Shown one piece after another: positions 1-64,000 of a stretch of DNA of 64,000 bases. The position numbers were made by a program, and so were the translations under genes. Location: the NCBI GenBank assembly GCA_021730945.1, contig JAKFYH010000007.1, positions 1 through 64,000 on the forward strand, read 5' to 3'. This DNA comes from Acidobacteriota bacterium. Lineage in GTDB: Bacteria; Acidobacteriota; Vicinamibacteria; Vicinamibacterales; UBA2999. Under the pieces are notes generated by a model. It was not told the origin of the DNA. It was given only the letters and a program-made list of their open reading frames with translations, and did no database searches. Position 1 is the stretch's first letter. Each line of letters begins with the position of its first letter.

Positions 1-18
1 CCCCCCAGCCCCCTAATG

Positions 19-24
19 TAGTCT
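19..24 (+). promoter_or_regulatory. -10-like TAGTCT, leaderless type
   Basis: TAGTCT ends 6 nt before the GTG start of the HD-domain gene. No Shine-Dalgarno is visible, so the transcript may start at or next to the start codon. The -35 region lies partly outside the window. Confidence 0.4.
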
Positions 25-30
25 GGTGCC

Positions 31-603
31 GTGACCCGCTTCGAATCCGCACTCGTCTATGCGAACCAGGTGCACCAGGGCCAGGTTCGCAAGGGCACGG
101 GCATTCCGTACATGGCGCACATCCTGGGTGTGGCCGCCATCGCTTTGGAATACGGCGCGACCGGCGACGAAGCCATCGGCGCGCTGCTGCACGATGCCGC
201 CGAAGATGGTGGCGGCGAGGCGCGGCTGGCCGAGATTCGCGCCCGGTTCGGCGATGCCGTCGGGGATATCGTGTTCGGCTGCAGCGACAGCCTGGTCGAA
301 CATCCCGAGGACAAGCTGCCGTGGCGCCAGCGCAAGGAAAGCTACCTGGCACACCTCGAGCGCGCCAGCGCGTCTGTGTGCCTGGTGTCAGCCGCGGACA
401 AGCTGCACAACGTCCGGGCAATCACCCGCGACCTGCGCATGCACGGCGACGAGGTGTGGGCGCGGTTCCAGGGCCGGCGCGACGGGACGCTGTGGTACTA
501 CGATGCCGTCACCGACGTACTGATTCGGCGCTCCCATTCGGCCCTGACCCGCGACCTGCAGCGGGCGGTGGAGGAGTTGCAGCAATTGGCCGATAATCGG
601 TGA
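31..603 (+). CDS. HD-domain phosphohydrolase (RelA/SpoT hydrolase-like)
   Basis: A 190-residue protein resembling the hydrolase domain of RelA/SpoT enzymes, without the synthetase or regulatory domains. The metal-site residues of the HD fold are visible: H30, the H54-D55 pair in LLHDAAED and D123 in AADKLHN. By family, such small stand-alone HD proteins hydrolyse (p)ppGpp or related nucleotides in the cytoplasm; the substrate here is inferred. It starts at GTG 31, just after a TAGTCT box, and ends one base before the next gene's GTG start at 605, so the two genes are probably co-transcribed. It could also act on another phosphorylated nucleotide. Confidence 0.8.
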   Translation: MTRFESALVYANQVHQGQVRKGTGIPYMAHILGVAAIALEYGATGDEAIGALLHDAAEDGGGEARLAEIRARFGDAVGDIVFGCSDSLVEHPEDKLPWRQRKESYLAHLERASASVCLVSAADKLHNVRAITRDLRMHGDEVWARFQGRRDGTLWYYDAVTDVLIRRSHSALTRDLQRAVEELQQLADNR

Positions 604-604
604 C

Positions 605-2197
605 GTGAGTTTCTTCGTCCGGCGCCTCGTTCTGATTGCCTTGGTAGTTACGGCGTTCCCGCGGCCCAGCCTGGGGCAGTCCGAGCCCCGTTACGATGCC
701 GGCAACCCCACACTTCAACAGATCTGGGTCGATCCGATCGGCGGTAACGATCGATCGAGCGGCCGCTCGGCGGGTGAGGCGGTTCGCACCCTGATCGAAG
801 CCTGGAACCGCGTGCCCGCCAACACCGCGGCCACCAGCCTCACGGCCGGCGGTTACGAGATTCGGCTGCAGCCGGGCGACTACGCCGCCGACACCATCCC
901 GCACTACATGGAGCTGCGTTACGGGTCGGCGACCGCGCCGATCGTCTTCCGAGCCGTCAATGGCGCCGGCACGGCCACTCTGCGGACGGGACTCAACATC
1001 GCGAATGTGGCGTACCTGTATTTCGTCGACCTCGACATCGTCCCGGCCCCGGCGGCCGACGTCTTCCACTGCGAGGGGTGCGATCACATCCTGTTGCGCA
1101 ACGTGACCTTCACCGGCGGTGCGCGCCCGGTTGAAGGCGTGGAGGCCGCGGTGGCACACGAAACGGTGAAGGTGAACCAGTCCACCCATATTTATATCGA
1201 AGACTCGCGCATCGGCGGCGCCGGCGACAACGCCATCGATTTTGTCGCCGTGCAGCAGGGGCATATCGTCCGCAACCGTGTCTACGGCGCCAACGATTGG
1301 TGTGGATACGTCAAGGGCGGATCGGCGTCGATCCTGATCGACAGCAACGAATTTCACGACTGCGGCACCGGCGGGTTCACGGTGGGCCAGGGCACCGGCC
1401 TCCAGTTCATGTCCTCGCCGTGGCTGCACTACGAGGCCTACGACATCCGCGTCGTCAACAACATCGTGCACGATACCGAGGGGGCGGGCCTGGGCGTGAA
1501 CGGCGGCTACAACGTGCTGGTGGCCTGGAACACTCTCTATCGCGTGGGCACCCGCAGCCACGTACTCGAGGCCGGATTTGGCGGACGGAGCTGCGATGCC
1601 GCCGACGTGGCCTCGCAACGCACGGCGTGTGAGACCCGGCTGGCGGCCGGCGCCTGGGGCACGACCGTGGTGGACGACGGCGACAACTTCGTGCGCATTC
1701 CCAACCGGCACGTCTTCCTGCTGAATAACGTCGTGTTCAATCCGGAAGGAGCCGGCAGCCAGTGGCAGCATTTTCAGATCGCCGGCGAATATCGGGGTGG
1801 CTCCACCGGCACCGGCGCGCCAACATCGAATCGGGGCGACGATGACCTGCGCATCGCCGGCAATGTGATCTGGAATGGCCCGATGGGGCACCCGCTCGGG
1901 GTGGGCGGTGACTCCGGTTGCCCGGCCAGTCATGTCACGTGTGGCGAGCCGTACATTCTCGCCAACAACGCGGTGAACAGTCAGGCGCCCGGTTTCGCCG
2001 ATCTGTCTGCCGGAGACGTGCGGCCGACCGGCGCGTTGGCCAACGCGCGCGGTGTGGCCGTGCCGGATTTCACGTGGAGTGACCTGCCGGCTCGTCCGCA
2101 GGCCCCGGCCGGGGCGGACTCCAACCGCATCCTGCTCGATCGGACCGGCCGGCCGCGCGGGGCGAACGATCCGCCCGGCGCGGCGCTGCCGCAGTAG
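605..2197 (+). CDS. Exported right-handed parallel beta-helix repeat protein
   Basis: A 530-residue protein with an N-terminal signal peptide of about 25 residues (basic start, hydrophobic stretch, cleavage near SLGQ). The mature part shows the aromatic- and Asn-rich repeats of a beta-helix (for example NVAYLYFVDLDIV and DHILLRNVTF), as in pectate-lyase-like and DUF1565-type proteins. Such folds bind or cleave polysaccharides outside the cell. I see no catalytic motif I can assign, so an enzymatic role is only possible. GTG 605 follows the upstream stop by one base. The gene is convergent with the cytochrome gene, with a one-base gap. Confidence 0.75.
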   Translation: MSFFVRRLVLIALVVTAFPRPSLGQSEPRYDAGNPTLQQIWVDPIGGNDRSSGRSAGEAVRTLIEAWNRVPANTAATSLTAGGYEIRLQPGDYAADTIPHYMELRYGSATAPIVFRAVNGAGTATLRTGLNIANVAYLYFVDLDIVPAPAADVFHCEGCDHILLRNVTFTGGARPVEGVEAAVAHETVKVNQSTHIYIEDSRIGGAGDNAIDFVAVQQGHIVRNRVYGANDWCGYVKGGSASILIDSNEFHDCGTGGFTVGQGTGLQFMSSPWLHYEAYDIRVVNNIVHDTEGAGLGVNGGYNVLVAWNTLYRVGTRSHVLEAGFGGRSCDAADVASQRTACETRLAAGAWGTTVVDDGDNFVRIPNRHVFLLNNVVFNPEGAGSQWQHFQIAGEYRGGSTGTGAPTSNRGDDDLRIAGNVIWNGPMGHPLGVGGDSGCPASHVTCGEPYILANNAVNSQAPGFADLSAGDVRPTGALANARGVAVPDFTWSDLPARPQAPAGADSNRILLDRTGRPRGANDPPGAALPQ

Positions 2198-2198
2198 C

Positions 2199-2630
2199 CT
2201 ACTTGCCTTGCACCGTCGCCAGGTAGTCGACGAGCGAGTCGATCCGGCGTTTCACCGCTTCATCATCGCTGGCGCCCGAGGAGGCCAGGAAGGTCTCGCC
2301 CCACTGCGGCATGTCGCCGCCGCCGTGACCCTTGACCTTCTTGCGGCCGTCGATCACCTGAAACACCATGTCGCGCGGATAGGTGCCGCCGTTACGCGCG
2401 GTCAGGCCGGTGAGATCGGCAGGCTTGGGATTCAGGTTCTTCGCCAGCGGGCCGGTGCCCTTGGCGTCGGTGCCATGGCAGGCCACGCAGTATTGCGAGA
2501 AGTTATTGGCGCCGGCAATGGCGAGCGACGAGGGCGCCGCCGGTTGCTGCGCCGTGACCGTGGGGGCGCTGGCGAGCGCCACCGCAACGGCGAGAACACA
2601 TCCGAGTCCGAAGAAAGTCAGGCGCATCAT
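2199..2630 (-). CDS. Small exported c-type cytochrome (class I)
   Basis: A 143-residue protein with a signal peptide of about 27 residues. It has one haem-binding CVACH motif (C48, C51, H52) followed by the KGTGP stretch typical of class I cytochromes, and M107 in GGGDMPQWG is a plausible sixth ligand. It should be a periplasmic electron carrier of the cytochrome c/cbb3-like family. The partner oxidase or dehydrogenase is not in the window. The gene begins ATG-ATG, with GAGG a few bases upstream as ribosome binding site. Confidence 0.85.
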   Translation of the reverse strand: MMRLTFFGLGCVLAVAVALASAPTVTAQQPAAPSSLAIAGANNFSQYCVACHGTDAKGTGPLAKNLNPKPADLTGLTARNGGTYPRDMVFQVIDGRKKVKGHGGGDMPQWGETFLASSGASDDEAVKRRIDSLVDYLATVQGK

Positions 2631-2713
2631 CTACCTCGGTCAGGCAGAGTGCACGACTAGTGCCAACAATTGGCGGGTGTGTCCCCACGGGCTGCCCGCC
2701 GCAAGTGGCGGCT

Positions 2714-2733
2714 GGTGCGGAAAAAACCGCACC
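2714..2733. repeat. Perfect hairpin with A6 loop
   Basis: A 7-bp perfect inverted repeat, GGTGCGG/CCGCACC, around a loop of six A. It lies in the 157-bp gap between the cytochrome start and the amidase stop. No T-run follows on either side, so a standard rho-independent terminator is not supported. It could be a protein-binding site or a processing hairpin. Confidence 0.5.
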
Positions 2734-2787
2734 TGAATCGTGTGAAATCCAGCACCGTCGGTCGTCGCTCCAGGGGCCGCCGGGCGG

Positions 2788-4485
2788 TTACGGCGCCGAG
2801 GGCGGTGGCACGCGCTTCCTGGTCGCCTGTTCGAACGCGTAGGCCAGTGCGATCAGCTTCGGTTCACTGCATTGCGCACCGACGAAGCCCACACCAAAGG
2901 GCGCCGGACGGGCGTTGAAGCCGTCCGGAAACGGCTGGGCCGGCGCGTTGGCAACTGTGCCGAACGGTACGGCGATGATCGGATACCCGGCCGTCGCGGC
3001 GATCCGCGCACCCGACGACCCGGGTGTGATGAACGCATCCAGGTTGTAGGCCTTCAAGACGCCGTCGATACCCTGGTCGCGGCTCAGCCGGCGATCCTTG
3101 GCATCATCGGCCTCGAGCCGCGCCTTGTCGGCGACCAGGTTCATCTCATCCGAGATATCGAGCCGCGACTGCTGATACCGGATGGCGTTGGCCTGGGCAT
3201 GCGCCAGGTTCCACTGACGCAGTTCAGTCAGCGTCTTGACCGGCGCAGTGGAACCCAGGCTGGCCAGCCACGCGTTGAAGTCGCGCTTCATGCCGTACTT
3301 GAAGTTGATCGAGCAATTGGCGTCCTTGCCTTTGCCGTGTTCGGCGCCGGCGCAAAAATCGAACAGCGGAAAGCTGTCATCGGCTTCCTTGGCGACGACA
3401 CTCGGGATCTCGGCGGGATCGACGATCACCGCGCCGTGTTGTTTCATGACGGCGATGGCATCGGCCATCACGCGGGCTTGTTCGGGATTGATGCCGCCTC
3501 GCGGCGTGCTCTCGCCCGGCAGGGTGACGCGGTCGATGTAGAACGCGCGGGGCACGCCAATGCGCGCGCCCTTCAAGCTGCCGGCATTCAGGAACGCCGT
3601 GTAGTCGCGCCCTGGCGGCGGTGTGCACGTGCGGGTCGCCGCGTCGTTGGGGTCGGGCATCGCGCCTTCCATCGCGCCGAGCATGATGGCCGCGTCGGTC
3701 ACGGTCCGCGCCATCGGTCCCGCCGTGTCGTGGTCGGCGGTGATCGGAATCACGCCGTGGCGGCTGATGCGGCCAATGGTCGGACGGATGCCGGCCAGCA
3801 TGTTCGCGTTCGACGGGCTGATCACCGAACCGCCGGTGTCGGTGCCGACACTGGCAGCCCAGAGATTGGCGGCGGTGCCAATGCCGGAACTGGACCCGCC
3901 GGTCTGGAGCACCGGCCGGCCATCGCCGGGAGCGGGGCGCGGATCGGGCCGGGGATCGTAGGGATTGAAGCCGAAGCCGCCGACGGCGTTGTAGTTGCCG
4001 GGCATCGGGTTGGGATTGCCGGCCACCCAGTTGGCCAACTCGGTCAGGCCGGTCTTGGCAATGATGATGGCGCCGGCCGCGGTCAGATTGCGGGTGAGCG
4101 TGGCCTCATACGGCGGCACGTATCCGGCAAAGGCGAGGGCGCCGCCGGTGGTCGGCATGCTGGTCGTGTGGATGTTGTCCTTGAGTGCCACCGGGATGCC
4201 ATGCAGCGGGCCGCGCAGCTTGCCTTGCGCGCGCTCGCGGTCGAGGGCATCGGCCTCCCGCAGCGCGGCGGGATTCACCGCCAGTGCCGCGTTCAGGCGA
4301 TCCTCGTACAGCCCGATGCGCATCAGGTATTGCTCCACCAGTTGCCGCGACGTGATCTGTCCCGCGGCCATGGCCGCCTGCATGGCCGGAATGGTGGCCT
4401 CGACGACGTCGAAACGGCCCTGGCCGTGGGGCAGAAGCACGAACACGCAGACAACCAATGCGAGAACTGTGGCAGCCCATTTCAT
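2788..4485 (-). CDS. Exported amidase (amidase signature family)
   Basis: A 565-residue member of the amidase-signature hydrolases. The Ser-cisSer-Lys catalytic triad can be placed: K102 in VALKDN, the cis-Ser in GGSSSG (197-201) and nucleophile S220 in GTDTGGS. An N-terminal hydrophobic segment (about residues 4-20) predicts export to the periplasm or membrane anchoring. The family hydrolyses carboxamides and peptides; no particular substrate can be read from the sequence. It resembles the exported amidases common in Acidobacteriota rather than GatA, because no GatB or GatC is nearby. A TAAGAT box ends 6 nt before the ATG, so the mRNA is probably leaderless. Confidence 0.85.
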   Translation of the reverse strand: MKWAATVLALVVCVFVLLPHGQGRFDVVEATIPAMQAAMAAGQITSRQLVEQYLMRIGLYEDRLNAALAVNPAALREADALDRERAQGKLRGPLHGIPVALKDNIHTTSMPTTGGALAFAGYVPPYEATLTRNLTAAGAIIIAKTGLTELANWVAGNPNPMPGNYNAVGGFGFNPYDPRPDPRPAPGDGRPVLQTGGSSSGIGTAANLWAASVGTDTGGSVISPSNANMLAGIRPTIGRISRHGVIPITADHDTAGPMARTVTDAAIMLGAMEGAMPDPNDAATRTCTPPPGRDYTAFLNAGSLKGARIGVPRAFYIDRVTLPGESTPRGGINPEQARVMADAIAVMKQHGAVIVDPAEIPSVVAKEADDSFPLFDFCAGAEHGKGKDANCSINFKYGMKRDFNAWLASLGSTAPVKTLTELRQWNLAHAQANAIRYQQSRLDISDEMNLVADKARLEADDAKDRRLSRDQGIDGVLKAYNLDAFITPGSSGARIAATAGYPIIAVPFGTVANAPAQPFPDGFNARPAPFGVGFVGAQCSEPKLIALAYAFEQATRKRVPPPSAP

Positions 4486-4491
4486 GCGCGT

Positions 4492-4497
4492 ATCTTA
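4492..4497 (-). promoter_or_regulatory. -10-like TAAGAT, leaderless type
   Basis: TAAGAT lies 6 nt before the amidase ATG with no Shine-Dalgarno between. Hexamer and spacing are identical to those before arfB. Confidence 0.5.
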
Positions 4498-4501
4498 GCC
4501 C

Positions 4502-4572
4502 TTGATCCAGGAGTCAGGCAGTCCACGAGCGCAATCAACCTAAACTTCCTCTAATCTCTTGATCTCCTGTCA
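4502..4572. repeat. AGGAGATCAGGAG-family intergenic repeat, degenerate copy
   Basis: The left half reads GATCCAGGAGTCAG and the right half CTTGATCTCCTGTCA, giving an imperfect inverted pair in the divergent gap between the amidase and the 4590 gene. Related copies lie near 13.9, 19.1, 22.4, 27.4 and 43.9 kb. Confidence 0.5.
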
Positions 4573-4574
4573 TT

Positions 4575-4580
4575 TAGAAT
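4575..4580 (+). promoter_or_regulatory. -10-like TAGAAT, leaderless type
   Basis: TAGAAT ends 9 nt before the GTG start at 4590. No ribosome binding site is visible between them. Confidence 0.45.
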
Positions 4581-4589
4581 CGGTTCACT

Positions 4590-5861
4590 GTGGATATCAC
4601 TTTCGAACATGCCTGTAATCTCGTCGCCGCCGCCTTGCGCGGCTCGGCCCGGCAGGAAATCGTCGCCGAGGCGGCACGGGCGCGAAACCTCGGCGCCGCC
4701 CTCTTGCGCCTGCGCGACAGCATGCGCGCCAACGAGTTCAAGGCCGGGGCCCACCAGATCTTTCTCGACCGGATGATTCGCGGCTACGACGGCCGCACCC
4801 GCGCCGAGGGCTTCCACATCCTGCACGACTGGGACGGGGTCTCGCAGCAGGTCAATCCCGACATCATCCCGGTCGATGTCCTGCACTTCCTGATCGAACA
4901 GCGAGGACAGGAGCCTGCCAGCCCGGTCGAACTGGCGATCCTGCTCGACTACTACTTCGCCCACGTCCTGGCGTTGCTCACCATGCGGATCTGGGACGAG
5001 GGCGATCCCGATCGGAACCTGGATCGGCTCAACGAGCTGCTGGACGAATTGCAGGGCCCCAACGGCAGCGGCCAGCTGTTTGCCGCCGATGCCGAAACCC
5101 TGATGTTGATTGGCACCTCGCATTACGAACTGGAAGAGTGGGGTTACGCCAAGCTGCTGGCCAAGGCGCGGACCCTCAACGAGGAACACCAGGCGGCGAT
5201 CGGGTTGGGACACGCGGCCAGCATGGGGTGCCACCTGCGGTTCGGGTTCGAGGCCCAGTGCGGACGCGACACCGTGGCGCTGCGCGACGACAACGTCGCC
5301 GACTATCCGTGGCTGTGCTTCGCCCTGGCGGCGGTGATGCGGGCGTATGACCGGGCGGTGTCGGCCGGTCTCGAGAATCGCCAGCTCGCCGTGATGGAGG
5401 AAGCCTTGCTCAACGGCTTGACGCCGGACGCCCGCGCGTTTGTCGGCGTTCCGCCGGCGTCATTGTCGGAGTCGCAGAGCGATCTGGCGCAGTTCCTGGA
5501 GCTCTTCACCCGGCACAAGGCGGCGTTGCTGGCGGCATTCGAGCGTCACCGGCCCACCGACACCGCGTATTCACCGCTCTCGTTCTTCTTTAACTTTTCG
5601 CACAACGTCCTCAAGGGCACCGTGGTCGACGCGCTGTTGTGGGGCGAGGCCTGGGACCTGACGTTGAACGACCTGCTGACCGGCGTGCCGCGCGCAGGCA
5701 TCGACGAGGGGTCGCAGCAACTGCTGGCGGCGACGCTGATGGGCTACGCGCGCTCGAATCCCGACCGCATTCGCGGCCGGCTGATGCCGGTCATTGTTTA
5801 CGACCCGCAGGCGGGCCGGCGCGCGTTCACCGTGGCGATGGAAAAGCTGGCGCAGGACTAG
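4590..5861 (+). CDS. Protein of unknown function, soluble and alpha-helical
   Basis: I do not recognise this 423-residue protein. It has no signal peptide, membrane segment or cysteine-rich motif. The composition (Leu, Ala, Glu and Asp in long runs without Pro) suggests an all-helical cytoplasmic protein, perhaps built from helical hairpins. Codon use matches its neighbours. It starts at GTG 4590 after a TAGAAT box and ends with a 4-base convergent overlap with the methyltransferase-like gene. Its single-gene transcription unit gives no functional hint. Confidence 0.7.
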   Translation: MDITFEHACNLVAAALRGSARQEIVAEAARARNLGAALLRLRDSMRANEFKAGAHQIFLDRMIRGYDGRTRAEGFHILHDWDGVSQQVNPDIIPVDVLHFLIEQRGQEPASPVELAILLDYYFAHVLALLTMRIWDEGDPDRNLDRLNELLDELQGPNGSGQLFAADAETLMLIGTSHYELEEWGYAKLLAKARTLNEEHQAAIGLGHAASMGCHLRFGFEAQCGRDTVALRDDNVADYPWLCFALAAVMRAYDRAVSAGLENRQLAVMEEALLNGLTPDARAFVGVPPASLSESQSDLAQFLELFTRHKAALLAAFERHRPTDTAYSPLSFFFNFSHNVLKGTVVDALLWGEAWDLTLNDLLTGVPRAGIDEGSQQLLAATLMGYARSNPDRIRGRLMPVIVYDPQAGRRAFTVAMEKLAQD

Positions 5862-6673
5862 TTCCGGGTCGCCTTCCACGGGACCTGCCCGGCCGGCGTG
5901 GTGACCGTCCCCTCGATCTGGTTGCCTGTGATCGTCCCGTTGTAGTTGAGGCCGCCGGCGATAAAGCTGATGCGGGCGCCGTCAAGCGCCGTCCTCGCAA
6001 TCGCGTGCGTGCCATCGTCGGTCGTGACCGATCCCTCGATCATCTGGTACTTCTGCGCCAGCGTCATGGTCCCGTTCGCCATGCGCCAGGTGCCGGCCGC
6101 CCTGGCGGGCACGATCCACAGCAGGACGTCGCACCAGCTCGAACAATCGCTGTCTGGCTCAAGGGTGATCTGCTCGTCCGGCTGCCAGTCGTCGATGCCG
6201 AACGTGTTGGCGACGATCCGCGAGCCCGGGGCCAGGTCGAGAAACTTCGGCGCCAGGCGATTGAGGTTGACCGGCAGCAGGAACAGCGCCAGCACCGTCG
6301 CCTTCGAGATGTCCGCCGCGTACATGTCGCCTTCGACAAACCGCGCCTTGTCGCTCACCCCGGCCTCGGCGGCCAGGCGGCGCGACAACGCCACCATGTC
6401 AGGGTTGTACTCGACGCCCAGGCCCTGCGCGCCCAGCTTGGCGGCGGCGATGATGTTGCGGCCGTCGCCCGAGCCCAGGTCCATCACGAAGTCGTCCGGC
6501 GTAACCTTGGCCATGTCGAGCATCCGGTCGACCATGGCCGGTGGCGAAGGCACCCACACCACATCCTTGCCGGCCTGTCCGCTCTTGGGCTCGAAGGGTA
6601 CCTGGGGTTGCTGGGCCTGTGCGACGCTGCCAAGCGTCAACAGGAGGGCGAGGCTGAGAGTTGTCTTGCGCAT
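5858..6673 (-). CDS. Class I SAM-dependent methyltransferase-like protein with signal peptide
   Basis: A 271-residue protein. Residues 1-20 form a classical signal peptide ending AQAQQ. A Rossmann methyltransferase domain follows, with the SAM-binding motif DLGSGDG at 65-71 and an acidic residue at the end of strand 2 (GLGVEYNPD). The last 90 residues (from about TWRMANGTM) look like a small beta-rich domain of the kind found in secreted proteins. Family knowledge predicts methyl transfer from SAM, but SAM is not known to be supplied to the periplasm, so location and activity conflict. It lies 18 bp downstream of the MBL-fold gene on the same strand, which suggests one operon. Confidence 0.75.
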   Translation of the reverse strand: MRKTTLSLALLLTLGSVAQAQQPQVPFEPKSGQAGKDVVWVPSPPAMVDRMLDMAKVTPDDFVMDLGSGDGRNIIAAAKLGAQGLGVEYNPDMVALSRRLAAEAGVSDKARFVEGDMYAADISKATVLALFLLPVNLNRLAPKFLDLAPGSRIVANTFGIDDWQPDEQITLEPDSDCSSWCDVLLWIVPARAAGTWRMANGTMTLAQKYQMIEGSVTTDDGTHAIARTALDGARISFIAGGLNYNGTITGNQIEGTVTTPAGQVPWKATRN

Positions 6674-6691
6674 GGTTCAGGTCCCGACGGG

Positions 6692-8134
6692 TTATTGACC
6701 GGCGGCTTTCGCCAGGTCGGCCATGGTCGCGACCGCCCCGTGCAGCGGGACGATCCGGTCAACGGCCAGTTTTCGTGACTGGATATTCTCCAACAAGTTG
6801 GCGGCGTACGGGTGGTATTGCCCGCCCGGGCTGAAGGCGTCCACCTCGACCAGGATGGCCTGCCGCGGAAAATGGGCCATCAGCATGGTGTCGGAGTGGG
6901 GATTGGCGGCGACGTGGTACAGCGTGAGGGCCATCGTGGCGTCCCTGAACTCGAGTTGGCCGTCGACCCCTTCGACGGTGACGGGCTTGGGCGTGACCGC
7001 GAGCGCATCGGGCTGCAGCGTGTGCGGCCGCCTGGCCATGTCGGCGACCCACGCGCGGTTGCCGCTGTGGGTAATCACGGTGAGGCCCTCGGCAATCGCC
7101 GCGCGCAAGCCGGCGGTGTGATCGAAGTGATGGTGGGTGATCACGAGTTGAGTCAGCGGCTTGGCAGGTACGGTCTGCCGCGCCTTGGCGATCACGGCCT
7201 GGGTTCGGGCCTCGCTTTGCGGCGCCTCGATCAGCATGAGGTGGTCGCTGAACTCGACGAGCACGCTGTGATGCGACTGGCCGGCGAGGAACCACACGCC
7301 CTGGCCGATCGGCTCGGCGGTGACGGTGGGGGCCGCCGGCGCGGCCGCGGCCGGCGCGCCGGCCGGTATCGACAGGTCGCCCACGTCGCCGTCGAGCGAT
7401 TGGCGCGACGCCTGCAGCTCCCAGGTCGTAAACGCATCGACCTTGCCTTCGAATCCCGCCGGCAATTTCAGTCCGCTCACGTCCTGGTAGTCAGACAATG
7501 CCGTGGTCACGACGACGTCGCCCAGATTGGCGTGGTATGTGCGTGACGAGATCGACAGTGGCGTGCCGGCCGTGTCGACCGCGAGCGTGAGCACGGGGCC
7601 ACCCTGGAGGGTAATGTCGGCCTGGCGAATGGCGCCGGTCGCGCGGACATTCGCGATCGTCGTGGCGGGATCGAGCGTCGCGCGCAGCAACTGGAGGGGA
7701 TGGTGGTAGAGATCGGCGCGGCGGTCGGCGGCCGCGCGGCCGGCCAGGCGGGTGACGGACCCGGTGGCGCCGATGTTGAAGGCGGCCTCGCCGTCGAAAC
7801 CCTGGATCTGTTTTTGCGGCTGCGGCCCCTGGAAGTAGGCGAACTTCGGCGTGCGCACTTGCTCCACGCGCTGGCGGCTGTTGGCGATATCAATGACACG
7901 CTGGTAATCCGTAATCTCGAAGGTTTGGGTCGCGGCGTCCGGTATCAGGTCCTGGCCGAGGTTGTAGTTCACGCCCGTGGCCTCGATGGTCAGGTGCCTG
8001 GCGGCCTCGATTCGACTGCGACCGCCGAGGGCGGCATAGGCGTCGTTGAGGAACTGCTGCTCTGGCGTCGGCGGCGCACAGCCGGCCAGGGTCAGGACCG
8101 CGACCAGGGCAGAGAGGCGGTGTCGAATCGTCAT
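6692..8134 (-). CDS. Lipoprotein MBL-fold metallo-hydrolase
   Basis: A 480-residue protein. The ATG at 8134 is preferred because it gives a clean lipoprotein signal (hydrophobic stretch then LAGC), while an upstream in-frame ATG at 8179 would put 15 odd residues in front. The zinc-binding HHHFDH motif of metallo-beta-lactamase-fold hydrolases lies near residues 334-339, in the C-terminal half. The N-terminal 260 residues are a separate beta-rich region reminiscent of periplasmic outer-membrane lipoprotein-sorting folds. By family it hydrolyses an ester, thioester or lactam outside the cytoplasm; the substrate is unknown. Probably co-transcribed with the downstream methyltransferase-like gene. 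Confidence 0.8.
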   Translation of the reverse strand: MTIRHRLSALVAVLTLAGCAPPTPEQQFLNDAYAALGGRSRIEAARHLTIEATGVNYNLGQDLIPDAATQTFEITDYQRVIDIANSRQRVEQVRTPKFAYFQGPQPQKQIQGFDGEAAFNIGATGSVTRLAGRAAADRRADLYHHPLQLLRATLDPATTIANVRATGAIRQADITLQGGPVLTLAVDTAGTPLSISSRTYHANLGDVVVTTALSDYQDVSGLKLPAGFEGKVDAFTTWELQASRQSLDGDVGDLSIPAGAPAAAAPAAPTVTAEPIGQGVWFLAGQSHHSVLVEFSDHLMLIEAPQSEARTQAVIAKARQTVPAKPLTQLVITHHHFDHTAGLRAAIAEGLTVITHSGNRAWVADMARRPHTLQPDALAVTPKPVTVEGVDGQLEFRDATMALTLYHVAANPHSDTMLMAHFPRQAILVEVDAFSPGGQYHPYAANLLENIQSRKLAVDRIVPLHGAVATMADLAKAAGQ

Positions 8135-8357
8135 GGTTTGCATCCGGAAGGGCCCAAAGCTGCCCAAAACACCAAACATTTGGATTGCCTAGAGCTTGGG
8201 CGGTGTTGGGGAGTATATGCGCGCGGCTCATCCCACCGTTCACGGAAAAGCGCTGTTAGCGAGGGGGACAATCGGCGACAATGTCGGGTCGGTAAAGTGG
8301 CGGCGACAGTCGGGTTGCATGGGTCGCGGTCAGGAGCCGTTTCTAAATGTTTTCGAC

Positions 8358-8365
8358 GGAGGAAG
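8358..8365 (+). promoter_or_regulatory. Ribosome binding site deciding the receptor start
   Basis: GGAGGAAG lies 5 nt before ATG 8371. It argues for that start over the in-frame ATG at 8347, which would leave this Shine-Dalgarno inside the coding region. Confidence 0.75.
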
Positions 8366-8370
8366 AAGCA

Positions 8371-11181
8371 ATGACGATTGTAAGGCGGATGTGCGTTCTC
8401 GTTTGGATGGCTGTAGTGGCGGGTGCGCCGCTGGCCTATGCCCAGACGACTGGTTCGATCGCCGGCACGGTAACCGACGCAAGCGGCGCGGTCCTGCCCG
8501 GTGTGACGATCACCCTGACCAGCGACCGCTTGATTGGCGGTCCCCAGACGCAAGTAAGCGATGCGACCGGCACTTACCGCTTCTCCCGGTTGGCACCTGG
8601 CAGCTACGACGTGAAGTTCGAACTGCAGGGCTTCCGCTCGGTGGACCGCCCCGCGGTCCGCATCAGCGCGGCCTTCGTGGCCACCATCAACGGCAAGATG
8701 GAAGTCGGCGCGTTGTCCGAGACCATCACCGTCACCGGTGAATCGCCCACGGTCGACGTGCGGTCGAACGTGCAGCAGACGGTGATGAACCAGGAGATCC
8801 TGGAAGGCATCCCGACCGGCCGCGACCCGTGGTCGCTGGCCAAGCTGATCCCCGGCGTGCAGGTGGCGACCTATGACGTCGGCGGCACGCAGTCGATGCA
8901 GCAGAGCAGCATGTCGGCGCACGGCTCGAACACGGCCGATGTCAGCTACAACATCGACGGCGCGACGGTGAACTGGCCGGGCGGCGGCGGCGGCGCGACC
9001 ATGATGTACTACGACCAGGGCATGTTCGAAGAGGTCAACTACATGACCTCGGCGATCCCGGCGGAAACGCTGGCCGGCGGTGTCTCCATCAACATGGTGA
9101 CCAAGGACGGCGGCAACCTGTGGAAGGGCAACGCCCGCTACAATTTCGCCAACGACGACCTGCAGGGCGAGAACTGGGCGGAAACCCAGAAGGTCAACCC
9201 GCTGTTCCTCGGCAACCCCACCAAGAAGACCTACGACCTCAACGTGTCGGGTGGCGGCGCGCTGGTCCAGAACCGGGTGTGGGTCAACGGCACCCTCCGC
9301 AAGTGGGTGGTCAACAAGCTGGTGAGCGCGCGCAACGTCGATGGCAGCCAGGCGCTCGACGACAACGACCTGAAGAACTACTCGGGTAAGGTGGTCGCCC
9401 AGATCAGCACCAACAACAAGTTGGGCGTGTCGTACCTCTGGAACGACAAGATCCGCGGCCACCGCCGCGACAGCAGCGATCGCATCCCGGACATCGCGTC
9501 GGTGGTGCAGACCAACCCGGTGCAGACCACCCAGGCCAAGTACACCGGCATCAGGGGCAGCCTGGTGTTCGAGTCGAACTTCAGCGTGATGGACGGCCAG
9601 ACCAACTACACCTACCAGCCCGACACCGCGCCCGATGCGATCCGCAAGATCGACACCGGCACGACCGACGTGTTCTTCGCATCGACTCGTGAAGAGCACC
9701 AGCCCAACTCGCGCCACCAGTTCGACAACGTCTTCACGTTCGGCAAGAGCGGCATGGGCGGCGAGCACCTGATCAAGGCCGGCGTGCAGTGGGGCCGGCT
9801 GTTCTACGGCTCCGACTACTCGGTCAAGGGCGACCACTGGGTGATTTACAACAACGGCGTCCCGACCTCGGTGCGCCAGTACAACTCGCCGGCGTTCTCG
9901 AAGAACAAGGCGATTGTCACCGGCTTCTTCATCCAGGACTCGTGGTCGATGAACCGCCTGACGCTCAACATCGGCGGCCGCTACGACAAGTACGTCGGCA
10001 CCCTGCCCGACCAGTCGAGCCCGGGCGGCACGTTCGCCGGTCCCCGCACCGTTGCGGAAACCGAAGCGATCAACCAGAGCATCGCCGTGTGGCGCGCCGG
10101 CGCATCGTACGATCTCACCGGCACCGGCCGCACGGCGCTCAAGGCCAGCTACAGCCGCTACGGTCTGCAGGTCGGCATCGACCGGGTGACCAACGTCAAC
10201 CCGCTCACCGTCGGCTCGCGTGACTGCGTGTGGACCGACCCCAACGGCGACGGCAAGGTGCAGACCAGCGAGATCGGCACCTGCCCGGCCGCGTTCAGCG
10301 GCGGCACCCAGGTGCAGTACGCCTCCGGCGTTGACTGGCCCTTCTCGGACGAGGCCACGTTCGGCGTGGAAACCCAGTTGCCGGGCGCCGTCCGCGTCGG
10401 TGCGATGTTCTACTACCGCACCAACCGCAAGCAGATCGGCCAGGTCGATACCCTGAAGCCGGCCTCGGCCTACACCGCGCACACCATCACCATCCCGAAC
10501 GGTCCTGGCGGCACGGTCGCCAGCCCCAAGCCCACCACCGCGACGGTCTACAACATCTCGGCGGCCGCCAACGCGGTGACGGCGAGCCTTCGCGATAACG
10601 TCGATTACCTCGACACCGAGTACAAGGGTATCGAGTTCACCGCCACCAAGCGCTTCTCGAAGAAGTGGCAGATGCAGGCGGGCTTCACCATCGGCAAGAA
10701 CGAGGGCGGCGTCTCGGGCGGCACCGACCTCAACGACCCGAACAACACCCAGTACCCGACCGGCATCATCGGCAATGACTCCGAGACGGCCCTGCGCGTG
10801 TCGGGCAGCTACGAGCTCCCCGGCAAGATCAACTTCGCCGGTTCGATGATTGCCAACAACGGCTACCCCTACGTGTCGACCTACTCGCTGTCACGCGCGG
10901 TTGCCGCCACCCAGGGGATTGCCCTGACCCGCGCCAGCCAGACCATCCAGCTGAGCGAGCGCGGCAACGAGCGCTTCGGCAACGTGACGATGTTCGACAT
11001 TCGCCTGTCGCGCGCGTTCCGCTTCGGCAGCCGCAGCTTCCAGCCGACGATTGATATCTTCAACATCGGCAACGCGGATACCGCCACTTCGCGTACGACC
11101 GCAGTGGGTGGCAGCTACCTCAACCCGACGGAAATCCTGGCACCGCGCATCATCCGCCTGGGCTTCTCGCTCAACTTCTAA
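8371..11181 (+). CDS. TonB-dependent receptor with carboxypeptidase-regulatory domain
   Basis: A 936-residue outer-membrane protein of the Oar-like type. It has a signal peptide of about 25 residues ending AYAQ, then a carboxypeptidase-D regulatory-like beta-sandwich (about 30-105, with GTVTDASGAVLPGV), a plug domain (about 110-240) and a large beta-barrel ending in the aromatic C-terminus LGFSLNF. Such receptors import oligosaccharides, peptides or metal chelates with TonB/ExbBD energy. No TonB gene or ligand-processing enzyme is adjacent, so the ligand is unknown. The 236-bp upstream gap is long enough for regulation, but I find no clear promoter in it. A UUCG-loop terminator follows directly. 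Confidence 0.92.
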   Translation: MTIVRRMCVLVWMAVVAGAPLAYAQTTGSIAGTVTDASGAVLPGVTITLTSDRLIGGPQTQVSDATGTYRFSRLAPGSYDVKFELQGFRSVDRPAVRISAAFVATINGKMEVGALSETITVTGESPTVDVRSNVQQTVMNQEILEGIPTGRDPWSLAKLIPGVQVATYDVGGTQSMQQSSMSAHGSNTADVSYNIDGATVNWPGGGGGATMMYYDQGMFEEVNYMTSAIPAETLAGGVSINMVTKDGGNLWKGNARYNFANDDLQGENWAETQKVNPLFLGNPTKKTYDLNVSGGGALVQNRVWVNGTLRKWVVNKLVSARNVDGSQALDDNDLKNYSGKVVAQISTNNKLGVSYLWNDKIRGHRRDSSDRIPDIASVVQTNPVQTTQAKYTGIRGSLVFESNFSVMDGQTNYTYQPDTAPDAIRKIDTGTTDVFFASTREEHQPNSRHQFDNVFTFGKSGMGGEHLIKAGVQWGRLFYGSDYSVKGDHWVIYNNGVPTSVRQYNSPAFSKNKAIVTGFFIQDSWSMNRLTLNIGGRYDKYVGTLPDQSSPGGTFAGPRTVAETEAINQSIAVWRAGASYDLTGTGRTALKASYSRYGLQVGIDRVTNVNPLTVGSRDCVWTDPNGDGKVQTSEIGTCPAAFSGGTQVQYASGVDWPFSDEATFGVETQLPGAVRVGAMFYYRTNRKQIGQVDTLKPASAYTAHTITIPNGPGGTVASPKPTTATVYNISAAANAVTASLRDNVDYLDTEYKGIEFTATKRFSKKWQMQAGFTIGKNEGGVSGGTDLNDPNNTQYPTGIIGNDSETALRVSGSYELPGKINFAGSMIANNGYPYVSTYSLSRAVAATQGIALTRASQTIQLSERGNERFGNVTMFDIRLSRAFRFGSRSFQPTIDIFNIGNADTATSRTTAVGGSYLNPTEILAPRIIRLGFSLNF

Positions 11182-11203
11182 CGCAGACACGGACAGAGAC
11201 GAG

Positions 11204-11237
11204 AGGGCGCGGTGCTTCGGCATCGCGCCCTTTCTTT
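11204..11237 (+). terminator. Rho-independent terminator with UUCG tetraloop
   Basis: A 12-bp stem (AGGGCGCGGTGC paired with GCATCGCGCCCT, one G-U pair) closes a TTCG loop and is followed by TTCTTTTGT. It lies 23 nt after the TonB-receptor stop codon. Confidence 0.85.
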
Positions 11238-11242
11238 TGTAC

Positions 11243-11668
11243 CCAGGGCCGCAGATGACACAGATGACGCAGAGGTCGGCTCAGCCAGGGCCGCAGATGA
11301 CACAGATGACGCAGAGGTCGGCTCATCCAGGGCCGCAGATGACACAGATGACGCAGAGGTCGGCTCAGCCAGGGCCGCAGATGACACAGATGACGCAGAG
11401 GTCGGCTCAGCCAGGGCCGCAGATGACACAGATGACGCAGAGGTCGGCTCACCCAGGGCCGCAGATGACACAGATGACGCAGAGGTCGGCTCAGCCAGGG
11501 CCGCAGATGACACAGATGACGCAGAGGTCGGCTCAGCCAGGGCCGCAGATGACGCAGATGACGCAGAGGTCGGCTCAGCCAGGGCCGCAGATGACGCAGA
11601 TGACGCAGAGGTCGGCTCATCCGGGGCCACAGATGACACAGATGACGCAGATGGCGCAGATGACGCCG
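11243..11668. repeat. 42-bp tandem repeat array, 9 copies plus one degenerate
   Basis: Units start at 11243 and every 42 bp to 11579, with a diverged tenth at 11621. Each unit contains CCAGGGCCGCAGATGAC, then CAGATGACGCAGAGGTCGG. Differences between copies are single bases (TCAGCC or TCATCC or TCACCC; ACACAG or ACGCAG). The inner part is built from the 9-mer CAGATGACG that recurs near 21.4, 23.6 and 47.1 kb. Confidence 0.9.
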
Positions 11669-11694
11669 TGCCGGGGCCATTCGACATGTTCCGC

Positions 11695-11700
11695 TATACT
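11695..11700 (+). promoter_or_regulatory. -10-like TATACT before the GlsB-type gene
   Basis: TATACT at 11695-11700, 43 nt before ATG 11744, leaves room for a short leader with the GGGAGGG ribosome binding site. No good -35 is visible. Confidence 0.4.
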
Positions 11701-11743
11701 CCCAGCCGGGACACGTGCGCAACCGTCCTGACGGGAGGGACCC

Positions 11744-11992
11744 ATGGGTCTGATTGTCACGCTGATCGTTGGCGCGGTGGTGGGCTGGATCGCCAGCATG
11801 CTCATGAAGACCAACCACCAGATGGGGGCGGTCGCCAACATCGTGGTGGGCATCGTCGGCGCCTGGCTGGGCGGCGTGCTGGCGGGGTTGGTGGGATTTG
11901 CCGCGATGTCGACGGTGGCCGGCATCATCGTGTCCGTCGCCGGCGCCTGCGTCCTGATCGCGCTCTTGAAAGCGCTGAACGTCTTTAAGTGA
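11744..11992 (+). CDS. GlsB/YeaQ/YmgE-family stress-response membrane protein
   Basis: An 82-residue, Gly- and Ala-rich integral membrane protein with three predicted helices (about 2-20, 28-48 and 55-78). It matches the transglycosylase-associated protein family in length and in the early GWIASMLM stretch. Family members are small inner-membrane proteins linked to general stress and envelope homeostasis; the biochemical role is not known. A strong ribosome binding site (GGGAGGG) precedes the ATG. The gene stands alone between two repeat arrays. Confidence 0.85.
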   Translation: MGLIVTLIVGAVVGWIASMLMKTNHQMGAVANIVVGIVGAWLGGVLAGLVGFAAMSTVAGIIVSVAGACVLIALLKALNVFK

Positions 11993-11998
11993 CCTCTC

Positions 11999-12145
11999 CC
12001 CACGAGGCGAAGCCGAGCCCTACGAGCGGCGTAAGCCGCGAGCCCTGCGATGGCGCGCTGCGCCGAGCCTCCCGAACGGCGTAAGCCGCGAGCCCCACGC
12101 GGCGCGGGAGCGCCGCGCCCCACGCACGCCAAGAGGCGAGCGCCC
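11999..12145. repeat. Array of six short hairpins separated by GAGCCCnnCGA
   Basis: Six stem-loops spaced 20-27 nt apart begin at 12006, 12026, 12052, 12077, 12100 and 12127. The stems differ in sequence but each stays paired (GGC/GCC, GCGGC/GCCGC, GGCGC/GCGCC, CGGC/GCCG, CGGCGC/GCGCCG, CGCC/GGCG). Most are followed by GAGCCC or a close variant. The array fills the gap between the GlsB-type gene and the Nramp stop codon. Confidence 0.75.
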
Positions 12146-13407
12146 TACCGCAGGGCGCCGATCACTTCCTGCGCGCCGACGATGGCGAACAGGAGCAGGA
12201 TGGCCGCGAGCAGCAGGTTGGTGTACCACGCGTTATGCGGCACCGGCTCGGTCCACTTCACCTTGTTGTTCAGGTAGAGCAGGGTCGCGGCCAGGAACGG
12301 CACGAACAGGCTGCCGACAATTGTGTAGATGACCACGATCTGAATCGGCCGGCCGGTGAAGGCAAACGGCAGCGGCACCAGCGTGATGAAGGCCAGGGCC
12401 AGCCGGTATGGGGTGCTCGTCACCTTGACGATTTCCAGCCGATCGGCCTGTGGCATCTTCTTGAGGATGCCGTAGAAGTCGGCATACAGGTAGGGCACGC
12501 TTTGCCACACGCCCAGCAGCGACGCGAACACCGCCGCCCAGAAGCCGACCGAGAACGCCACGCGGCCAAAAGCCCCAAGCAAGGTGCCGAGCGCCGCCGC
12601 CATCTTCGGCACCGCTTCGGCGTCGCGCAACGCCACGCCCGGGACGAAAAAGGCATCGTTGGCAATCAGCATGATCGAAATACCGAACAGCGCCGTAAAT
12701 ACGTAGGCGACCGCGACGTCGCCGCGGACATAGGAGAGGAAGCCGGCGCCGCGCAGGCCCTCCTCGCGCATCCAGTAGTTGTAGGACAGCATGGTGATCG
12801 AACCACCGACGCCGCCGATCAGCGACAGCACATAGGTGCCGCTGCCGGTTGGGATGATCGGCAGCACCAGTCCCTGCGCCGCCGGCCACGGATCTTGCAG
12901 TGTCAGGATCGCGCACACCAGGATGCTGAAGCCCATCACGCCAACCAGCACCTTCATCAGCTTCTCGAAGTTGCCGTAGCCGCCCAGCCACACGAATGCG
13001 AAACCGACCAGGCTGTGCAGCACCGCGCCCCACGGCTGCGAGATGGCACCGCCGGTCAGGTTGGCAATGCCGAGGCCGGTGGCGTTGGTGAGCGCGGCGC
13101 TGACCGCCACGGTCCAGATGATGAGGTAGACGCCGAAATACCACTTTACCCAGCCCGGCAGGTGATCGGCCCAGCCCTCAAGCGCGGTCTTGCCGGTGGC
13201 CAGTTGCCACCGTGCGATGCCCTCGCTCAGGACGAACTTGAAAAAGGCGCCGGCCACGATCGCCCACAACAGGACGACGCCGTAGCGCGCGCCGCCGACC
13301 GTGGCCGAGACCACGTCGCCGGAGCCGATACCGGTGGCCGCCACGACCAATCCGGGACCGGCGAGTTTGAGGAAACTAAAGGAGGCGGGTTTCGGCGATT
13401 CGGACAC
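12145..13407 (-). CDS. Nramp-family transporter lacking canonical metal-site motifs
   Basis: A 420-residue polytopic membrane protein with about 11 helices, recognisable as Nramp/SLC11 by overall layout and helix-1 context (AGPGLVVAATGIGSGD). The canonical DPGN of helix 1 is replaced by GSGD (residues 28-31). In helix 6 the Met-Pro-His motif is absent; the segment reads GGSITMLSYNYW. Those residues bind Mn/Fe in classical members, so the substrate may differ (another divalent ion such as Mg, or a non-metal). It lies 14 bp downstream of arfB on the same strand. I am confident of the superfamily and unsure of the substrate. Confidence 0.75.
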   Translation of the reverse strand: MSESPKPASFSFLKLAGPGLVVAATGIGSGDVVSATVGGARYGVVLLWAIVAGAFFKFVLSEGIARWQLATGKTALEGWADHLPGWVKWYFGVYLIIWTVAVSAALTNATGLGIANLTGGAISQPWGAVLHSLVGFAFVWLGGYGNFEKLMKVLVGVMGFSILVCAILTLQDPWPAAQGLVLPIIPTGSGTYVLSLIGGVGGSITMLSYNYWMREEGLRGAGFLSYVRGDVAVAYVFTALFGISIMLIANDAFFVPGVALRDAEAVPKMAAALGTLLGAFGRVAFSVGFWAAVFASLLGVWQSVPYLYADFYGILKKMPQADRLEIVKVTSTPYRLALAFITLVPLPFAFTGRPIQIVVIYTIVGSLFVPFLAATLLYLNNKVKWTEPVPHNAWYTNLLLAAILLLFAIVGAQEVIGALR

Positions 13408-13421
13408 GCCGAGATTATGGC

Positions 13422-13844
13422 TTATTCGTCGCGCTCAAGCCGAGTGGATCTTGCCTTCTTGATCTCGGCGTGGTGCTTCTTTCCGGCCAGCCGGCGTTCC
13501 TTGGCCGCCTTGGTCAGGGCCGTGGGCGTGCGCTTCTTCGGTGGAATGGAGGCGCGCTGGATCAAGTCAACCAGCCGCTCCCGCGCGGCCGCGCGGTTGC
13601 GGGCCTGGGTGCGATGCTCGCGGCTGTCGATCATCAAGACGCCATCGGTCAACGCTTTGCGGCCGGCCAGCGCTTTCAGTCGCGACTTGAGTCCCTCGGG
13701 CAGACCCGAGTTGTCGATGTCGAACCGAAGCTCGACCGCGGTCGCGACCTTGTTGACGTTCTGGCCACCGGGGCCAGAGGCCCGCACGAACCGTTCGTCG
13801 ACGTTCAAGGGGATTCGAAGCGGTGAAGTGAACAGTGTCGCCAT
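13422..13844 (-). CDS. arfB: Alternative ribosome-rescue factor ArfB (YaeJ-like)
   Basis: A 140-residue protein with the peptide-release GGQ motif (G26-G27-Q28) in ASGPGGQNVNK and a long basic C-terminal tail (KKRTP, KAAKERRLAGKKHH). This matches ArfB/ICT1-type peptidyl-tRNA hydrolases. By family it enters stalled ribosomes without an A-site codon, using the basic tail in the mRNA channel, and hydrolyses peptidyl-tRNA. It is short and lacks the codon-recognition domain of RF1/RF2. A TAAGAT box ends 6 nt before the ATG, so it is probably leaderless. The Nramp gene follows after 14 bp. Confidence 0.88.
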   Translation of the reverse strand: MATLFTSPLRIPLNVDERFVRASGPGGQNVNKVATAVELRFDIDNSGLPEGLKSRLKALAGRKALTDGVLMIDSREHRTQARNRAAARERLVDLIQRASIPPKKRTPTALTKAAKERRLAGKKHHAEIKKARSTRLERDE

Positions 13845-13850
13845 AACCCC

Positions 13851-13856
13851 ATCTTA
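13851..13856 (-). promoter_or_regulatory. -10-like TAAGAT, leaderless type
   Basis: TAAGAT 6 nt before the arfB ATG, with the same hexamer and spacing as at the amidase gene. Confidence 0.5.
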
Positions 13857-13858
13857 GC

Positions 13859-13921
13859 AATCAACAAGAGGAGAAGAGATCAGGAGAAAGTGATTCCTCC
13901 TGACCTCATCGCTTGTTGATT
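13859..13921. repeat. Inverted repeat containing the AGGAGATCAGGAG motif
   Basis: AATCAACAAG (13859-13868) pairs perfectly with CTTGTTGATT (13912-13921). Inside is a second imperfect pair, GAGATCAGGAG and CTCCTGACCTC. The right arm overlaps the stop codon of the M24 peptidase gene. It is one of six related copies in the window. Confidence 0.75.
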
Positions 13922-15215
13922 ACGCGAACGGCTTGTCGATCGACGGGCTCGGCTGCGAGAAGTACTGCGCGCCCGATTCGGTGACGTAGAGGCAATCCTC
14001 CAGCCGGATACCGAACTCGCCATAGATGGCGACCATCGGCTCGTTGCTGAAGCACATGCCGGGGGCGAGTGGGGTCGTGTTGCCGCGCACGAAGTTGGTC
14101 CACTCGTGGCCGTCGAGGCCGATGCCGTGGCCGGTCCGGTGCGGCAGGCCAGGCACCTTGTAGTCGGGGCCGAAGCCGGCGTCGGTGATGACCTTGCGCG
14201 CGGCGGCGTCAACCGCCTCGCATGGGGTGCCCGGCTTGACCACGGCAAACGCCGCCGCCTGGGCCCTCTTCTCGAGCTCCCAGATCTCGATCTGGCGCGC
14301 ACTGGCCTTGCCGAACACTGTCGTTCGTGTGATGTCGGACTGGTAGCCATCGATGGCGCAGCCGCCATCCACCTGGATGACATCGCCCTCGACCAGCTTC
14401 TGCGGCTCGATGCTGCCGTGAGGGAAGGCCGTGAACTTGCCAAAGCTGATGCTGGCGCTGCCGGTGGCGCCGAGGGCGCGGTGAGCGGCGGCCACGTTGG
14501 CCCGCAGCTCGTCCTGCGTCATGCCCTCGCGGAAGGTGGCGAAGGCGGCGCGGAACGCCTCGATGGTGATGTCGCTGGCCTTCTGCATCAAGGCCAGCTC
14601 GGTGGCCGACTTGAACATGCGGCAACCGGCCGTGACCGTCTCGCCGTCGACGAAGTCGGTGCCCGGCAGTTCCTTCCTGACGCCGCTGAAGATGAAGTGG
14701 CGCAGCCGCTCGTCGACCGCCACCCGGCCGGTGGCGCCGCGGTCCTTGAGGATGCCGGCGATCTGCCGATAGGGGCTTTCGTCTTCCTGCCACACCCGCA
14801 CTTCGGCGTCCTTGGCCACCAGTTCCCGCGCGCGCTCTTCCTCGAAACCGGGGCACACCCACGCCGGGTCGCCCTTGGCGGGGATCACGCACACAAACGG
14901 CCGTTCGCTGAGGCCCCAACGCACGCCGGTGAAGTAGAACATGCTCGATCCACCCTCGAGGTAGAGCGCGCTGATCTTGTTGTCGGCCATGAGCCGGCGC
15001 GCCTTCTCAAGACGGGTGGCCCGCTCGTCGGCGGTGATCGGCTTGACATCGGCAGTCATCGGCTTGAGCGCGGCAATCGCCGGGTGAGGACCGGCGGCGG
15101 CCGGGGCCGGCGCGGGGGCCGGGGCCGTGTTACAGCCGGCCAGGCCGGCCCCGATGCCGGCCCCGATGCCGGCGACGGCGCCGGTTTGCAGAAATGTTCG
15201 ACGCGAGCGGTTCAT
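13920..15215 (-). CDS. Tat-exported lipoprotein M24 peptidase (Xaa-Pro aminopeptidase-like)
   Basis: A 431-residue protein. The N-terminus has a twin-arginine signal (SRRTFLQTG) followed by a lipobox (LAGC), so it should be folded in the cytoplasm, exported by Tat and lipid-anchored. A Pro/Ala-rich linker follows, then a creatinase-type N-domain and a pita-bread M24 catalytic domain. The five dinuclear metal ligands are visible in context: two Asp in VDGGCAIDGYQSDITRT, His in HRTGHGIG, and Glu in SNEPM and GIRLED. By family it removes N-terminal residues preceding proline, or cleaves related dipeptides. A palindromic element lies directly upstream of the start. Confidence 0.88.
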   Translation of the reverse strand: MNRSRRTFLQTGAVAGIGAGIGAGLAGCNTAPAPAPAPAAAGPHPAIAALKPMTADVKPITADERATRLEKARRLMADNKISALYLEGGSSMFYFTGVRWGLSERPFVCVIPAKGDPAWVCPGFEEERARELVAKDAEVRVWQEDESPYRQIAGILKDRGATGRVAVDERLRHFIFSGVRKELPGTDFVDGETVTAGCRMFKSATELALMQKASDITIEAFRAAFATFREGMTQDELRANVAAAHRALGATGSASISFGKFTAFPHGSIEPQKLVEGDVIQVDGGCAIDGYQSDITRTTVFGKASARQIEIWELEKRAQAAAFAVVKPGTPCEAVDAAARKVITDAGFGPDYKVPGLPHRTGHGIGLDGHEWTNFVRGNTTPLAPGMCFSNEPMVAIYGEFGIRLEDCLYVTESGAQYFSQPSPSIDKPFA

Positions 15216-15231
15216 GGCGGGTCCCTTTCAA

Positions 15232-15251
15232 GGCGGCACTGAAGTGCCGCC
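15232..15251. repeat. 20-bp palindromic element, copy 1
   Basis: GGCGGCACT-GA-AGTGCCGCC has a perfect 9-bp stem. It lies between the M24 peptidase start and the pirin stop. A near-identical copy is at 25118-25137. Confidence 0.7.
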
Positions 15252-15269
15252 CTCGCGGCGACCCGTCAG

Positions 15270-16175
15270 TCAGCGATGCTTGATGAAGGTCCCATTCTGT
15301 AGCTCGGCATAGGCCTGCTGCAACTCCGATCGTTCATTCATCACGATCGGGCCATACCAGGCCACCGGCTCCTCGAGCGGCCGGCCCGAGACCAGCAGGA
15401 AGCGGATGCCTTCATCGCCGGCCGTGACGGTAATCTCATCGCCACTGTCGAACACGACGAGGGAGCGATTGCCGAGCATGGACGGTGTGGCTTCATCCGA
15501 GACTCCCACCAGCTCGGTCTGCACCGCCAGGGGCTTGGAGGCATCACGGAAGGCGCCGCTGCCGGCAAAGACGTAGGCAAACGCATGCCGCGAGTTGTCC
15601 ACCGCCAGCCGCCTGGTCTTGTTGGGCGCGATCGAGATGTCGAGATAGCGCGGATCGGCCGCCACGCCCTCCACCGGCCCCTTCTGGCCCCAGAATTCGC
15701 CGCACACCACCCGCACATGCGTCCCGTCATCGTCGGTGACCTCGGGAATGTCCTTGGAGAGGATGTCCTGGTAGCGTGGCGCCGTCATCTTGAGCGCCCG
15801 CGGCAGGTTGGCCCAGAGCTGAAAGCCGTGCATGCGGCCCTGGGCATCGCCCTGCGGCATCTCCTGGTGCATGATGCCGCTGCCGGCCGTCATCCACTGC
15901 ACGTCGCCCGCGCCCATGGATCCCCGATTGCCGAGGCTGTCGCCGTGCGCCACTGTGCCCGCGAGGACGTAAGTGATGGTCTCAATTCCGCGATGGGGAT
16001 GCCACGGGAAGCCGGCCAGGTAATCGTCGGGCCGCTCGTTGCGGAAGTCGTCGAACAACAGGAACGGATCGAATTCACTGGTGTCGCCGAACCCGAAGCC
16101 GCGATGCAGCTTCACGCCCGCGCCTTCCATGGTGGGCTTGGCTTCAATGACGCGCTTAACCGGGCGAATAGACAT
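15270..16175 (-). CDS. Pirin-family protein
   Basis: A 301-residue bicupin protein of the pirin family. The N-terminal cupin carries the metal site: HPHRG for two His, a third His in the VAHGDS/MHQE region and Glu in MHQE. ATG 16175 is chosen because GGAG sits about 10 nt upstream and the protein then begins MSIRPVKR, as pirins do; an upstream in-frame start at 16250 would add 25 unconserved residues. Members are iron-binding cytoplasmic proteins, some with quercetin dioxygenase activity and others regulatory. The role here cannot be told from its neighbours. Confidence 0.88.
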   Translation of the reverse strand: MSIRPVKRVIEAKPTMEGAGVKLHRGFGFGDTSEFDPFLLFDDFRNERPDDYLAGFPWHPHRGIETITYVLAGTVAHGDSLGNRGSMGAGDVQWMTAGSGIMHQEMPQGDAQGRMHGFQLWANLPRALKMTAPRYQDILSKDIPEVTDDDGTHVRVVCGEFWGQKGPVEGVAADPRYLDISIAPNKTRRLAVDNSRHAFAYVFAGSGAFRDASKPLAVQTELVGVSDEATPSMLGNRSLVVFDSGDEITVTAGDEGIRFLLVSGRPLEEPVAWYGPIVMNERSELQQAYAELQNGTFIKHR

Positions 16176-16225
16176 GGCGGCACTCCGATAGTGACAGGAT
16201 AAAGCTGTGGCGCCGGGATCGCTAC

Positions 16226-17401
16226 CTATCGAGGCAGCCGGCTGAGCCACTCGGCTGGCGGATCGACATATGACCCGTCAAGCTCTTGGATGCTGGCGCA
16301 GCCAAGCAGTTTCAGCGTGCGCACCACATCGGTGCGCAGCAATTCGATCGCGCGGGCCACCCCGGCCGGGCCGCCGGCGGCGAGGCCGTAGGCGTAGGCG
16401 CGGCCGATCAGGACCGCCCGCGCGCCCAGGCACAGGGCTTTGACGATGTCGCTGCCGCGGCGGATGCCGCCATCAAGAAGAATCTCGGTCTGGCCGCCAA
16501 CCGCGTGGACCACTTCAGGCAGGACACGAATGGTGGGGGAGACGCCGTCGAGCTGGCGCGCCCCATGATTCGAGACGACGATGGCCGCCGCTCCTTCCGC
16601 CACCGCCCGCCTCGCATCGTCGGCCGTATGCACGCCCTTGGCGACAATCGGTCCGCCCCATGCCTCGCGGATCCACTTGAAGTCGTCCCACGAGGTCATG
16701 GACTGCTCGAGCGCGGCGCCGACATCGGCATAGCCCATGGGTTCGCCGTTGATGACGATGTTCGGAAAATTCATGAGACCGCCGTCGGCGAAGAAGCTGT
16801 ACAGCCAGCCAGGCCGGGTCAGCATCTGGCCGAGATGCGGGATGGTGGACAGGTTTCGTGCCAGCAGCTGCTTCACGCCGTTGCGTGAGTCGCGCTCGCG
16901 CATGCCGGCTACCGGCGTGTCAATGGTGACGACGAGCGCACGGTATCCAGCCGCTTTGGCCCTGGCGATCGCCCCCATCGCTACCTCGCGTCCACCGACC
17001 AGGTACAACTGATACCAGGCCGTGCCGGTGGTTGCTGCCTTGACGTCCTCGAGCCGGCAGCCTGAAAGCGTGGACAGCGTGTAGATGGTGCCGGCCTCGC
17101 CGGCCGCCTTGGCCGCCACTTCTTCGCCGCGCGGATAGAACATGCGGCTGCTGCCGACCGGCGCCAGGATGAACGGCAGGCCGATGGTGGTGCCCAGCAC
17201 GGTGGCCGTGGTGTCAACGGTAGCGGTGGCCACGGCCGAGCGCGGCCGGAACATCACATCCTCGAACGCGCGGCAGTTTTCGCGCAGCGTCCACTCGCGC
17301 TCGGCGCCGCCGTCGATGTAGTCAAAAGCCATGCGCGGCAAGCGCGCCATGGCCGTGCGACGAAGATCGGCGATGGTAACGGCGCTCGAGACTGAAGCCA
17401 T
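16226..17401 (-). CDS. FMN-dependent alpha-hydroxy-acid oxidase/dehydrogenase
   Basis: A 391-residue TIM-barrel flavoenzyme of the lactate/glycolate oxidase family. Visible signatures are FDYIDGGAE near the N-terminus, FILAPVGSSRMFYP and the active-site SNHGARQLDG, whose His (near residue 279) is the catalytic base. It oxidises a 2-hydroxy acid to the 2-oxo acid, passing electrons to oxygen or a quinone. Lactate is the commonest substrate but is not proven here. ATG 17401 is preferred over the in-frame ATG at 17422 because a TACAAT box ends 8 nt before it. No membrane anchor or partner gene is visible. Confidence 0.87.
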   Translation of the reverse strand: MASVSSAVTIADLRRTAMARLPRMAFDYIDGGAEREWTLRENCRAFEDVMFRPRSAVATATVDTTATVLGTTIGLPFILAPVGSSRMFYPRGEEVAAKAAGEAGTIYTLSTLSGCRLEDVKAATTGTAWYQLYLVGGREVAMGAIARAKAAGYRALVVTIDTPVAGMRERDSRNGVKQLLARNLSTIPHLGQMLTRPGWLYSFFADGGLMNFPNIVINGEPMGYADVGAALEQSMTSWDDFKWIREAWGGPIVAKGVHTADDARRAVAEGAAAIVVSNHGARQLDGVSPTIRVLPEVVHAVGGQTEILLDGGIRRGSDIVKALCLGARAVLIGRAYAYGLAAGGPAGVARAIELLRTDVVRTLKLLGCASIQELDGSYVDPPAEWLSRLPR

Positions 17402-17409
17402 GGCCGCCG

Positions 17410-17415
17410 ATTGTA
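17410..17415 (-). promoter_or_regulatory. -10-like TACAAT, leaderless type
   Basis: TACAAT 8 nt before ATG 17401. It would lie inside the gene if the upstream ATG at 17422 were used, so it helps choose the start. Confidence 0.45.
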
Positions 17416-17481
17416 TCTCCAAGATCAGGGCAGGCGCAGATTGGATGGCCGCCCCTTTATAGGTGCGGCTGTCGTCGGCCT

Positions 17482-17510
17482 GAGACAGTCGTCAGTCTGT
17501 GGCCTATACT
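17482..17510 (+). promoter_or_regulatory. Promoter GAGACA-17 bp-TATACT, leaderless
   Basis: A -35-like GAGACA (17482-17487) and TATACT (17505-17510) are separated by 17 bp. The expected transcription start falls at or next to ATG 17518, with no room for a Shine-Dalgarno. This is the clearest leaderless promoter in the window. Confidence 0.6.
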
Positions 17511-17517
17511 GCGGCCC

Positions 17518-19035
17518 ATGTCGAACCGTCTTCGCGCCCTGCTGCTGGCCTCCCTGTTTCTAGGCAACGCCGGTCTCGCGGCGGCGCCGTCGCCGGCGGT
17601 GATCAAGGTCCGCGAGTGGCGCGCGACTCGTGAGCGGCAGATCGTGGCGGAGTTGATGCAGCTGGTGTCGCTGCCCAACATCGCGGCCAACAAGGCCGAC
17701 ATCATCAAGAACGCCGACGCGCTGACCGGCATGTTCGAGAAGCGCGGCTTCACGGTGGCCCGGGTCCAGACGCCGGGGTCGCCGGTACTGATTGCACGGC
17801 GGGATGCCGCCAACCCCGTTGGCACGCTGACCTTCTACATGCACTACGACGGCCAGCCGACCGAGGCGAAAGACTGGACCATTGGCCAGCCATTTTCGCC
17901 GGTGGCTATGCTCGGCCAGACCCGCTTCGATCTCGAGACCACCTCCGCCGCCCTCAGTCCGGACCTGCGGATCTACGGGCGCGCCGTGGCCGACGACAAG
18001 GGGCCGATCGTCGCCTTCCTGGCGGCGATGGACGGCCTGGCCGAAACCCGCGCCACCGTGCCGTGGTCGCTGCGGGTCGTGTTGGACGGTGAAGAGGAGG
18101 CCGGGTCGCCCAATTTCACCGCCGCGATGACCGCCAATTCCGCCGCGGTGCGGGCCGACCTGGCCGTGATTGTGGACAGCCCCCGTCACCCGAGCGGCCT
18201 ACCCACCGTGTTCTACGGCTCGCGCGGCGTCACCGGTGCCGAGATCACCATCTACGGCGCGACCGGCGACTTGCACAGTGGCAACTACGGCAACTTCGTG
18301 ACCGATCCGGCCATGGCGTTGACCAAGCTCATCGCCTCAATGAAGGACGAAGCCGGTAACGTCGTGATTAAGGGGTTCTATGACGGCGTGGTGCCGCTCA
18401 CGGCCGCCGAGCGCCGAGCCATCGATGAGATTCCCAACGTCGACCAGAAACTGCTCGATCAGTTTGGTCTCGCGAAGGCCGAGCATCCCGACAGCCGGAT
18501 CGAGTTGCAACACAATCGCCCGACGCTGACCGTCGCCGGCCTGCAGTCGGGCACGGTCGGCGCCAACGCCCGCAACGCCGTGTCCGGCTCAGCGACCGGC
18601 CGGGTCGAGATGCGGCTGGTGAACGGTCTGGATGAGAAGACGCAGTTTGACCGGCTGGTGGCGCATGTGCGGGACCAGGGTTACTTCATGGTCGGCGGGC
18701 CGCCCGACGCTGCCACTCGCCGCACGCACCAGAAGATTGCCAGGGTTACGCAGACCGAAAAGGGCTTCCCGATTGGCAAAGGCAACATGGAGGACCCGCG
18801 CACGGCGATGGCCGCCAACGCCATCCGCGCGCTCGATCAGCGACTGGTGCAAATGCCGACCATCGGCGGCAGCCTGCCGTTCTCGACGTTCAACGACGCG
18901 CTGAAGCTGCCGACGATCGGCCTGGCGGTGGTGAATTTCGACAACAACCAGCACGCGATCAACGAGAACCTGCGGGTCGGCCACTTGTGGGAGGCCATCG
19001 ACATCTTCGCCGCGCTGGTGACGATGGCGCGCTGA
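17518..19035 (+). CDS. Exported M20-family metallopeptidase
   Basis: A 505-residue protein with a signal peptide of about 23 residues (hydrophobic LLLASLFLG, then AAAPS). The M20 dizinc site is visible: H109 and D111 in MHYDGQ, the next Asp in AVADDKGP, and DGEEEAGS carrying the catalytic Glu pair. A lid/dimerisation domain lies in the middle. By family it is a periplasmic di- or carboxypeptidase of the M20/M25/M40 group; the exact substrate is unknown. It is divergent from the oxidase gene. Together with the nearby M24 enzyme it suggests breakdown of imported peptides. Confidence 0.87.
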   Translation: MSNRLRALLLASLFLGNAGLAAAPSPAVIKVREWRATRERQIVAELMQLVSLPNIAANKADIIKNADALTGMFEKRGFTVARVQTPGSPVLIARRDAANPVGTLTFYMHYDGQPTEAKDWTIGQPFSPVAMLGQTRFDLETTSAALSPDLRIYGRAVADDKGPIVAFLAAMDGLAETRATVPWSLRVVLDGEEEAGSPNFTAAMTANSAAVRADLAVIVDSPRHPSGLPTVFYGSRGVTGAEITIYGATGDLHSGNYGNFVTDPAMALTKLIASMKDEAGNVVIKGFYDGVVPLTAAERRAIDEIPNVDQKLLDQFGLAKAEHPDSRIELQHNRPTLTVAGLQSGTVGANARNAVSGSATGRVEMRLVNGLDEKTQFDRLVAHVRDQGYFMVGGPPDAATRRTHQKIARVTQTEKGFPIGKGNMEDPRTAMAANAIRALDQRLVQMPTIGGSLPFSTFNDALKLPTIGLAVVNFDNNQHAINENLRVGHLWEAIDIFAALVTMAR

Positions 19036-19044
19036 GGCCCGAAG

Positions 19045-19104
19045 TGACAGGAGGCAAGAAGATCAGGAGGACATTACTCGTCTGACCTGTTGGACTCCTG
19101 TTGA
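19045..19104. repeat. AGGAGATCAGGAG-family repeat
   Basis: The left part reads TGACAGGAGGCAAGAAGATC then AGGAGG; the right part reads GGACTCCTGTTGA. It forms an imperfect inverted pair at the convergent junction of the M20 gene and lysK and covers the lysK stop codon. Confidence 0.55.
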
Positions 19105-20234
19105 TTTCCGAATGCCGCGAGCGTATGGCGAATGACGTTGACCGCTTTCCAATATTCATCGAGCGGCAGGTGCTCGTTCGGCGTGTGATCGAGCGCGCTG
19201 TCGCCAGGCCCGTAGGCGACAATCGGGCACTTCCACCCTGGCGCCACCACGTTCATGTCGCTCGTGCCGGTCTTCAGCACGAAGCCTAAGGATGCAGCGG
19301 GATCTTCGGTCCTGACGCCGGCGAGAAAGCTGCGGACCAGCGGGTTGTTGCGGTCGCCGCGCCACGCGCGTTCCTCGCCCCTGAAGTGAAACTCAAAACG
19401 GGTGTGGCCGTCCCGCAGGTGGGCGAGCGGCCACGCGCGCAGGCCGGCCATCAGCGCCGCGGCATCAAAGCCCACAGGCAGGCGCCAGGCAAACTGCGCC
19501 TCGACCAGGTCGTGCATCTCGGTGTTGGTCGAGGTGACGAATCGGCGCAGGCTGGGGCTGAGCTGATCGAAAGCCTTGTCCTTGCCCCGATTGTGGGCAG
19601 CGGCCTGGGCGGTGACCCAGTTCCACAGGTCGACCACCACAGAAGCGACGCTGGCGTCTGGTCCGGCAGTGTGCGCCATCGGCTGATCGGCGGTCAGGTC
19701 GAGCAGCAACCGCCCCTTGTAGCCCAGCGTGACCCGGTTCCAATGGCTGGGCTCGCCAATGATGCACGCGTGCGGAATGGGTTCGGTCACCCCGTCGAAC
19801 CGCGCGGCAATGAAGCGCGCGCCCTTACTGGTGGCCGCTTCCTCTTCGACCGCGCCGACGACGACCACGCGCAGGCCCGCGGCGCGGGCGGCGGCCGATC
19901 CAAAGCGCGCAGCGCCGCAGACGAAACTCGCCAGCGGGCCCTTGGCGTCGACACTGCCGCGGCCGTACAGCAGATCGCCGCCGGCCGACGCCTCGATCCG
20001 CACCGGGATATTGCCAGGTACGGTATCGATATGGCCGAGCAGAACGATGGTGCGCGGCGCCGACGGATCGCCCAGTTCGCCGACGGCGTTGCCGGCGCCA
20101 TCGACGAACGCGCGATCGTAGCCGTTGGCGCGCATCTGTTCCACCAGCCAGGCCGAGGCCGGCGCTTCCTGCCGGGACAGCGAGGGAATGGCCACCAGCC
20201 CGCGGATTAGCTCGACGGCGGCTGCGCGATCCAT
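19074..20234 (-). CDS. lysK: [LysW]-lysine/ornithine hydrolase LysK
   Basis: A 386-residue M20-fold cytoplasmic enzyme with no signal peptide. Zinc-site motifs are LGHIDTV (H68, D70), [10 protein letters not shown] and [11 protein letters not shown]. In the LysW pathway it performs the last step, releasing lysine (or ornithine) from the Glu tail of the LysW carrier protein. Its ATG shares one base with the lysJ stop (TGATG), which implies translational coupling. The open frame continues upstream in another frame of lysJ, but the LysK homology begins at this ATG. The assignment rests mainly on being in the lysWXYZJK run. Confidence 0.87.
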
Positions 20235-21424
20235 CAGTCGATGTCCGTGATGGCTTTGGCAATCGCCTGGACGCCAAAGTCGATCTCGCTCTCGGTGATG
20301 ACCAGGGGCGGCAGCAGCCGCAGCACGGTGGGGCCGGCCGGCAGGGCGATCACGCCGTGGGTCAGCATCAGGCTCTTGAGCACCGGGGCGACCTTGGTGC
20401 GCAGTTCGACCGCGATCATGAGGCCCAGGCCGCGGATGTCGCGCACCGCCGCCACGCCGTCGAGCGCGCTCCTGAGCGTGGTGCGCAGGTGGGCGCCGAG
20501 GACGGCGCTGCGCTTGATCAAGCCTTCGTCGCGGTAGGCGTGGATGGCGGCCAGTCCGGCCGCGCAGGCGATCGGCGAGCCACCGAAGGTGCTGCCGTGT
20601 GCCCCCTGGGTGAGCACGTCGCGAATCGCTTTCGTATAGGCGAACGCGCCCATCGGGAAGCCGCCGCCGAGGCCCTTTGCCAGGCACATGATGTCGGGCT
20701 CGATGCCGCTGTGCTCGACGGCAAACCACTTGCCGGTGCGGCCGAAGCCGGTCTGGATCTCGTCGACGATCAGCAGCGCGCCGCGTTCGCGGCACAGCCG
20801 CTGGGCGGTCTGCAGGAAGTCGGGTGTGCCGACATTGACGCCGCTTTCGCCCTGCACCACTTCAAGGATCACCGCCGCCGTCTGATCGGTAATCGCCTGG
20901 TCGAGCGCGGCCGCATCGTTGAACCGGACGTGGCTGGTCTCCAGCAGCGGGAGAAAGCCCTCGCGGTACTTCGGCTCCCAGGTGACCGACAGCGCGCCGA
21001 TGGTGCGGCCGTGAAAGCCCTTGGTGGTCGAGACAAAGGCCGGCCGCTTAGTGAACAGCCGCGCGAACTTCAGCGCGCCGTCGACCGCTTCGGCGCCGCT
21101 ATTGGCGAGGAACACGTGCGGCAGGTGCTTCGGCAGCACGTCCACCAACGCCTGTGCGAACTCGGCGCGAACGTCGTTATAGAGGTAGCTGGGACAGAGC
21201 ATCAGCGTCTCGGCCTGGCGGCTGATGGCCTCGACCACGCCGGGATGGCAGTGCCCCAGCATCGCCACGCCCTGGGCGGCACCCAGATCGAGGTACTTTT
21301 TGCCGTCCTCGTCGAACACCCACGATCCCTCGCCCCGCGTGATGACGACCTCTCCGCGCCGGGCGGTGGTGCCACCGAGAATGCGCTCTTCGGTTTCCGC
21401 TACAGATTTCATATCCAGGGCCAC
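20234..21424 (-). CDS. lysJ: [LysW]-aminoadipate/glutamate semialdehyde aminotransferase LysJ
   Basis: A 396-residue class III PLP aminotransferase (ArgD/LysJ group). The PLP lysine is K250 in [10 protein letters not shown], preceded by [25 protein letters not shown] binds the phosphate. In this context it transaminates the LysW-bound semialdehyde to the LysW-bound amine, using glutamate. ArgD proteins acting on acetylornithine look very similar, so the call depends on neighbouring lysW, lysX and lysK. lysK is translationally coupled downstream, while a 177-bp repeat-rich gap separates it from lysZ. Confidence 0.88.
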
Positions 21425-21446
21425 AGATTACACAGATTACGCAGAT
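21421..21446. repeat. CAGATTACA-type 9-mer repeat, left flank of cloverleaf
   Basis: The run CACAGATTA, CACAGATTA, CGCAGATGG belongs to the same family as the inner part of the 42-bp array. It faces an inverted counterpart at 21556-21586, so the two flank the cloverleaf as terminal inverted repeats. Confidence 0.6.
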
Positions 21447-21459
21447 GGAAACGAACGGC

Positions 21460-21545
21460 TGACCGGCGGCCGGCCGCGAAGCGGCCGGGCCGGGAGCATG
21501 GTGGACCATGCTCCCGTGCCGCGGCTACGCCGCGGTCGCCGGTCA
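21460..21545. repeat. Three-armed cloverleaf inverted repeat
   Basis: A 9-bp closing stem (TGACCGGCG at 21460-21468 with CGCCGGTCA at 21537-21545) encloses three perfect hairpins. These are CGGCCGC-GAA-GCGGCCG (21471-21487), an 11-bp stem CGGGAGCATGG/CCATGCTCCCG with TGGA loop (21491-21516), and CCGCGGC-TAC-GCCGCGG (21519-21535). It lies between lysZ and lysJ and is flanked by inverted 9-mer repeats. Confidence 0.8.
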
Positions 21546-21555
21546 TCAGCATCCG

Positions 21556-21586
21556 TGTCATCTGCGTCATCTGCGTCATCTGCGGC
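21556..21586. repeat. CATCTGCGT-type 9-mer repeat, right flank of cloverleaf
   Basis: Three tandem copies of (G)TCATCTGCG run in the opposite orientation to the element at 21421-21446. They end about 16 bp before the lysZ stop codon. Confidence 0.65.
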
Positions 21587-21601
21587 TCTGAGCTATCTGA
21601 G

Positions 21602-22405
21602 TTAGAAAATCTGCGTGCCGGAACCGGCCAGCGCGCGCGAAATGGGTTGGTCGACGCGGCCGTCGGCGAAGATCACCTTGCCGACGCCCTCGGCGATGGC
21701 CTCGACGGCGCCCATGACCTTCTTCTTCATGCGCCCTTCGGCGAACTGCATGAACTGATCCGCCTTGGCCTTGGGAATCTCGGCAATCAAGGTCGATTCG
21801 TCGGGGAAATTCTTCAGCAGGCCGACCTGGTCGGTCAGGATGACGAGCGCCTCGGCGTTGAAGGCGCCGGCCACCATGGCCGCGGCGCGGTCGCCATCCA
21901 CGTTGATGGCTTCGCCGGCGGTTGATGAACCCGGCGGCGTCAGGACGGGGAAGTAGCCGGCTGCGATCAGCGTCTTCAGCAAGTCGGCGTTGACCTTCTC
22001 AACCGTGCCGGTCCAGTCATCGCGCAGCACCATCCGGCGGCCATCGACGCGAATCCGCAGCGTGTCCTTGCGCGTGCCCTCGAAAATGCGGCCGTCGAGG
22101 CCCGACAGGCCGACGGCGTTGACGCCCTTCAACTGCAGCTTCTCGACCCACATCTTGTTGAGTTGGCCGCAGTAGACCATCTCGAAGATCTCCAGCGTTC
22201 GGCGATCGGTGCGGCGGCTGGTGTGGCCGGTCTCGCTGGTCACAAACTGCGCGGGGTGCCCGAGCGCCTCGGCCACCGCGTTGGTGGTCTGCGCCCCGCC
22301 GTGTACCAGCAGCAGTTCAGTGCCCCTGGCGCGCAGAGAGACGATGTCGGCGACCACCGCGTCGATGTTGAGGGATGTGCCGCCGCCGACTTTCACAACG
22401 ATCAT
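21602..22405 (-). CDS. lysZ: [LysW]-aminoadipate/glutamate kinase LysZ
   Basis: A 267-residue amino-acid kinase of the acetylglutamate kinase (ArgB) fold. It opens with VVKVGGG and has the substrate loop LLVHGG, plus a nucleotide-binding C-half (VILTDQVGLL). In the LysW system it phosphorylates the side-chain carboxylate of the amino acid tethered to LysW. Archaeal- and Thermus-type LysZ enzymes have this length, while typical ArgB is a little longer. It lies between lysY and the cloverleaf region. A repeat copy occupies the 39-bp gap to lysY. Confidence 0.87.
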   Translation of the reverse strand: MIVVKVGGGTSLNIDAVVADIVSLRARGTELLLVHGGAQTTNAVAEALGHPAQFVTSETGHTSRRTDRRTLEIFEMVYCGQLNKMWVEKLQLKGVNAVGLSGLDGRIFEGTRKDTLRIRVDGRRMVLRDDWTGTVEKVNADLLKTLIAAGYFPVLTPPGSSTAGEAINVDGDRAAAMVAGAFNAEALVILTDQVGLLKNFPDESTLIAEIPKAKADQFMQFAEGRMKKKVMGAVEAIAEGVGKVIFADGRVDQPISRALAGSGTQIF

Positions 22406-22423
22406 TTCAGCACCACGAAACTC

Positions 22424-22444
22424 AAAAGGAGATCAGGAGTCCTG

Positions 22445-22446
<2 letters not shown>
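22424..22446. repeat. AGGAGATCAGGAG-family repeat, half copy
   Basis: AAAAGGAGATCAGGAG followed by TCCTGTT lies in the 39-bp gap between lysY and lysZ and overlaps the lysY stop codon. It could also supply a Shine-Dalgarno-like AGGAG on the plus strand, where no gene starts. Confidence 0.5.
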
Positions 22447-23500
<1,054 letters not shown>

Positions 23501-23506
23501 AGTAGA

Positions 23507-23580
23507 TGATCTGGTGATCTGGTGATCTCGTGAGTTGGTGATTTGTGATCGCTGATTTGATCAGCCGGTGATTTGGTGCA
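23507..23580. repeat. GGTGATCTG-type short tandem repeat
   Basis: Degenerate tandem GGTGATCTG/GGTGATTTG units (GATGATCTG, GTGATCTG, GTGATCTC, GTGATTTG) run through the upstream side of lysY. The tract is A+T-richer than its surroundings and non-coding. Confidence 0.6.
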
Positions 23581-23591
23581 AGCAAATCTAT

Positions 23592-23662
23592 GTTTAATCT
23601 GTGTCTAATCTGCGGCTGTCTAAGTCTGCGGCTGTCTAATCTGCGGCTGTCTAATCTGCGGC
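23592..23662. repeat. 15-bp tandem repeat GTCTAATCTGCGGCT
   Basis: About four copies of GTCTAATCTGCGGCT (one with an extra G) end at the lysX stop codon, preceded by a variant reading TTTAATCTGTGTC. It belongs to the ATCTGCG 9-mer family. The repeats lie between lysX and lysY. Confidence 0.75.
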
Positions 23663-24646
23663 CTACGCTGACGCCCCGTCGGCCAGTGAAATCGACGCCA
23701 TCTGCGGCCCGTCGTCTGTCCAGCCATTAGCGGCGTTCCAGCCGTTCTTCGCCACGTCAAGGCAGAAGTCCACCATGCGCTCGGGGATGTTCACGTTGGT
23801 CGGGGCAATGCTGTTGCGGAACTCCATCGTGTAGTTCACTTCATTCACCAGCAGGCCGCGGTCGGGATCCTCGAACAGGTCGAGCGCCACCACGCCGCCG
23901 CCGCACGCCTTGGCGGCGCGGGTGCAGATGTCGGCGATTTCCGGCGTCACCGGGCAGTTGCTCGACGAGCCGCCGCGGGCGGTGTTGGTGATCCAGTTGG
24001 GCGAGGTGCGGTAGATCGCGCAAATCGTCTCCGCGCCCACCTGGAAGGCGCGAATATCGCGGCCCGGCTTCTTGATGTATTCCTGGATGTAGAAAATGCT
24101 GTGGTGATAGCTGCCGAGCGTTTCCTTGTGCTCGAGAATGGTTTCGGCGGCGTCGCGGTCGTTCACCTTGCTCAGCAGCCGGCCCCACGAACCGACGGTT
24201 GGCTTCAGCACCGCCGGGTAGCCTAGCCGTTCGATCGCCTCAATCGCGCTCTCGGCGGTATAGGCCACGAGCGCCTTGGGCTGTGGCACGCCGGCCGCGG
24301 CCAGCGCGCTGGTGGTCATCAGCTTGTTGCCGCAGATGTCGGCACAAAGCGCGGTGTTCACCGTCTTGACGCCCTGGTCGTTCAGGATCTTGAGGCTGTA
24401 AAGCGCGCGGCTGTGGTTGATGCAGCGCTCGACGATGACGTCGTAGTCCTTGAAGGGGTGGTTGCCGACGTCGGTGATGTCGAAAATCAGCTTCTGGTCG
24501 TCGATCAGATCCAGCGAGATGCCGCGGCGTTCGAACGCCTCGAACAGCAGCTTCTCTTCCACCCGCACGCGGCTGTAGAGGACGCCGACCTTCACGCGAC
24601 CGGGGCCCCCGGCACGCGGACTTTGCGTGCTGGGGTGGCTACTCAC
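23663..24646 (-). CDS. lysX: LysW-amino acid ligase LysX (ATP-grasp)
   Basis: A 327-residue RimK-type ATP-grasp ligase. The diagnostic [10 protein letters not shown] opening lies at about 24-33, with ATP-grasp elements such as [11 protein letters not shown] and Mg-binding [12 protein letters not shown]. It joins the alpha-amino group of aminoadipate (or glutamate) to the C-terminal Glu of LysW. GTG 24646 overlaps the lysW stop by 8 bases and has GGAGG about 12-18 nt upstream. A later GTG at 24595 would give the usual short N-terminus, so the start is uncertain. I cannot separate AAA-specific from Glu-specific members by eye. Confidence 0.88.
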
Positions 24647-24824
24647 CCCAGTCCTCTTCCTCCTGCGGCGCCAGCGACAGCGTCAGTGGCTCGAGCGAGA
24701 CAATCTCGAGCTCGGCCCCGCACCCGGGGCACTGGGTAATCTCGTTCTGCATCACTTTGGTGAGGGTGACGTCAGCAAAACATTCGGGACACTGGGCGGC
24801 GCCGGTCGCGGTCGGAAGAGCCAT
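24639..24824 (-). CDS. lysW: Amino-group carrier protein LysW
   Basis: A 61-residue acidic protein with a zinc ribbon (C12, C15, C32, C35). It ends in the diagnostic EDWGE tail, whose terminal Glu gamma-carboxylate carries the growing amino acid. It protects the amino group in lysine or ornithine synthesis, replacing N-acetylation, and its acidic surface docks the basic active sites of LysX, Y, Z, J and K. It is the first gene of the run and overlaps lysX. A TAGGAT box ends 9 nt before the ATG. The FmdB-type gene upstream is probably a separate unit. Confidence 0.93.
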
Positions 24825-24833
24825 CGCGGGAAA

Positions 24834-24839
24834 ATCCTA
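24834..24839 (-). promoter_or_regulatory. -10-like TAGGAT, leaderless type
   Basis: TAGGAT 9 nt before the lysW ATG. It is the likely promoter for the lysWX pair and perhaps the whole run. Confidence 0.45.
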
Positions 24840-24853
24840 TCCAAGGGTTGGGG

Positions 24854-25102
24854 TTAGTCGTTGTGGTGCAGCTCGTATTCGCGCTGTACTCGCGCGTTGT
24901 GCGTGGCCGCCTTCTGGTCGCGCTTCTTCGCGGCGCCAAGCGCCAGCGCATGCGTGGACTCGGACTTGACCGCGGGAATCGAGATCAACTTGTCCAGTTC
25001 GCTACTCTGGCATGCCGGGCACGACGGCGCGTCCTGGTTGGGGCGCACCAGGGCTTCAAACTCTTGTCCACACTTTTTGCAGGCGTATTCGAAGATCGGC
25101 AT
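24854..25102 (-). CDS. FmdB-family zinc-ribbon protein
   Basis: An 82-residue protein starting MPIFEYACKKCG, the typical opening of FmdB-type putative regulators, with a second CPAC knuckle. The C-terminal half is basic and helical (KKRDQKAATHNARVQREYE). The start at 25102 is fixed by this opening and by GGAGAAG 8 nt upstream; the open frame runs further back but without homology. The function of the family is unclear (transcriptional or RNA-related roles have been proposed). It lies 29 bp before lysW. Confidence 0.85.
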   Translation of the reverse strand: MPIFEYACKKCGQEFEALVRPNQDAPSCPACQSSELDKLISIPAVKSESTHALALGAAKKRDQKAATHNARVQREYELHHND

Positions 25103-25117
25103 TTGTGCTTCTCCACC

Positions 25118-25137
25118 GGCGGCACTCAAGTGCCGCC
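25118..25137. repeat. 20-bp palindromic element, copy 2
   Basis: GGCGGCACT-CA-AGTGCCGCC differs by one base from the copy at 15232-15251. It lies between the FmdB-type start and the SMP-30 stop, so it could act as a transcript-stability hairpin. Confidence 0.7.
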
Positions 25138-25148
25138 TTGCTGGCGGC

Positions 25149-26132
25149 CTACTTAGCCCGGCCGCGAAATCCCTCGGCCAGGAGACGCACTTTGAAGGCG
25201 GCGCCGCGGCCCACGATGTAGAGCGTCTTCTTGTCGGCGCCGGCAAAGGCGATGTTCTGGCCCTGCAGCGAGAGAGGAATAGTGCCGAGCAGGTTGCCCT
25301 GTTCGCTGAACACGTGGACGCCGCCGAGCGAGACCACGTAGACACGGCCGTCATTATCGATCGCAAGGCCATCGGCGCCACTGTTGAAGGCCCCGGCCGG
25401 CGTCTTATTCACGGTCGGATACTTGGCGAAGTTGCGGCGGTTGCCGACCGAACCGTCCGGCTTGATGTCGAAGGCCAGCAGATATTCGCCGGCGGTGTCG
25501 TTGACATAGAGCGTCTTCTCATCCCGGCTCAGCTGAATCCCATTCGGGCGGCCGATGCCTTCGGCGATCCGCATCGACTTGCCGCCGGCCGGTACGTAGT
25601 AGACGGCCGGCGAGAGGGGCGGGGTCACCGGCGGCTGGCCGGGCGTGGCGTTGGGGCCGGGCTCGGAAAAATAGACGCCGCCCTTCTTGTCCACCACCAG
25701 GTCGTTGGGCCGGCCGTAGGGCTTGCCGTCGTAGTTGTCCGACAGCGTGGCCTCCTGTCCCTTGGGATAGATCACGCCGATCAGCGCCTTGCCGGGTGTG
25801 GTCTGCACCGAAATCAGGCGCCCCTTGGCGTCGAAGGCCAGTCCGTTCGAGCCGTTCGTGTTTTCCAGAAACGTGGTGAGGTTGTTGGCTTGGTCGATCC
25901 GGGTAATGCGATTGGCCTGCGTCTCGGTAAAGATCAGGCTGCCGTCGGGCATGCCAATGGGACCCTCGGTGCCGGTGAAGCCGCTCTTGATGACTTCGAC
26001 CTTGGTGCCGGCGGCGATCACGCCGGGAATGGCCGTGGCCGTGGTTTCCGCCACGACCGGAGCCGCGGGCGCCTGGGCCAGGGCCGGGGCGGCAAACAGG
26101 AGGGCGAACAGGACGATCGTCAATCGGCGCAT
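25149..26132 (-). CDS. Exported SMP-30/gluconolactonase-like beta-propeller protein
   Basis: A 327-residue six-bladed propeller of the SMP-30/gluconolactonase/LRE family (blades with EGPIGMPDGSLIFTE, GRPNDLVVDKKGGVYF, DGLAIDNDGRVYV). The start at ATG 26132 gives a signal peptide (MRRLTIVLF to ALAQ) and has GAGGA about 10 nt upstream; an in-frame start at 26198 would bury it. The Asn and Asp of PNDLVVD resemble the metal ligands of the family, which hydrolyses lactones. Periplasmic location predicted, substrate unknown. It diverges from the NHL gene at 26203. Confidence 0.83.
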   Translation of the reverse strand: MRRLTIVLFALLFAAPALAQAPAAPVVAETTATAIPGVIAAGTKVEVIKSGFTGTEGPIGMPDGSLIFTETQANRITRIDQANNLTTFLENTNGSNGLAFDAKGRLISVQTTPGKALIGVIYPKGQEATLSDNYDGKPYGRPNDLVVDKKGGVYFSEPGPNATPGQPPVTPPLSPAVYYVPAGGKSMRIAEGIGRPNGIQLSRDEKTLYVNDTAGEYLLAFDIKPDGSVGNRRNFAKYPTVNKTPAGAFNSGADGLAIDNDGRVYVVSLGGVHVFSEQGNLLGTIPLSLQGQNIAFAGADKKTLYIVGRGAAFKVRLLAEGFRGRAK

Positions 26133-26202
26133 GTGGAATCCTCGGAACGACAATCTTATCCCGGGAACGTGTAATATCTCCTGCTCAAGGGGAGGCATCC
26201 GA

Positions 26203-27363
26203 ATGGGACGTGTACTACGAGTGGGTTCATTGGTAGCGGCCGGGGTGGTCGCGGTGGGAGCGCTGGGCGGCGGTTTCTACGCGCAGGCGCCGGCGCAGGC
26301 ACCGGCATCGGGCGCGTGGATGGCGGCGCCGCCGACCAACGATGCCCCGAATCCCTACAACACCATCGAGGGCTGGGCCAAGCTGCCAGAGGGCCGCACC
26401 TGGGGTTCGACGAGCGCCGTCGAGATCGACAAGGACGGCAAGAGCATTTGGGTGGCCGAGCGGTGCGCCGCCAACTCGTGCTGGGACCGTGCCAAGGGCG
26501 TGATGTCGCCGCTGCAGACGGTATTCAAGTTCGACTCGACCGGCAAGATGGTCGCCAGCTTCGGCCAGGGAATGTTCGTCTTCCCGCACGGCATCCACGT
26601 CGATCGTGACGGCAACATCTGGGTGACCGACGGTCAGAGCAACCTGCCCGCACGCGCGCCAGGTGCGGCCGCCGATGCGCCGCTGCCGGCGATGCCGGCG
26701 AAAGTCGTGGGCCACCAGGTGGTCAAGTTCAGCCCCGACGGCAAGGTGCTGCTGACCCTGGGCAAGCCCGGCGGCAACGTGCCCGGCCAGCCCGCCGATC
26801 CGGCGTCGCTCTACCAGCCCAACGACGTCATCACCTATCCGAACGGCGACATCCTGGTCGCCGAAGGTCACGGCAACACCCACGCCCGTCTGGTCCGGTT
26901 CGACAAGACCGGCAAGTTCATCAAGGAGTTCGGCAAGCTGGGCGACGGCCTCACCGGCGAGTTCAACCAGCCGCACGGCCTGGCGTTTGATTCGCGCGGC
27001 CGGCTGTTCATCGCCGATCGCTCGAACAACCGCATCCAGATCGTGGACGCCGAAACCTACCAGACGCTCGACACCTGGTACCAGTTCAGCCGGTTGAGCG
27101 GCATCTTCATCAAGGACGACATCGTGTACGGCGCCGACTCGGAATCGGGTTCGGTCAGTCCGCCGCACAAGGCGTGGCTGCGCGGCATCCGGATTGGCAG
27201 CGCTCGTGACGGCAAGATCACGGGCTTCATTCCCGACCCGAGCAACACCGATCCGACGGCCAAGGGCACGCTCGCGGCCGAGGGCGTAGCGGTCGACGCC
27301 GCCGGCAACATCTACGGCGCCGAAGTCGGTCCGCGCAAGTTACAGCGATACGTCAAGAAGTAG
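26203..27363 (+). CDS. Exported NHL-repeat beta-propeller protein (PAL-like)
   Basis: A 386-residue protein with a signal peptide (to about GFYAQAP) and NHL-type propeller repeats (FVFPHGIHVDRDGNIWVTD, NQPHGLAFDSRGRLFIADR). The arrangement resembles the lyase half of peptidyl-alpha-amidating enzymes, to which such bacterial proteins are often assigned, but catalytic activity is unproven. ATG 26203 is chosen over an upstream in-frame start because GGGGAGG lies about 8 nt before it and the signal peptide then begins correctly. A similar protein is encoded at 30776. Confidence 0.8.
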   Translation: MGRVLRVGSLVAAGVVAVGALGGGFYAQAPAQAPASGAWMAAPPTNDAPNPYNTIEGWAKLPEGRTWGSTSAVEIDKDGKSIWVAERCAANSCWDRAKGVMSPLQTVFKFDSTGKMVASFGQGMFVFPHGIHVDRDGNIWVTDGQSNLPARAPGAAADAPLPAMPAKVVGHQVVKFSPDGKVLLTLGKPGGNVPGQPADPASLYQPNDVITYPNGDILVAEGHGNTHARLVRFDKTGKFIKEFGKLGDGLTGEFNQPHGLAFDSRGRLFIADRSNNRIQIVDAETYQTLDTWYQFSRLSGIFIKDDIVYGADSESGSVSPPHKAWLRGIRIGSARDGKITGFIPDPSNTDPTAKGTLAAEGVAVDAAGNIYGAEVGPRKLQRYVKK

Positions 27364-27369
27364 CGCCTC

Positions 27370-27430
27370 AACAGGAGATCACGAGTCAAGGCGAATGGTT
27401 TCTATTCTCCTCAGCTCCTGATCTCCTGTT
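27370..27430. repeat. AGGAGATCAGGAG-family inverted repeat, best copy
   Basis: AACAGGAGATCACGAG (27370-27385) pairs with CTCCTGATCTCCTGTT (27415-27430) at 15 of 16 positions around a 29-nt loop. It lies in the convergent gap between the NHL gene and the small beta-barrel gene, where it could serve as a bidirectional transcript-end hairpin. Confidence 0.75.
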
Positions 27431-27922
27431 CTATTTGATCTCGACCGCCCAGCCCACGCCGATCTTCAGCTGCGGCACATAACTGCCGCCACCGACGCGA
27501 AACTCGGTGAAGAAGCCGCTGTCGTGCTGGAATCCGAACAGATAACTGCCGCCGGCATGGACTTCCCTGGGCGCCCCTTCGTAGATGCCGGTGTAGTTGA
27601 CGATGCTGATGGTGGGGCCGCCGCCCTGGACCAGCGACCATCCGGACTGGCCGAGCGAGAACTTGGTGATGAGATCGATATTGATCGTCCCCAGCCGCAG
27701 GTCGTCGCCAATCCCGCCATCGATTCCCGGACGCAGGCGAAAGCGGCCGCCAATGTCGGGGGACTCCCACGCCACGCCGGCGTAGACCTGGGTGGGGTCA
27801 ATCGAGGCCCCGCCGCTGAAGCTGATTAAGGACTGGGCGCCCGCCGCAGCCGGCGAGAATGCGACAAAACAGGCGGCAAGGGCCGCGGCGAGCATTGCGC
27901 GCTGTCCACTCGTGGTGACCAT
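27431..27922 (-). CDS. Small exported protein, possible outer-membrane beta-barrel
   Basis: I do not recognise this 163-residue protein. It has a signal peptide of about 29 residues ending AAAGAQ. The mature part consists of alternating short beta-strands rich in Gly and aromatics (YAGVAWESP, GGRFRLRPGIDGG, SYLFGFQHD, LKIGVGWAVEIK). This is the pattern of an 8-stranded outer-membrane barrel of the OmpA/PagP type. GAGGGGA precedes the ATG as ribosome binding site. No neighbour suggests a role. Confidence 0.65.
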   Translation of the reverse strand: MVTTSGQRAMLAAALAACFVAFSPAAAGAQSLISFSGGASIDPTQVYAGVAWESPDIGGRFRLRPGIDGGIGDDLRLGTINIDLITKFSLGQSGWSLVQGGGPTISIVNYTGIYEGAPREVHAGGSYLFGFQHDSGFFTEFRVGGGSYVPQLKIGVGWAVEIK

Positions 27923-27946
27923 GAAGTTCCCCTCAGCGGGGGACTA

Positions 27947-29263
27947 TCAAGTTTCATGCCCGCCTTCGCGGGCCTGGTCGGCAGTCCGTTTCGGCGTGGT
28001 AAACCTCGCGTGGGCGTCCTCGATCATCAGGGCCGCTGTCGCCGGGCCGTCGTCGGCCTTCATCTGCTCGGAGATGGCCGCCGCCCTGCGGCGCATACCG
28101 GCATCCGCCAGCGCCTCGGTGATCCGCCGGGCCAGCCCGGCAGCGGTCAATGAACGGCGATCCTCGGCCGGCGGCGCCACTCCCAGCCGCCGCAACTCGT
28201 TCGCCCATCCGGACTGATCCGAAACGTGGGGGACACAGATCGACGGCACGCCGGCCTTGAGCGTGGTGTGCGTGGTGCCGGCCCCGCAGTGATGCACGAC
28301 GGCCGCGCATCGGGGAAACACCTGCGCATGCGGCGTGCGTCCGACCATCACGATGCGATCGCTCCGCTCGGGCGCGACCTCGGCCTGGATGATGGCGCGG
28401 CACCCGGCGAGACGCACGGCCTCTTTCATGATCGCCACCGACTCGGCCAGGTACGACGAGCTGACCGGCATCAGGCTGCCGAAGCCCATGAAGATGGGCG
28501 GCTCGCCTGCATCGAGGAACGCCGCCAGCGCCGGCGCGATCGGTTCGTGATTGGTGGAGGGCAGCTCGAGGAAGCCGCACACCCGGTTCCACGCGGGCCA
28601 GTCGGGTTGCTCACGGATGATGGCCGGACTGACCGCGACCAGGTTCAGCAGGTGCGAGACCCAGCCATCGAGCAGCAAGTCCTTCACCGGCGGCACGCCG
28701 ACGCGGCGGCGCATCTGGTTGACCGGCCCGCGCAGCACCAGATTCAGTGCGAGTCGGGCCAGCCACCAGCCCACGGCATTGCCGGCCTCGCCCAAGCGGG
28801 GCAGGCCTTCCGGATGAATATGCCGCGACGGTACCAGCGAGTGGGCAAAGGTCACGCTCACGGCAGGCTTACCGGCCAGTTGCGCGGCGGCGCGCGACTG
28901 GTTCAGCAGCAGGTGAGTGACGATGAGGTCCGAGCGCCGGCACAGGTCGACCGCTGCATCGAAGATGGCGTATTCGACCGGCTTCAACAAACGGTCATAG
29001 ATGATCTTGCCCTGCCGCAGTGGATTCGGCGTCCTGATGGCCTCGAGGCCAATCTCGTACAGCTCGTTCTCGTCGGCAATCACCGGCGTGGCGACGGCGC
29101 GCACGGTCATGCCGAGTGAGGCCGCGACCTCGTCGTATCGCCGGGCCGCAATGTCGGTGTAGAGCAGTTCCACCTGGTGGCCGCGCTGCACCAGGCCATG
29201 GCCCAGGGCGACCAGTGGCCGGATGTCGCCTTCGCTGCCCCATGTCTGAATGCCGACCTTCAC
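27947..29263 (-). CDS. GT1-family glycosyltransferase (UGT/MurG fold)
   Basis: A two-domain GT-B glycosyltransferase of about 438 residues. The N-terminal nucleotide-independent domain opens VKVGIQTWGSEGDIRPLVALG. The C-terminal donor-binding domain has a PSPG-like motif (HHCGAGTTHTTLKAGVPS, then DQ about 20 residues on). Such enzymes glycosylate lipids or secondary metabolites from UDP- or dTDP-sugars. GTG 29263 is preferred over an in-frame start at 29323 because a TAAGAT box ends 7 nt before it and the fold starts immediately. No biosynthetic cluster is adjacent. Confidence 0.82.
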   Translation of the reverse strand: MKVGIQTWGSEGDIRPLVALGHGLVQRGHQVELLYTDIAARRYDEVAASLGMTVRAVATPVIADENELYEIGLEAIRTPNPLRQGKIIYDRLLKPVEYAIFDAAVDLCRRSDLIVTHLLLNQSRAAAQLAGKPAVSVTFAHSLVPSRHIHPEGLPRLGEAGNAVGWWLARLALNLVLRGPVNQMRRRVGVPPVKDLLLDGWVSHLLNLVAVSPAIIREQPDWPAWNRVCGFLELPSTNHEPIAPALAAFLDAGEPPIFMGFGSLMPVSSSYLAESVAIMKEAVRLAGCRAIIQAEVAPERSDRIVMVGRTPHAQVFPRCAAVVHHCGAGTTHTTLKAGVPSICVPHVSDQSGWANELRRLGVAPPAEDRRSLTAAGLARRITEALADAGMRRRAAAISEQMKADDGPATAALMIEDAHARFTTPKRTADQAREGGHET

Positions 29264-29270
29264 CGTGCTG

Positions 29271-29276
29271 ATCTTA
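29271..29276 (-). promoter_or_regulatory. -10-like TAAGAT, leaderless type
   Basis: TAAGAT 7 nt before GTG 29263 of the glycosyltransferase. It supports the shorter N-terminus. Confidence 0.45.
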
Positions 29277-29334
29277 CGGGATGCGCGCAGTTCCTGCTTG
29301 CGCTGGACACCGTTCGCGACCATTCTTGGCGCGC

Positions 29335-30720
29335 ATGATTGGGGTCTTCGGCATTCTGCTCTCGCTCGGCTTGCTCATTTACCTCGCCTACCGGGGGTTC
29401 AACGTGTTGCTGGTCGCGCCGCTCCTGGCGCTGCTGGCGGCACTGATTGGCGGTGAGACGCGGCTGCTGGCGGTGCTCAGCCAGATCTACATGAAGAGCC
29501 TGGGGAGCTTCGTCACCGGCTATTTCGCGCTGTTTGCGCTCGGCGCGATCCTCGGCCGGTTGATGGCCGATTCGGGATCGGCGTCGGCGATTGCCAGGTG
29601 GATTGTCGGCCGCCTCGGCCCGAAGCAGTCGGTGCTGGCCATTGTGCTGGCCTGCGCGGTGCTCACGTACGGCGGCGTCTCGGTGCTGGTCGTGATCTTC
29701 GCCGCCTATCCGGTCGCCGTGGCCATTTTCCGCGCCTCGAACACGCCGAAGCGGTTCATCCCGGCGGCCGTTCTGCTTGGCGGCGCCACCTTCACGCTCA
29801 GCGGCATTCCTGGCACGCCGTCGATCCAGAACGCGATGCCGATCGCTTTTTTCGGCACCGATTCGTTCGCTGCACCGGGTGTGGGCAGCATTGGCGGCCT
29901 GGTGATGTTCCTGTTCGGCGCGTGGTGGCTGAGGTATCGGGCGCGGCGCGCCGCCTCGGCGGGCGAGGGCTACGGGCACCATCCGCTCGATGCGCAGGAC
30001 GCGTCGCCGACGCTTGGCGAGCCATCACTGCTCGTGGCCTTCCTGCCGCTGGTGATGGTGCTGGCCATGAACGTCGCCATGACCTGGTGGATCATCCCGG
30101 CGATGGATCTGGCCTACCTGAAGGAGCCGAAGTTCGGCGGCGCCGGAGTGAACGACGTGCGCGGGCTGTGGGCCCTGGTGGCCGCGCTCGGCCTGGCCAA
30201 CCTTACCGCCATCGTCCTCCATGCCTCGCGGTGGCAGGACCTCCAGGGGTCGCTCAACCAGGGCACCTTCAGTTCGATGCTGCCCATCTTCAATACCGCG
30301 TCGGAGATTGCCTATGGCGCGGTGATCGCGTCGCTGGCGGGTTTTGCCACGGTGCAGGCCGCGCTGGCCGGCCTCACCTCCAACGTGCTGGTGAGCGAGG
30401 CCATCGCCGTGAACATCATGGCCGGCATTACCGGTTCGGCCGCCGGCGGCATGGGCCTGGCCCTTGGCATGCTGGGCAAGACCTACCTGGCGGCGGCCAC
30501 CGCGGCGGGCATCAGTCCCGAACTGCTGCACCGGGTGGCGGCCATCGCCTGCGGCGGCCTCGATTCGTTGCCGCACAACGGCGCGGTCATCACCATGCTC
30601 GGCATCTGCCGGCTGACTCATCGCGAGGCCTACTTCGACATGTTCATGGTGTCGGTGGCCGGACCGCTGCTGGCGCTGGTGGCCGTGCTGGTGGTCGGTT
30701 CAACTTTCGGGTCCTTCTAG
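29335..30720 (+). CDS. GntP-family proton symporter
   Basis: A 461-residue integral membrane protein with about 12 hydrophobic helices. Its opening (IGVFGILLSLGLLIYLAYRGFN) is characteristic of the GntP gluconate/hydroxy-acid permeases. Internal motifs fit: PGTPSIQNAMP in the middle and PHNGAVITML near the end. It should import gluconate or a related sugar acid or hydroxy acid with protons; the substrate cannot be fixed. ATG 29335 starts the conserved part; an in-frame ATG at 29281 would add 18 residues. The SMP-30-type protein at 25-26 kb could be functionally related, but it is not adjacent. Confidence 0.87.
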   Translation: MIGVFGILLSLGLLIYLAYRGFNVLLVAPLLALLAALIGGETRLLAVLSQIYMKSLGSFVTGYFALFALGAILGRLMADSGSASAIARWIVGRLGPKQSVLAIVLACAVLTYGGVSVLVVIFAAYPVAVAIFRASNTPKRFIPAAVLLGGATFTLSGIPGTPSIQNAMPIAFFGTDSFAAPGVGSIGGLVMFLFGAWWLRYRARRAASAGEGYGHHPLDAQDASPTLGEPSLLVAFLPLVMVLAMNVAMTWWIIPAMDLAYLKEPKFGGAGVNDVRGLWALVAALGLANLTAIVLHASRWQDLQGSLNQGTFSSMLPIFNTASEIAYGAVIASLAGFATVQAALAGLTSNVLVSEAIAVNIMAGITGSAAGGMGLALGMLGKTYLAAATAAGISPELLHRVAAIACGGLDSLPHNGAVITMLGICRLTHREAYFDMFMVSVAGPLLALVAVLVVGSTFGSF

Positions 30721-30775
30721 GGCGACCGCGAACTAACCCATGACGGTGGCGCGAACTTGGGGCAGAATGTGCGCC

Positions 30776-31933
30776 ATGAAGCAGCTCATCCTTGTCGCCG
30801 TCCTGATCCTCACCTGGGCCCTGGCGCCGGTGGCCACGCAAATGCCGGCGGTTCCGGAACTACCGTTCGAGTCGGTTGCCAACCCGCTCGCGTTGCCGCC
30901 CGACATTCACCTCGGCGAAGTCGCAGGTGTGGCGATCAACTCCAAGGGCAGTATCTTCGTGTTTTCCCGCGGCAACGTCTCCGGCCCGGCCTACATGACC
31001 CAGGCCGCGCAATTGCTCGAGTTCGACGCCAAGGGCAAGTTCGTGCGCGAAGTCGGCAAGAATAACTTTGCGCTGGCCTACGCGCACGCGGTCCGGATCG
31101 ACAAGCAGGACAATATCTGGATCGTCGACAAGGGGTCGAACATGATCCTGAAGATGGACCCGCAAGGCCGGGTGGTGTGGGTGTTCGGGCGCCGGGGTGA
31201 GTCGTCTCACCTCGACGTGCCGCCCGACTACGCCTCGCAGTTGACCGGCCTGCTCGAGCGCGCCGGCGTGGCCATTACCCGTCCGGCGAACAACAACCCG
31301 CGCAACCCGCTGCCCGTGCATCGCGACAACGTGTTCAACCAGCCGACCGACGTCGCCTGGGATTCCCAGGGCAATTCGTATTTCACCGACGGCTACGTGA
31401 ATTCGCGCGTGGCGAAGGTGAACGCGAAGGGTGAGTGGGTGGCCAGTTGGGGGTCGCTTGGCAACGGCCCGGGCCAGTTTGATACGCCGCACGGGATCGC
31501 GGTGTCACCGGCCGATGAGATCTACGTCGCCGATCGCGGCAACCGCCGCATCCAGGTGCTCGATGCCACCGGCAAGTTCCTGCGCGAGTTCACGATCGAC
31601 GTGCCGGTCGACACCAAGCGCGGCAAGATTGTCTACGGCGGGGAGAACCCGAACGGCAAGACCGGATCGCTCGCCCCGGGGGCGCCCGACGCACTGTGCA
31701 TGACGCCGGGACCCAATCCGGTCTTGTTTGTCGGCGATCTCTATCCCAGCCGCATCTACAAGGTATCGCTCGAAGGCAAGGTGCTCGGCGTCTATGGGCA
31801 GCCAGGGCGTAACCTCGGCGAGTTTGGCTGGATCCACGCGATCGCCTGCCCGTCGGAGAATGAAATCTGGGTCGGCGAGCTCATCAACTGGCGCGTGCAA
31901 AAGCTGGTGACCCGCAAGGGCGCCGCCAAGTAG
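30776..31933 (+). CDS. Exported NHL-repeat propeller protein
   Basis: A 385-residue protein with a signal peptide of about 20 residues and NHL/6-bladed propeller repeats (YAHAVRIDKQDNIWIVDKG, DTPHGIAVSPADEIYVADR). It resembles the protein at 26203 in size and repeat type, so the two are probably paralogues. ATG 30776 gives the signal peptide directly. Only 15 bp separate it from the ferritin-like gene, so it may be co-transcribed with the CTQ operon and act as its exported partner, but that link rests on distance alone. Confidence 0.78.
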   Translation: MKQLILVAVLILTWALAPVATQMPAVPELPFESVANPLALPPDIHLGEVAGVAINSKGSIFVFSRGNVSGPAYMTQAAQLLEFDAKGKFVREVGKNNFALAYAHAVRIDKQDNIWIVDKGSNMILKMDPQGRVVWVFGRRGESSHLDVPPDYASQLTGLLERAGVAITRPANNNPRNPLPVHRDNVFNQPTDVAWDSQGNSYFTDGYVNSRVAKVNAKGEWVASWGSLGNGPGQFDTPHGIAVSPADEIYVADRGNRRIQVLDATGKFLREFTIDVPVDTKRGKIVYGGENPNGKTGSLAPGAPDALCMTPGPNPVLFVGDLYPSRIYKVSLEGKVLGVYGQPGRNLGEFGWIHAIACPSENEIWVGELINWRVQKLVTRKGAAK

Positions 31934-31948
31934 GGCAAAGGGGGAAGG

Positions 31949-33322
31949 GTGTCCGCCAGACTACGCGCACAGTTGATTTGGCGTGGGGCGGCGCCCACGC
32001 TCGTGCCGACGCCGGAAGAGCCCGATTTCGCCGATGCCGTTGCGCCCCGCGAGCGGGCCATCGCGTTCCTGACTATCGGCTCCGAAATCGAGCACGCGCT
32101 GATGGTGCAGTACCTCTACGCAGCGTACTCGCTGAACGACGATCAGGAAACCGACACGCGGCGGGCGCTGGTGAAGAAGTGGAAGGCGGCCATCCTGGAG
32201 GTGGCCCGCGAGGAGATGGGCCACCTGGCCACCGTCCAGAACCTGCTCACGCTCATCGGCGGCCCCTTGTGTTTCGAACGCGAGGACTACCCGATCGTGG
32301 ACCCTGGCCTGTGGCCCTTTCCCTTTCAGCTGGAGGCCCTGACCAAGGACTCCCTGGCCAAGTACGTGCTGGCGGAGATGCCCTCCAGTGAGGTGCTGGC
32401 CAAGCTGAAACTGACCGACGAGACCAACGCGATCAAGCAGCGGCTGCAGGTCAACGACGGCCTCTCGGTCCATCGCGTCGGCGCCTTGTACCAGCAGATC
32501 CTGAACCTGTTCACGGCCGGACCGATGATCCAGGGACCCCAGCCGGGCGGCGCCACGCCGGCGCCGTTTGTGGCCACGGTCGACATCCAGGCCGACAGCC
32601 TGCCGTATCAGGCCAGTGCCGGTGCCTGGGCGCTCGGCTACCAGGACATCCTGGTCGAAACCGCCAGTGACCGGACGAGCGCGCTGGCCGCGCTCCAGAA
32701 AATATCGGCGCAGGGTGAAGGGCCCATCAGCACGACTGACGCCAATGCCAAGCAGGAGTATGAGGGATCGCACTTCCGCCGGTTCCTCGACATCTACCGC
32801 GAGTTCCCCGAGCCGGCGGACTGGACTCCGGCGCGGCCGGTGGCGACCAATCCCTCGACCCGGCCGGGAGTCGTCGACCCGGCACGCTGCATCGACGGCA
32901 TCGCCTCGCCGTGGGCGGCACTGGCCAACCTGCGCTACCGGATGTTGCTGCTGTATCTCGAGCACTCGTTCTGCATCGACTCGGGCCATGGGTCGCAAAC
33001 CCGATCGCCGCGCGGCGCGCTGGTGTCGTGGGCCTTTGGCGAGATGTACAACCTGCGGTCACTGTCCGAGATCCTGATGCGGCTGCCGCTCGCACCCGGC
33101 AGCGCCCTGATGGCCGGCCCGCCGTTCGAAATGCCGTACACGCTGTCGCTGCCGACGCGGGCCGTGAACCGCTGGCGCGCTCACCGCGATCTGGTGATGG
33201 CCGCCGGCGCGCTGATCGATCAGCTGCTGGTGCCCGGCCAGCCGCAGGCTGCCTACTTGCGGGCACTGCGGGCGGCCGACCAGACCGCCTTGGACCAGAT
33301 CAACGTCTTGATCGGAGCGTGA
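31949..33322 (+). CDS. Ferritin-like protein (iminophenyl-pyruvate dimer synthase domain family)
   Basis: A 457-residue protein whose N-terminal half carries a ferritin-like bundle. The segments EIEHALMVQYLYAAYSL (about 46-62) and EVAREEMGHLATVQNLL (about 84-100) supply carboxylate/His iron ligands such as E48, E88 and H92. The match is to the family found in VioB, RebD and StaD, which couple amino-acid-derived imines in bisindole synthesis, though VioB itself is much longer. No signal peptide. It starts at GTG 31949 after an AAGGGGGAAGG ribosome site and is 3 bp from the LodA-like gene. Iron binding and imine chemistry are inferred. Confidence 0.75.
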   Translation: MSARLRAQLIWRGAAPTLVPTPEEPDFADAVAPRERAIAFLTIGSEIEHALMVQYLYAAYSLNDDQETDTRRALVKKWKAAILEVAREEMGHLATVQNLLTLIGGPLCFEREDYPIVDPGLWPFPFQLEALTKDSLAKYVLAEMPSSEVLAKLKLTDETNAIKQRLQVNDGLSVHRVGALYQQILNLFTAGPMIQGPQPGGATPAPFVATVDIQADSLPYQASAGAWALGYQDILVETASDRTSALAALQKISAQGEGPISTTDANAKQEYEGSHFRRFLDIYREFPEPADWTPARPVATNPSTRPGVVDPARCIDGIASPWAALANLRYRMLLLYLEHSFCIDSGHGSQTRSPRGALVSWAFGEMYNLRSLSEILMRLPLAPGSALMAGPPFEMPYTLSLPTRAVNRWRAHRDLVMAAGALIDQLLVPGQPQAAYLRALRAADQTALDQINVLIGA

Positions 33323-33325
33323 CCC

Positions 33326-35485
33326 ATGGCCATCACTGAGATTCGCTTGTTGCCGCCTCTGGCCCTGGCTCGCCTCGGTTCGTCGCCCGAGCCGCTCGAT
33401 AACTATGACCTCGCCGTTCCCGACGCGGTGGCCCCGCGGGCAATTGTGCCGGCGCCTTCACTGCGGCTCGACACCGACGGCCACCTCACGGTCACCCAGG
33501 GCGAAGGGCCGGTAGAGTTTCGCGATCACGAGGGCCGGATCAAACCTGTCGCCCCCTTCTTCGAACTATGGGCGAAAGTGGATGCCGCGGGCGAGTGGGT
33601 GCCAGTGACTGAAGCGCTGCTCAGCGCGAACGGGTTGTCGGTGGCCAGCGTCAAGTGGTCGGCGCACCTCGGCAACCACAAGCTTCATCGCCGCACCAAC
33701 GATCCGAACGATTGCATTGAAGCGGTCGTCGCGCCCTTCAGCGATCACGCGGCCCACGCGGTGGAGGGTGCCTGCGGGAACTTCCTGGACGGTGCCACGC
33801 TGCCGCTTGGGCAGGTGCAGTTCGCGCGGCCCAGCCCGGACCATCCCGGGCTGCGGCTCCGTTTTACCCCCGCCCACGGCAAGGTCTATGGTGCCCACTC
33901 CGCCGTGCCCGACCCCGACATCGTCAAGGCGATCTACGACTCCGCCAAGGGCGGGTGGCGTGGCTACCGCGAGACCAACGATACGCCTCCGAATAATTAC
34001 GCCGGACGGCGCCTCACCAACCCGGCCGACATCTTTGCCGGCTACGACGATGACGTGGACCACATCAGCTACGGCTATGTCGATGACGAGTGCGACGGCA
34101 TCATTACGGCGTCGCTCGAAGGCCCCGGCGTCAATCTGCAGTGCTTCGCGCGCGTAGCGGCCGGGCCGCCGGCGTTCGCGCCCGACAGCAAGCCGGTTCG
34201 CACGGTCGCTGACGAACTTGAGCAGGCGCTGCTCGGGCCGCAGGCCGACACGGTCGCCTCCGAAGAGGAAGTGGCGGCGGTCAGCGACATCGTGCGCCGG
34301 GCGCTCGAGACCGTGCGGCTGATGAACACCGGCCAGTTGAACCAGGGCGGCACCACCCGCGGTGTGGGCATGGCGCGCATGGACATCCTTGACGTGAACC
34401 GGAAGTCCGACCCGATCTTCGAGCCGATGGTGGCCGAGGCGCTGGCCATTCGCGCGCGGCACGAACGGGTGCTGCTGGCGCTTGAGAGCGGCTCGCTCAC
34501 CTGGTTCGCCCGCATCCTCCGCGAGTACGACCAGGTTGGCGATCTGACCGACGAGGGACGCCGCCGCATGCCGGGCATGATGCGCAACGCCGATGGCCGG
34601 CACCTGGCGCTGACCCGGCGCCAGGTCAGCAAGATCAGGGCGGCCGCCAATTACCTGGTGACCGGCCGCACCGGGCCGGCGGCTGACGCGGCGCCGGGTG
34701 GCGTGCGGCCGCTCAATTTGTCGGCGCAACTCGATTACCGCGCCCAGGGCAATCCGCCCAACAGCCGTCCCGACACCGCCATCTCCAACGCGTTTCCCGG
34801 CTTGGAGATGGATTTTCGCAACGTCTGGAAACGGTTGCTCGCGGGCGTGGTGCTGCACGAATCGCTGAACTTCGTGCTCGAGACTGAGATGGATGAACTG
34901 GCGCCGCTGAAGGGCATGTTCATCATGCAAATCGCCGGCGTCGAGCTGACCGCGCCGGTCACCGGCCCCGACGCCAATGGCGTGGTCGGGCCGCTCAAAG
35001 ACGCCTACGGCAACGACCACATGGCGCTTGAATGGTCCAATGTTCTGGCCGACATCGTCCACCAGCATGCGGGCCAGCCGGTGCACTGCGTGTTCCAGTC
35101 GATGGACGGTGCCCAGCGGATCGAACGCGACCTGACGGTGCGACCGTTCTTCGAGAAGGACTCGGCGGTAATCGCGCGGGCGCTGGTCGAACCGGGTGCG
35201 CTCACGCAGAGCTTGTGCGCGCCGTGGCAGAACGACTATCGCGAGTGTTCCTGTTTCTATTGGGCCGCCAATCGGCCCGACTACGTTAATGTCGAGCCGC
35301 GCGCGGATGGCGCCAGCAGCGGCAACAACTGGATGCAGAAGGATCGGACGTCGAGCACGCCGGCCGTCTACATCAACGACGACTGGCAGGATGACCGCCT
35401 CCTGTCGCATACCGATCTGGTGCGGGACTGGGAGAAGGCGTTGCGCTTCATCATCGCGAACAAGGACGAACCGCCGGTCGTCTGA
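33326..35485 (+). CDS. LodA-like putative CTQ-dependent amino-acid oxidase
   Basis: A 719-residue protein of the LodA/GoxA type. The N-terminus (LPPLALARLGSSPE) matches the family opening. Near the C-terminus, APWQNDYRECSCFYWAANRP (632-651) corresponds to the cofactor region. D637 and C641 have the Asp-x3-Cys spacing of D512/C516 in LodA and D547/C551 in GoxA, and W646 is the likely tryptophylquinone Trp. By family it oxidatively deaminates an amino acid, giving ammonia and peroxide. The Cys-Trp spacing is unusually short (5 residues). No signal peptide; it is flanked by two maturation genes. The substrate is unknown. Confidence 0.78.
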   Translation: MAITEIRLLPPLALARLGSSPEPLDNYDLAVPDAVAPRAIVPAPSLRLDTDGHLTVTQGEGPVEFRDHEGRIKPVAPFFELWAKVDAAGEWVPVTEALLSANGLSVASVKWSAHLGNHKLHRRTNDPNDCIEAVVAPFSDHAAHAVEGACGNFLDGATLPLGQVQFARPSPDHPGLRLRFTPAHGKVYGAHSAVPDPDIVKAIYDSAKGGWRGYRETNDTPPNNYAGRRLTNPADIFAGYDDDVDHISYGYVDDECDGIITASLEGPGVNLQCFARVAAGPPAFAPDSKPVRTVADELEQALLGPQADTVASEEEVAAVSDIVRRALETVRLMNTGQLNQGGTTRGVGMARMDILDVNRKSDPIFEPMVAEALAIRARHERVLLALESGSLTWFARILREYDQVGDLTDEGRRRMPGMMRNADGRHLALTRRQVSKIRAAANYLVTGRTGPAADAAPGGVRPLNLSAQLDYRAQGNPPNSRPDTAISNAFPGLEMDFRNVWKRLLAGVVLHESLNFVLETEMDELAPLKGMFIMQIAGVELTAPVTGPDANGVVGPLKDAYGNDHMALEWSNVLADIVHQHAGQPVHCVFQSMDGAQRIERDLTVRPFFEKDSAVIARALVEPGALTQSLCAPWQNDYRECSCFYWAANRPDYVNVEPRADGASSGNNWMQKDRTSSTPAVYINDDWQDDRLLSHTDLVRDWEKALRFIIANKDEPPVV

Positions 35486-35492
35486 GGTCACG

Positions 35493-36833
35493 ATGCTGAT
35501 TCAAATCGCCGGCCTGACGTCTCGCCCCCAGCCTGCGCCAGAGCCGGAACTGGTACGCCAGTCGCACGTGTTCCAATCCGGCCAGGCCGAACATGTCCTG
35601 GTGGTCGACGGCAGCCGGATCTATGCCATCGACGGGGCGACGGCGGAGGAGCTCCGCCTGGACCCCGGCAACGCCGGTCACCGGCTCGAGGCACTCGGCT
35701 TGCTCGATCCATTGGCCCGGCGCATCACCGACGTGCCGCCGGTGTCGATGCCCGTGCGTGCGTTGTCGCTGGCGGTCGCGCAAAAGTGCAATCTGGCCTG
35801 CACCTATTGTTATGCCCAGGAGGGCAGCTTCGGCGCCGAACCGCGCAACATGGATCGCGATGCTGCGCTGCGGGCCATCGAGTTGCTGTTCCAGGGGGCG
35901 GCACCGGGCGAACGCGTCACGTTGGCGTTCCTCGGCGGCGAGCCGCTGATAAACCGCGCGCTGGTGCGCGAGTGCACCGATTGGGCTGTCGCCATCGGAC
36001 AGCGCACGTCCGTGCTTGCGCAGTTCTCCATCACCACCAATGGCACGCTCATCACCGAAGACGATGGCCGGTTCTTCGAGCAGCATGGCTTTGCGGTCAC
36101 CATCAGTGTTGACGGTGTGGGCGACGATCACGATCGCCAGCGGCCCTTTCGCGGGGGGCAGGGGAGCTTCACCCGCGTCATCGAGCGGGTGCAGCCGCTG
36201 CTGGCCATGCAGCACCGCATGCAGGTGTCGGCCCGGGTCACGGTGACGCCCGGCAACCTGCATCTGCGCGCCACTCTCGATGATTTGCTCGGGCGCGGTT
36301 TTCACAGCGCCGGCTTTACGCCCATGCTGCACGCGCCATCGGGCCGCGGCGACATGCACGAGGCGGCCCTCGCGGACATGCTGGCGCAGATGATCGAGTG
36401 CGGGGGCGAGTTCGAGCGCCGGACGGCGGCCGGCCAGCGCTATGCCTTCGCCAATCTCGCCACCGCGCTGCAGGAGATTCACAAGGGCACGCACCGGCCG
36501 TATCCGTGCGGCGCCGGCGGCGGGTACTTCGGCGTCGGCGCTGATGGCGGGCTCTATACCTGTCACCGGTTCGTTGAAGACGAGGGCGCGCGGTTTGGCG
36601 ATGTCTGGAACGGTGTTGACCCTGTGGTGCAGGCGCGCTGGCTGGCCGAACGGCACGTTCATACCCAGTCCCCGTGCTCGGGATGCTGGGCGCGCTACCT
36701 GTGCGGTGGCGGCTGCCACCATGACGTGATTCGCCGGGGACGCCCGGCGTGCGACTACATTCGAGGCTGGCTCGACTACAGCCTGAAGGCGTACGTCCGG
36801 CTGCTGGCATCGACACCGGAGTACTTTGGTTAG
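35493..36833 (+). CDS. Radical SAM/SPASM peptide-modifying enzyme (QhpD/PeaB-like)
   Basis: A 446-residue protein. The radical SAM cluster motif is C99-x3-C103-x2-C106 (CNLACTYC), followed by FLGGEPL and TTNGT. The C-terminal SPASM region has seven cysteines (C339, C357, C395, C398, C404, C408, C420) suited to two extra 4Fe-4S clusters. An N-terminal 90-residue domain resembles a peptide-recognition domain. By family it installs thioether or other cross-links in a peptide; QhpD does this for the CTQ subunit of amine dehydrogenase. ATG 35493 has GAGG 5 nt before it and is 7 bp from the LodA-like stop. The likely substrate is the LodA-like protein. Confidence 0.85.
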   Translation: MLIQIAGLTSRPQPAPEPELVRQSHVFQSGQAEHVLVVDGSRIYAIDGATAEELRLDPGNAGHRLEALGLLDPLARRITDVPPVSMPVRALSLAVAQKCNLACTYCYAQEGSFGAEPRNMDRDAALRAIELLFQGAAPGERVTLAFLGGEPLINRALVRECTDWAVAIGQRTSVLAQFSITTNGTLITEDDGRFFEQHGFAVTISVDGVGDDHDRQRPFRGGQGSFTRVIERVQPLLAMQHRMQVSARVTVTPGNLHLRATLDDLLGRGFHSAGFTPMLHAPSGRGDMHEAALADMLAQMIECGGEFERRTAAGQRYAFANLATALQEIHKGTHRPYPCGAGGGYFGVGADGGLYTCHRFVEDEGARFGDVWNGVDPVVQARWLAERHVHTQSPCSGCWARYLCGGGCHHDVIRRGRPACDYIRGWLDYSLKAYVRLLASTPEYFG

Positions 36834-38190
36834 CCTCACTGCCGACGTCTGCGTGGTCGGCGGCGGACCCGCGGGGGCGGCGCTGGCGATCAGGCTCGCG
36901 CAGTTGGGCCGCCGGGTCGTGGTGGTGGAGAAGGCCGGCTTTCCCCGGCCCCACCTGGGCGAGTCGCTGACCGCCGGAGTCCGGCCCTTGCTCGAGTTGC
37001 TCGGGATGCAGGCAGCAATCGACGCGGGGGGCTTCATCGCATCACCGGGCGCCACGGCCGCGTGGGCCGGCGAGCAACGCCACTACCGCGTGCCGGGCGG
37101 GTCCGGACTGCAGGTCGACCGCGCACGCTTTGACGCCTTGCTTCTCGGCCGCGCCGCGGTGATGCCCGGCGTCACCGTGTGCCAACCGGCGGTGCCCGTG
37201 GATCGGGAGTGGACTGATGGCGAGTGGAGGGTGCGGTTGGATACCGGGGCGGTGATCCGGGCCCGATACCTGGCCGACGCCGCCGGCCGTTCACGGTTTC
37301 TCCCCGGAGCCAAGCGGGCGATTGGCGCGGCGACCCTCGCCCTTTGTGCCTACTGGACGGATACCGCCAAGGGCGAGGATAGCGACACGCTGATCGAAGC
37401 CGGGCCGGCCGGGTGGTTCTGGGGCGCGCCGGTGCCTGGGGGCTTGTTCAACGCCACGGTGTTTGTCGATGCCGGGCCGGTCGCGGACTACGAGCAGTTG
37501 ATCAGCTGTTCGCGCTTGTTGCGTCCGCGCCTGGAGCGCGCCGTCCGGCAGAGCGAGATTCGCGTGTGCGACGCCACGGCGTACGAAGACCTGTCGCCGG
37601 TGACCTTCTGCTCGATCAAGGTGGGCGACGCGGCGCTCTCGATCGATCCGTTGTCCTCGCAAGGCGTGCAGGCGGCTATCGGCACCGCTGTGCATGCCGC
37701 GGTGGTCCTCAATACGATGTGCGAGCGGCCGGGCGACACCGAATTGGCCATGGGGTTCTATCGGTCCCGACTGCGGCACGCGGCTTCGTATCACGCCGCG
37801 GCCGCCGCGAGCCAGTACGGTCGGCACCTGGCGGCAGGGGGCGGCGAGTTCTGGCGGCGGCGGGCAACGCCGGTGCCGCTCGAACCGCCGAGGGCGAGCC
37901 TCAGCCCCACCGCCGTTGTCCATGTGCCGGCCGCCGTGCAGTTCGATCGCGTGGCGGTGGCCGTGGCCGACCGGGTCGCCGGCATGGGCGGTGTCAGGGC
38001 GCACGGTCGGGATTACGCGTTCGTGAACGGTGATGTGCCGATTGCGCCCTTGCTGCGGGAAATCGACGGCCCGATGGCCGCGACGGACGTCGTGCGGCGG
38101 TGGTCGCGAACAATGCATGCGAGCGATGCCTTCCGCATCCTGGCGTGGGCGTGGTCCGAGCGTCTCGTCGACAGCCCGGCGGTCGCCTGA
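36826..38190 (+). CDS. LodB/QhpG-like FAD-dependent oxidoreductase
   Basis: A 454-residue flavoprotein of the tryptophan-halogenase-like group. It shows VGGGPAG at 11-17, the FAD pyrophosphate motif, then HLGESLTAGVRPLLE, WFWGAPVPGG (compare the WxWxIP motif of flavin halogenases, with Ala for Ile) and DPLSSQGVQAA. In LodA operons a protein of this family (LodB) oxidises the Trp to make CTQ, and QhpG does so for amine dehydrogenase, so maturation is preferred over halogenation. It starts at TTG 36826, overlapping the radical SAM gene by 8 bases. It ends the operon. Confidence 0.8.
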   Translation: MVSLTADVCVVGGGPAGAALAIRLAQLGRRVVVVEKAGFPRPHLGESLTAGVRPLLELLGMQAAIDAGGFIASPGATAAWAGEQRHYRVPGGSGLQVDRARFDALLLGRAAVMPGVTVCQPAVPVDREWTDGEWRVRLDTGAVIRARYLADAAGRSRFLPGAKRAIGAATLALCAYWTDTAKGEDSDTLIEAGPAGWFWGAPVPGGLFNATVFVDAGPVADYEQLISCSRLLRPRLERAVRQSEIRVCDATAYEDLSPVTFCSIKVGDAALSIDPLSSQGVQAAIGTAVHAAVVLNTMCERPGDTELAMGFYRSRLRHAASYHAAAAASQYGRHLAAGGGEFWRRRATPVPLEPPRASLSPTAVVHVPAAVQFDRVAVAVADRVAGMGGVRAHGRDYAFVNGDVPIAPLLREIDGPMAATDVVRRWSRTMHASDAFRILAWAWSERLVDSPAVA

Positions 38191-38205
38191 TCCGGCGCGT
38201 GGGCG

Positions 38206-40923
38206 CTACGGCGAGGGCAGCAGGCGCTTGAGTTCCACAAACCAGTTCAGCACGACGGCGATGCTGGCCGGCGTCGCCGTGTCACCGGCCGTGCGGTTCT
38301 GGATGGTCAGGAATCGCTGGCCGTCGCGCGACACGTCGTAGGTCCTCGCCGTGGTGGGCATGGCGAACTTGGTATCGAAGACCTTGGTCGGCTCTCCGGC
38401 GCTGAATGTGGGTCCGGTGGTCTGCACCGGCACGCTGATCAGCGCATCAGTGTTGTCCACGAAGAACAGCTCGCCACCGTCCGGCGACCACGCCGGCATC
38501 ACGCCACCGCTGCTCGAGACCTGCCAGCGTCCGTCGGTCACCCTGGGATAGGGCCGCACATAAATTTCGAATTGCCCCGATTCGTTCGATTGGTAGGCGA
38601 GGAAGCGGCCGCCGGGAGCCAGTTCGGCGTTGTATTCCTGGAACGGCGTCTGCACCAGTGGCTCTGACGGCGCGCCACTCCACTTGAACTGCATCACGTC
38701 ATTCCCGGTCTTGGGAAAGACCTCGGAGCCGATTACGTAGACGCCATCCGGCGTCGCCGCCGTCGCCACCTGCGGATTGGCACTGGTCGTCAGCCGGTGA
38801 TCCTCGCCAGAGCCGTCGGCGGCGCGCCAGTACAGGTTGGACGCTCCGGCCCGGGCAGACGAGAAAATAAGTCGGCGGCCGTCCGACGACCACGCGGGTT
38901 GGATGTCGAGCCCTGGGTCGAACGTCGCCCGCGTCGTGGTCTTGCGCGCGAGGTCCCAGGTCCAGAGGTCGAATTCCTGGTCGCGGCTGTCGAAGGCGAT
39001 GCGCCGGCCGTCGGGGGCGAGCCGCGGGATCGTGTACGGCCGGGGTGGCGCTGCGATCGGTTCCTGGCGCCCCTGCCGATCGACCCACACCAGGTGCCGC
39101 GAGGCCTCCTGGCGATCGCCGGAACCCGGCACGTAGACCAGCGTTCCCGTCTGCGACACGGCGAAGTTGGCCGCACCGCTCAGGCTCGACATCATCACCT
39201 CATCAAGCATCGTGACCGGTTCGCCCACGACCTCAAGCCGCGACAGGTCGAATCGCACCGCTTCAAGGCGGCCCTTGGAGGCGAACACCAGGTGGCCGGT
39301 GCTCACATACTCGGCCTGGCTGCCGCCGCGAATCAGCGTCTTGCGCCGCCCGGACGTGAGGTCGAGTACGGCCACCTGGGAGTTTTCGATCGGGCGCGCG
39401 GTAATCGTGAACAGCACCGCCCGGCCGCCCGGCAGCACGGATGGGAACAAGTGATCGCCTTCAAGCTGCGCCGCGTCGGCCCTGGTCAGTACGGTGGGCT
39501 CGCCGCCATTGACCGGGACGCTGAGCAGGCCCGTCGCCGGATCGGCGGTGGCGACGATGATGGTGTGTTCGTCAACCCAACTGGCGCCTCGTGCCGCGGC
39601 CGTAAATGTGGTGATGGTGTCGGACGGGCCGCCGGTGGTCGCCACTTTCTTGAGCTCGCCAAGGTCGAAGAAGCCGATCCATTGGCCATCAGGAGAGAAA
39701 AACGGCGCCCGCGCCGGCATGATGCCCGGCAGCACCGTGGCATCGATCTGATCCTGGCGGCGCACCGCCAACTGGCCGCGACCCGACCCGGCGCGATAGG
39801 CGATGTAGGCGCCGTCGGGCGAGATCGCGATGTCACGGTCGCCGCCCTGAATGGCGAGGGCGAGCGGGTCCGGAGGCACGATGGCAAAGCGTGATACCTC
39901 AGGCACCGCCGATCGGGTGAGCGTCCAGGTGGCGAGGGAAGCCAGCACGGCGCCCGCCGTCAGGGCGAACGCCAGCGGCAGCACACGACGGCGCGGGGAC
40001 GGCACCGCAGCCGGCAGCGCCGGCGCCTCGTCCGTTCCCGACAGTGCGTCGGCGATTTCCAGGACGGCATCGCCGGCATCGGACAAGCGAAGCCGCCGGT
40101 CTTTCTCGACAGAGCGCCTCAGCAACCGGCGGATGGCCGACGGCGTATCCGGCGGCAGGGCAGTCCAGTCGGGCGGCTGGGTCAGGACCGCCGCGCGCAC
40201 GTGCCATCCGGTTTCGCCCTCGAACATCTGGCGGGCCGTCAACATCTCGTAGAGTACGACGCCGAACGACCAGAGATCGGTCCGCCGGTCGGTGGGTTTT
40301 CCGGACGCCTGCTCGGGCGACATGTACGCGGCGGTGCCCAGAATCATGCCCGCCTGGGTGGCATGGTCGGTGATCGTCGGCGAACTCGTGGCCTCGATCC
40401 CGGACGATTGGCCCGGCACCTCCATCGCCTTGGCGAGGCCAAAATCGAGCACCTTAACCGTGCCGTCCGGCCTGACCTTGATGTTGGCGGGTTTCAGATC
40501 GCGATGGATGATGCCCTTCTCGTGAGCGGCCACCAGCGCCTCGGCAATTTGCTTGGCGATGGTCAGCGCTTCGGTCACCGGCAGGCATGAGCTTGTCCGC
40601 TGAACTTCGCGGATCCGATCGGCCAGCGTCGGCCCTTCGACCAACTCCATCACCAGCGCGGTGATGCCCGGCGAGCGGTCCTGCCCGAAGACGTGAGCGA
40701 TGTTGGGATGATTGAGCGCCGCCAGCAGTTCGGCTTCCCGCTGAAATCGCGCCAGCCGCTCGCCATCCTCCGCCACCGCTTGCGGCAGCACCTTGATGGC
40801 GACTTCCCGCTTCAGGTTGGTGTCGGTGGCGCGATACACCTCTCCCATGCCGCCGGCGCCCAGCGCGCCGACGATTTCAAACGAACCGATGCGCGTGCCG
40901 GGGGGCAACGGGCCGGAAGCCAA
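38206..40923 (-). CDS. Ser/Thr protein kinase with TolB-like propeller sensor
   Basis: A 905-residue protein. The N-terminal Hanks-type kinase domain (about 15-285) has GALGAGGMGEVY, K44, HRDLKPANIKV (D142) and DFG (D160). One membrane helix follows (about 325-345), then a long extracytoplasmic region of PD40/TolB-like repeats (SPDGAYIAYR, APDGRRIAFDSR, SSDGRRLIFSSA, SPDGGELFFVD). This cytoplasmic-kinase, membrane, periplasmic-propeller design is frequent in Acidobacteriota. The propeller probably senses an envelope signal. The start is TTG 40923 after a TAAGAT box. It is convergent with the CTQ operon. Confidence 0.9.
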   Translation of the reverse strand: MASGPLPPGTRIGSFEIVGALGAGGMGEVYRATDTNLKREVAIKVLPQAVAEDGERLARFQREAELLAALNHPNIAHVFGQDRSPGITALVMELVEGPTLADRIREVQRTSSCLPVTEALTIAKQIAEALVAAHEKGIIHRDLKPANIKVRPDGTVKVLDFGLAKAMEVPGQSSGIEATSSPTITDHATQAGMILGTAAYMSPEQASGKPTDRRTDLWSFGVVLYEMLTARQMFEGETGWHVRAAVLTQPPDWTALPPDTPSAIRRLLRRSVEKDRRLRLSDAGDAVLEIADALSGTDEAPALPAAVPSPRRRVLPLAFALTAGAVLASLATWTLTRSAVPEVSRFAIVPPDPLALAIQGGDRDIAISPDGAYIAYRAGSGRGQLAVRRQDQIDATVLPGIMPARAPFFSPDGQWIGFFDLGELKKVATTGGPSDTITTFTAAARGASWVDEHTIIVATADPATGLLSVPVNGGEPTVLTRADAAQLEGDHLFPSVLPGGRAVLFTITARPIENSQVAVLDLTSGRRKTLIRGGSQAEYVSTGHLVFASKGRLEAVRFDLSRLEVVGEPVTMLDEVMMSSLSGAANFAVSQTGTLVYVPGSGDRQEASRHLVWVDRQGRQEPIAAPPRPYTIPRLAPDGRRIAFDSRDQEFDLWTWDLARKTTTRATFDPGLDIQPAWSSDGRRLIFSSARAGASNLYWRAADGSGEDHRLTTSANPQVATAATPDGVYVIGSEVFPKTGNDVMQFKWSGAPSEPLVQTPFQEYNAELAPGGRFLAYQSNESGQFEIYVRPYPRVTDGRWQVSSSGGVMPAWSPDGGELFFVDNTDALISVPVQTTGPTFSAGEPTKVFDTKFAMPTTARTYDVSRDGQRFLTIQNRTAGDTATPASIAVVLNWFVELKRLLPSP

Positions 40924-40933
40924 TGCAAAGCGG

Positions 40934-40939
40934 ATCTTA
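40934..40939 (-). promoter_or_regulatory. -10-like TAAGAT before the kinase gene
   Basis: TAAGAT 10 nt before TTG 40923. The gap is slightly longer than at the other sites and holds no Shine-Dalgarno. Confidence 0.4.
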
Positions 40940-40993
40940 GCGCGAACCCGGTCGGGGCGTGTGCCGCGTCACCTCCCCGGGAGGAACCTACCC

Positions 40994-40999
40994 TAGACT
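40994..40999 (+). promoter_or_regulatory. -10-like TAGACT, leaderless type
   Basis: TAGACT 8 nt before GTG 41008 of the MFS gene. It is divergent from the kinase promoter, the two hexamers being 54 bp apart. Confidence 0.45.
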
Positions 41000-41007
41000 T
41001 AAGGGTC

Positions 41008-42276
41008 GTGAACGCTCTTCGTCATCCCTTCGTGCGCTCATTCGCCATCGGCCGGTTTGCCGCCATCGCCGGTTGGCAGATGATCAACGTCTCGGTCGGC
41101 TGGCTGTTGTACGAACGCACGGGCGATCCCTGGTCGCTCGGGCTGGTCGGCGTGGTCGAACTGGCGCCGGTGCTGCTGTTGATGGTGGTGGCCGGCAACC
41201 TCGCCGACCGCTACCCGCGGCGCAACGTCGGCATTTTCGCGCACGCGCTGCTGGCGCTGGTCGCCGCCGCCCTCGCGCTGGTGACGTCGGCCGGCGGACC
41301 GATCTGGGGAATCTACGCATTGCTCGCGCTGGTCGGCACGGCCCGCGCGTTTGCCTCGCCGTCGGTCAACACCATCCTGCCGCAGTTGCTGGCGCCGGCC
41401 GAGTTTGCCAACGCCAACGCCTGGCTCTCATCGACCTTCCAGTTGGCGTCGATCAGCGGACCGGCGATCGGCGGCGTCCTGATTGCCGTTACGGGTGGCG
41501 CGACCTCAGCCTTTGCGATTGCCGCCGTCGGCCAACTGGTGTTCGTGGCCATGCTGCTGACCATGCCGGTTCGCCGGCCGCCGCCGGCGGTGGCGCGCCG
41601 CAGCGCCGGAGAGGTGTTCGCCGGATTCCGCTTCGTGCGCGATAACCCGTTGTTCCTCGCCGCCATCACGCTCGACCTGTTTGGCGTGTTGTTTGGCGGC
41701 GCCGTGGCGCTGTTGCCGGTCTTCGCGAAGGACATCCTCGAGGTGGGCCCGGCTGGCCTGGGCTGGCTGCGCGCCGCGCCCGGGGTGGGGGCGATGGTGA
41801 TGGCGCTGACAACGACGCGCCTGCCGCCGTGGCAGCGTCCAGGCCGGGTGCTCCTGTTCGTCGTGGCCGGCTTTGGCCTGGCGATGATCGGCTTTGGCCT
41901 GTCGCGATCGTTCTGGCTGTCGATGGCCTTCCTCTTTCTGACCGGCGTGTTCGACAATGTCAGCGTGGTCATCCGGCTCACACTGGAGCAGATCATCACG
42001 CCCGATCACTTGCGGGGCCGCGTATCGGCGATCAACTACGTGTTCATCGGCTTCTCGAACGAGTTCGGCGCCTTCGAGAGCGGCGCCACCGCCGCGCTGG
42101 TCGGGCCGACGCTGTCGGTCGTGGGCGGTGGGCTGGCCACCGTGATGGTGGTGGCGATCGTCCGCACGGCGTGGCCGCAACTGGCCGCCATCGGTCCGCT
42201 GCACACGCTGGCCGCGGCCCATGCCGATCGGCCGATAGCCACGGCGAAGGCGGAAGGATACGATGTACTGACATGA
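41008..42276 (+). CDS. MFS transporter, EntS-like (MFS_3 type)
   Basis: A 422-residue, 12-helix major facilitator. The signature loop between helices 2 and 3 reads GNLADRYPRRNV, and the early FAIGRFAAIAGWQMINVSVGWLLY is typical of the EntS/MFS_3 exporters. It probably exports a small molecule; no ligand is evident. GTG 41008 is used because the homology starts there and a TAGACT box sits 8 nt upstream. Its stop overlaps the proline dehydrogenase ATG (ATGA), so the two are translationally coupled. Confidence 0.85.
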   Translation: MNALRHPFVRSFAIGRFAAIAGWQMINVSVGWLLYERTGDPWSLGLVGVVELAPVLLLMVVAGNLADRYPRRNVGIFAHALLALVAAALALVTSAGGPIWGIYALLALVGTARAFASPSVNTILPQLLAPAEFANANAWLSSTFQLASISGPAIGGVLIAVTGGATSAFAIAAVGQLVFVAMLLTMPVRRPPPAVARRSAGEVFAGFRFVRDNPLFLAAITLDLFGVLFGGAVALLPVFAKDILEVGPAGLGWLRAAPGVGAMVMALTTTRLPPWQRPGRVLLFVVAGFGLAMIGFGLSRSFWLSMAFLFLTGVFDNVSVVIRLTLEQIITPDHLRGRVSAINYVFIGFSNEFGAFESGATAALVGPTLSVVGGGLATVMVVAIVRTAWPQLAAIGPLHTLAAAHADRPIATAKAEGYDVLT

Positions 42277-43202
42277 GCGTCGCACGCACCCTCCTCCTCA
42301 AGGCTTCCGATAGCAAGTGGCTTCGCGAAAACGGCACCCGGGCTCCCTTTGTCCGCCGCGCCGTCTCCCGGTTCATGCCGGGGGAGTCGTTCGACGACAT
42401 GATCGCGGCCGCCCGCGGCATGGCCGCCGAAGGCGTGACCGCGGTGTTCACCAGGCTGGGCGAGAACGTCGGCGACCTGGCTGAAGCCGACGACGTCGCC
42501 CGACACTATCTCGACGGCATTGATCGCATTGCCGGCCTGAACCTCGCCTGCGAGCCGTCGATCAAGCTCACGCAACTGGGGCTCGACATCAATCGCGAGC
42601 TGGCCTACGGACACTTGCGCGACCTGGCCGCGCGGGCGCATGCGGCCGGCAACTATTTGTGGATCGACATGGAGCAGTCCAGCTACGTCGAGCTCACCCT
42701 GGACTTGACCCGCCGGCTGCGCGCCGAGTTTCCCCGCGTCGGCGTGTGCCTGCAGGCCTACCTGTATCGCACGCGCGAAGACCTGGTGGAGCTGATGGGC
42801 CGCGGCATCGGCATTCGCCTGGTCAAGGGCGCATACAACGAGCCGGCGGATGTCGCCTTCCCCAGGAAGAGCGAGGTCGATGCCAACTACTACGCGCTCG
42901 CGCAGGTCATGCTCGATCCCGGTTCACGCGCCGGCGGCGCGCGGCCGGTGTTCGGCACGCACGACGTGCAGTTGATCGATTCGATCCGGCGCCACGCCGC
43001 CGCGACCGGTGTCGCCCCAGCTGAATTCGAGTTCCACATGCTGTACGGCATCCAGAAGGCCACGCAGTTGCGGCTGGCGCAGGACGGCGCGGCGGTCCGC
43101 GTGTTGATCGCGTACGGCGCCTACTGGTTTCCCTGGTACATGCGCCGCCTGGCCGAACGGCCCGCCAACGTCTGGTTCGTCGCAAAGAGCCTGTTGGGTT
43201 GA
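42273..43202 (+). CDS. Proline dehydrogenase (monofunctional PRODH)
   Basis: A 309-residue FAD enzyme with the PutA PRODH barrel. Visible signatures are CLQAYLYRTREDL, GIRLVKGAYNEP and the C-terminal FHMLYGIQ with the substrate-binding Arg/Tyr region. It oxidises proline to pyrroline-5-carboxylate and passes electrons to the quinone pool. The length matches monofunctional PRODH of Thermus and Gram-positive bacteria, not bifunctional PutA. No P5C dehydrogenase gene lies in the window. It is coupled to the MFS gene by a 4-base overlap. Confidence 0.9.
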   Translation: MSVARTLLLKASDSKWLRENGTRAPFVRRAVSRFMPGESFDDMIAAARGMAAEGVTAVFTRLGENVGDLAEADDVARHYLDGIDRIAGLNLACEPSIKLTQLGLDINRELAYGHLRDLAARAHAAGNYLWIDMEQSSYVELTLDLTRRLRAEFPRVGVCLQAYLYRTREDLVELMGRGIGIRLVKGAYNEPADVAFPRKSEVDANYYALAQVMLDPGSRAGGARPVFGTHDVQLIDSIRRHAAATGVAPAEFEFHMLYGIQKATQLRLAQDGAAVRVLIAYGAYWFPWYMRRLAERPANVWFVAKSLLG

Positions 43203-43226
43203 ACCTTCCGACTGCCGACTCCCGGA

Positions 43227-43232
43227 CTATGA
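43227..43232 (+). promoter_or_regulatory. -10-like TATGAT, leaderless type
   Basis: TATGAT 8 nt before ATG 43241. It overlaps the alternative ATG 43229 and so favours the later start. Confidence 0.45.
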
Positions 43233-43240
43233 TCACCCCT

Positions 43241-43534
43241 ATGGACGAAGCACCAAAAAGCGCGCTCGAGCTGGCGATGGCCCGGCTCAAGAAGCAGGAC
43301 GCTGATGCCGGCGTCATCGAGCATCCGTTGACCGACGAACAGAAGCACGAGATCGGCGAGGTGCGAAAAACCTATGCCGCCAAGCTGGCCCAGGAGGAGA
43401 TCCTCTACCGCTCCAAGGTTGGTGCCGCGATCGACTTCGAGCAGCGGCAGACGATGGACGACCACTATCGGCGCGACGTCGAACGGCTGAATCACGAGCG
43501 CGATCGCAAGATCGAGAAAATTCGCAACGCCTGA
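43241..43534 (+). CDS. Small charged coiled-coil protein of unknown function
   Basis: A 97-residue, strongly charged protein with no Cys. Long heptad-like stretches (ALELAMARLKKQDAD; later DDHYRRDVERLNHERDRKIEKI) predict a helical, probably coiled-coil protein in the cytoplasm. I do not recognise a family. ATG 43241 is favoured over in-frame ATGs at 43229 and 43199 because a TATGAT box ends 8 nt before it. Its stop shares a base with the start of the globin gene (TGATG), so the two are co-translated. Confidence 0.65.
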   Translation: MDEAPKSALELAMARLKKQDADAGVIEHPLTDEQKHEIGEVRKTYAAKLAQEEILYRSKVGAAIDFEQRQTMDDHYRRDVERLNHERDRKIEKIRNA

Positions 43535-43914
43535 TGGTGTCAGATGCTGAAATCTATGCCCTGATCGGCGAGGACGGATTCGCCCGGCTGGTGGCGGCCT
43601 TCTACGCGCAGGTGCCCGGCGACGACCTGCTCGGGCCGATGTATCCGCTCGACGATCTGGCCGGCGCCGAGCAGCGGCTGCGCGACTTTCTGGTCGGCCG
43701 CTTCGGCGGGCCGCCGCGATACGAGGAGAGCCGCGGCCATCCGCGCTTGCGCATGCGCCACCATCCCTACAAGCTCGATCAGGCGGCGCGCGATCGCTGG
43801 GTGACGCTGATGGATCGGGCGCTCGACCAGGCCGGGCTCCCCGCGGACGTCACGCTGTTTCTGCGCGAGTTCTTCCACGGCACGGCGACGTTCCTGATGA
43901 ATAGCCGGGCGTGA
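43534..43914 (+). CDS. Truncated haemoglobin, group II
   Basis: A 126-residue 2-on-2 globin. Visible are Y24 at the B10 position, the proximal H76 in LRMRHHPYKL and W89 at the G8 position typical of group II, followed by FLREFFHGTATFL. It binds oxygen or nitric oxide and is usually linked to NO or oxygen management. It is co-translated with the upstream coiled-coil gene. The neighbouring OsmC and Fe-S proteins are also redox-related, although they have their own promoter. Confidence 0.9.
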   Translation: MVSDAEIYALIGEDGFARLVAAFYAQVPGDDLLGPMYPLDDLAGAEQRLRDFLVGRFGGPPRYEESRGHPRLRMRHHPYKLDQAARDRWVTLMDRALDQAGLPADVTLFLREFFHGTATFLMNSRA

Positions 43915-43918
43915 TTCG

Positions 43919-43950
43919 TATTCTCCTCGCCTCCTGATCTCCTGTCTATT
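43919..43950. repeat. AGGAGATCAGGAG-family repeat, right-half copy
   Basis: TATTCTCCTCGCCTCCTGAT, continuing CTCCTGTCTATT, closely matches the right half of the copy at 27409-27433 (one A missing). It directly follows the globin stop codon. Confidence 0.65.
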
Positions 43951-43971
43951 CGGCTCAAGCAGTAAGTGAAG

Positions 43972-43977
43972 TAGGAT
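43972..43977 (+). promoter_or_regulatory. -10-like TAGGAT, leaderless type
   Basis: TAGGAT ends 6 nt before the ATG of the OsmC-family gene, with no ribosome binding site between. Confidence 0.5.
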
Positions 43978-43983
43978 GCGGCG

Positions 43984-44373
43984 ATGCGCGAAGTCAGGGT
44001 GGTTTCCGACGGCACCAAATTCGGCCAGGACATCACGATCGGTCCGCATCACCTCCGCGCGGATGAGGTGGGGAATGGCGGTGCCGACACCGGGCCCGAA
44101 CCCCATGAACTGCTGCTGGCGGCTCTGGGGACCTGCACCTCGATGACGTTGCGGCTCTATGCCGAACGCAAGGGATGGGTGCTGCGCGCGGTCGAGGTGG
44201 CGCTCAGCGGTGCGCCGGCCGATGGCCAGTACACCATCACTCGCCGCATCACGATGGACGGCGACCTTGACGCCGATCAACGCAAACGGCTGCTGGAAAT
44301 CGCCGATCGGTGCCCGGTTCACCGCACCCTGACCGGCGAGGTGGTGATCCAGACGACGGAGGTGCCGGCATGA
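43984..44373 (+). CDS. OsmC-family peroxide-reductase-like protein
   Basis: A 129-residue member of the OsmC/YhfA family. The two family cysteines are C51 in LGTCTSMTLR and C110 in ADRCPVHRTL. By family they form the thiol site that reduces organic hydroperoxides, though many short members have no shown activity. It is coupled to the following 4Fe-4S protein by an ATGA overlap, a frequent pairing. A TAGGAT box precedes it. Confidence 0.87.
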   Translation: MREVRVVSDGTKFGQDITIGPHHLRADEVGNGGADTGPEPHELLLAALGTCTSMTLRLYAERKGWVLRAVEVALSGAPADGQYTITRRITMDGDLDADQRKRLLEIADRCPVHRTLTGEVVIQTTEVPA

Positions 44374-44597
44374 CCCGCGACATCATCAAGCGCTACACCA
44401 ACGGCGAAGTCACCGTGATTTGGCAGCCATCGATTTGTGAGCATTCCGCCATCTGCTTCCGCGGTCTGCCGGCGGTGTTCGATCCCCGGCGGCGGCCGTG
44501 GGTCGTACTTGATGGCACCCCCACCGACGCCATCGTCGCGCAGGTCGAGGCCTGTCCGTCGGGGGCGTTGTCCATCGAACGGGAGAAGCCCGAGTAG
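44370..44597 (+). CDS. Divergent 4Fe-4S mono-cluster protein (YjdI-like)
   Basis: A 75-residue protein of the Fer4_19/YjdI type. It has C23 and C29 in SICEHSAICF and C62 in EACPSGAL; the classical fourth cysteine is not evident, and H25 or another residue may complete the site. It is a small electron carrier or cluster-sensing protein. Start ATG 44370 overlaps the OsmC stop by 4 bases. The two probably form one unit for oxidative stress. Confidence 0.82.
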   Translation: MTRDIIKRYTNGEVTVIWQPSICEHSAICFRGLPAVFDPRRRPWVVLDGTPTDAIVAQVEACPSGALSIEREKPE

Positions 44598-44661
44598 GGC
44601 TGGGGATTCACAGTTGGCCCTATATATGGTGCACCGGGCCTCATTCGACCCCATTTCGCCG

Positions 44662-44667
44662 TATACT
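44662..44667 (+). promoter_or_regulatory. -10-like TATACT, leaderless type
   Basis: TATACT 9 nt before ATG 44677. The context TTCGCCGTATACTCTCC resembles that before the GlsB-type gene. Confidence 0.45.
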
Positions 44668-44676
44668 CTCCTACCG

Positions 44677-47097
44677 ATGCACACAAAGGCATGCCTTTTC
44701 CTGGCCGTAGGGCTGGTTGCCGGTTGGGTCAGCATCGCGCGCGTTCAGGCCCAGATTCCGACCGATCTGGCCGCCGAACTCGATCGCATGCTGGCGCAAG
44801 TCGCCGACGCGCCCGCGGATCGCAATCCTGCCGAGCGTGCCCGCCGCCTTGAGCTGTTGGGCGACGTCGAAGTGCGGGCCAACATGCTCGGCGCCGCGCG
44901 CGGCGCGTTTGAGGAAGCGACAGCGCTACGTACGCAGAATGGTCCCGAGGACCGCGACCTCGGCCGGCTGGCGTTCAAGATGGCCAACGTCGCCCGTCTC
45001 GACAAGCGCCAGGCCGACGCCGATCGCTGGATGGATGTGGCCGTGGCCCGGCTACAGACTGGCGCGCCGACCAGTCCCGAATATGCCGACGCCTTGATGG
45101 AAGTGGCGCGGTCGGCGACCGCGCGCAACGACGCGCCGCGCGCCGCCCAGGCGTATGCCACGGCGTTCGAAGTGGTCTCGAAGATTCAACCCGGTTCGCC
45201 GCGTGAAGCTCAATTGGCCGAGATCATGGGCGACACGGCGGTGCGGCGCAAGGACCTGGAAGAGGCCGATCGGTTCTACTCCCGCAGCCTGGCCGTGCTC
45301 GAAAGCGCCCAGCGTTCGTCGCTCGATTATGCGCGCGTGTCCAACGCGCTGGCCGTGGTCGCCGCGTCGCGCAATCAGGGGGCGCGGGCGCAGAGTCTGT
45401 ATGAGGTGGCGCTGAACATCTACGAAACCCAGCGGCCCGACACCCTGGAGGTGTCGCAGATCCTCACCAACCTCGGCATCCTCCAGATGAATCGCGGCAA
45501 CATGGCCGCGGCCGAGGGGATGTTCCGGCGCTCGCTGACCATCAAGACCGCGCGCAAGGGCGCGCCCGAAGACCTGGGTACGACGCACGCCAACCTTGGC
45601 CTGGTGCTGCTCGAGCTGGGGCGGCTGGCCGATGCCGGCGCCGAGATCAAGGCCGCGGTCGACTTGCGCCGCTCGCAGGCGCCGCCGCTGGAGATGGCGT
45701 CGCTTCTGACCAGCCTGGCCCGGATCGATCGGCTGCGCGGCCGGCCCGATACTGCCACCGCCGCCGCGCGCGAGGCCCTGGATTTGCGACGAGCCCAGGT
45801 GCCGCAGACGCTGCTGGTGGCCGCCACCGCCACCGAACTGGGCCTGGCCCGCGAAGCGGCCGGCGCGTTCGAAGAGGCACTGCCGCTGTACCGCGAGGCC
45901 CTGGTCATTCGCGAGAAGCTGCTCCCGAATTCGTCGGAGGTCGCCGAGTCGCTCGAACGAATCGCGATCGTGATGATGCGCGGCAGCGACCCGCTGGCGG
46001 CCCGCAACGCGCTTGAACGCGCGGTGGAGGCCTGGAGCCGCGTCTCGGCCGGCTCACTCGATCACGTCAACGTCGTGCATGAACTGGGCAATTTCCTCGT
46101 GGCGCGCGGCGATCCCGAAGAAGGCCTCCGCCGCTTGCGCGAAGCGGTGTCGCTGCTGGAGCAGTCGCGTTCAGCGCGCCCGCAAGGCACCCTCGAGGCA
46201 CGCGCGCAGTTGGTCTCGCGTCTCCAGGCCTACTACGGCAGTCCGATTCGGGTGCTCGCCGAGCGTGGCGACGCCGGCGAATCCTTCACCCTGCTGGACC
46301 GCATGCACGAGCGGCTCCGCCGCGCCCGCGGCCCGGCCGACGAGGCCGCGTCACCGCTGGCGCCGCTTGACGCCCTGAAGCGCGGGATTGAGACTGGCAC
46401 GCTGGTGGTGGCGTTCAGCGTCTTGCCCGAGGCGAGCTATGCCTTCGTCGCCACCCGCGACACACCAATCCGGGTTTACCGCCTCGACGAAACGGCTGCC
46501 GCTCTGACCGAGCGTGTTGACAAGTTCGCCGAACGGGTCCGGACCCGCACCTCGACCGCGGCCTACGAAGCGCCGCTCGTGGCCGATGGCCGCGCCCTGT
46601 TTTCGCTGCTGTTTGGCCAGTTCGAAGACGCGGCCAATCGCGCCGATCGCCTGTTGATCATTCCCGATGGCCCGCTCGAGCTACTGCCGTTCAGCGCGCT
46701 CGCCCGCAACCCCTCGGGGCGGCTCGCGTGGCAGTATCTGGTCGATTGGAAGCCCATGGTCTTTGCGCCGTCGGTCACGGCGGCGGCCGCCTGGACCGGC
46801 TCCACCGCCACCCTCGGCGGCGTCAGCCCGCTCTTTCCCACCACCGACGACCCGGGACCGGCGACGGCGAAGTTCGTCGGTGGACCCCTGGCCGGTGGTG
46901 CGATCGTGTCGCTGTGGACCCCGGCGGAGCGGGTGGCCGACGAGCTCGCCGAGTTGTTCAAGATGAGCCTGACGTCAGGCCGCGCCCGCGAGGCCGCGCT
47001 CTCTCGCGCGCAACGCGTCATGCGCGACGAACGCGGCCGCACGCACCCGGCCTACTGGGCGGCCTTCCGCTACTACGGCGCCCGCGGCGTACAGTAA
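44677..47097 (+). CDS. Exported TPR protein with truncated CHAT domain
   Basis: An 806-residue protein with a signal peptide of about 25 residues (to VQAQIP), then about ten tetratricopeptide-like repeats to about residue 500. The C-terminus begins like a CHAT caspase-like domain: LLIIPDGPLELLPFSAL at about 659-675 and FAPSVT near 690. It then jumps after some 40 residues to the domain's last part (GGAIVSLWTPAE near 741, then HPAYWAAFRYYG). The segment that normally carries the catalytic His and Cys is missing. It is in frame and intact otherwise, so it may be a non-proteolytic scaffold. Start at ATG 44677. Confidence 0.82.
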   Translation: MHTKACLFLAVGLVAGWVSIARVQAQIPTDLAAELDRMLAQVADAPADRNPAERARRLELLGDVEVRANMLGAARGAFEEATALRTQNGPEDRDLGRLAFKMANVARLDKRQADADRWMDVAVARLQTGAPTSPEYADALMEVARSATARNDAPRAAQAYATAFEVVSKIQPGSPREAQLAEIMGDTAVRRKDLEEADRFYSRSLAVLESAQRSSLDYARVSNALAVVAASRNQGARAQSLYEVALNIYETQRPDTLEVSQILTNLGILQMNRGNMAAAEGMFRRSLTIKTARKGAPEDLGTTHANLGLVLLELGRLADAGAEIKAAVDLRRSQAPPLEMASLLTSLARIDRLRGRPDTATAAAREALDLRRAQVPQTLLVAATATELGLAREAAGAFEEALPLYREALVIREKLLPNSSEVAESLERIAIVMMRGSDPLAARNALERAVEAWSRVSAGSLDHVNVVHELGNFLVARGDPEEGLRRLREAVSLLEQSRSARPQGTLEARAQLVSRLQAYYGSPIRVLAERGDAGESFTLLDRMHERLRRARGPADEAASPLAPLDALKRGIETGTLVVAFSVLPEASYAFVATRDTPIRVYRLDETAAALTERVDKFAERVRTRTSTAAYEAPLVADGRALFSLLFGQFEDAANRADRLLIIPDGPLELLPFSALARNPSGRLAWQYLVDWKPMVFAPSVTAAAAWTGSTATLGGVSPLFPTTDDPGPATAKFVGGPLAGGAIVSLWTPAERVADELAELFKMSLTSGRAREAALSRAQRVMRDERGRTHPAYWAAFRYYGARGVQ

Positions 47098-47103
47098 CCC
47101 GCC

Positions 47104-47223
47104 CCCAGGGTCCAGCCCTGGGTACCCTGAGATCTGCGTAATCTGTGTCATCTGCGGCCCTGGTACCCTGAGATCTGCGTCATCTGTGGCCCTGGTGAGT
47201 TGATATCTGCGTCATCTGCGGCT
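47104..47223. repeat. ATCTGCGTC-type repeats with CCCAGGG hairpin
   Basis: A hairpin, CCCAGGG-TCCAG-CCCTGGG, begins right after the TPR/CHAT stop. It is followed by three imperfect units of the form GCCCTGGTACCCTGAGATC, then TGCGTCATCTGTG. They contain the same ATCTGCGTC 9-mer as at 21.5 and 23.6 kb, ahead of the sdh operon. Confidence 0.7.
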
Positions 47224-47271
47224 AGGCTTAGGCCGTTCTCATACCTTGATCGGTGTTCGGAGGCGGCCTTC

Positions 47272-48075
47272 ATGCAAGTGATTCCGGTAACGGCCGTCCA
47301 CCGTGGCTTCGGGCAAACGTCCCGTAAAGACACGTGGTGGGCGGCACCTCTCGGTGTATTCGTCGGTTTGTCGGCCTTCGTCGTCTATGCCACCTGGGCC
47401 GCGTTCCAGGGAGAGCATTACCACTTCGGCCCCTACCTCTCGCCGTTCTATGCGCCCGAATTGTGGGGGAGCTCGCCACACGCGTGGTTTGGCCCCAAGC
47501 CGGGCTGGTGGCCAGCCGTCATGCCGTTCTCGCCGGCGCTGCTAATCCTGCCGTTCCCCGGTGGCTTCCGCTTCACCTGCTATTACTATCGCGGTGCCTA
47601 CTACAAGGCGTTCTGGGCCGACCCGCCTTCCTGCGCCGTCGGCGAACCGCGCAAGAGCTACCTCGGCGAGAATTCGTTCCCGCTGATCCTGCAAAACGCC
47701 CATCGTTTCTTCATGTGGGTGGCCATCGTCTTTATCGCCTTCCTGGCCTACGACGTGTGGGTTGCGTTGTGGTTCACCAACCCGGTGACCGGCGCGAAGG
47801 AGTTCGGCATCGGCGTCGGCACCCTCGTGTTGGCGGTGAACGTCGTGTTGCTGGCGAGCTACACCTGGGGCTGCCACGTGCTGCGCCACCTCGTCGGCGG
47901 CCGCAAGGACGAGATTTCGAAGTCGCCGGCCTGTGACATGGCCTATGCCTGCGTGAGCGGACTGAACGTGCGGCACCAGTTGTTTGCGTGGTGCAGCCTG
48001 TTTTCGGTGATGGGCGCGGATGTCTACGTTCGCCTCTGCTCGATGGGCATCATTACCGACCTGAGGCTGCTCTAA
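47272..48075 (+). CDS. sdhC: Succinate dehydrogenase membrane anchor, mycobacterial Sdh1 type
   Basis: A 267-residue membrane protein with about five to six helices. It is encoded immediately before sdhA and sdhB. It is far longer than classical SdhC or SdhD and resembles the single large anchor of actinobacterial Sdh1 enzymes. Candidate haem or Fe-S ligands abound: C103, C121, H144, C201-H202, H206, C221, C227, H235, C241 and C256. It should pass electrons between SdhB and the quinone pool. GGAGG lies about 8 nt before the ATG. Its stop shares one base with the sdhA start. Confidence 0.8.
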   Translation: MQVIPVTAVHRGFGQTSRKDTWWAAPLGVFVGLSAFVVYATWAAFQGEHYHFGPYLSPFYAPELWGSSPHAWFGPKPGWWPAVMPFSPALLILPFPGGFRFTCYYYRGAYYKAFWADPPSCAVGEPRKSYLGENSFPLILQNAHRFFMWVAIVFIAFLAYDVWVALWFTNPVTGAKEFGIGVGTLVLAVNVVLLASYTWGCHVLRHLVGGRKDEISKSPACDMAYACVSGLNVRHQLFAWCSLFSVMGADVYVRLCSMGIITDLRLL

Positions 48076-49892
48076 TGGCCGCGCATGCCACGTATGCGTA
48101 TGACGTCCTGGTGATCGGGGCCGGCGGCGCCGGACTGCGCGCCGCGATTGAGGCCGCTAGCGCCGGCGTGACCGTCGGCCTGATCTGCAAGTCGCTGCTT
48201 GGCAAGGCCCACACCGTGATGGCCGAAGGCGGCATGGCCGCCGCCATGGCGCACAATGACGATCGCGACAGTTGGAAGGTGCATTTTGCCGACACCATGC
48301 GCGGCGGCCAGTATGTGAACAACTGGCGGATGGCCGAAATTCACGCCAAGGAAGCGCCGGATCGGGTGCGCGAACTGGAAGCCTGGGGCGCGGTGTTCGA
48401 CCGCACGCCAGACGGCCGCATCAACCAGCGCAATTTCGGCGGCCATCGCTATCCGCGCCTGGCCCACGTCGGCGACCGCACCGGACTTGAACTCATCCGC
48501 ACGCTGCAGGATCACACCACCTATCTCGGCGTCACCGTTCACATGGAACACACGGTGATCGAGCTCGTCCTCGATGGCGGCCGGGCGGCCGGCGTGCTCG
48601 CCTACGACCGCGAGCGGGGCCGTTTCCACGTGTTCTCGGCCAAGGCGATTGTCATGGCCACCGGCGGCGCCGGGCGCGCCTACAAGATCACGAGCAACAG
48701 TTGGGAAGGCACCGGCGATGGCCACGCCCTGGCGTATCGCGCCGGCGCCGAGCTGATCGACATGGAGTTCATCCAGTTCCACCCCACCGGCATGGTGTGG
48801 CCGCCGAGCGTGCGCGGCATCCTGGTGACCGAGGGCGTGCGGGGTGAAGGCGGCGTGTTGCGCAACAGCGAAGGCCGCCGTTTCATGTTCGACGACATTC
48901 CCGACAACTACAAGCCGCAGACGGCCGCCGATCCGGAAGAGGGCTGGCGTTATGTCATGCAGGACAAGACCGCGAGGCGGCCACCCGAACTGCTGACCCG
49001 CGATCACGTGGCGCGCTGCATCAACCGCGAGGTCAAGGCCGGCCGGGGATCCCCGCACGGCGGGGTGTTTCTCGACATCGCCTGGATCAAGGAAAAGATC
49101 GCCGACGCGCCGGCGCATATCAAGCGCAAGCTGCCGAGCATGTATCACCAGTTCAAGGAACTGGCCGACCTCGACATCACGACGACGCCCATGGAAGTGG
49201 GCCCGACGACGCACTACATCATGGGCGGAATCCGGGTGGATGCCGACTCGCAGGAGTCGACCATTCCCGGGTTGTTTGCCGCTGGCGAATGCGCCGCCGG
49301 CATCAACGGCGCCAACCGCCTCGGCGGCAATTCGCTGTCGGACCTGATCGTGTTTGGCAAGCGTGCCGGCGAATACGCCGCCGAGCTGGCCCGCAAGAGT
49401 CCGCAGCCGAGAGTGGACGAGGGGGCGGTCGAGCGGGCGCTCGCCGCGTCGCTGGCGCCGTTTGAGCGTGGCAACGCCGGCGAGAACCCCTACAAGGTGC
49501 AGCAGGACCTGCAGGAAGCCATGCAGGCGCTGGTCGGTATCGTGCGCAACGAAGGCGAGATGCAGGAGGCCGTGGCGAAGCTCGCCGGCTTCAACGAGCG
49601 CGCCTCGCGGGCCGGCGTCGACGGCCATCGCGAGTACAACTCGGGTTGGCACACCTGTATCGACCTGCGCAACCTGCTCGATGTATCCGAGGCCATCGCC
49701 CGGTCGGCGATTGAGCGCAAGGAGAGCCGTGGCGGGCACTTCCGCGAGGACTTCCCCGACAAGGTCGCCGAGTTCGGCACCTTCAATATCGCGACCCGGC
49801 GCCAGGCCGACGGCTCGATGCAGGTGTCGCGCCGGCCGGTCAAGGAACTGCCGGCGGAGCTCAAGCAGGTCATCGAGGAGCAGAAGCAGTGA
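48075..49892 (+). CDS. sdhA: Succinate dehydrogenase/fumarate reductase flavoprotein subunit
   Basis: A 605-residue flavoprotein with GAGGAG at 15-20. H46 in KAHTVMAEGG is the likely covalent FAD attachment. The active-site regions HPTGMVWPP and RGSPHGGVFLDIA, and a C-terminal capping/helical region, match SdhA. It oxidises succinate to fumarate on the cytoplasmic face. Its ATG overlaps the anchor stop, and its stop overlaps sdhB (GTGA), so the operon is tightly coupled. Confidence 0.94.
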   Translation: MAAHATYAYDVLVIGAGGAGLRAAIEAASAGVTVGLICKSLLGKAHTVMAEGGMAAAMAHNDDRDSWKVHFADTMRGGQYVNNWRMAEIHAKEAPDRVRELEAWGAVFDRTPDGRINQRNFGGHRYPRLAHVGDRTGLELIRTLQDHTTYLGVTVHMEHTVIELVLDGGRAAGVLAYDRERGRFHVFSAKAIVMATGGAGRAYKITSNSWEGTGDGHALAYRAGAELIDMEFIQFHPTGMVWPPSVRGILVTEGVRGEGGVLRNSEGRRFMFDDIPDNYKPQTAADPEEGWRYVMQDKTARRPPELLTRDHVARCINREVKAGRGSPHGGVFLDIAWIKEKIADAPAHIKRKLPSMYHQFKELADLDITTTPMEVGPTTHYIMGGIRVDADSQESTIPGLFAAGECAAGINGANRLGGNSLSDLIVFGKRAGEYAAELARKSPQPRVDEGAVERALAASLAPFERGNAGENPYKVQQDLQEAMQALVGIVRNEGEMQEAVAKLAGFNERASRAGVDGHREYNSGWHTCIDLRNLLDVSEAIARSAIERKESRGGHFREDFPDKVAEFGTFNIATRRQADGSMQVSRRPVKELPAELKQVIEEQKQ

Positions 49893-50635
49893 GCCAGGCC
49901 ACCTTTCGGATTTGGCGCAGCGAGCCCGGTGGCGGCGCCGGCCAGTTCACCGACTACACGACCGAGATCTCCGAGGGCATGGTCGTGCTCGATGCCGTCC
50001 ACAAGATCCAGGCCGACCAGGCGCCTGACCTGGCCTGCCGCTGGAACTGCAAGGCCGGCAAGTGCGGCTCGTGCTCGGCCGAGATCAACGGCAAGCCGAA
50101 GCTGATGTGCATGAGCCGGCTCAACTCGCTCGACCTCACCGTGCCGGTCACGGTCGAACCGATGCGGACCTTTCCGCTGATCAAGGACCTGGTCACCGAC
50201 GTCTCGTGGAACTTCCGGGTCAAGAAAGGCCTGAAGAAGTTCAAGCCGCGCACTCCTGATGCCGCTGACGGCACCTGGCGCATGGCGCAGCGCGATGTCG
50301 ATCGGGTGCAGGAATTCCGCAAGTGCATCGAGTGCTTCCTGTGCCAGGACGTCTGCCACGTGCTGCGCGATCACGACAAGCACGACGAGTTCATCGGCCC
50401 CCGGTTCTTCGTCTATTCGGCGGCGCTCGAAATGCACCCGCTCGACAGCGACGATCGGCTGCAGGATCTCAAGGACAAGAACAACATCGGCTACTGCAAC
50501 ATCACCAAGTGCTGCACCAAGGTGTGCCCGGAGCACATCCACATCACCGACAACGCCATCATCCCGCTGAAGGAGCGCGTCGTGGACCGCTTCTACGATC
50601 CGGTGACGCGGTTGCTGAGGATGATCACCGGCTGA
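49889..50635 (+). CDS. sdhB: Succinate dehydrogenase/fumarate reductase iron-sulfur subunit
   Basis: A 248-residue protein. The 2Fe-2S motif is C54, C59, C62 and C74 (CKAGKCGSC, then LMC). Two further cysteine groups, CIECFLCQDVC and CNITKCCTKVCP, bind the 4Fe-4S and 3Fe-4S clusters. It relays electrons from SdhA to the membrane anchor. It starts at GTG 49889, overlapping sdhA by 4 bases. Confidence 0.93.
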   Translation: MSQATFRIWRSEPGGGAGQFTDYTTEISEGMVVLDAVHKIQADQAPDLACRWNCKAGKCGSCSAEINGKPKLMCMSRLNSLDLTVPVTVEPMRTFPLIKDLVTDVSWNFRVKKGLKKFKPRTPDAADGTWRMAQRDVDRVQEFRKCIECFLCQDVCHVLRDHDKHDEFIGPRFFVYSAALEMHPLDSDDRLQDLKDKNNIGYCNITKCCTKVCPEHIHITDNAIIPLKERVVDRFYDPVTRLLRMITG

Positions 50636-50636
50636 C

Positions 50637-50664
50637 TGTAGTTGACAGTGGACAGTTGAAAGTT
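50637..50664. repeat. TTGACAGTGGACAG short repeat
   Basis: GTTGACAGTGGACAGTTGAA lies between sdhB and the next gene. It looks like a short stretch of the GTTGACAGT-type simple repeats seen in other genomes. Only about three units are present. Confidence 0.35.
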
Positions 50665-50673
50665 GGGGACGAC

Positions 50674-51177
50674 ATGTTCGAGCTGAAACGCTTGTCGACC
50701 ACGGCCATTCCCTCGGCGCTGGCCAAGGCCGAGCGCTACCGGTTGCTGAACGAACCCGACGAGGCGCAGAGCATCTGCGAGGACGTGCTGCACACCGATC
50801 CCTCGAATATCGAGGCCGTGCGCATCCTGATTCTCGCGCTGACCGACTCGTTCCCGCACCAGGACGGCAAGATCGTCCGGCGCGCCCAGGACCTGGTCGC
50901 CAAGCTGCCCTCCGAATACGAGCGCGCCTATTTCACTGGCCTGGTTGCCGAACGTCGAGCCCGCGCCCTGCTCGGCAAGAGCGGCCCCGGCCGCACGCTC
51001 CCGGCCGGCGACTGGTTGCGCGAGGCAATGCGCGCCTTCGAGCGCGCCGAAACGGTCAAGCCGGCCGACAACGACGATGCCTTGCTGCGGTGGAACGCGT
51101 GTGCCCGGTTGTTCGAGCGGCACCCCGAGCTGATGACCGTCGATGAAGAGCGCACCGCCCCGGTGATGCTCGAATAG
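50674..51177 (+). CDS. Small TPR-like protein of unknown function
   Basis: A 167-residue soluble protein of paired helices with a tetratricopeptide-like stretch (AEDVLHTDPSNIEAVRILI-like segment at about 35-55). I cannot name a family. ATG 50674 has GGGGA 5-9 nt upstream. It lies 38 bp after sdhB on the same strand and is probably in the sdh operon, perhaps as an assembly or accessory factor, which is a guess from position only. Confidence 0.65.
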   Translation: MFELKRLSTTAIPSALAKAERYRLLNEPDEAQSICEDVLHTDPSNIEAVRILILALTDSFPHQDGKIVRRAQDLVAKLPSEYERAYFTGLVAERRARALLGKSGPGRTLPAGDWLREAMRAFERAETVKPADNDDALLRWNACARLFERHPELMTVDEERTAPVMLE

Positions 51178-51180
51178 AAG

Positions 51181-51333
51181 GGGCAAATCGGCAGGCATGG
51201 GAAGATTTCCCATCCAAATGACAAATGATTACAACGGTGGGATGAGAATTTCGTATTCTCTGCCTACAACGACAGAGGGGAAGCACCGGGTGGGGCTTCG
51301 CCGGTTTGCCGCCTGTCCTCACCCGGTTTTTTT
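51181..51333 (+). other. Structured intergenic segment, possible cis-acting RNA
   Basis: An A+T-richer stretch with several local inverted repeats: GGGAA/TTCCC around 51200, CATCC/GGATG enclosing about 25 nt, and GAGAAT-TTCGT-ATTCTC at 51244-51260. It leads into the terminator at 51285-51333. It does not match a riboswitch I recognise. Confidence 0.4.
51285..51333 (+). terminator. Terminator-like stem with T7 tract
   Basis: ACCGGGTG (51285-51292) pairs with CACCCGGT (51320-51327), followed by seven T. The 27-nt loop can fold further. It ends transcription from the sdh side, or acts as an attenuator if a promoter lies upstream. Confidence 0.6.
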
Positions 51334-51343
51334 AACGCGCGGT

Positions 51344-51349
51344 TATAAT
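51344..51349 (+). promoter_or_regulatory. Consensus -10 TATAAT
   Basis: A perfect TATAAT lies 53 nt before the ATG of the Tat zinc-ribbon gene, right after the T7 tract. No convincing -35 is visible 16-18 bp upstream. Confidence 0.5.
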
Positions 51350-51402
51350 GCCGAAAGGCTGAGTGTGTGCTCGGCCAATAGTGATTCAGGAGACCAGCGT
51401 CC

Positions 51403-51708
51403 ATGTTCGATAATTTGAACGGTACGGGCCTCGATCGTCGCAGTTTTCTGCGTGGCTCGGCCATGTTTGCCGCCGCGATTGGCGTCTCGGTGATCCCGGC
51501 ACTCGCGCAGCAGGCGCCCCAGAAGCCTGAAGACGAGAAGAAGAAGGAACAGCCGAAGGATCCCTTCGCTGACGACCAGAAGGAAGAGAAGAAGCTGGTA
51601 GACGACGAAGGGCGCGAGTACCGCGTGTGCCCCCAGTGCGCCTACAACATGTACAAGCAGGGCCGCATGTGGGTGTGCGAAAACTGCGGCTATAGCTACG
51701 TCGAGTAG
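51403..51708 (+). CDS. Tat-exported small zinc-ribbon/rubredoxin-like protein
   Basis: A 101-residue protein. The twin-arginine signal is DRRSFLRGSAM (R12-R13), with a hydrophobic stretch to about residue 36. A Lys/Glu/Asp-rich linker follows, then a four-cysteine metal knuckle (C76, C79, C92, C95) ending YSYVE. Tat export implies that a folded metal-loaded domain crosses the membrane. I know no function. The AGGAGA ribosome site lies about 10 nt before ATG, and a strong terminator follows. It could be a rubredoxin-like electron carrier or a structural zinc ribbon. Confidence 0.75.
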   Translation: MFDNLNGTGLDRRSFLRGSAMFAAAIGVSVIPALAQQAPQKPEDEKKKEQPKDPFADDQKEEKKLVDDEGREYRVCPQCAYNMYKQGRMWVCENCGYSYVE

Positions 51709-51731
51709 TCACCGACACGGCGCAGATTTGG

Positions 51732-51766
51732 AAAGGCCCGGCAATTCGCCGGGCCTTTTGCTTTTT
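51732..51766 (+). terminator. Strong rho-independent terminator
   Basis: An 11-bp perfect stem, AAAGGCCCGGC/GCCGGGCCTTT, with a 5-nt loop, then TGCTTTTT. It lies 24 nt after the Tat zinc-ribbon stop and reaches the stop of the convergent M20 gene. Confidence 0.9.
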
Positions 51767-52995
51767 CAGGCGTGCACGGTCTTTTCCACCAGCCTCAGAA
51801 ACGCCGCGATCGTTTGCTCGAGATACGCCTCGGGCGTGTCCTCTTCCTTGCAGTGCGACAGGCCTTTCGAGGAATAGGCAAACATCATCACCGTCGGCAT
51901 GTGCGGCACCATCTCGGCGGCGTCGTGCAACGGACCCGAGGGCAGCCGCGGAGCGGCGCCGGTCACCTCGTGGACGGCTTCGGCGCACAGTTCGATCAGC
52001 CGGGCATCGAACGGCCGGGGCGCAATTCGCCACAACGTCCGCCACTCCACAGTCACGTTGTTGTGTTGCGCCGCCAGCCCGGCCACGTCCCGCGCCTCGG
52101 CCAGCATCCGGGCCAGGACTCCCGCATCGAGCGCACGCTGATCCAGGGAGATCTCGCAGACACCGGGCACGGCGGTGACGATCCCGGGCTCGACCTTGAC
52201 CGTGCCGACCGTGCACACGACGCGGGCATCGGGCGTGGTGTGGCGAATGGCGATCTCGCGGAACCCCAGCGCGCTCTCGGCGGCGGCGAGGAAGGCGTCA
52301 CGGCGCATGGGAATGGGCGTCGAGCCCGAATGCGCGGCCTGGCCGGTGAAGCGAAGCAGGTGCCGTTCCACGCCGAAGGTGCCGAGCACCACGCCCGCCG
52401 GTTGATCCAGGGCTTCGAGCACCGGTCCTTGTTCGATGTGCAGCTCAAGGTAGGCGAGCGCATCGATGGCCTTGAGGAAGGCCTGCGCCTCGTGCATGCG
52501 CGACAGTTCCACCCCGTTGTCGCGGAGCGCGTCCACCAGCCGGGTGCCCGACTTGTCGACCAGTCCCTCCACATCGCCGATCGTCAGCGACCCGGCGGCC
52601 GCCGACGAACCCAGCAGGCTGCGCCCGAAACGCGCCCCCTCTTCGTCGGCCCAGTCCACCACCTTGATCGTGACTGGTGGCCGGCGGTCGCGAAACATGC
52701 GCAGCGCCTCGAAGCCCACCATCACCCCCAGGGCGCCGTCGAGCCAGCCGCCGTTGGGCACCGAGTCGAGGTGGCCGCCGATGATGACCGTGCGGTCCGA
52801 TGCGCCCGGCAGCGTCGCCCAGCTGTTGCCGCCGGCGTCAATCTCCGGCGTGATGTCCAGGCTGGCGAGCTTGGCATTGAACCACTGCCGGGCGTCGCGC
52901 CAGACGGGTCCCCACGCCAGTCGCTGGGCGCCATCGGCCGTTGAGGTCAGCTCGGCCAGCTCGCGGAGGTTGACAATGACGTCGCGGGTGCTCAT
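51766..52995 (-). CDS. M20-family amidohydrolase (carbamoylase/allantoate amidohydrolase type)
   Basis: A 409-residue cytoplasmic enzyme without signal peptide. Metal-site motifs are GGHLDSVPNGG, DWADEEGARFGRSLLGS (catalytic Glu pair) and LELHIEQGPVLE, with HDAAEM late in the sequence. This pattern identifies the N-carbamoyl-L-amino-acid hydrolase/allantoate amidohydrolase/ureidoglycolate group rather than peptidases. The substrate is unresolved because no purine- or pyrimidine-degradation genes are nearby. A TATACT box ends 8 nt before the ATG. Confidence 0.87.
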   Translation of the reverse strand: MSTRDVIVNLRELAELTSTADGAQRLAWGPVWRDARQWFNAKLASLDITPEIDAGGNSWATLPGASDRTVIIGGHLDSVPNGGWLDGALGVMVGFEALRMFRDRRPPVTIKVVDWADEEGARFGRSLLGSSAAAGSLTIGDVEGLVDKSGTRLVDALRDNGVELSRMHEAQAFLKAIDALAYLELHIEQGPVLEALDQPAGVVLGTFGVERHLLRFTGQAAHSGSTPIPMRRDAFLAAAESALGFREIAIRHTTPDARVVCTVGTVKVEPGIVTAVPGVCEISLDQRALDAGVLARMLAEARDVAGLAAQHNNVTVEWRTLWRIAPRPFDARLIELCAEAVHEVTGAAPRLPSGPLHDAAEMVPHMPTVMMFAYSSKGLSHCKEEDTPEAYLEQTIAAFLRLVEKTVHA

Positions 52996-53003
52996 GTCGC
53001 GAG

Positions 53004-53009
53004 AGTATA
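53004..53009 (-). promoter_or_regulatory. -10-like TATACT, leaderless type
   Basis: TATACT 8 nt before ATG 52995 of the M20 amidohydrolase, reading into the minus strand. Confidence 0.5.
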
Positions 53010-53041
53010 TCCAAGCGACCCCCGGCCGCCGCCGGGTGGCC

Positions 53042-53047
53042 TAGAAT
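53042..53047 (+). promoter_or_regulatory. -10-like TAGAAT before the SDR gene
   Basis: TAGAAT 11 nt before ATG 53059. It is divergent from the TATACT box 33 bp away. Confidence 0.4.
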
Positions 53048-53058
53048 GGCCTCACATC

Positions 53059-53886
53059 ATGTCGCTCAAACACCGCACCGTGTTCATCACCGGCGGCTCG
53101 CGCGGCATTGGCCACGCGATCGCGCTGCGCGCGGCCGCCGACGGCGCCAATGTCGTGATTGCCGCCAAGACCACCGAGCCGCATCCGAAGTTGCCAGGCA
53201 CCATTCACTCGGCGGCGGCTGATGTCGAACGGGCCGGTGGGCAGGCGTTGGCCGTGGCGGTCGATATTCGGGACGAAGGCCAGGTGGAGGCGGCGATCGC
53301 GGCGGCGGTGGCGCGATTCGGCGGTATCGACATCCTGGTCAACAACGCCTCGGCGATCAGCCTCACCGGCACCCTCGACACGCCGATGAAACGCTTCGAC
53401 CTGATGCACCAGGTCAATACCCGCGGCACGTTTCTGTGCTCACAGAAGGCGATTCCGCACCTGCTGAAATCGAGCAATCCCCACATCCTGAACCTGGCGC
53501 CGCCGCTGCCGTCGATTGTCGACGCCAGGTGGTTTGCGCCTCATGTCGCCTACACCATGGCCAAGTTCGGCATGTCGTTGTGCGTGCTCGGCATGGCCGG
53601 GGAATTTCGGTCGCAGGGCATTGCCGTGAACGCCCTGTGGCCCAGAACCACCATCGATACCGAGGCGATCCGCCTGATTGCGGGCCCGGATGCCCGGCGG
53701 CTGACACGCTCGCCGGCCATCATGGCCGATGCGGCCCACTGGATCCTCACGCGCCCAAGCCGCGAGCTCACGGGCCGGTTTCTGATCGATGACGAGGTGC
53801 TGGCCGAGGCGGGTGTTACCGACCTGTCTGGGTACCGTGCGGCGGGGGTCAGGGAAGAGGACCTGATGCCGGACTTCTTCGTCTAA
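53059..53886 (+). CDS. Short-chain dehydrogenase/reductase (HSDL2-like)
   Basis: A 275-residue NAD(P)-binding SDR. TGGSRGIG at 11-18 binds the cofactor, NNAS follows strand 4, and Y165-x3-K169 (YTMAK) is catalytic. The usual catalytic Ser region reads NLAPPLP, as in the hydroxysteroid-dehydrogenase-like-2 (HSDL2) group. The substrate is not known, though fatty-acyl or sterol-like compounds are handled by relatives. It is divergent from the M20 amidohydrolase. Its 3' end abuts a terminator that serves the opposite gene. Confidence 0.87.
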   Translation: MSLKHRTVFITGGSRGIGHAIALRAAADGANVVIAAKTTEPHPKLPGTIHSAAADVERAGGQALAVAVDIRDEGQVEAAIAAAVARFGGIDILVNNASAISLTGTLDTPMKRFDLMHQVNTRGTFLCSQKAIPHLLKSSNPHILNLAPPLPSIVDARWFAPHVAYTMAKFGMSLCVLGMAGEFRSQGIAVNALWPRTTIDTEAIRLIAGPDARRLTRSPAIMADAAHWILTRPSRELTGRFLIDDEVLAEAGVTDLSGYRAAGVREEDLMPDFFV

Positions 53887-53923
53887 AAAGAAAAAGGGGG
53901 GCAAGCCGGTTGGCTTGGCCCCC
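53884..53923 (-). terminator. Rho-independent terminator for the lipoprotein gene
   Basis: On the minus strand a GC-rich stem (GGGGGCCAAGCC with GGCTTGCCCCC, one bulge) around AACC is followed by TTTTTCTTTTT. Read from the plus strand, the same stem has an A-run before it, so it could stop the SDR transcript less efficiently. Confidence 0.8.
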
Positions 53924-53947
53924 AATCTGTCGACTTGAACCTGCCGC

Positions 53948-54865
53948 CTACTGGAGGCGGCCGGCGCCGGTCCAGCGGCCCTGTTCTTCGCCGGTGAAGA
54001 CGCGCCAACCGACGGTTGGCGTGCCGCAGTGCTGAACCAGGATGTCCACCAGGTGCACCTGCGTGGTGCCCTCGTCCGGATCGGAACTGTAGTTGTAGGC
54101 CAACTCGTCGCCGGCCGCGACCACCGCGCGGCCGCCGTTGTCCGCTGGTGAGCGGGTTGGCTTGGCGTTATAACCCCACCGGGTGTCGAAGGTCCGGAAA
54201 TGGTCGACCACGCGGTCCTGCCAGGGGTTGTTGACGTACTTGACCCCGAGCGGGCACGAGTCACTCGCATTGTTGAACCGCGACAGCTCGGTTCTCATGT
54301 CCGGTAGCGGCAGGGACTGGCCGGCCGGCGGATTGGGCGTGCGCTTGGCATTGGGGTCGGTCGGCACCGGCACCGCGGCGACCGTGCCCGTGGTGGTAAA
54401 GGCCCGTGTGCCCGACCAGGTACCGGGCTGATCCTCGAGCTCAACGCGAACGCGCCAGAAGTACTTAGTTCCCGCGGTCAGCGCGGCCGGCACCACGAAG
54501 CGGATGATGCCCTGGCTGTCCTGGATGCCCATGCCTGCCTGCGTGATGGGATCAAACGTGTCGCTGGTGCTGATCTGGAACCGGTGCGCCAGCGCCGGCA
54601 GCGGCGTCGCGGTCTGGAAGCGCCCCACGCCGGCCTGGGCCGACAGGGTCGGCGTCAGACCGATAGCGGTTGCGTCATTGAGCGGCACCAGCCCGACCGG
54701 TGTCGTTGCCTTGACGATGGTGCCATCCGGGTTCGACGCGGCACCGCCGGCGCCGATTGTGGCTGAGGGCGAGGTCGGCGCCGCCGCCCCTCCTTCGCAG
54801 GCCACGAATGTGAATGCGCAGAGCGCGGCGAGGGCAGCGCCTTTCATGTGGGTTGAGTGAGTCAT
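53948..54865 (-). CDS. Exported lipoprotein with fibronectin-III-like domain
   Basis: A 305-residue protein. The signal peptide ends in a lipobox (FVAC at about 20-23), followed by a Gly/Ala/Thr linker. A domain of the fibronectin-III-like type follows (LAHRFQISTSDTFDP, TKYFWRVRVELED at about 90-155). A C-terminal region of about 120 residues has two Cys (SCPLG, QHCG) and no family I recognise. It is probably anchored in the outer membrane or periplasm and may bind a ligand. The start at 54865 has GAAGG upstream and a sigma70-like promoter. Confidence 0.7.
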   Translation of the reverse strand: MTHSTHMKGAALAALCAFTFVACEGGAAAPTSPSATIGAGGAASNPDGTIVKATTPVGLVPLNDATAIGLTPTLSAQAGVGRFQTATPLPALAHRFQISTSDTFDPITQAGMGIQDSQGIIRFVVPAALTAGTKYFWRVRVELEDQPGTWSGTRAFTTTGTVAAVPVPTDPNAKRTPNPPAGQSLPLPDMRTELSRFNNASDSCPLGVKYVNNPWQDRVVDHFRTFDTRWGYNAKPTRSPADNGGRAVVAAGDELAYNYSSDPDEGTTQVHLVDILVQHCGTPTVGWRVFTGEEQGRWTGAGRLQ

Positions 54866-54880
54866 GGTTCAGCCTTCAAT

Positions 54881-54909
54881 TATTTATCGGCCGGAGGCCA
54901 GACACCCAA
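54881..54909 (-). promoter_or_regulatory. Promoter TTGGGT-17 bp-TAAATA
   Basis: Reading the minus strand, TTGGGT (54904-54909) and TAAATA (54881-54886) are separated by 17 bp, 15 nt before the lipoprotein start. Unlike most starts here, it leaves room for a leader with a Shine-Dalgarno. Confidence 0.5.
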
Positions 54910-54962
54910 TATATTTCGCGGTCCAGTCTGATTGGTATCAAAAAACCCGAATACTCTAGGCC

Positions 54963-55949
54963 ATGCCAGTCGCCCAACTCTCCGCGGCCCAGTTACACGA
55001 GCCCATTCTTCCGCTCGCCAGGCCACCGCAAGTGGTTCTCCGGCCGGAGCAGACAATGGACGAGGCGGCCCGGGCGATACGTGCGGCGGCGCCGGCCGAC
55101 GCCATTCACTATTTCTACGTCGTCGACAGCGCTGAGGTGCTGGTGGGGGTCGTGCCCACCCGGCGCCTGCTCACCGCTGCGCCGGATCAGACGGTCGCCG
55201 CGATCATGGTCGACAACGTTGTCGCGATTCCCGATTGGGCGACCGTGCTGATCGCCAGCGAGTACTTTGCCACCCGCAGGCTCCTGGCGTTCCCGGTCGT
55301 CGATGGGAAGGGCCGGCTGCTCGGCGTGGTCGACGTCGGCCTGTTCACCGATGAGGTGATCGACCTGGCGCGCCGGACCTACGAGGACATCTTTCAGCTG
55401 ATTGGCGTGCACGGCACCGCCCAGCGGTCGACCGTGGACGCGTTCAAGGACCGCTTTCCGTGGTTGCTCTCCAACATCGCCGGCGGTTTGTTGGCGGCGG
55501 TCATCGCCAGCCAGTTCGAGTACCTGCTTCGCGACGTCGTGGTACTGGCGCTCTTCATCCCCATCGTCCTGGCGTTGGGCGAAAGCGTCAGCATGCAGGC
55601 CCTCAGCCTGACGCTCCAGAGCTTCAGCGACGGCCCCTTCGTGGCGAAGCGGCTGGCGGCGGCCTTGTGGAAGGAGTTCCGGACCGCCGCCTTGCTCGGC
55701 CTGGGCTGCGGCGCCGTGGTGGCCGGCGTGGCGCTGGTCTGGCGCGGGCAGGCCGTGGTCGCGGCGGTGATCTTCGCGGCGATCGTGCTGTCGATGGTCG
55801 TGGCCTGCCTGCTCGGTGTCGCGTTCCCGACGGTGCTGCGCGCGGCCAAGGCTGATCCGCGGATCGCCGCCGGCCCGGTCGTACTCGCGGCGGCCGACGT
55901 GGCAACCCTGATCTTCTATTTCGGACTGGGCGCCCGTTTCCTGGGTTGA
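54963..55949 (+). CDS. mgtE: Short MgtE-type magnesium transporter (CBS + membrane domain)
   Basis: A 328-residue protein. Two CBS domains occupy about residues 25-140 (VVLRPEQTMDEAARAI, VVDGKGRLLGVVDV). About five membrane helices of the MgtE channel domain follow (RFPWLLSNIAGG, ALFIPIVLALGESVSMQALSL). Classical MgtE is about 450 residues, with an N-terminal superhelical Mg-sensing domain that is absent here. It should move Mg2+ down its gradient, gated only by the CBS pair. Its last 34 bp overlap the 3' end of the pseudouridine synthase gene on the other strand. A TACTCT box lies 5 nt before the ATG. Confidence 0.82.
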   Translation: MPVAQLSAAQLHEPILPLARPPQVVLRPEQTMDEAARAIRAAAPADAIHYFYVVDSAEVLVGVVPTRRLLTAAPDQTVAAIMVDNVVAIPDWATVLIASEYFATRRLLAFPVVDGKGRLLGVVDVGLFTDEVIDLARRTYEDIFQLIGVHGTAQRSTVDAFKDRFPWLLSNIAGGLLAAVIASQFEYLLRDVVVLALFIPIVLALGESVSMQALSLTLQSFSDGPFVAKRLAAALWKEFRTAALLGLGCGAVVAGVALVWRGQAVVAAVIFAAIVLSMVVACLLGVAFPTVLRAAKADPRIAAGPVVLAAADVATLIFYFGLGARFLG

Positions 55950-56692
55950 GGCCGGCCGGGAAAGGCGCGGCGCAACTGGTCGGCGGAGACTTCGCGCCAC
56001 GCGCCCGGCGCCAGGGTGCCCAGCTCAAGTCCGCCGTATTGCACCCGCCGCAACCGCGTGACCCGATGCCCGGTGGCGGCCAGCATGCGCCGGACCTCCC
56101 GGTTCCTGCCTTCCGTGAGGGTCACGACCAGGTGGCTTTCGCGTGACGATGCCTTCCTGACGACGACCTCGGCGGCGGTGAGTGACTCCCCGTCGACCTC
56201 GATGCCGTCGCCCAGTGCCCGGGCCGTCTCGTCCGACACCCGACCCTCAACCGTGACCAGATAGATGCGCGGGACGCCTGATTGGGGGTCGGTGAGCCAG
56301 TCGGCGAAGCGCGTGTCGTTGGTGAGGATCAACAAGCCGCTGGTCGCCAGATCGAGACGTCCGACCGGCATGACCGGGGTGGGGACGTCCGCCAGCAGGT
56401 CGAAGACGGTCGGGCGGCCCTGGGGATCCGAGCGCGTGGTCACAACGCCGCGCGGCTTGTGCAGCACGATCGTGCAGGCACGCGCGACCCGCGGCGCGCC
56501 GCCGTCGATGGCAATCGCGACCTGTTCCGGCACGACCGGATACAGCGGGTTGATGATACGGACGCCGTCCACGGTGATGCGTCCCTCGATCACGAGCGCC
56601 CGCGCCTGGGTCCGGCTGGCCAGGCCGAGTTTCGAGACGGCACGCTCGAGTGGCACGCGCCCGCGCGGGGTCCGGCTAGCGGTAGTTGCCAA
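55916..56692 (-). CDS. Pseudouridine synthase, RsuA/RluB family
   Basis: A 258-residue enzyme. The N-terminal S4 RNA-binding domain (about 12-60, RAVSKLGLASRTQARALV) is followed by the catalytic domain with D114 in GRLDLATSGLLILTND. It isomerises uridine in 16S or 23S rRNA (RsuA, RluB, RluE and RluF group); which site cannot be told. The C-terminal tail is basic (RPQPRKRAPSPK). It overlaps yajQ by 17 bases at the start and mgtE by 34 bases at the end. Confidence 0.88.
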   Translation of the reverse strand: MATTASRTPRGRVPLERAVSKLGLASRTQARALVIEGRITVDGVRIINPLYPVVPEQVAIAIDGGAPRVARACTIVLHKPRGVVTTRSDPQGRPTVFDLLADVPTPVMPVGRLDLATSGLLILTNDTRFADWLTDPQSGVPRIYLVTVEGRVSDETARALGDGIEVDGESLTAAEVVVRKASSRESHLVVTLTEGRNREVRRMLAATGHRVTRLRRVQYGGLELGTLAPGAWREVSADQLRRAFPGRPQPRKRAPSPK

Positions 56693-57176
56693 ACTGGAGG
56701 GCCACGCCGAAATCCTTGGCGCGCAGCGCCTGCATGGCGCCTTGCAGCTCGTCCTTGGATGCCGAGGTGACCCGCACCTGGTCGGCCTGGATCTGCGCCT
56801 GCACCTTCTTGAGCTTCAGGTCCTTGAGGTGCTTGACGATCTCGCGGGCGGCGTCACTGGGAATGCCCTGCTGCAGGGTGATCACCTGCCGGACGGTGCT
56901 GCCGGCGGCGGGCTCGATCTCTTCGCGCTTCATGTTCTTGACCGGCACGCTGCGCTTGATCAGGCGGGTCTGCAGGACGTCCCACACCGACTCGAGCTTG
57001 AAGTTGTCCTCGGCGGTGAGTGTGAGCGTGTTGGCCTTGGCGTCGAGCTCAATTGCCGCGCTCGAGCCCTTGAAGTCAAACCGCTGGGCGATTTCCTTGC
57101 GCGCCTGGTTCACCGCGTTGTCCACCTCGGGCAGGTCGATGTTCGAGGTGACGTCGAACGAGTAGGTGCTGGCCAT
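56676..57176 (-). CDS. yajQ: YajQ-family nucleotide-binding protein
   Basis: A 166-residue protein with the family opening STYSFDVTSNIDLPEVDNAV and two ferredoxin-like halves, ending LQFGNYR. YajQ proteins bind nucleotides, and some bind cyclic di-GMP and modulate transcription or stress responses. It lies directly upstream of, and overlaps, the pseudouridine synthase gene, so the two are translated together. A TAGGAT box ends 7 nt before the ATG, which is divergent from the response regulator. Confidence 0.9.
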   Translation of the reverse strand: MASTYSFDVTSNIDLPEVDNAVNQARKEIAQRFDFKGSSAAIELDAKANTLTLTAEDNFKLESVWDVLQTRLIKRSVPVKNMKREEIEPAAGSTVRQVITLQQGIPSDAAREIVKHLKDLKLKKVQAQIQADQVRVTSASKDELQGAMQALRAKDFGVALQFGNYR

Positions 57177-57183
57177 ACCTGCG

Positions 57184-57189
57184 ATCCTA
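57184..57189 (-). promoter_or_regulatory. -10-like TAGGAT, leaderless type
   Basis: TAGGAT 7 nt before the yajQ ATG. A back-to-back TATACT box for the response regulator starts 10 bp away. Confidence 0.45.
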
Positions 57190-57198
57190 ACTGATTGG

Positions 57199-57204
57199 TA
57201 TACT
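57199..57204 (+). promoter_or_regulatory. -10-like TATACT, leaderless type
   Basis: TATACT 9 nt before GTG 57214. It supports the short form of the response regulator. Confidence 0.45.
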
Positions 57205-57213
57205 CGCCGCGAA

Positions 57214-57609
57214 GTGCCCTCCGAAGTTCCGCCGCCGCTGGTGCTCGTGGTCGACGACTATGCCGACGCGCGGGAGATGTATGCGGAGAGCTTGCTGCTG
57301 CAGGGGTTCCGCGTGGCCCAAGCGGCCAATGGCGTCGAGGCGGTCGACCTGGCGCGGGCGCTGGCGCCTGACGCGATCCTGATGGACCTGTCGCTGCCCG
57401 GCATCGACGGCTGGGAGGCGACGCGGCGGCTCAAGGGTGATACCGCGACCCGCCACATTCCCGTGGTCGCCATCACCGGCCATGCGCCCGTGCACGCTGC
57501 CGACCGGGCCCGCGCCGCCGGCTGTGACCGCTTGCTGATCAAGCCGGCGCTCCCCGACCAGGTGATCGCGGAGTTGCGCGACGCCATGCGGCGCCATCCA
57601 TCGATCTAG
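57214..57609 (+). CDS. Stand-alone response-regulator receiver domain
   Basis: A 131-residue CheY-like protein. The acidic pair D14-D15 (VVDDY), phosphoacceptor D58 (AILMDLSLPG), T88 (VAITGH) and K110 (LLIKPA) are all in place. There is no output domain, so it signals through protein contacts. GTG 57214 is used because the fold begins at once and a TATACT box sits 9 nt upstream; an in-frame ATG at 57166 would overlap yajQ. No histidine kinase is nearby. Confidence 0.88.
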   Translation: MPSEVPPPLVLVVDDYADAREMYAESLLLQGFRVAQAANGVEAVDLARALAPDAILMDLSLPGIDGWEATRRLKGDTATRHIPVVAITGHAPVHAADRARAAGCDRLLIKPALPDQVIAELRDAMRRHPSI

Positions 57610-57675
57610 TCGTCCATCGGCGACGAAATTACCTAGTTATGGCCGCGCCAGTGCCGCACGTACGCTGACAAGGTA

Positions 57676-58677
57676 ATGCTGTTTCCGTTTGCTGACTATT
57701 GGTGGTTCTACGTCGCGTTTACCGGCTTCATCCTGGTGCTGCTGGCGATCGACCTCGGGGTATTCAACCGGCAGGCGCACGTCGTGTCGATTCGCGAGGC
57801 GGCCAAGTTCAGCGTTCTGTGGATCTCGCTGGCGCTGGTGTTCAACGTCCTCTTGTACTTCTATGCGCGGTCGGCGTTTGCCGCCGACCCGCGGCTGCTG
57901 GCCATGCCGGGGTTCGACCCCGGAGCGGCGGCCTGGCGCGTGGCCCTCGAGTTTCTCGCCGGCTACATCGTCGAGTACACGCTGTCGGTCGACAACATGT
58001 TCGTCTTTGTTGTCATCTTCTCGTACTTCCGCGTGCCGTCGGTGTATCAGCACCGCGTGCTGTTTTACGGCATCCTCGGCGCGCTCGTGTTTCGCGCCGT
58101 GTTCATTGCCCTGGGCTCGGTGCTGCTGGCCTACCACTGGGTGATCATGGTGTTTGGCGCCCTGCTGATTTACACCGGCTTCAAGATGCTCAGTCACGAT
58201 CCCGGGACGATGGCGCCCGACCAGAACCTGCTGGTGCGGTTGACGCGCCGATGGATGCCGGTGCTGGAGCTGTTCGACGGCAAGCACTTCTTCTCGCGGG
58301 TCGACGGCCGGTGGCACGCGACGCCGCTGTTCCTGGCGCTGATGGCGATCGAGATGAGCGACATCGTCTTTGCCATCGATTCGGTGCCCGCCATCTTTGC
58401 CCTGACCCGCGAGCCGTTGATTGTGTTTACCTCCAACGTGTTCGCCATCCTCGGCCTGCGGTCGCTGTATTTCGTGCTGGCCGGCGCGGTCGCGCGCTTC
58501 ACGCTGTTGCGGTTCGGGCTGGCGGGTGTGCTGATGTTCATCGGCTTGAAGATGATCTGGCTGAACGAGGCCTGGGGCGGGCACTTCCCAATCGGCTGGT
58601 CACTCGCCATCATCGGCCTGCTGGTCGGCGGCTCGATTGCGGCGTCCCTGCTCGTCGATCAGCGCAAGGCCGCGTAG
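57676..58677 (+). CDS. TerC/Alx-family membrane protein
   Basis: A 333-residue protein with about nine membrane helices. The family motif EYTLSVDNMFVFVVIFSYF (about 105-123) and the second acidic motif EMSDIVFAIDSVPAIFALT (about 231-249) supply the conserved acidic residues thought to coordinate metal. TerC/Alx members export Mn2+ or support metal-loaded exoenzymes. AAGG precedes ATG. The 66-bp upstream gap is too short for a yybP-ykoY Mn riboswitch and none is visible. Confidence 0.9.
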   Translation: MLFPFADYWWFYVAFTGFILVLLAIDLGVFNRQAHVVSIREAAKFSVLWISLALVFNVLLYFYARSAFAADPRLLAMPGFDPGAAAWRVALEFLAGYIVEYTLSVDNMFVFVVIFSYFRVPSVYQHRVLFYGILGALVFRAVFIALGSVLLAYHWVIMVFGALLIYTGFKMLSHDPGTMAPDQNLLVRLTRRWMPVLELFDGKHFFSRVDGRWHATPLFLALMAIEMSDIVFAIDSVPAIFALTREPLIVFTSNVFAILGLRSLYFVLAGAVARFTLLRFGLAGVLMFIGLKMIWLNEAWGGHFPIGWSLAIIGLLVGGSIAASLLVDQRKAA

Positions 58678-58680
58678 ACT
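58675..58680 (+). promoter_or_regulatory. -10-like TAGACT, leaderless type
   Basis: TAGACT overlaps the terC stop codon and ends 9 nt before GTG 58690 of fdhD. Confidence 0.4.
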
Positions 58681-58689
58681 AGGCAACCA

Positions 58690-59592
58690 GTGCCACACCT
58701 GCCAGACGGGACTCCGGGGCCGGGCCGGCCGCCTGGGAGCCGCGATGTCACCATGATCCGCGCCGGCCAACCCGGGCCGGTGACCGATCGGGTGGCGATC
58801 GAAGAACCGATGGAAGTGCGGGTCAACGGTGCGCCGTTCGCCGTGATCATGCGCACGCCCGGCGCCGACCGCGACCTGGCAGCGGGGTTCCTGCTCGCCG
58901 AGGATGTCATCCGCAGCCGCGATGAGATCGGCACGATCGAGTACTGCGCCGACGCCGATGACGAGGGCCGCGACAACACCATCAACGTGACGGTGCTGGG
59001 CGATGCCGTCGCGCGGCTGGAGGTGCGGCTGGGCGACCGCCGCCAGGTCATGATGACCGCGTCGTGCGGGCTGTGCGGCCGCCGGACGATCGAGTCGCTG
59101 CAGGCCCGGGTGTCGGCGGTGGCCGGACACTGGCGGGTGGCGGCTGCCACGATCGCCGGGTTGCCGGACCGGCTGCGAACGGCGCAGGCGGTCTTCGCGT
59201 CGACCGGCGGGCTCCACGCCGCCGGGCTGTTCAGCCTGGAGGGCGAGTTGCTGCTGTCGGCGGAGGACGTGGGCCGCCACAATGCCGTCGACAAGATCGC
59301 GGGACGGACGTTGTTGGCCGGGCAGCATCCACTCGACCACCGCCTGCTGCTGGTGTCGGGCCGCACTTCGTTCGAACTGGTTCAGAAGGCGCTGCTGGCC
59401 GGGGTGCCGCTGGTGGCCGCCGTGTCGGCGCCGTCAAGCCTGGCCATCGATCTGGCCGATCAGGCGGGCATCACGCTGTGCGGGTTCGTCCGCGGCGACA
59501 CCTTCAATATCTACAGCCATCCGCAGCGCATCGGGCGTATCGGGTCAGGCCCGGTCGGCACTATCGGCACGGATCGGCTTTGTGACCCGTAG
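58690..59592 (+). CDS. fdhD: Formate dehydrogenase accessory sulfurtransferase FdhD
   Basis: A 300-residue protein with the catalytic CxxC loop C126-x2-C129 (TASCGLCGRR), GGLHAA, and EDVGRHNAVDK near the middle. It carries sulfur from a cysteine desulfurase to the molybdenum cofactor of formate dehydrogenase. No formate dehydrogenase genes are in the window. GTG 58690 is consistent with a TAGACT box; an ATG at 58753 is an alternative start. Its last 48 bp overlap the 3' end of lhr on the other strand. Confidence 0.9.
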   Translation: MPHLPDGTPGPGRPPGSRDVTMIRAGQPGPVTDRVAIEEPMEVRVNGAPFAVIMRTPGADRDLAAGFLLAEDVIRSRDEIGTIEYCADADDEGRDNTINVTVLGDAVARLEVRLGDRRQVMMTASCGLCGRRTIESLQARVSAVAGHWRVAAATIAGLPDRLRTAQAVFASTGGLHAAGLFSLEGELLLSAEDVGRHNAVDKIAGRTLLAGQHPLDHRLLLVSGRTSFELVQKALLAGVPLVAAVSAPSSLAIDLADQAGITLCGFVRGDTFNIYSHPQRIGRIGSGPVGTIGTDRLCDP

Positions 59593-62500
59593 TTGCAGGC
59601 CCATTCCCGTGGCGGTAAACCCGTGGTCGATGAGATACGCGCTCGCCGACTCGGTTGTGGCCGGTTGGCCGTTGATCTCCTCGATCAGCCAGCCCCTCCG
59701 TCCCTCTGGCGCATGCGCCGCGAGGCGCACCAACTCGCGCGCCAGGGCCGCGCCGGCCTGCGACCGCTCCGGCTCCTCGGCCGGCAGCGCGATCAGCAAG
59801 TGCCGATCGCCGCGCCCTATCCAGGCAGTCGCCCGGCCGTTCACCAACACCACGCGGGCGCCCACCGTTCGCGTCGCCTTCTCGAATGGCCAGGGCATCA
59901 GCACTCCGTAGGGATTGGCCGGGTCGGTGACCGAGACGGTGACAGCTGCGCCATCGCCTTCCTCGTGGCCCGTGCGCAGCAGATCGACTGCGCCCGGCTG
60001 CGCGAACTGCGCGGCGCCGAGGCCGGCAACGAAGTAGCCGCGGCGAATGCGGCCGGTGTCCTCGAGGCGCCGCAGTACCGGATAGAGGGCCGAAAACCCG
60101 CCCGGCAGTTGCTCGATGGCGGCCATGTCGCGCGTGACCACGCCGTGACGCGCCAGCAGCTGATGAGCCATGGCCGCCGCCCACGCGGTCGCCGTACCGG
60201 TGGCCGCCGGCACCAGGTTCCAGCGGCCCTCGGCCGATGGCGGCACCAAGCGGCGCGAGCGAAAGGCGGCGCGGCCCGGACGGCGCGGACGCACTGGTGG
60301 GGCGGTGAACGCGCGCACCGCATGCAGCGTGTCGTTACTGACGAGCCCCTGCCACACCAGTCCCCACAAAGCGTCCACCGTCTCCTGCGGAAAGCCGCCC
60401 CCCGCCGCTTCGTGCAGCGGACCAAAGTAGGTCGCGCCCAGGCGTGCCAGGCAGGCGACGATGCGGGTCTCGCGATCGGAGAGGCCGTGCTGCCTCGATC
60501 GATGCATGCCGTCAGGCGGACAGAGCGCCGCCACGTGATCGGTCAAGTACAACGCCAACCGGCCGTCGCGCTCGCCGAGCGGCTCGACGCCGGCCCACGT
60601 CACCTCGCCCGCGCTCAACAGCGTGTCGAGCATGGCAGGCGCGTAGTCGTGCACCCGCGCGGCAAGCACATCGCGTTCCACGAGCGACGCCACCAGCGGC
60701 ACGCCCTGCAACTGTTCAATGACGTCGAGCAGTCCATCCAGCCCGCCGCGCGGACGCGACAGTCCGTGCCACGACACCAGGAATCGCCCGAACGCCGCGG
60801 CGTCGACCGGCGCCACTTCCTGCCGCAACCTGGCCAGTGATCGCTGACGCACGCTGCGCAAGACCTCGGTGTCACACCATTCGCGGCCGCGGCCGCCGGG
60901 ACGAAACTCGCCGTCAATCACGCGGCCGGTGGCGCGCAGGCCGGCCAGCGCCGCCTCGACGACCGCCACACCGAGGCCCAGCCGGTCACTGACGTCGCGG
61001 CTGACAAACGGCCCGTGCGTCCGCGAGTAGCGGCGTACCAGGTCGCCGACCGGATCGGCCACCGACTCGAGCAGCGCGGCGGGGAGTCCGTCCGCAATCA
61101 CGGTGCCAATCGCATCGCGGAAACGCGCGGCATCCTCGACGGCGGCGAGCCGCCGCTCGCCGCCAATGACGACCTCGATCACACGCCCCGTCGCGATCAG
61201 GCCGGCAGTTGCCGCCGCGGCCACACCGGGGCGGCTGCGCGCGGCCAGTTCGGCAGGCGACAAGTCGCCGAGGCGCAGGAGCAGGTCATGCACCGCGTCG
61301 GCGGAACGGGCGTGAAACCGCTCGGGCAGGCATTGCAGGTCCGCCTCCAGCGACTCCAGCGCGCCGGCGTCGAGCAGGTCACGCAGTTCGGTATCGCCGA
61401 TCAGCTCGCGCAGTTGCGACTGGTCCACCGATAGCGCTTGCGCGCGCCGCTCGGCCAGCGGCGCATCGCCGTCGTAGAGGTAGTTGGCGACATAGCCGAA
61501 TAGCAGCGACCTGGCAAACGGCGACGGCGTCGCCGATTCGACGTGGACGACGCGGATGCTGCGGCTGCGCACGCGAGCAAGGATGTCGGCCAACGCCGGC
61601 AGATCGAAGATGTCCCGCAGGCACTCGCGATAGGTCTCCAGGATGATTGGGAACGACCCGTAGCGCGCGGCGACCGCCAACAGATCCGAGGCCCGCTTGC
61701 GCAGTTGCCACAACGGCGCGCGTGCCCCCGGGCGCTTGCGCGGCAACAACAGCGCCCGTCCGGCGGCCTCGCGGAATCGGGCGGCGAACATGGCGGTAGA
61801 CCCGAGCTGTCGCACCACCAGGCGTTCAACCTCGCCGGGATCCGGCAAGAACAGCGCGGTATCCGGTCGCCGCTCACCATCTGGATAGCGGACGACGAAG
61901 CCATCGTCGGACCAGAGCGCGGCGACATCCACCCCGGCCTCTTCGCGGATGCGGGCGGTCACCGCCATCGCCCACGGCGCGTGCACCCGGCTGCCGAGCG
62001 GCGAGAGCACCGCGACGCGCCAGTCCCCGAGGTCATCGCGCGACTGCTCGATCAGGATGGTGCGATCGTCGGGCACGGCGCCGGCCGCCTTCTGCTGGTC
62101 GTCCAGGTACTGCATCAGGTTGGCGCCGGCGAGGGCGTCGAGGCCATGGCCGGATTCGAGCGATGCCAGCGCCTCGGCGCGCGGCTGCTGGCGCAGATCG
62201 CGCACCAGCTTGCCGATCGCCCGGCCGAATTCCACCGGACGGCCCGGACCTTCGCCCTTCCAGAACGGAGTCTTGCCGGGCTCACCAGGCGCGGGCGACA
62301 CCAACACGCGGTCGTGAGTGATCTGGTCGATTCGCCAGGTCGAAGCCCCGAGCAGGAACGTCTCTCCCGCCCGCGCCTCAAACACCATCTCTTCGTCGAG
62401 TTCACCGACGCGGGCCTTGTCCTTGTCGGCGCCGCTCAGGAACACCCCAAACAGCCCGCGATCGGGAATGGTCCCGGCGTTGGCGATGGCAATGCGCTTG

Positions 62501-64000
62501 GCGCCCTGACGCCCGAGCAGGAGGCCGTTGACGCGATCCCAGGTCAGCCGCGGCCGCAGTTCAGCGAAGTCGTCCGAGGGATAGCGGCCCGACAGCATGT
62601 CGAGCACGCCATCGAAGATGCCGCGGCCGAGCTCTGCAAACGGCGCCGCCGATCGCACCGCGGTGAACAGCGCGTCCACCGTCCACTGGTCCATGGCGAC
62701 CATCGCCACCACCTGCTGGGCCAGTACGTCGAGGGGATTGCGCGGGTAGCGCGACGCCTCCACCTTGCCGCCGCGCATCGCCGCAGTGACCGCGGCGCAC
62801 GCCACCAGATCGCCACGGAACTTCGGAAAGATGATGCCTTCGCTCACTGCGTCGATCTGGTGGCCGGCCCGGCCGATGCGCTGCAGGCCACTGGCGACCG
62901 ACAATGGCGCCTCGATCTGGATCACCAGGTCGATCGCGCCCATGTCGATGCCCAGTTCGAGCGTCGAGGTGGCCACCAGCGCGCGCAGACGGCCGGCCTT
63001 GAGCAGTTCTTCGATCTCGGTGCGTTGCGCCCGGGCCAGCGATCCGTGGTGCGCGCGCACCAGCGATTCGCCGGCCAGGTCGTTGAGGGCGCCGGCCAAC
63101 CGCTCGGCCAGGCGCCGACTGTTGACAAACAGCAACGTCGAGCGGTGGGCGCGGATCAGCTCCACCAACCGGGGGTGGATCGAACTCCAGATTGACTGCG
63201 CGACCGCGCCGCGGGATCCCGGTCCGCCGGCGGCGGGAGCCGTGGGCCGGCCCATCGCGGCCAGGTCTTCCACTGGCGTCTGCACCGTGATGGCCAGCGC
63301 CTTCGGCGCGCTGGCATCAACGATGGTGACCGGCCGATAGGTGACGGCGCGACTGTCCTCGAACTCATCATGCACTGCGGCGGAGAAGTCAGGCGCCGCC
63401 GCGCGAACCGCAAGCGAGCGAGCCGCGCGTGCCGAAGGCGCGCGTGCCCCGCGAGTCGCAAGGGCCCCGCCCAGGAACCGGGCAACTTCGTCCAGTGGCC
63501 GCTGCGTCGCCGACAACCCGATTCGCTGCAGCGGCTTGGTCGTCAACCGCTCAAGGCGTTCGAGCGACAAGGCCAGGTGCGCGCCGCGCTTGGTCGGCAC
63601 CAGCGCGTGAATCTCGTCGACGATGACCGTCTCGATGGTCCGCAGGCTCTCGCGGGCATTCGAGGTGAGCAGCAGGAACAGCGATTCCGGCGTGGTGATC
63701 AGGATGTCGGCCGGCGCGCGCAGGAAGCGGGCGCGCTCGGCTGCCGGCGTATCGCCGGTCCTCACCGCGATCGCCGGCGAATGAAAGGGGAGTCCGCGAT
63801 CGGCCGCCACCTGGGAGATGCCCGCCAATGGCGCGCGCAGGTTGCGTTCGACGTCCACTGCCAGTGCCTTCAGCGGCGAGATATACAAGACGCGGCACCG
63901 GCGGCCGGCGTCGGGCACCGGCTCGAACATCAGCCGATTGAGCGACCATAAGAAGGCCGCGAGGGTCTTGCCGCTGCCGGTCGGCGCCAGGATCAGCGTC
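59545..64000 (-). CDS. lhr: Lhr-type superfamily 2 DNA helicase (partial at window edge)
   Basis: A large ATP-dependent helicase, about 1,484 residues visible; the start lies beyond the right edge. Walker A (APTGSGKT) is just inside the edge. Then come DEIH (VDEIHALVPTKRG), the SAT motif (GLSATQRPLDE), and motifs V and VI (ATSTLELGIDMG, QRIGRAGHQ). A DEAD-associated domain and a long C-terminal region of winged-helix/AlkZ-like type follow. Lhr translocates 3'-5' on single-stranded DNA and takes part in repair. The length fits full-size Lhr of about 1,500 residues. Confidence 0.92.
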   Translation of the reverse strand, partial: TLILAPTGSGKTLAAFLWSLNRLMFEPVPDAGRRCRVLYISPLKALAVDVERNLRAPLAGISQVAADRGLPFHSPAIAVRTGDTPAAERARFLRAPADILITTPESLFLLLTSNARESLRTIETVIVDEIHALVPTKRGAHLALSLERLERLTTKPLQRIGLSATQRPLDEVARFLGGALATRGARAPSARAARSLAVRAAAPDFSAAVHDEFEDSRAVTYRPVTIVDASAPKALAITVQTPVEDLAAMGRPTAPAAGGPGSRGAVAQSIWSSIHPRLVELIRAHRSTLLFVNSRRLAERLAGALNDLAGESLVRAHHGSLARAQRTEIEELLKAGRLRALVATSTLELGIDMGAIDLVIQIEAPLSVASGLQRIGRAGHQIDAVSEGIIFPKFRGDLVACAAVTAAMRGGKVEASRYPRNPLDVLAQQVVAMVAMDQWTVDALFTAVRSAAPFAELGRGIFDGVLDMLSGRYPSDDFAELRPRLTWDRVNGLLLGRQGAKRIAIANAGTIPDRGLFGVFLSGADKDKARVGELDEEMVFEARAGETFLLGASTWRIDQITHDRVLVSPAPGEPGKTPFWKGEGPGRPVEFGRAIGKLVRDLRQQPRAEALASLESGHGLDALAGANLMQYLDDQQKAAGAVPDDRTILIEQSRDDLGDWRVAVLSPLGSRVHAPWAMAVTARIREEAGVDVAALWSDDGFVVRYPDGERRPDTALFLPDPGEVERLVVRQLGSTAMFAARFREAAGRALLLPRKRPGARAPLWQLRKRASDLLAVAARYGSFPIILETYRECLRDIFDLPALADILARVRSRSIRVVHVESATPSPFARSLLFGYVANYLYDGDAPLAERRAQALSVDQSQLRELIGDTELRDLLDAGALESLEADLQCLPERFHARSADAVHDLLLRLGDLSPAELAARSRPGVAAAATAGLIATGRVIEVVIGGERRLAAVEDAARFRDAIGTVIADGLPAALLESVADPVGDLVRRYSRTHGPFVSRDVSDRLGLGVAVVEAALAGLRATGRVIDGEFRPGGRGREWCDTEVLRSVRQRSLARLRQEVAPVDAAAFGRFLVSWHGLSRPRGGLDGLLDVIEQLQGVPLVASLVERDVLAARVHDYAPAMLDTLLSAGEVTWAGVEPLGERDGRLALYLTDHVAALCPPDGMHRSRQHGLSDRETRIVACLARLGATYFGPLHEAAGGGFPQETVDALWGLVWQGLVSNDTLHAVRAFTAPPVRPRRPGRAAFRSRRLVPPSAEGRWNLVPAATGTATAWAAAMAHQLLARHGVVTRDMAAIEQLPGGFSALYPVLRRLEDTGRIRRGYFVAGLGAAQFAQPGAVDLLRTGHEEGDGAAVTVSVTDPANPYGVLMPWPFEKATRTVGARVVLVNGRATAWIGRGDRHLLIALPAEEPERSQAGAALARELVRLAAHAPEGRRGWLIEEINGQPATTESASAYLIDHGFTATGMGLQLRVTKPIRADSADRA

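Follow-up and report, generated by a model that had tools for sequence, protein, structure and literature searches.

The window analysed here, a 64,000-nucleotide stretch of DNA from an Acidobacteriota bacterium, carries a cassette of four genes that encode, in this order, a ferritin-like protein, a LodA-like protein, a QhpD-like radical SAM enzyme, and a QhpG-like flavoprotein. The ferritin-like protein (31949..33322, + strand) matches PF12902, a VioB-like family (Pfam, 3.5e-32), and also gives a partial VioB match (2.3e-14) that is far under the cut-off. The LodA-like protein (33326..35485, + strand) is 719 aa long and of a fused form, with matches to LodA_N (2.5e-05) and LodA_C (6.9e-05). 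It is followed by a radical SAM/SPASM enzyme (35493..36833, + strand; TIGR03906, 5.1e-89), which is predicted to make thioethers, and by the flavoprotein (36826..38190, + strand), a predicted Trp hydroxylase. RefSeq records give genes of this family the labels 'hypothetical protein', 'radical SAM protein', and 'tryptophan 7-halogenase'. On the - strand, at a distance of some 7 kb from the cassette, lie LysW-dependent lysine biosynthesis genes (20234-24646), including those for a [LysW]-aminoadipate kinase (21602-22405) and LysX (23663-24646), both identified by NCBIfam, as well as LysJ-like and LysY/ArgC-like ORFs assigned by reading the sequence only.

Recurrence of the cassette

Scanning a genome collection by C-domain alignment identified 207 stretches encoding relatives of the LodA-like protein, and the best 80 of the 207 were kept; these span Acidobacteriota, Verrucomicrobiota, Myxococcota, Actinomycetota, Bacteroidota, Pseudomonadota, Planctomycetota, and others. 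Together with three relatives from the phylum (L010-L012), they make up the 83 cassettes considered here. The LodA-like protein in recurring cassettes is either fused, as in the window, or, in many relatives, divided between separate N and C genes, and most cassettes have a ferritin-like gene upstream of it. PF12902 ferritin-like genes have also been noted next to fungal lodA genes (PMC4417212). A radical SAM gene was found within the fetched stretch in 80 of these 83 motif-selected or phylum cassettes. The three cassettes without an adjacent radical SAM gene come from two genomes, both of which hold the gene elsewhere, either some kilobases away on the same contig (the genome of L032 and L150) or in a third, complete cassette (the other genome). 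A distant subtype (L127, L128, L170, and L172) has an N gene, a radical SAM gene, and then a C-domain fused to the ferritin-like domain, with no clear QhpG-like flavoprotein gene beside them.

Because the peptide patterns used to find the 80 genome loci contain the motif itself, these loci represent a biased sample, and plasmid records retrieved by whole-protein tblastn were thus taken as the unbiased one. Among these, the radical SAM gene was present in all 12 of the loci that were checked for cassette genes, which had been chosen without the motif, and the motif was present in each of the 11 that bear a C-domain; two Nostoc loci agree with these plasmid loci in having both the radical SAM gene and the motif. 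As the class looks like one related group, this co-occurrence of residues and genes may reflect few independent events.

The C631-D652 cluster and the LodA fold

Within the LodA-like ORF, DNA positions 35216-35290 (+ strand) encode C631-A-P-W634-Q-N-D637-Y-R-E640-C641-S-C643-F-Y-W646-A-A-N-R-P-D652-Y-V-N; translation confirmed all of the residues and coordinates that the initial annotation had listed for this cluster of Cys, Asp, Glu, and Trp. The whole protein contains only 8 Cys and 12 Trp, and a 16-residue stretch with at least three Cys, at least two Trp, and at least two Asp or Glu arose 17 times in 20,000 whole-protein residue shuffles. We judged the cluster to be real on the stronger evidence of its invariance across relatives: C631 (35216..35218), D637 (35234..35236), C641 (35246..35248), C643 (35252..35254), W646 (35261..35263), and D652 (35279..35281), all on the + strand, are each identical in the 84 aligned class members (window included), and W646 is also kept in distant members. 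The C631-D652 cluster (35216-35281) is the defining feature of a widespread, unnamed family. Upstream of the cluster, P491-G492-L493-E494 (34796..34807, + strand), which by eye aligns with P13-G14-W15-E16 of QhpC and with the PGIE of LodA (CPGIE), is likewise invariant in the 84. In the window protein the two residues preceding this motif (489-490) are A-F, whereas 67 of 84 relatives have a Cys at position 489.

On the whole protein, LodA_N (24.8 bits, cut-off 26.3) and LodA_C (23.0 bits, cut-off 25.0) both fall just below their Pfam cut-offs, and LodA_C on the C-domain alone scores 25.1 bits against a cut-off of 25. An AlphaFold model of the 719-aa protein (mean pLDDT 84) matched GoxA and LodA at Z 16.4-19.0, compared with 7.0 for the next best match, with Foldseek E values down to 7.6e-12, and because only GoxA and LodA are matched strongly we regard the protein as LodA-fold. 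The model is unreliable at the CTQ site, with pLDDT <50 at residues 639-649, and the C-domain folded alone was no better there. The QHNDH gamma subunit fold was not among the matches listed for the C-domain model, a result that is neutral since the site is poorly modelled. A resemblance of the N-terminal part to the QHNDH alpha subunit (Z 5.0-5.9) was barely above common beta-sandwich matches (4.2) and was set aside.

Between E494 and the CTQ motif lies an insert of about 100 residues (residues 504-606; 34835..35143, + strand) that is PDZ-like in both models: matches of the C-domain model at Z 5-7 (VIA-align) were almost all PDZ domains, and Pfam gave no PDZ match for the insert. The distance from E494 to D637 is 137-180 residues in the class, as compared to 37-72 in ordinary LodA-likes, and the insert is specific to the radical SAM-linked LodA class; that it serves as a docking site for a maturase is our guess. 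A Cys inside the insert, C588 (35087-35089), is kept in 83 of 84 class members.

Ordinary LodA-like proteins from the same phylum provide a contrast at the site itself. The position of C631 is G, A, or V in all 10 of these, the position of C643 is Cys in none of the 10, and no related radical SAM gene was found near the LodA-like gene at any of the 10 loci. The initial annotation had singled out the five-residue spacing between C641 and W646 as an anomaly; as half of these 10 plain LodA-likes have the same spacing (with 8, 11, 16, 16, and 26 in the other five), it is ordinary, and the alignments point to C631 and C643, rather than the short spacing, as the special feature of the site. By contrast, the Asp-x3-Cys spacing attributed to the site was borne out, with D637 and C641 aligned with D512 and C516 of LodA (PWQAD512FFNC516) and with D678 and C682 of Pseudoalteromonas luteoviolacea GoxA (PWQSD678AASC). 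W646 was placed by motif alignment with ordinary LodA-likes, as the W of a W-[PA]-A-x-[RV]-P-[DN] motif that these proteins have in common with W43 of QhpC; W581 of LodA, the partner of C516, lay beyond the reach of every alignment. These alignments support the proposal that W646 is the CTQ tryptophan, with C641 as the predicted CTQ cysteine.

Correspondence with QhpC and its maturases

The QHNDH gamma subunit, QhpC, carries CTQ at C37-W43 beside three thioethers (PMC8172795; PMC7876137), namely C7-E16, C27-D33, and C41-D49 (PMC8172795), of which C27-D33 and C41-D49 are made by the radical SAM enzyme QhpD. Our reference QhpC was taken from a Nitrincola genome in which a class member also occurs; its agreement with 1JMX and 1JJU sets the residue numbering used here. 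In profile comparisons, QhpC C27, D33, C37, C41, W43, and D49 fall on C631, D637, C641, C643, W646, and D652, respectively, with both D49 and D652 at W+6. The QhpC profile and the class aligned in register at E 4e-5, and QhpC and ordinary LodA-likes did so at E 1e-6; in each case none of 100 column shuffles reached the observed value. Two of the three Cys-Asp/Glu pairs of QhpC (C27-D33 and C41-D49), as well as the CTQ pair, thus have matching positions in the window protein, and by alignment with QhpC the matching candidate acceptors are D637 and D652.

Along with these six residues, the window resembles the QhpC/QhpD/QhpG system in the PGxE motif upstream of the site and in its QhpD-like and QhpG-like cassette genes. 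Unlike QhpC, in which the site lies in a mature subunit of ~79 residues, the site here belongs to a LodA-fold protein that is 719 aa long and includes a PDZ-like insert. Further differences from QHNDH are the absence of QhpA and QhpB genes from the cassette, of a PF08992 (QhpC) match in the window protein at E 0.001 in Pfam, and of a counterpart to the third pair, C7-E16, in the window protein, where residues 489-490 are not Cys; in addition, the QhpC equivalent of the C641-C643 loop has two more residues, so that the ring geometry is not identical to that of QhpC. While the protein is like LodA and GoxA, the partners of LodB and GoxB, in its whole-protein fold, D-x3-C spacing, and tryptophan motif, it differs from them in the two extra Cys, the PDZ-like insert, the accompanying QhpD-like gene, a flavoprotein that resembles QhpG more than LodB, and in that the N and C halves are often encoded by separate genes.

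The window radical SAM enzyme contains the CX3CX2C and SPASM Cys common to QhpD (C99, C103, C106, C339, C357, C395, C398, C404, C408, and C420). It scores 299 bits on the QhpD model TIGR03906, under the curated cut-off of 453, and 255 bits on the PapB model, also under the cut-off; across the cassettes the corresponding ranges are 266-319 and 250-271 bits. PapB, a ranthipeptide maturase and QhpD homologue that also makes Cys-Asp thioethers (PMC8172795), with S-C-beta bonds in freyrasin, is a related radical SAM/SPASM enzyme; however, PapB acts on a small peptide, whereas the cassette enzymes score higher on QhpD and are linked to a large LodA-fold protein. A genuine qhp (QHNDH) operon encoding QhpC and QhpD (G000:C12:120201-120413; L139 and L151) is also present in the window's own genome, which hence has both CTQ systems; the true QhpD of this genome scores 578 bits on the QhpD model. 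In a tree, the cassette enzymes and the qhp enzymes form separate groups. As the cassette enzymes score under the QhpD cut-off, we regard them as a sister subfamily of QhpD, for which the type of bond could differ.

The substrate of QhpG is cross-linked QhpC, in which it dihydroxylates the CTQ Trp (PMC7876137). The window flavoprotein scores 238.4 bits on the QhpG model (NF049967), just missing the cut-off of 240, as compared to 121.5 bits on LodB and 118.6 on GoxB; the QhpG-like flavoprotein of the qhp operon in the same genome, at 191.3 bits, is likewise under the QhpG cut-off. A LodB-type control flavoprotein scored 248 bits on GoxB and 167 on QhpG, and in a tree the cassette flavoproteins group with QhpG, with the LodB-type proteins apart (support 100/99). 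Both the scores and the separate branch show that the partner flavoprotein is not of the LodB/GoxB type.

Proposed maturation and alternative explanations

We propose, with a probability of roughly 0.78, that the LodA-like protein of the window is a CTQ enzyme of the LodA fold whose maturation is carried out by Qhp-type machinery, and that it holds thioethers at C631-D637 and C643-D652 and CTQ at C641-W646. The covalent bonds, order of events, maturase roles, activity, and substrate that we infer would be as follows: the QhpD-like radical SAM enzyme would first build both thioethers, from C631 onto the methylene carbon of D637 and from C643 onto the methylene carbon of D652, W646 would then be dihydroxylated by the QhpG-like flavoprotein, and the quinone would next close onto C641 to give CTQ. 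The catalytic Asp, D637, would itself be held inside a thioether, and the finished enzyme would oxidise a primary amine or an amino acid via CTQ. That the site combines CTQ with Cys-Asp/Glu thioethers had been suggested in the initial annotation. The Cys-Asp part of this idea gained from the QhpD-like gene that follows and from the match of C631 and C643 to C27 and C41 of QhpC, and in the more exact form of putative C631-D637 and C643-D652 bonds it is strongly supported by context. The part concerning E640 did not hold up; this residue, replaced by G in L076 and L168 and by D in L011, was discarded as a candidate and is probably not a thioether acceptor.

A rival explanation, to which we give a small but appreciable probability, is a LodA-like CTQ enzyme of the ordinary kind: C631 and C643 would remain free thiols, form a disulfide, or bind a metal, and the radical SAM enzyme would act on another protein or site. 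LodA itself has a nearby Cys, C507 (D-5), that is one residue off the position of C631, and we found no report of a cross-link for it. However, C631 and C643 are invariant exactly where the radical SAM gene occurs, are absent from the 10 plain LodA-likes, and align with two QhpD target Cys of QhpC; a non-systematic look at the cassette also revealed no small precursor peptide gene. Somewhat less probable still is a cross-linked protein with a pattern other than that of QhpC, in which the radical SAM enzyme makes another bond (from Cys to Trp or Tyr, or one to E494 or to E640). The sister-subfamily status of the cassette enzymes and their almost equal scores on the PapB model are compatible with such a bond, as are the invariance of E494 and the common presence of a nearby Cys at position 489 in relatives. 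Against it, the C-x5-D arrangement and the Asp at W+6 reproduce the QhpC pairs, E640 varies, and the window protein lacks Cys at 489-490. It is very improbable that the CTQ tryptophan is another Trp, W669 or W687; W669 is kept in all 84 aligned class members, but it is F in L170, a plasmid-borne Streptomyces relative, and is not a column common to ordinary LodA-likes, whereas W646, which is never lost, belongs to the motif in which the proven W43 of QhpC is found. The identification of W646 as the cofactor Trp in the initial annotation is thus upheld by alignment.

CTQ families are usually kept apart, as the small, multiply cross-linked QHNDH gamma subunit and the large LodA/GoxA oxidases, and in the literature searched no Cys-Asp cross-links have been reported in the latter; nor did our search, which was mostly outside subscription journals, find a link between a LodA-like protein and a radical SAM enzyme. 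In the family described here the two cofactor-making systems appear to be joined, in a widespread and unannotated group. If matured by Qhp-type machinery, this enzyme would bring radical SAM chemistry to the LodA fold, would give a likely function to genes that carry the RefSeq labels listed above, and would allow the roles of Cys-Asp thioethers and of a cross-linked catalytic Asp to be tested against thioether-free LodA and GoxA. We also lean, by a modest degree, towards the view that the CTQ active-site modules of LodA/GoxA and of the QHNDH gamma subunit go back to a single ancestral one, and that this family is the surviving intermediate, a LodA-fold protein of ~80 kDa into which a radical SAM enzyme introduces two Cys-Asp thioethers, one of them via the catalytic Asp. 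In one Acidobacteria MAG (G408; L016, L055, and L149), only one of three LodA cassettes has a cassette-type radical SAM gene, which suggests that one maturase may serve several cassettes.
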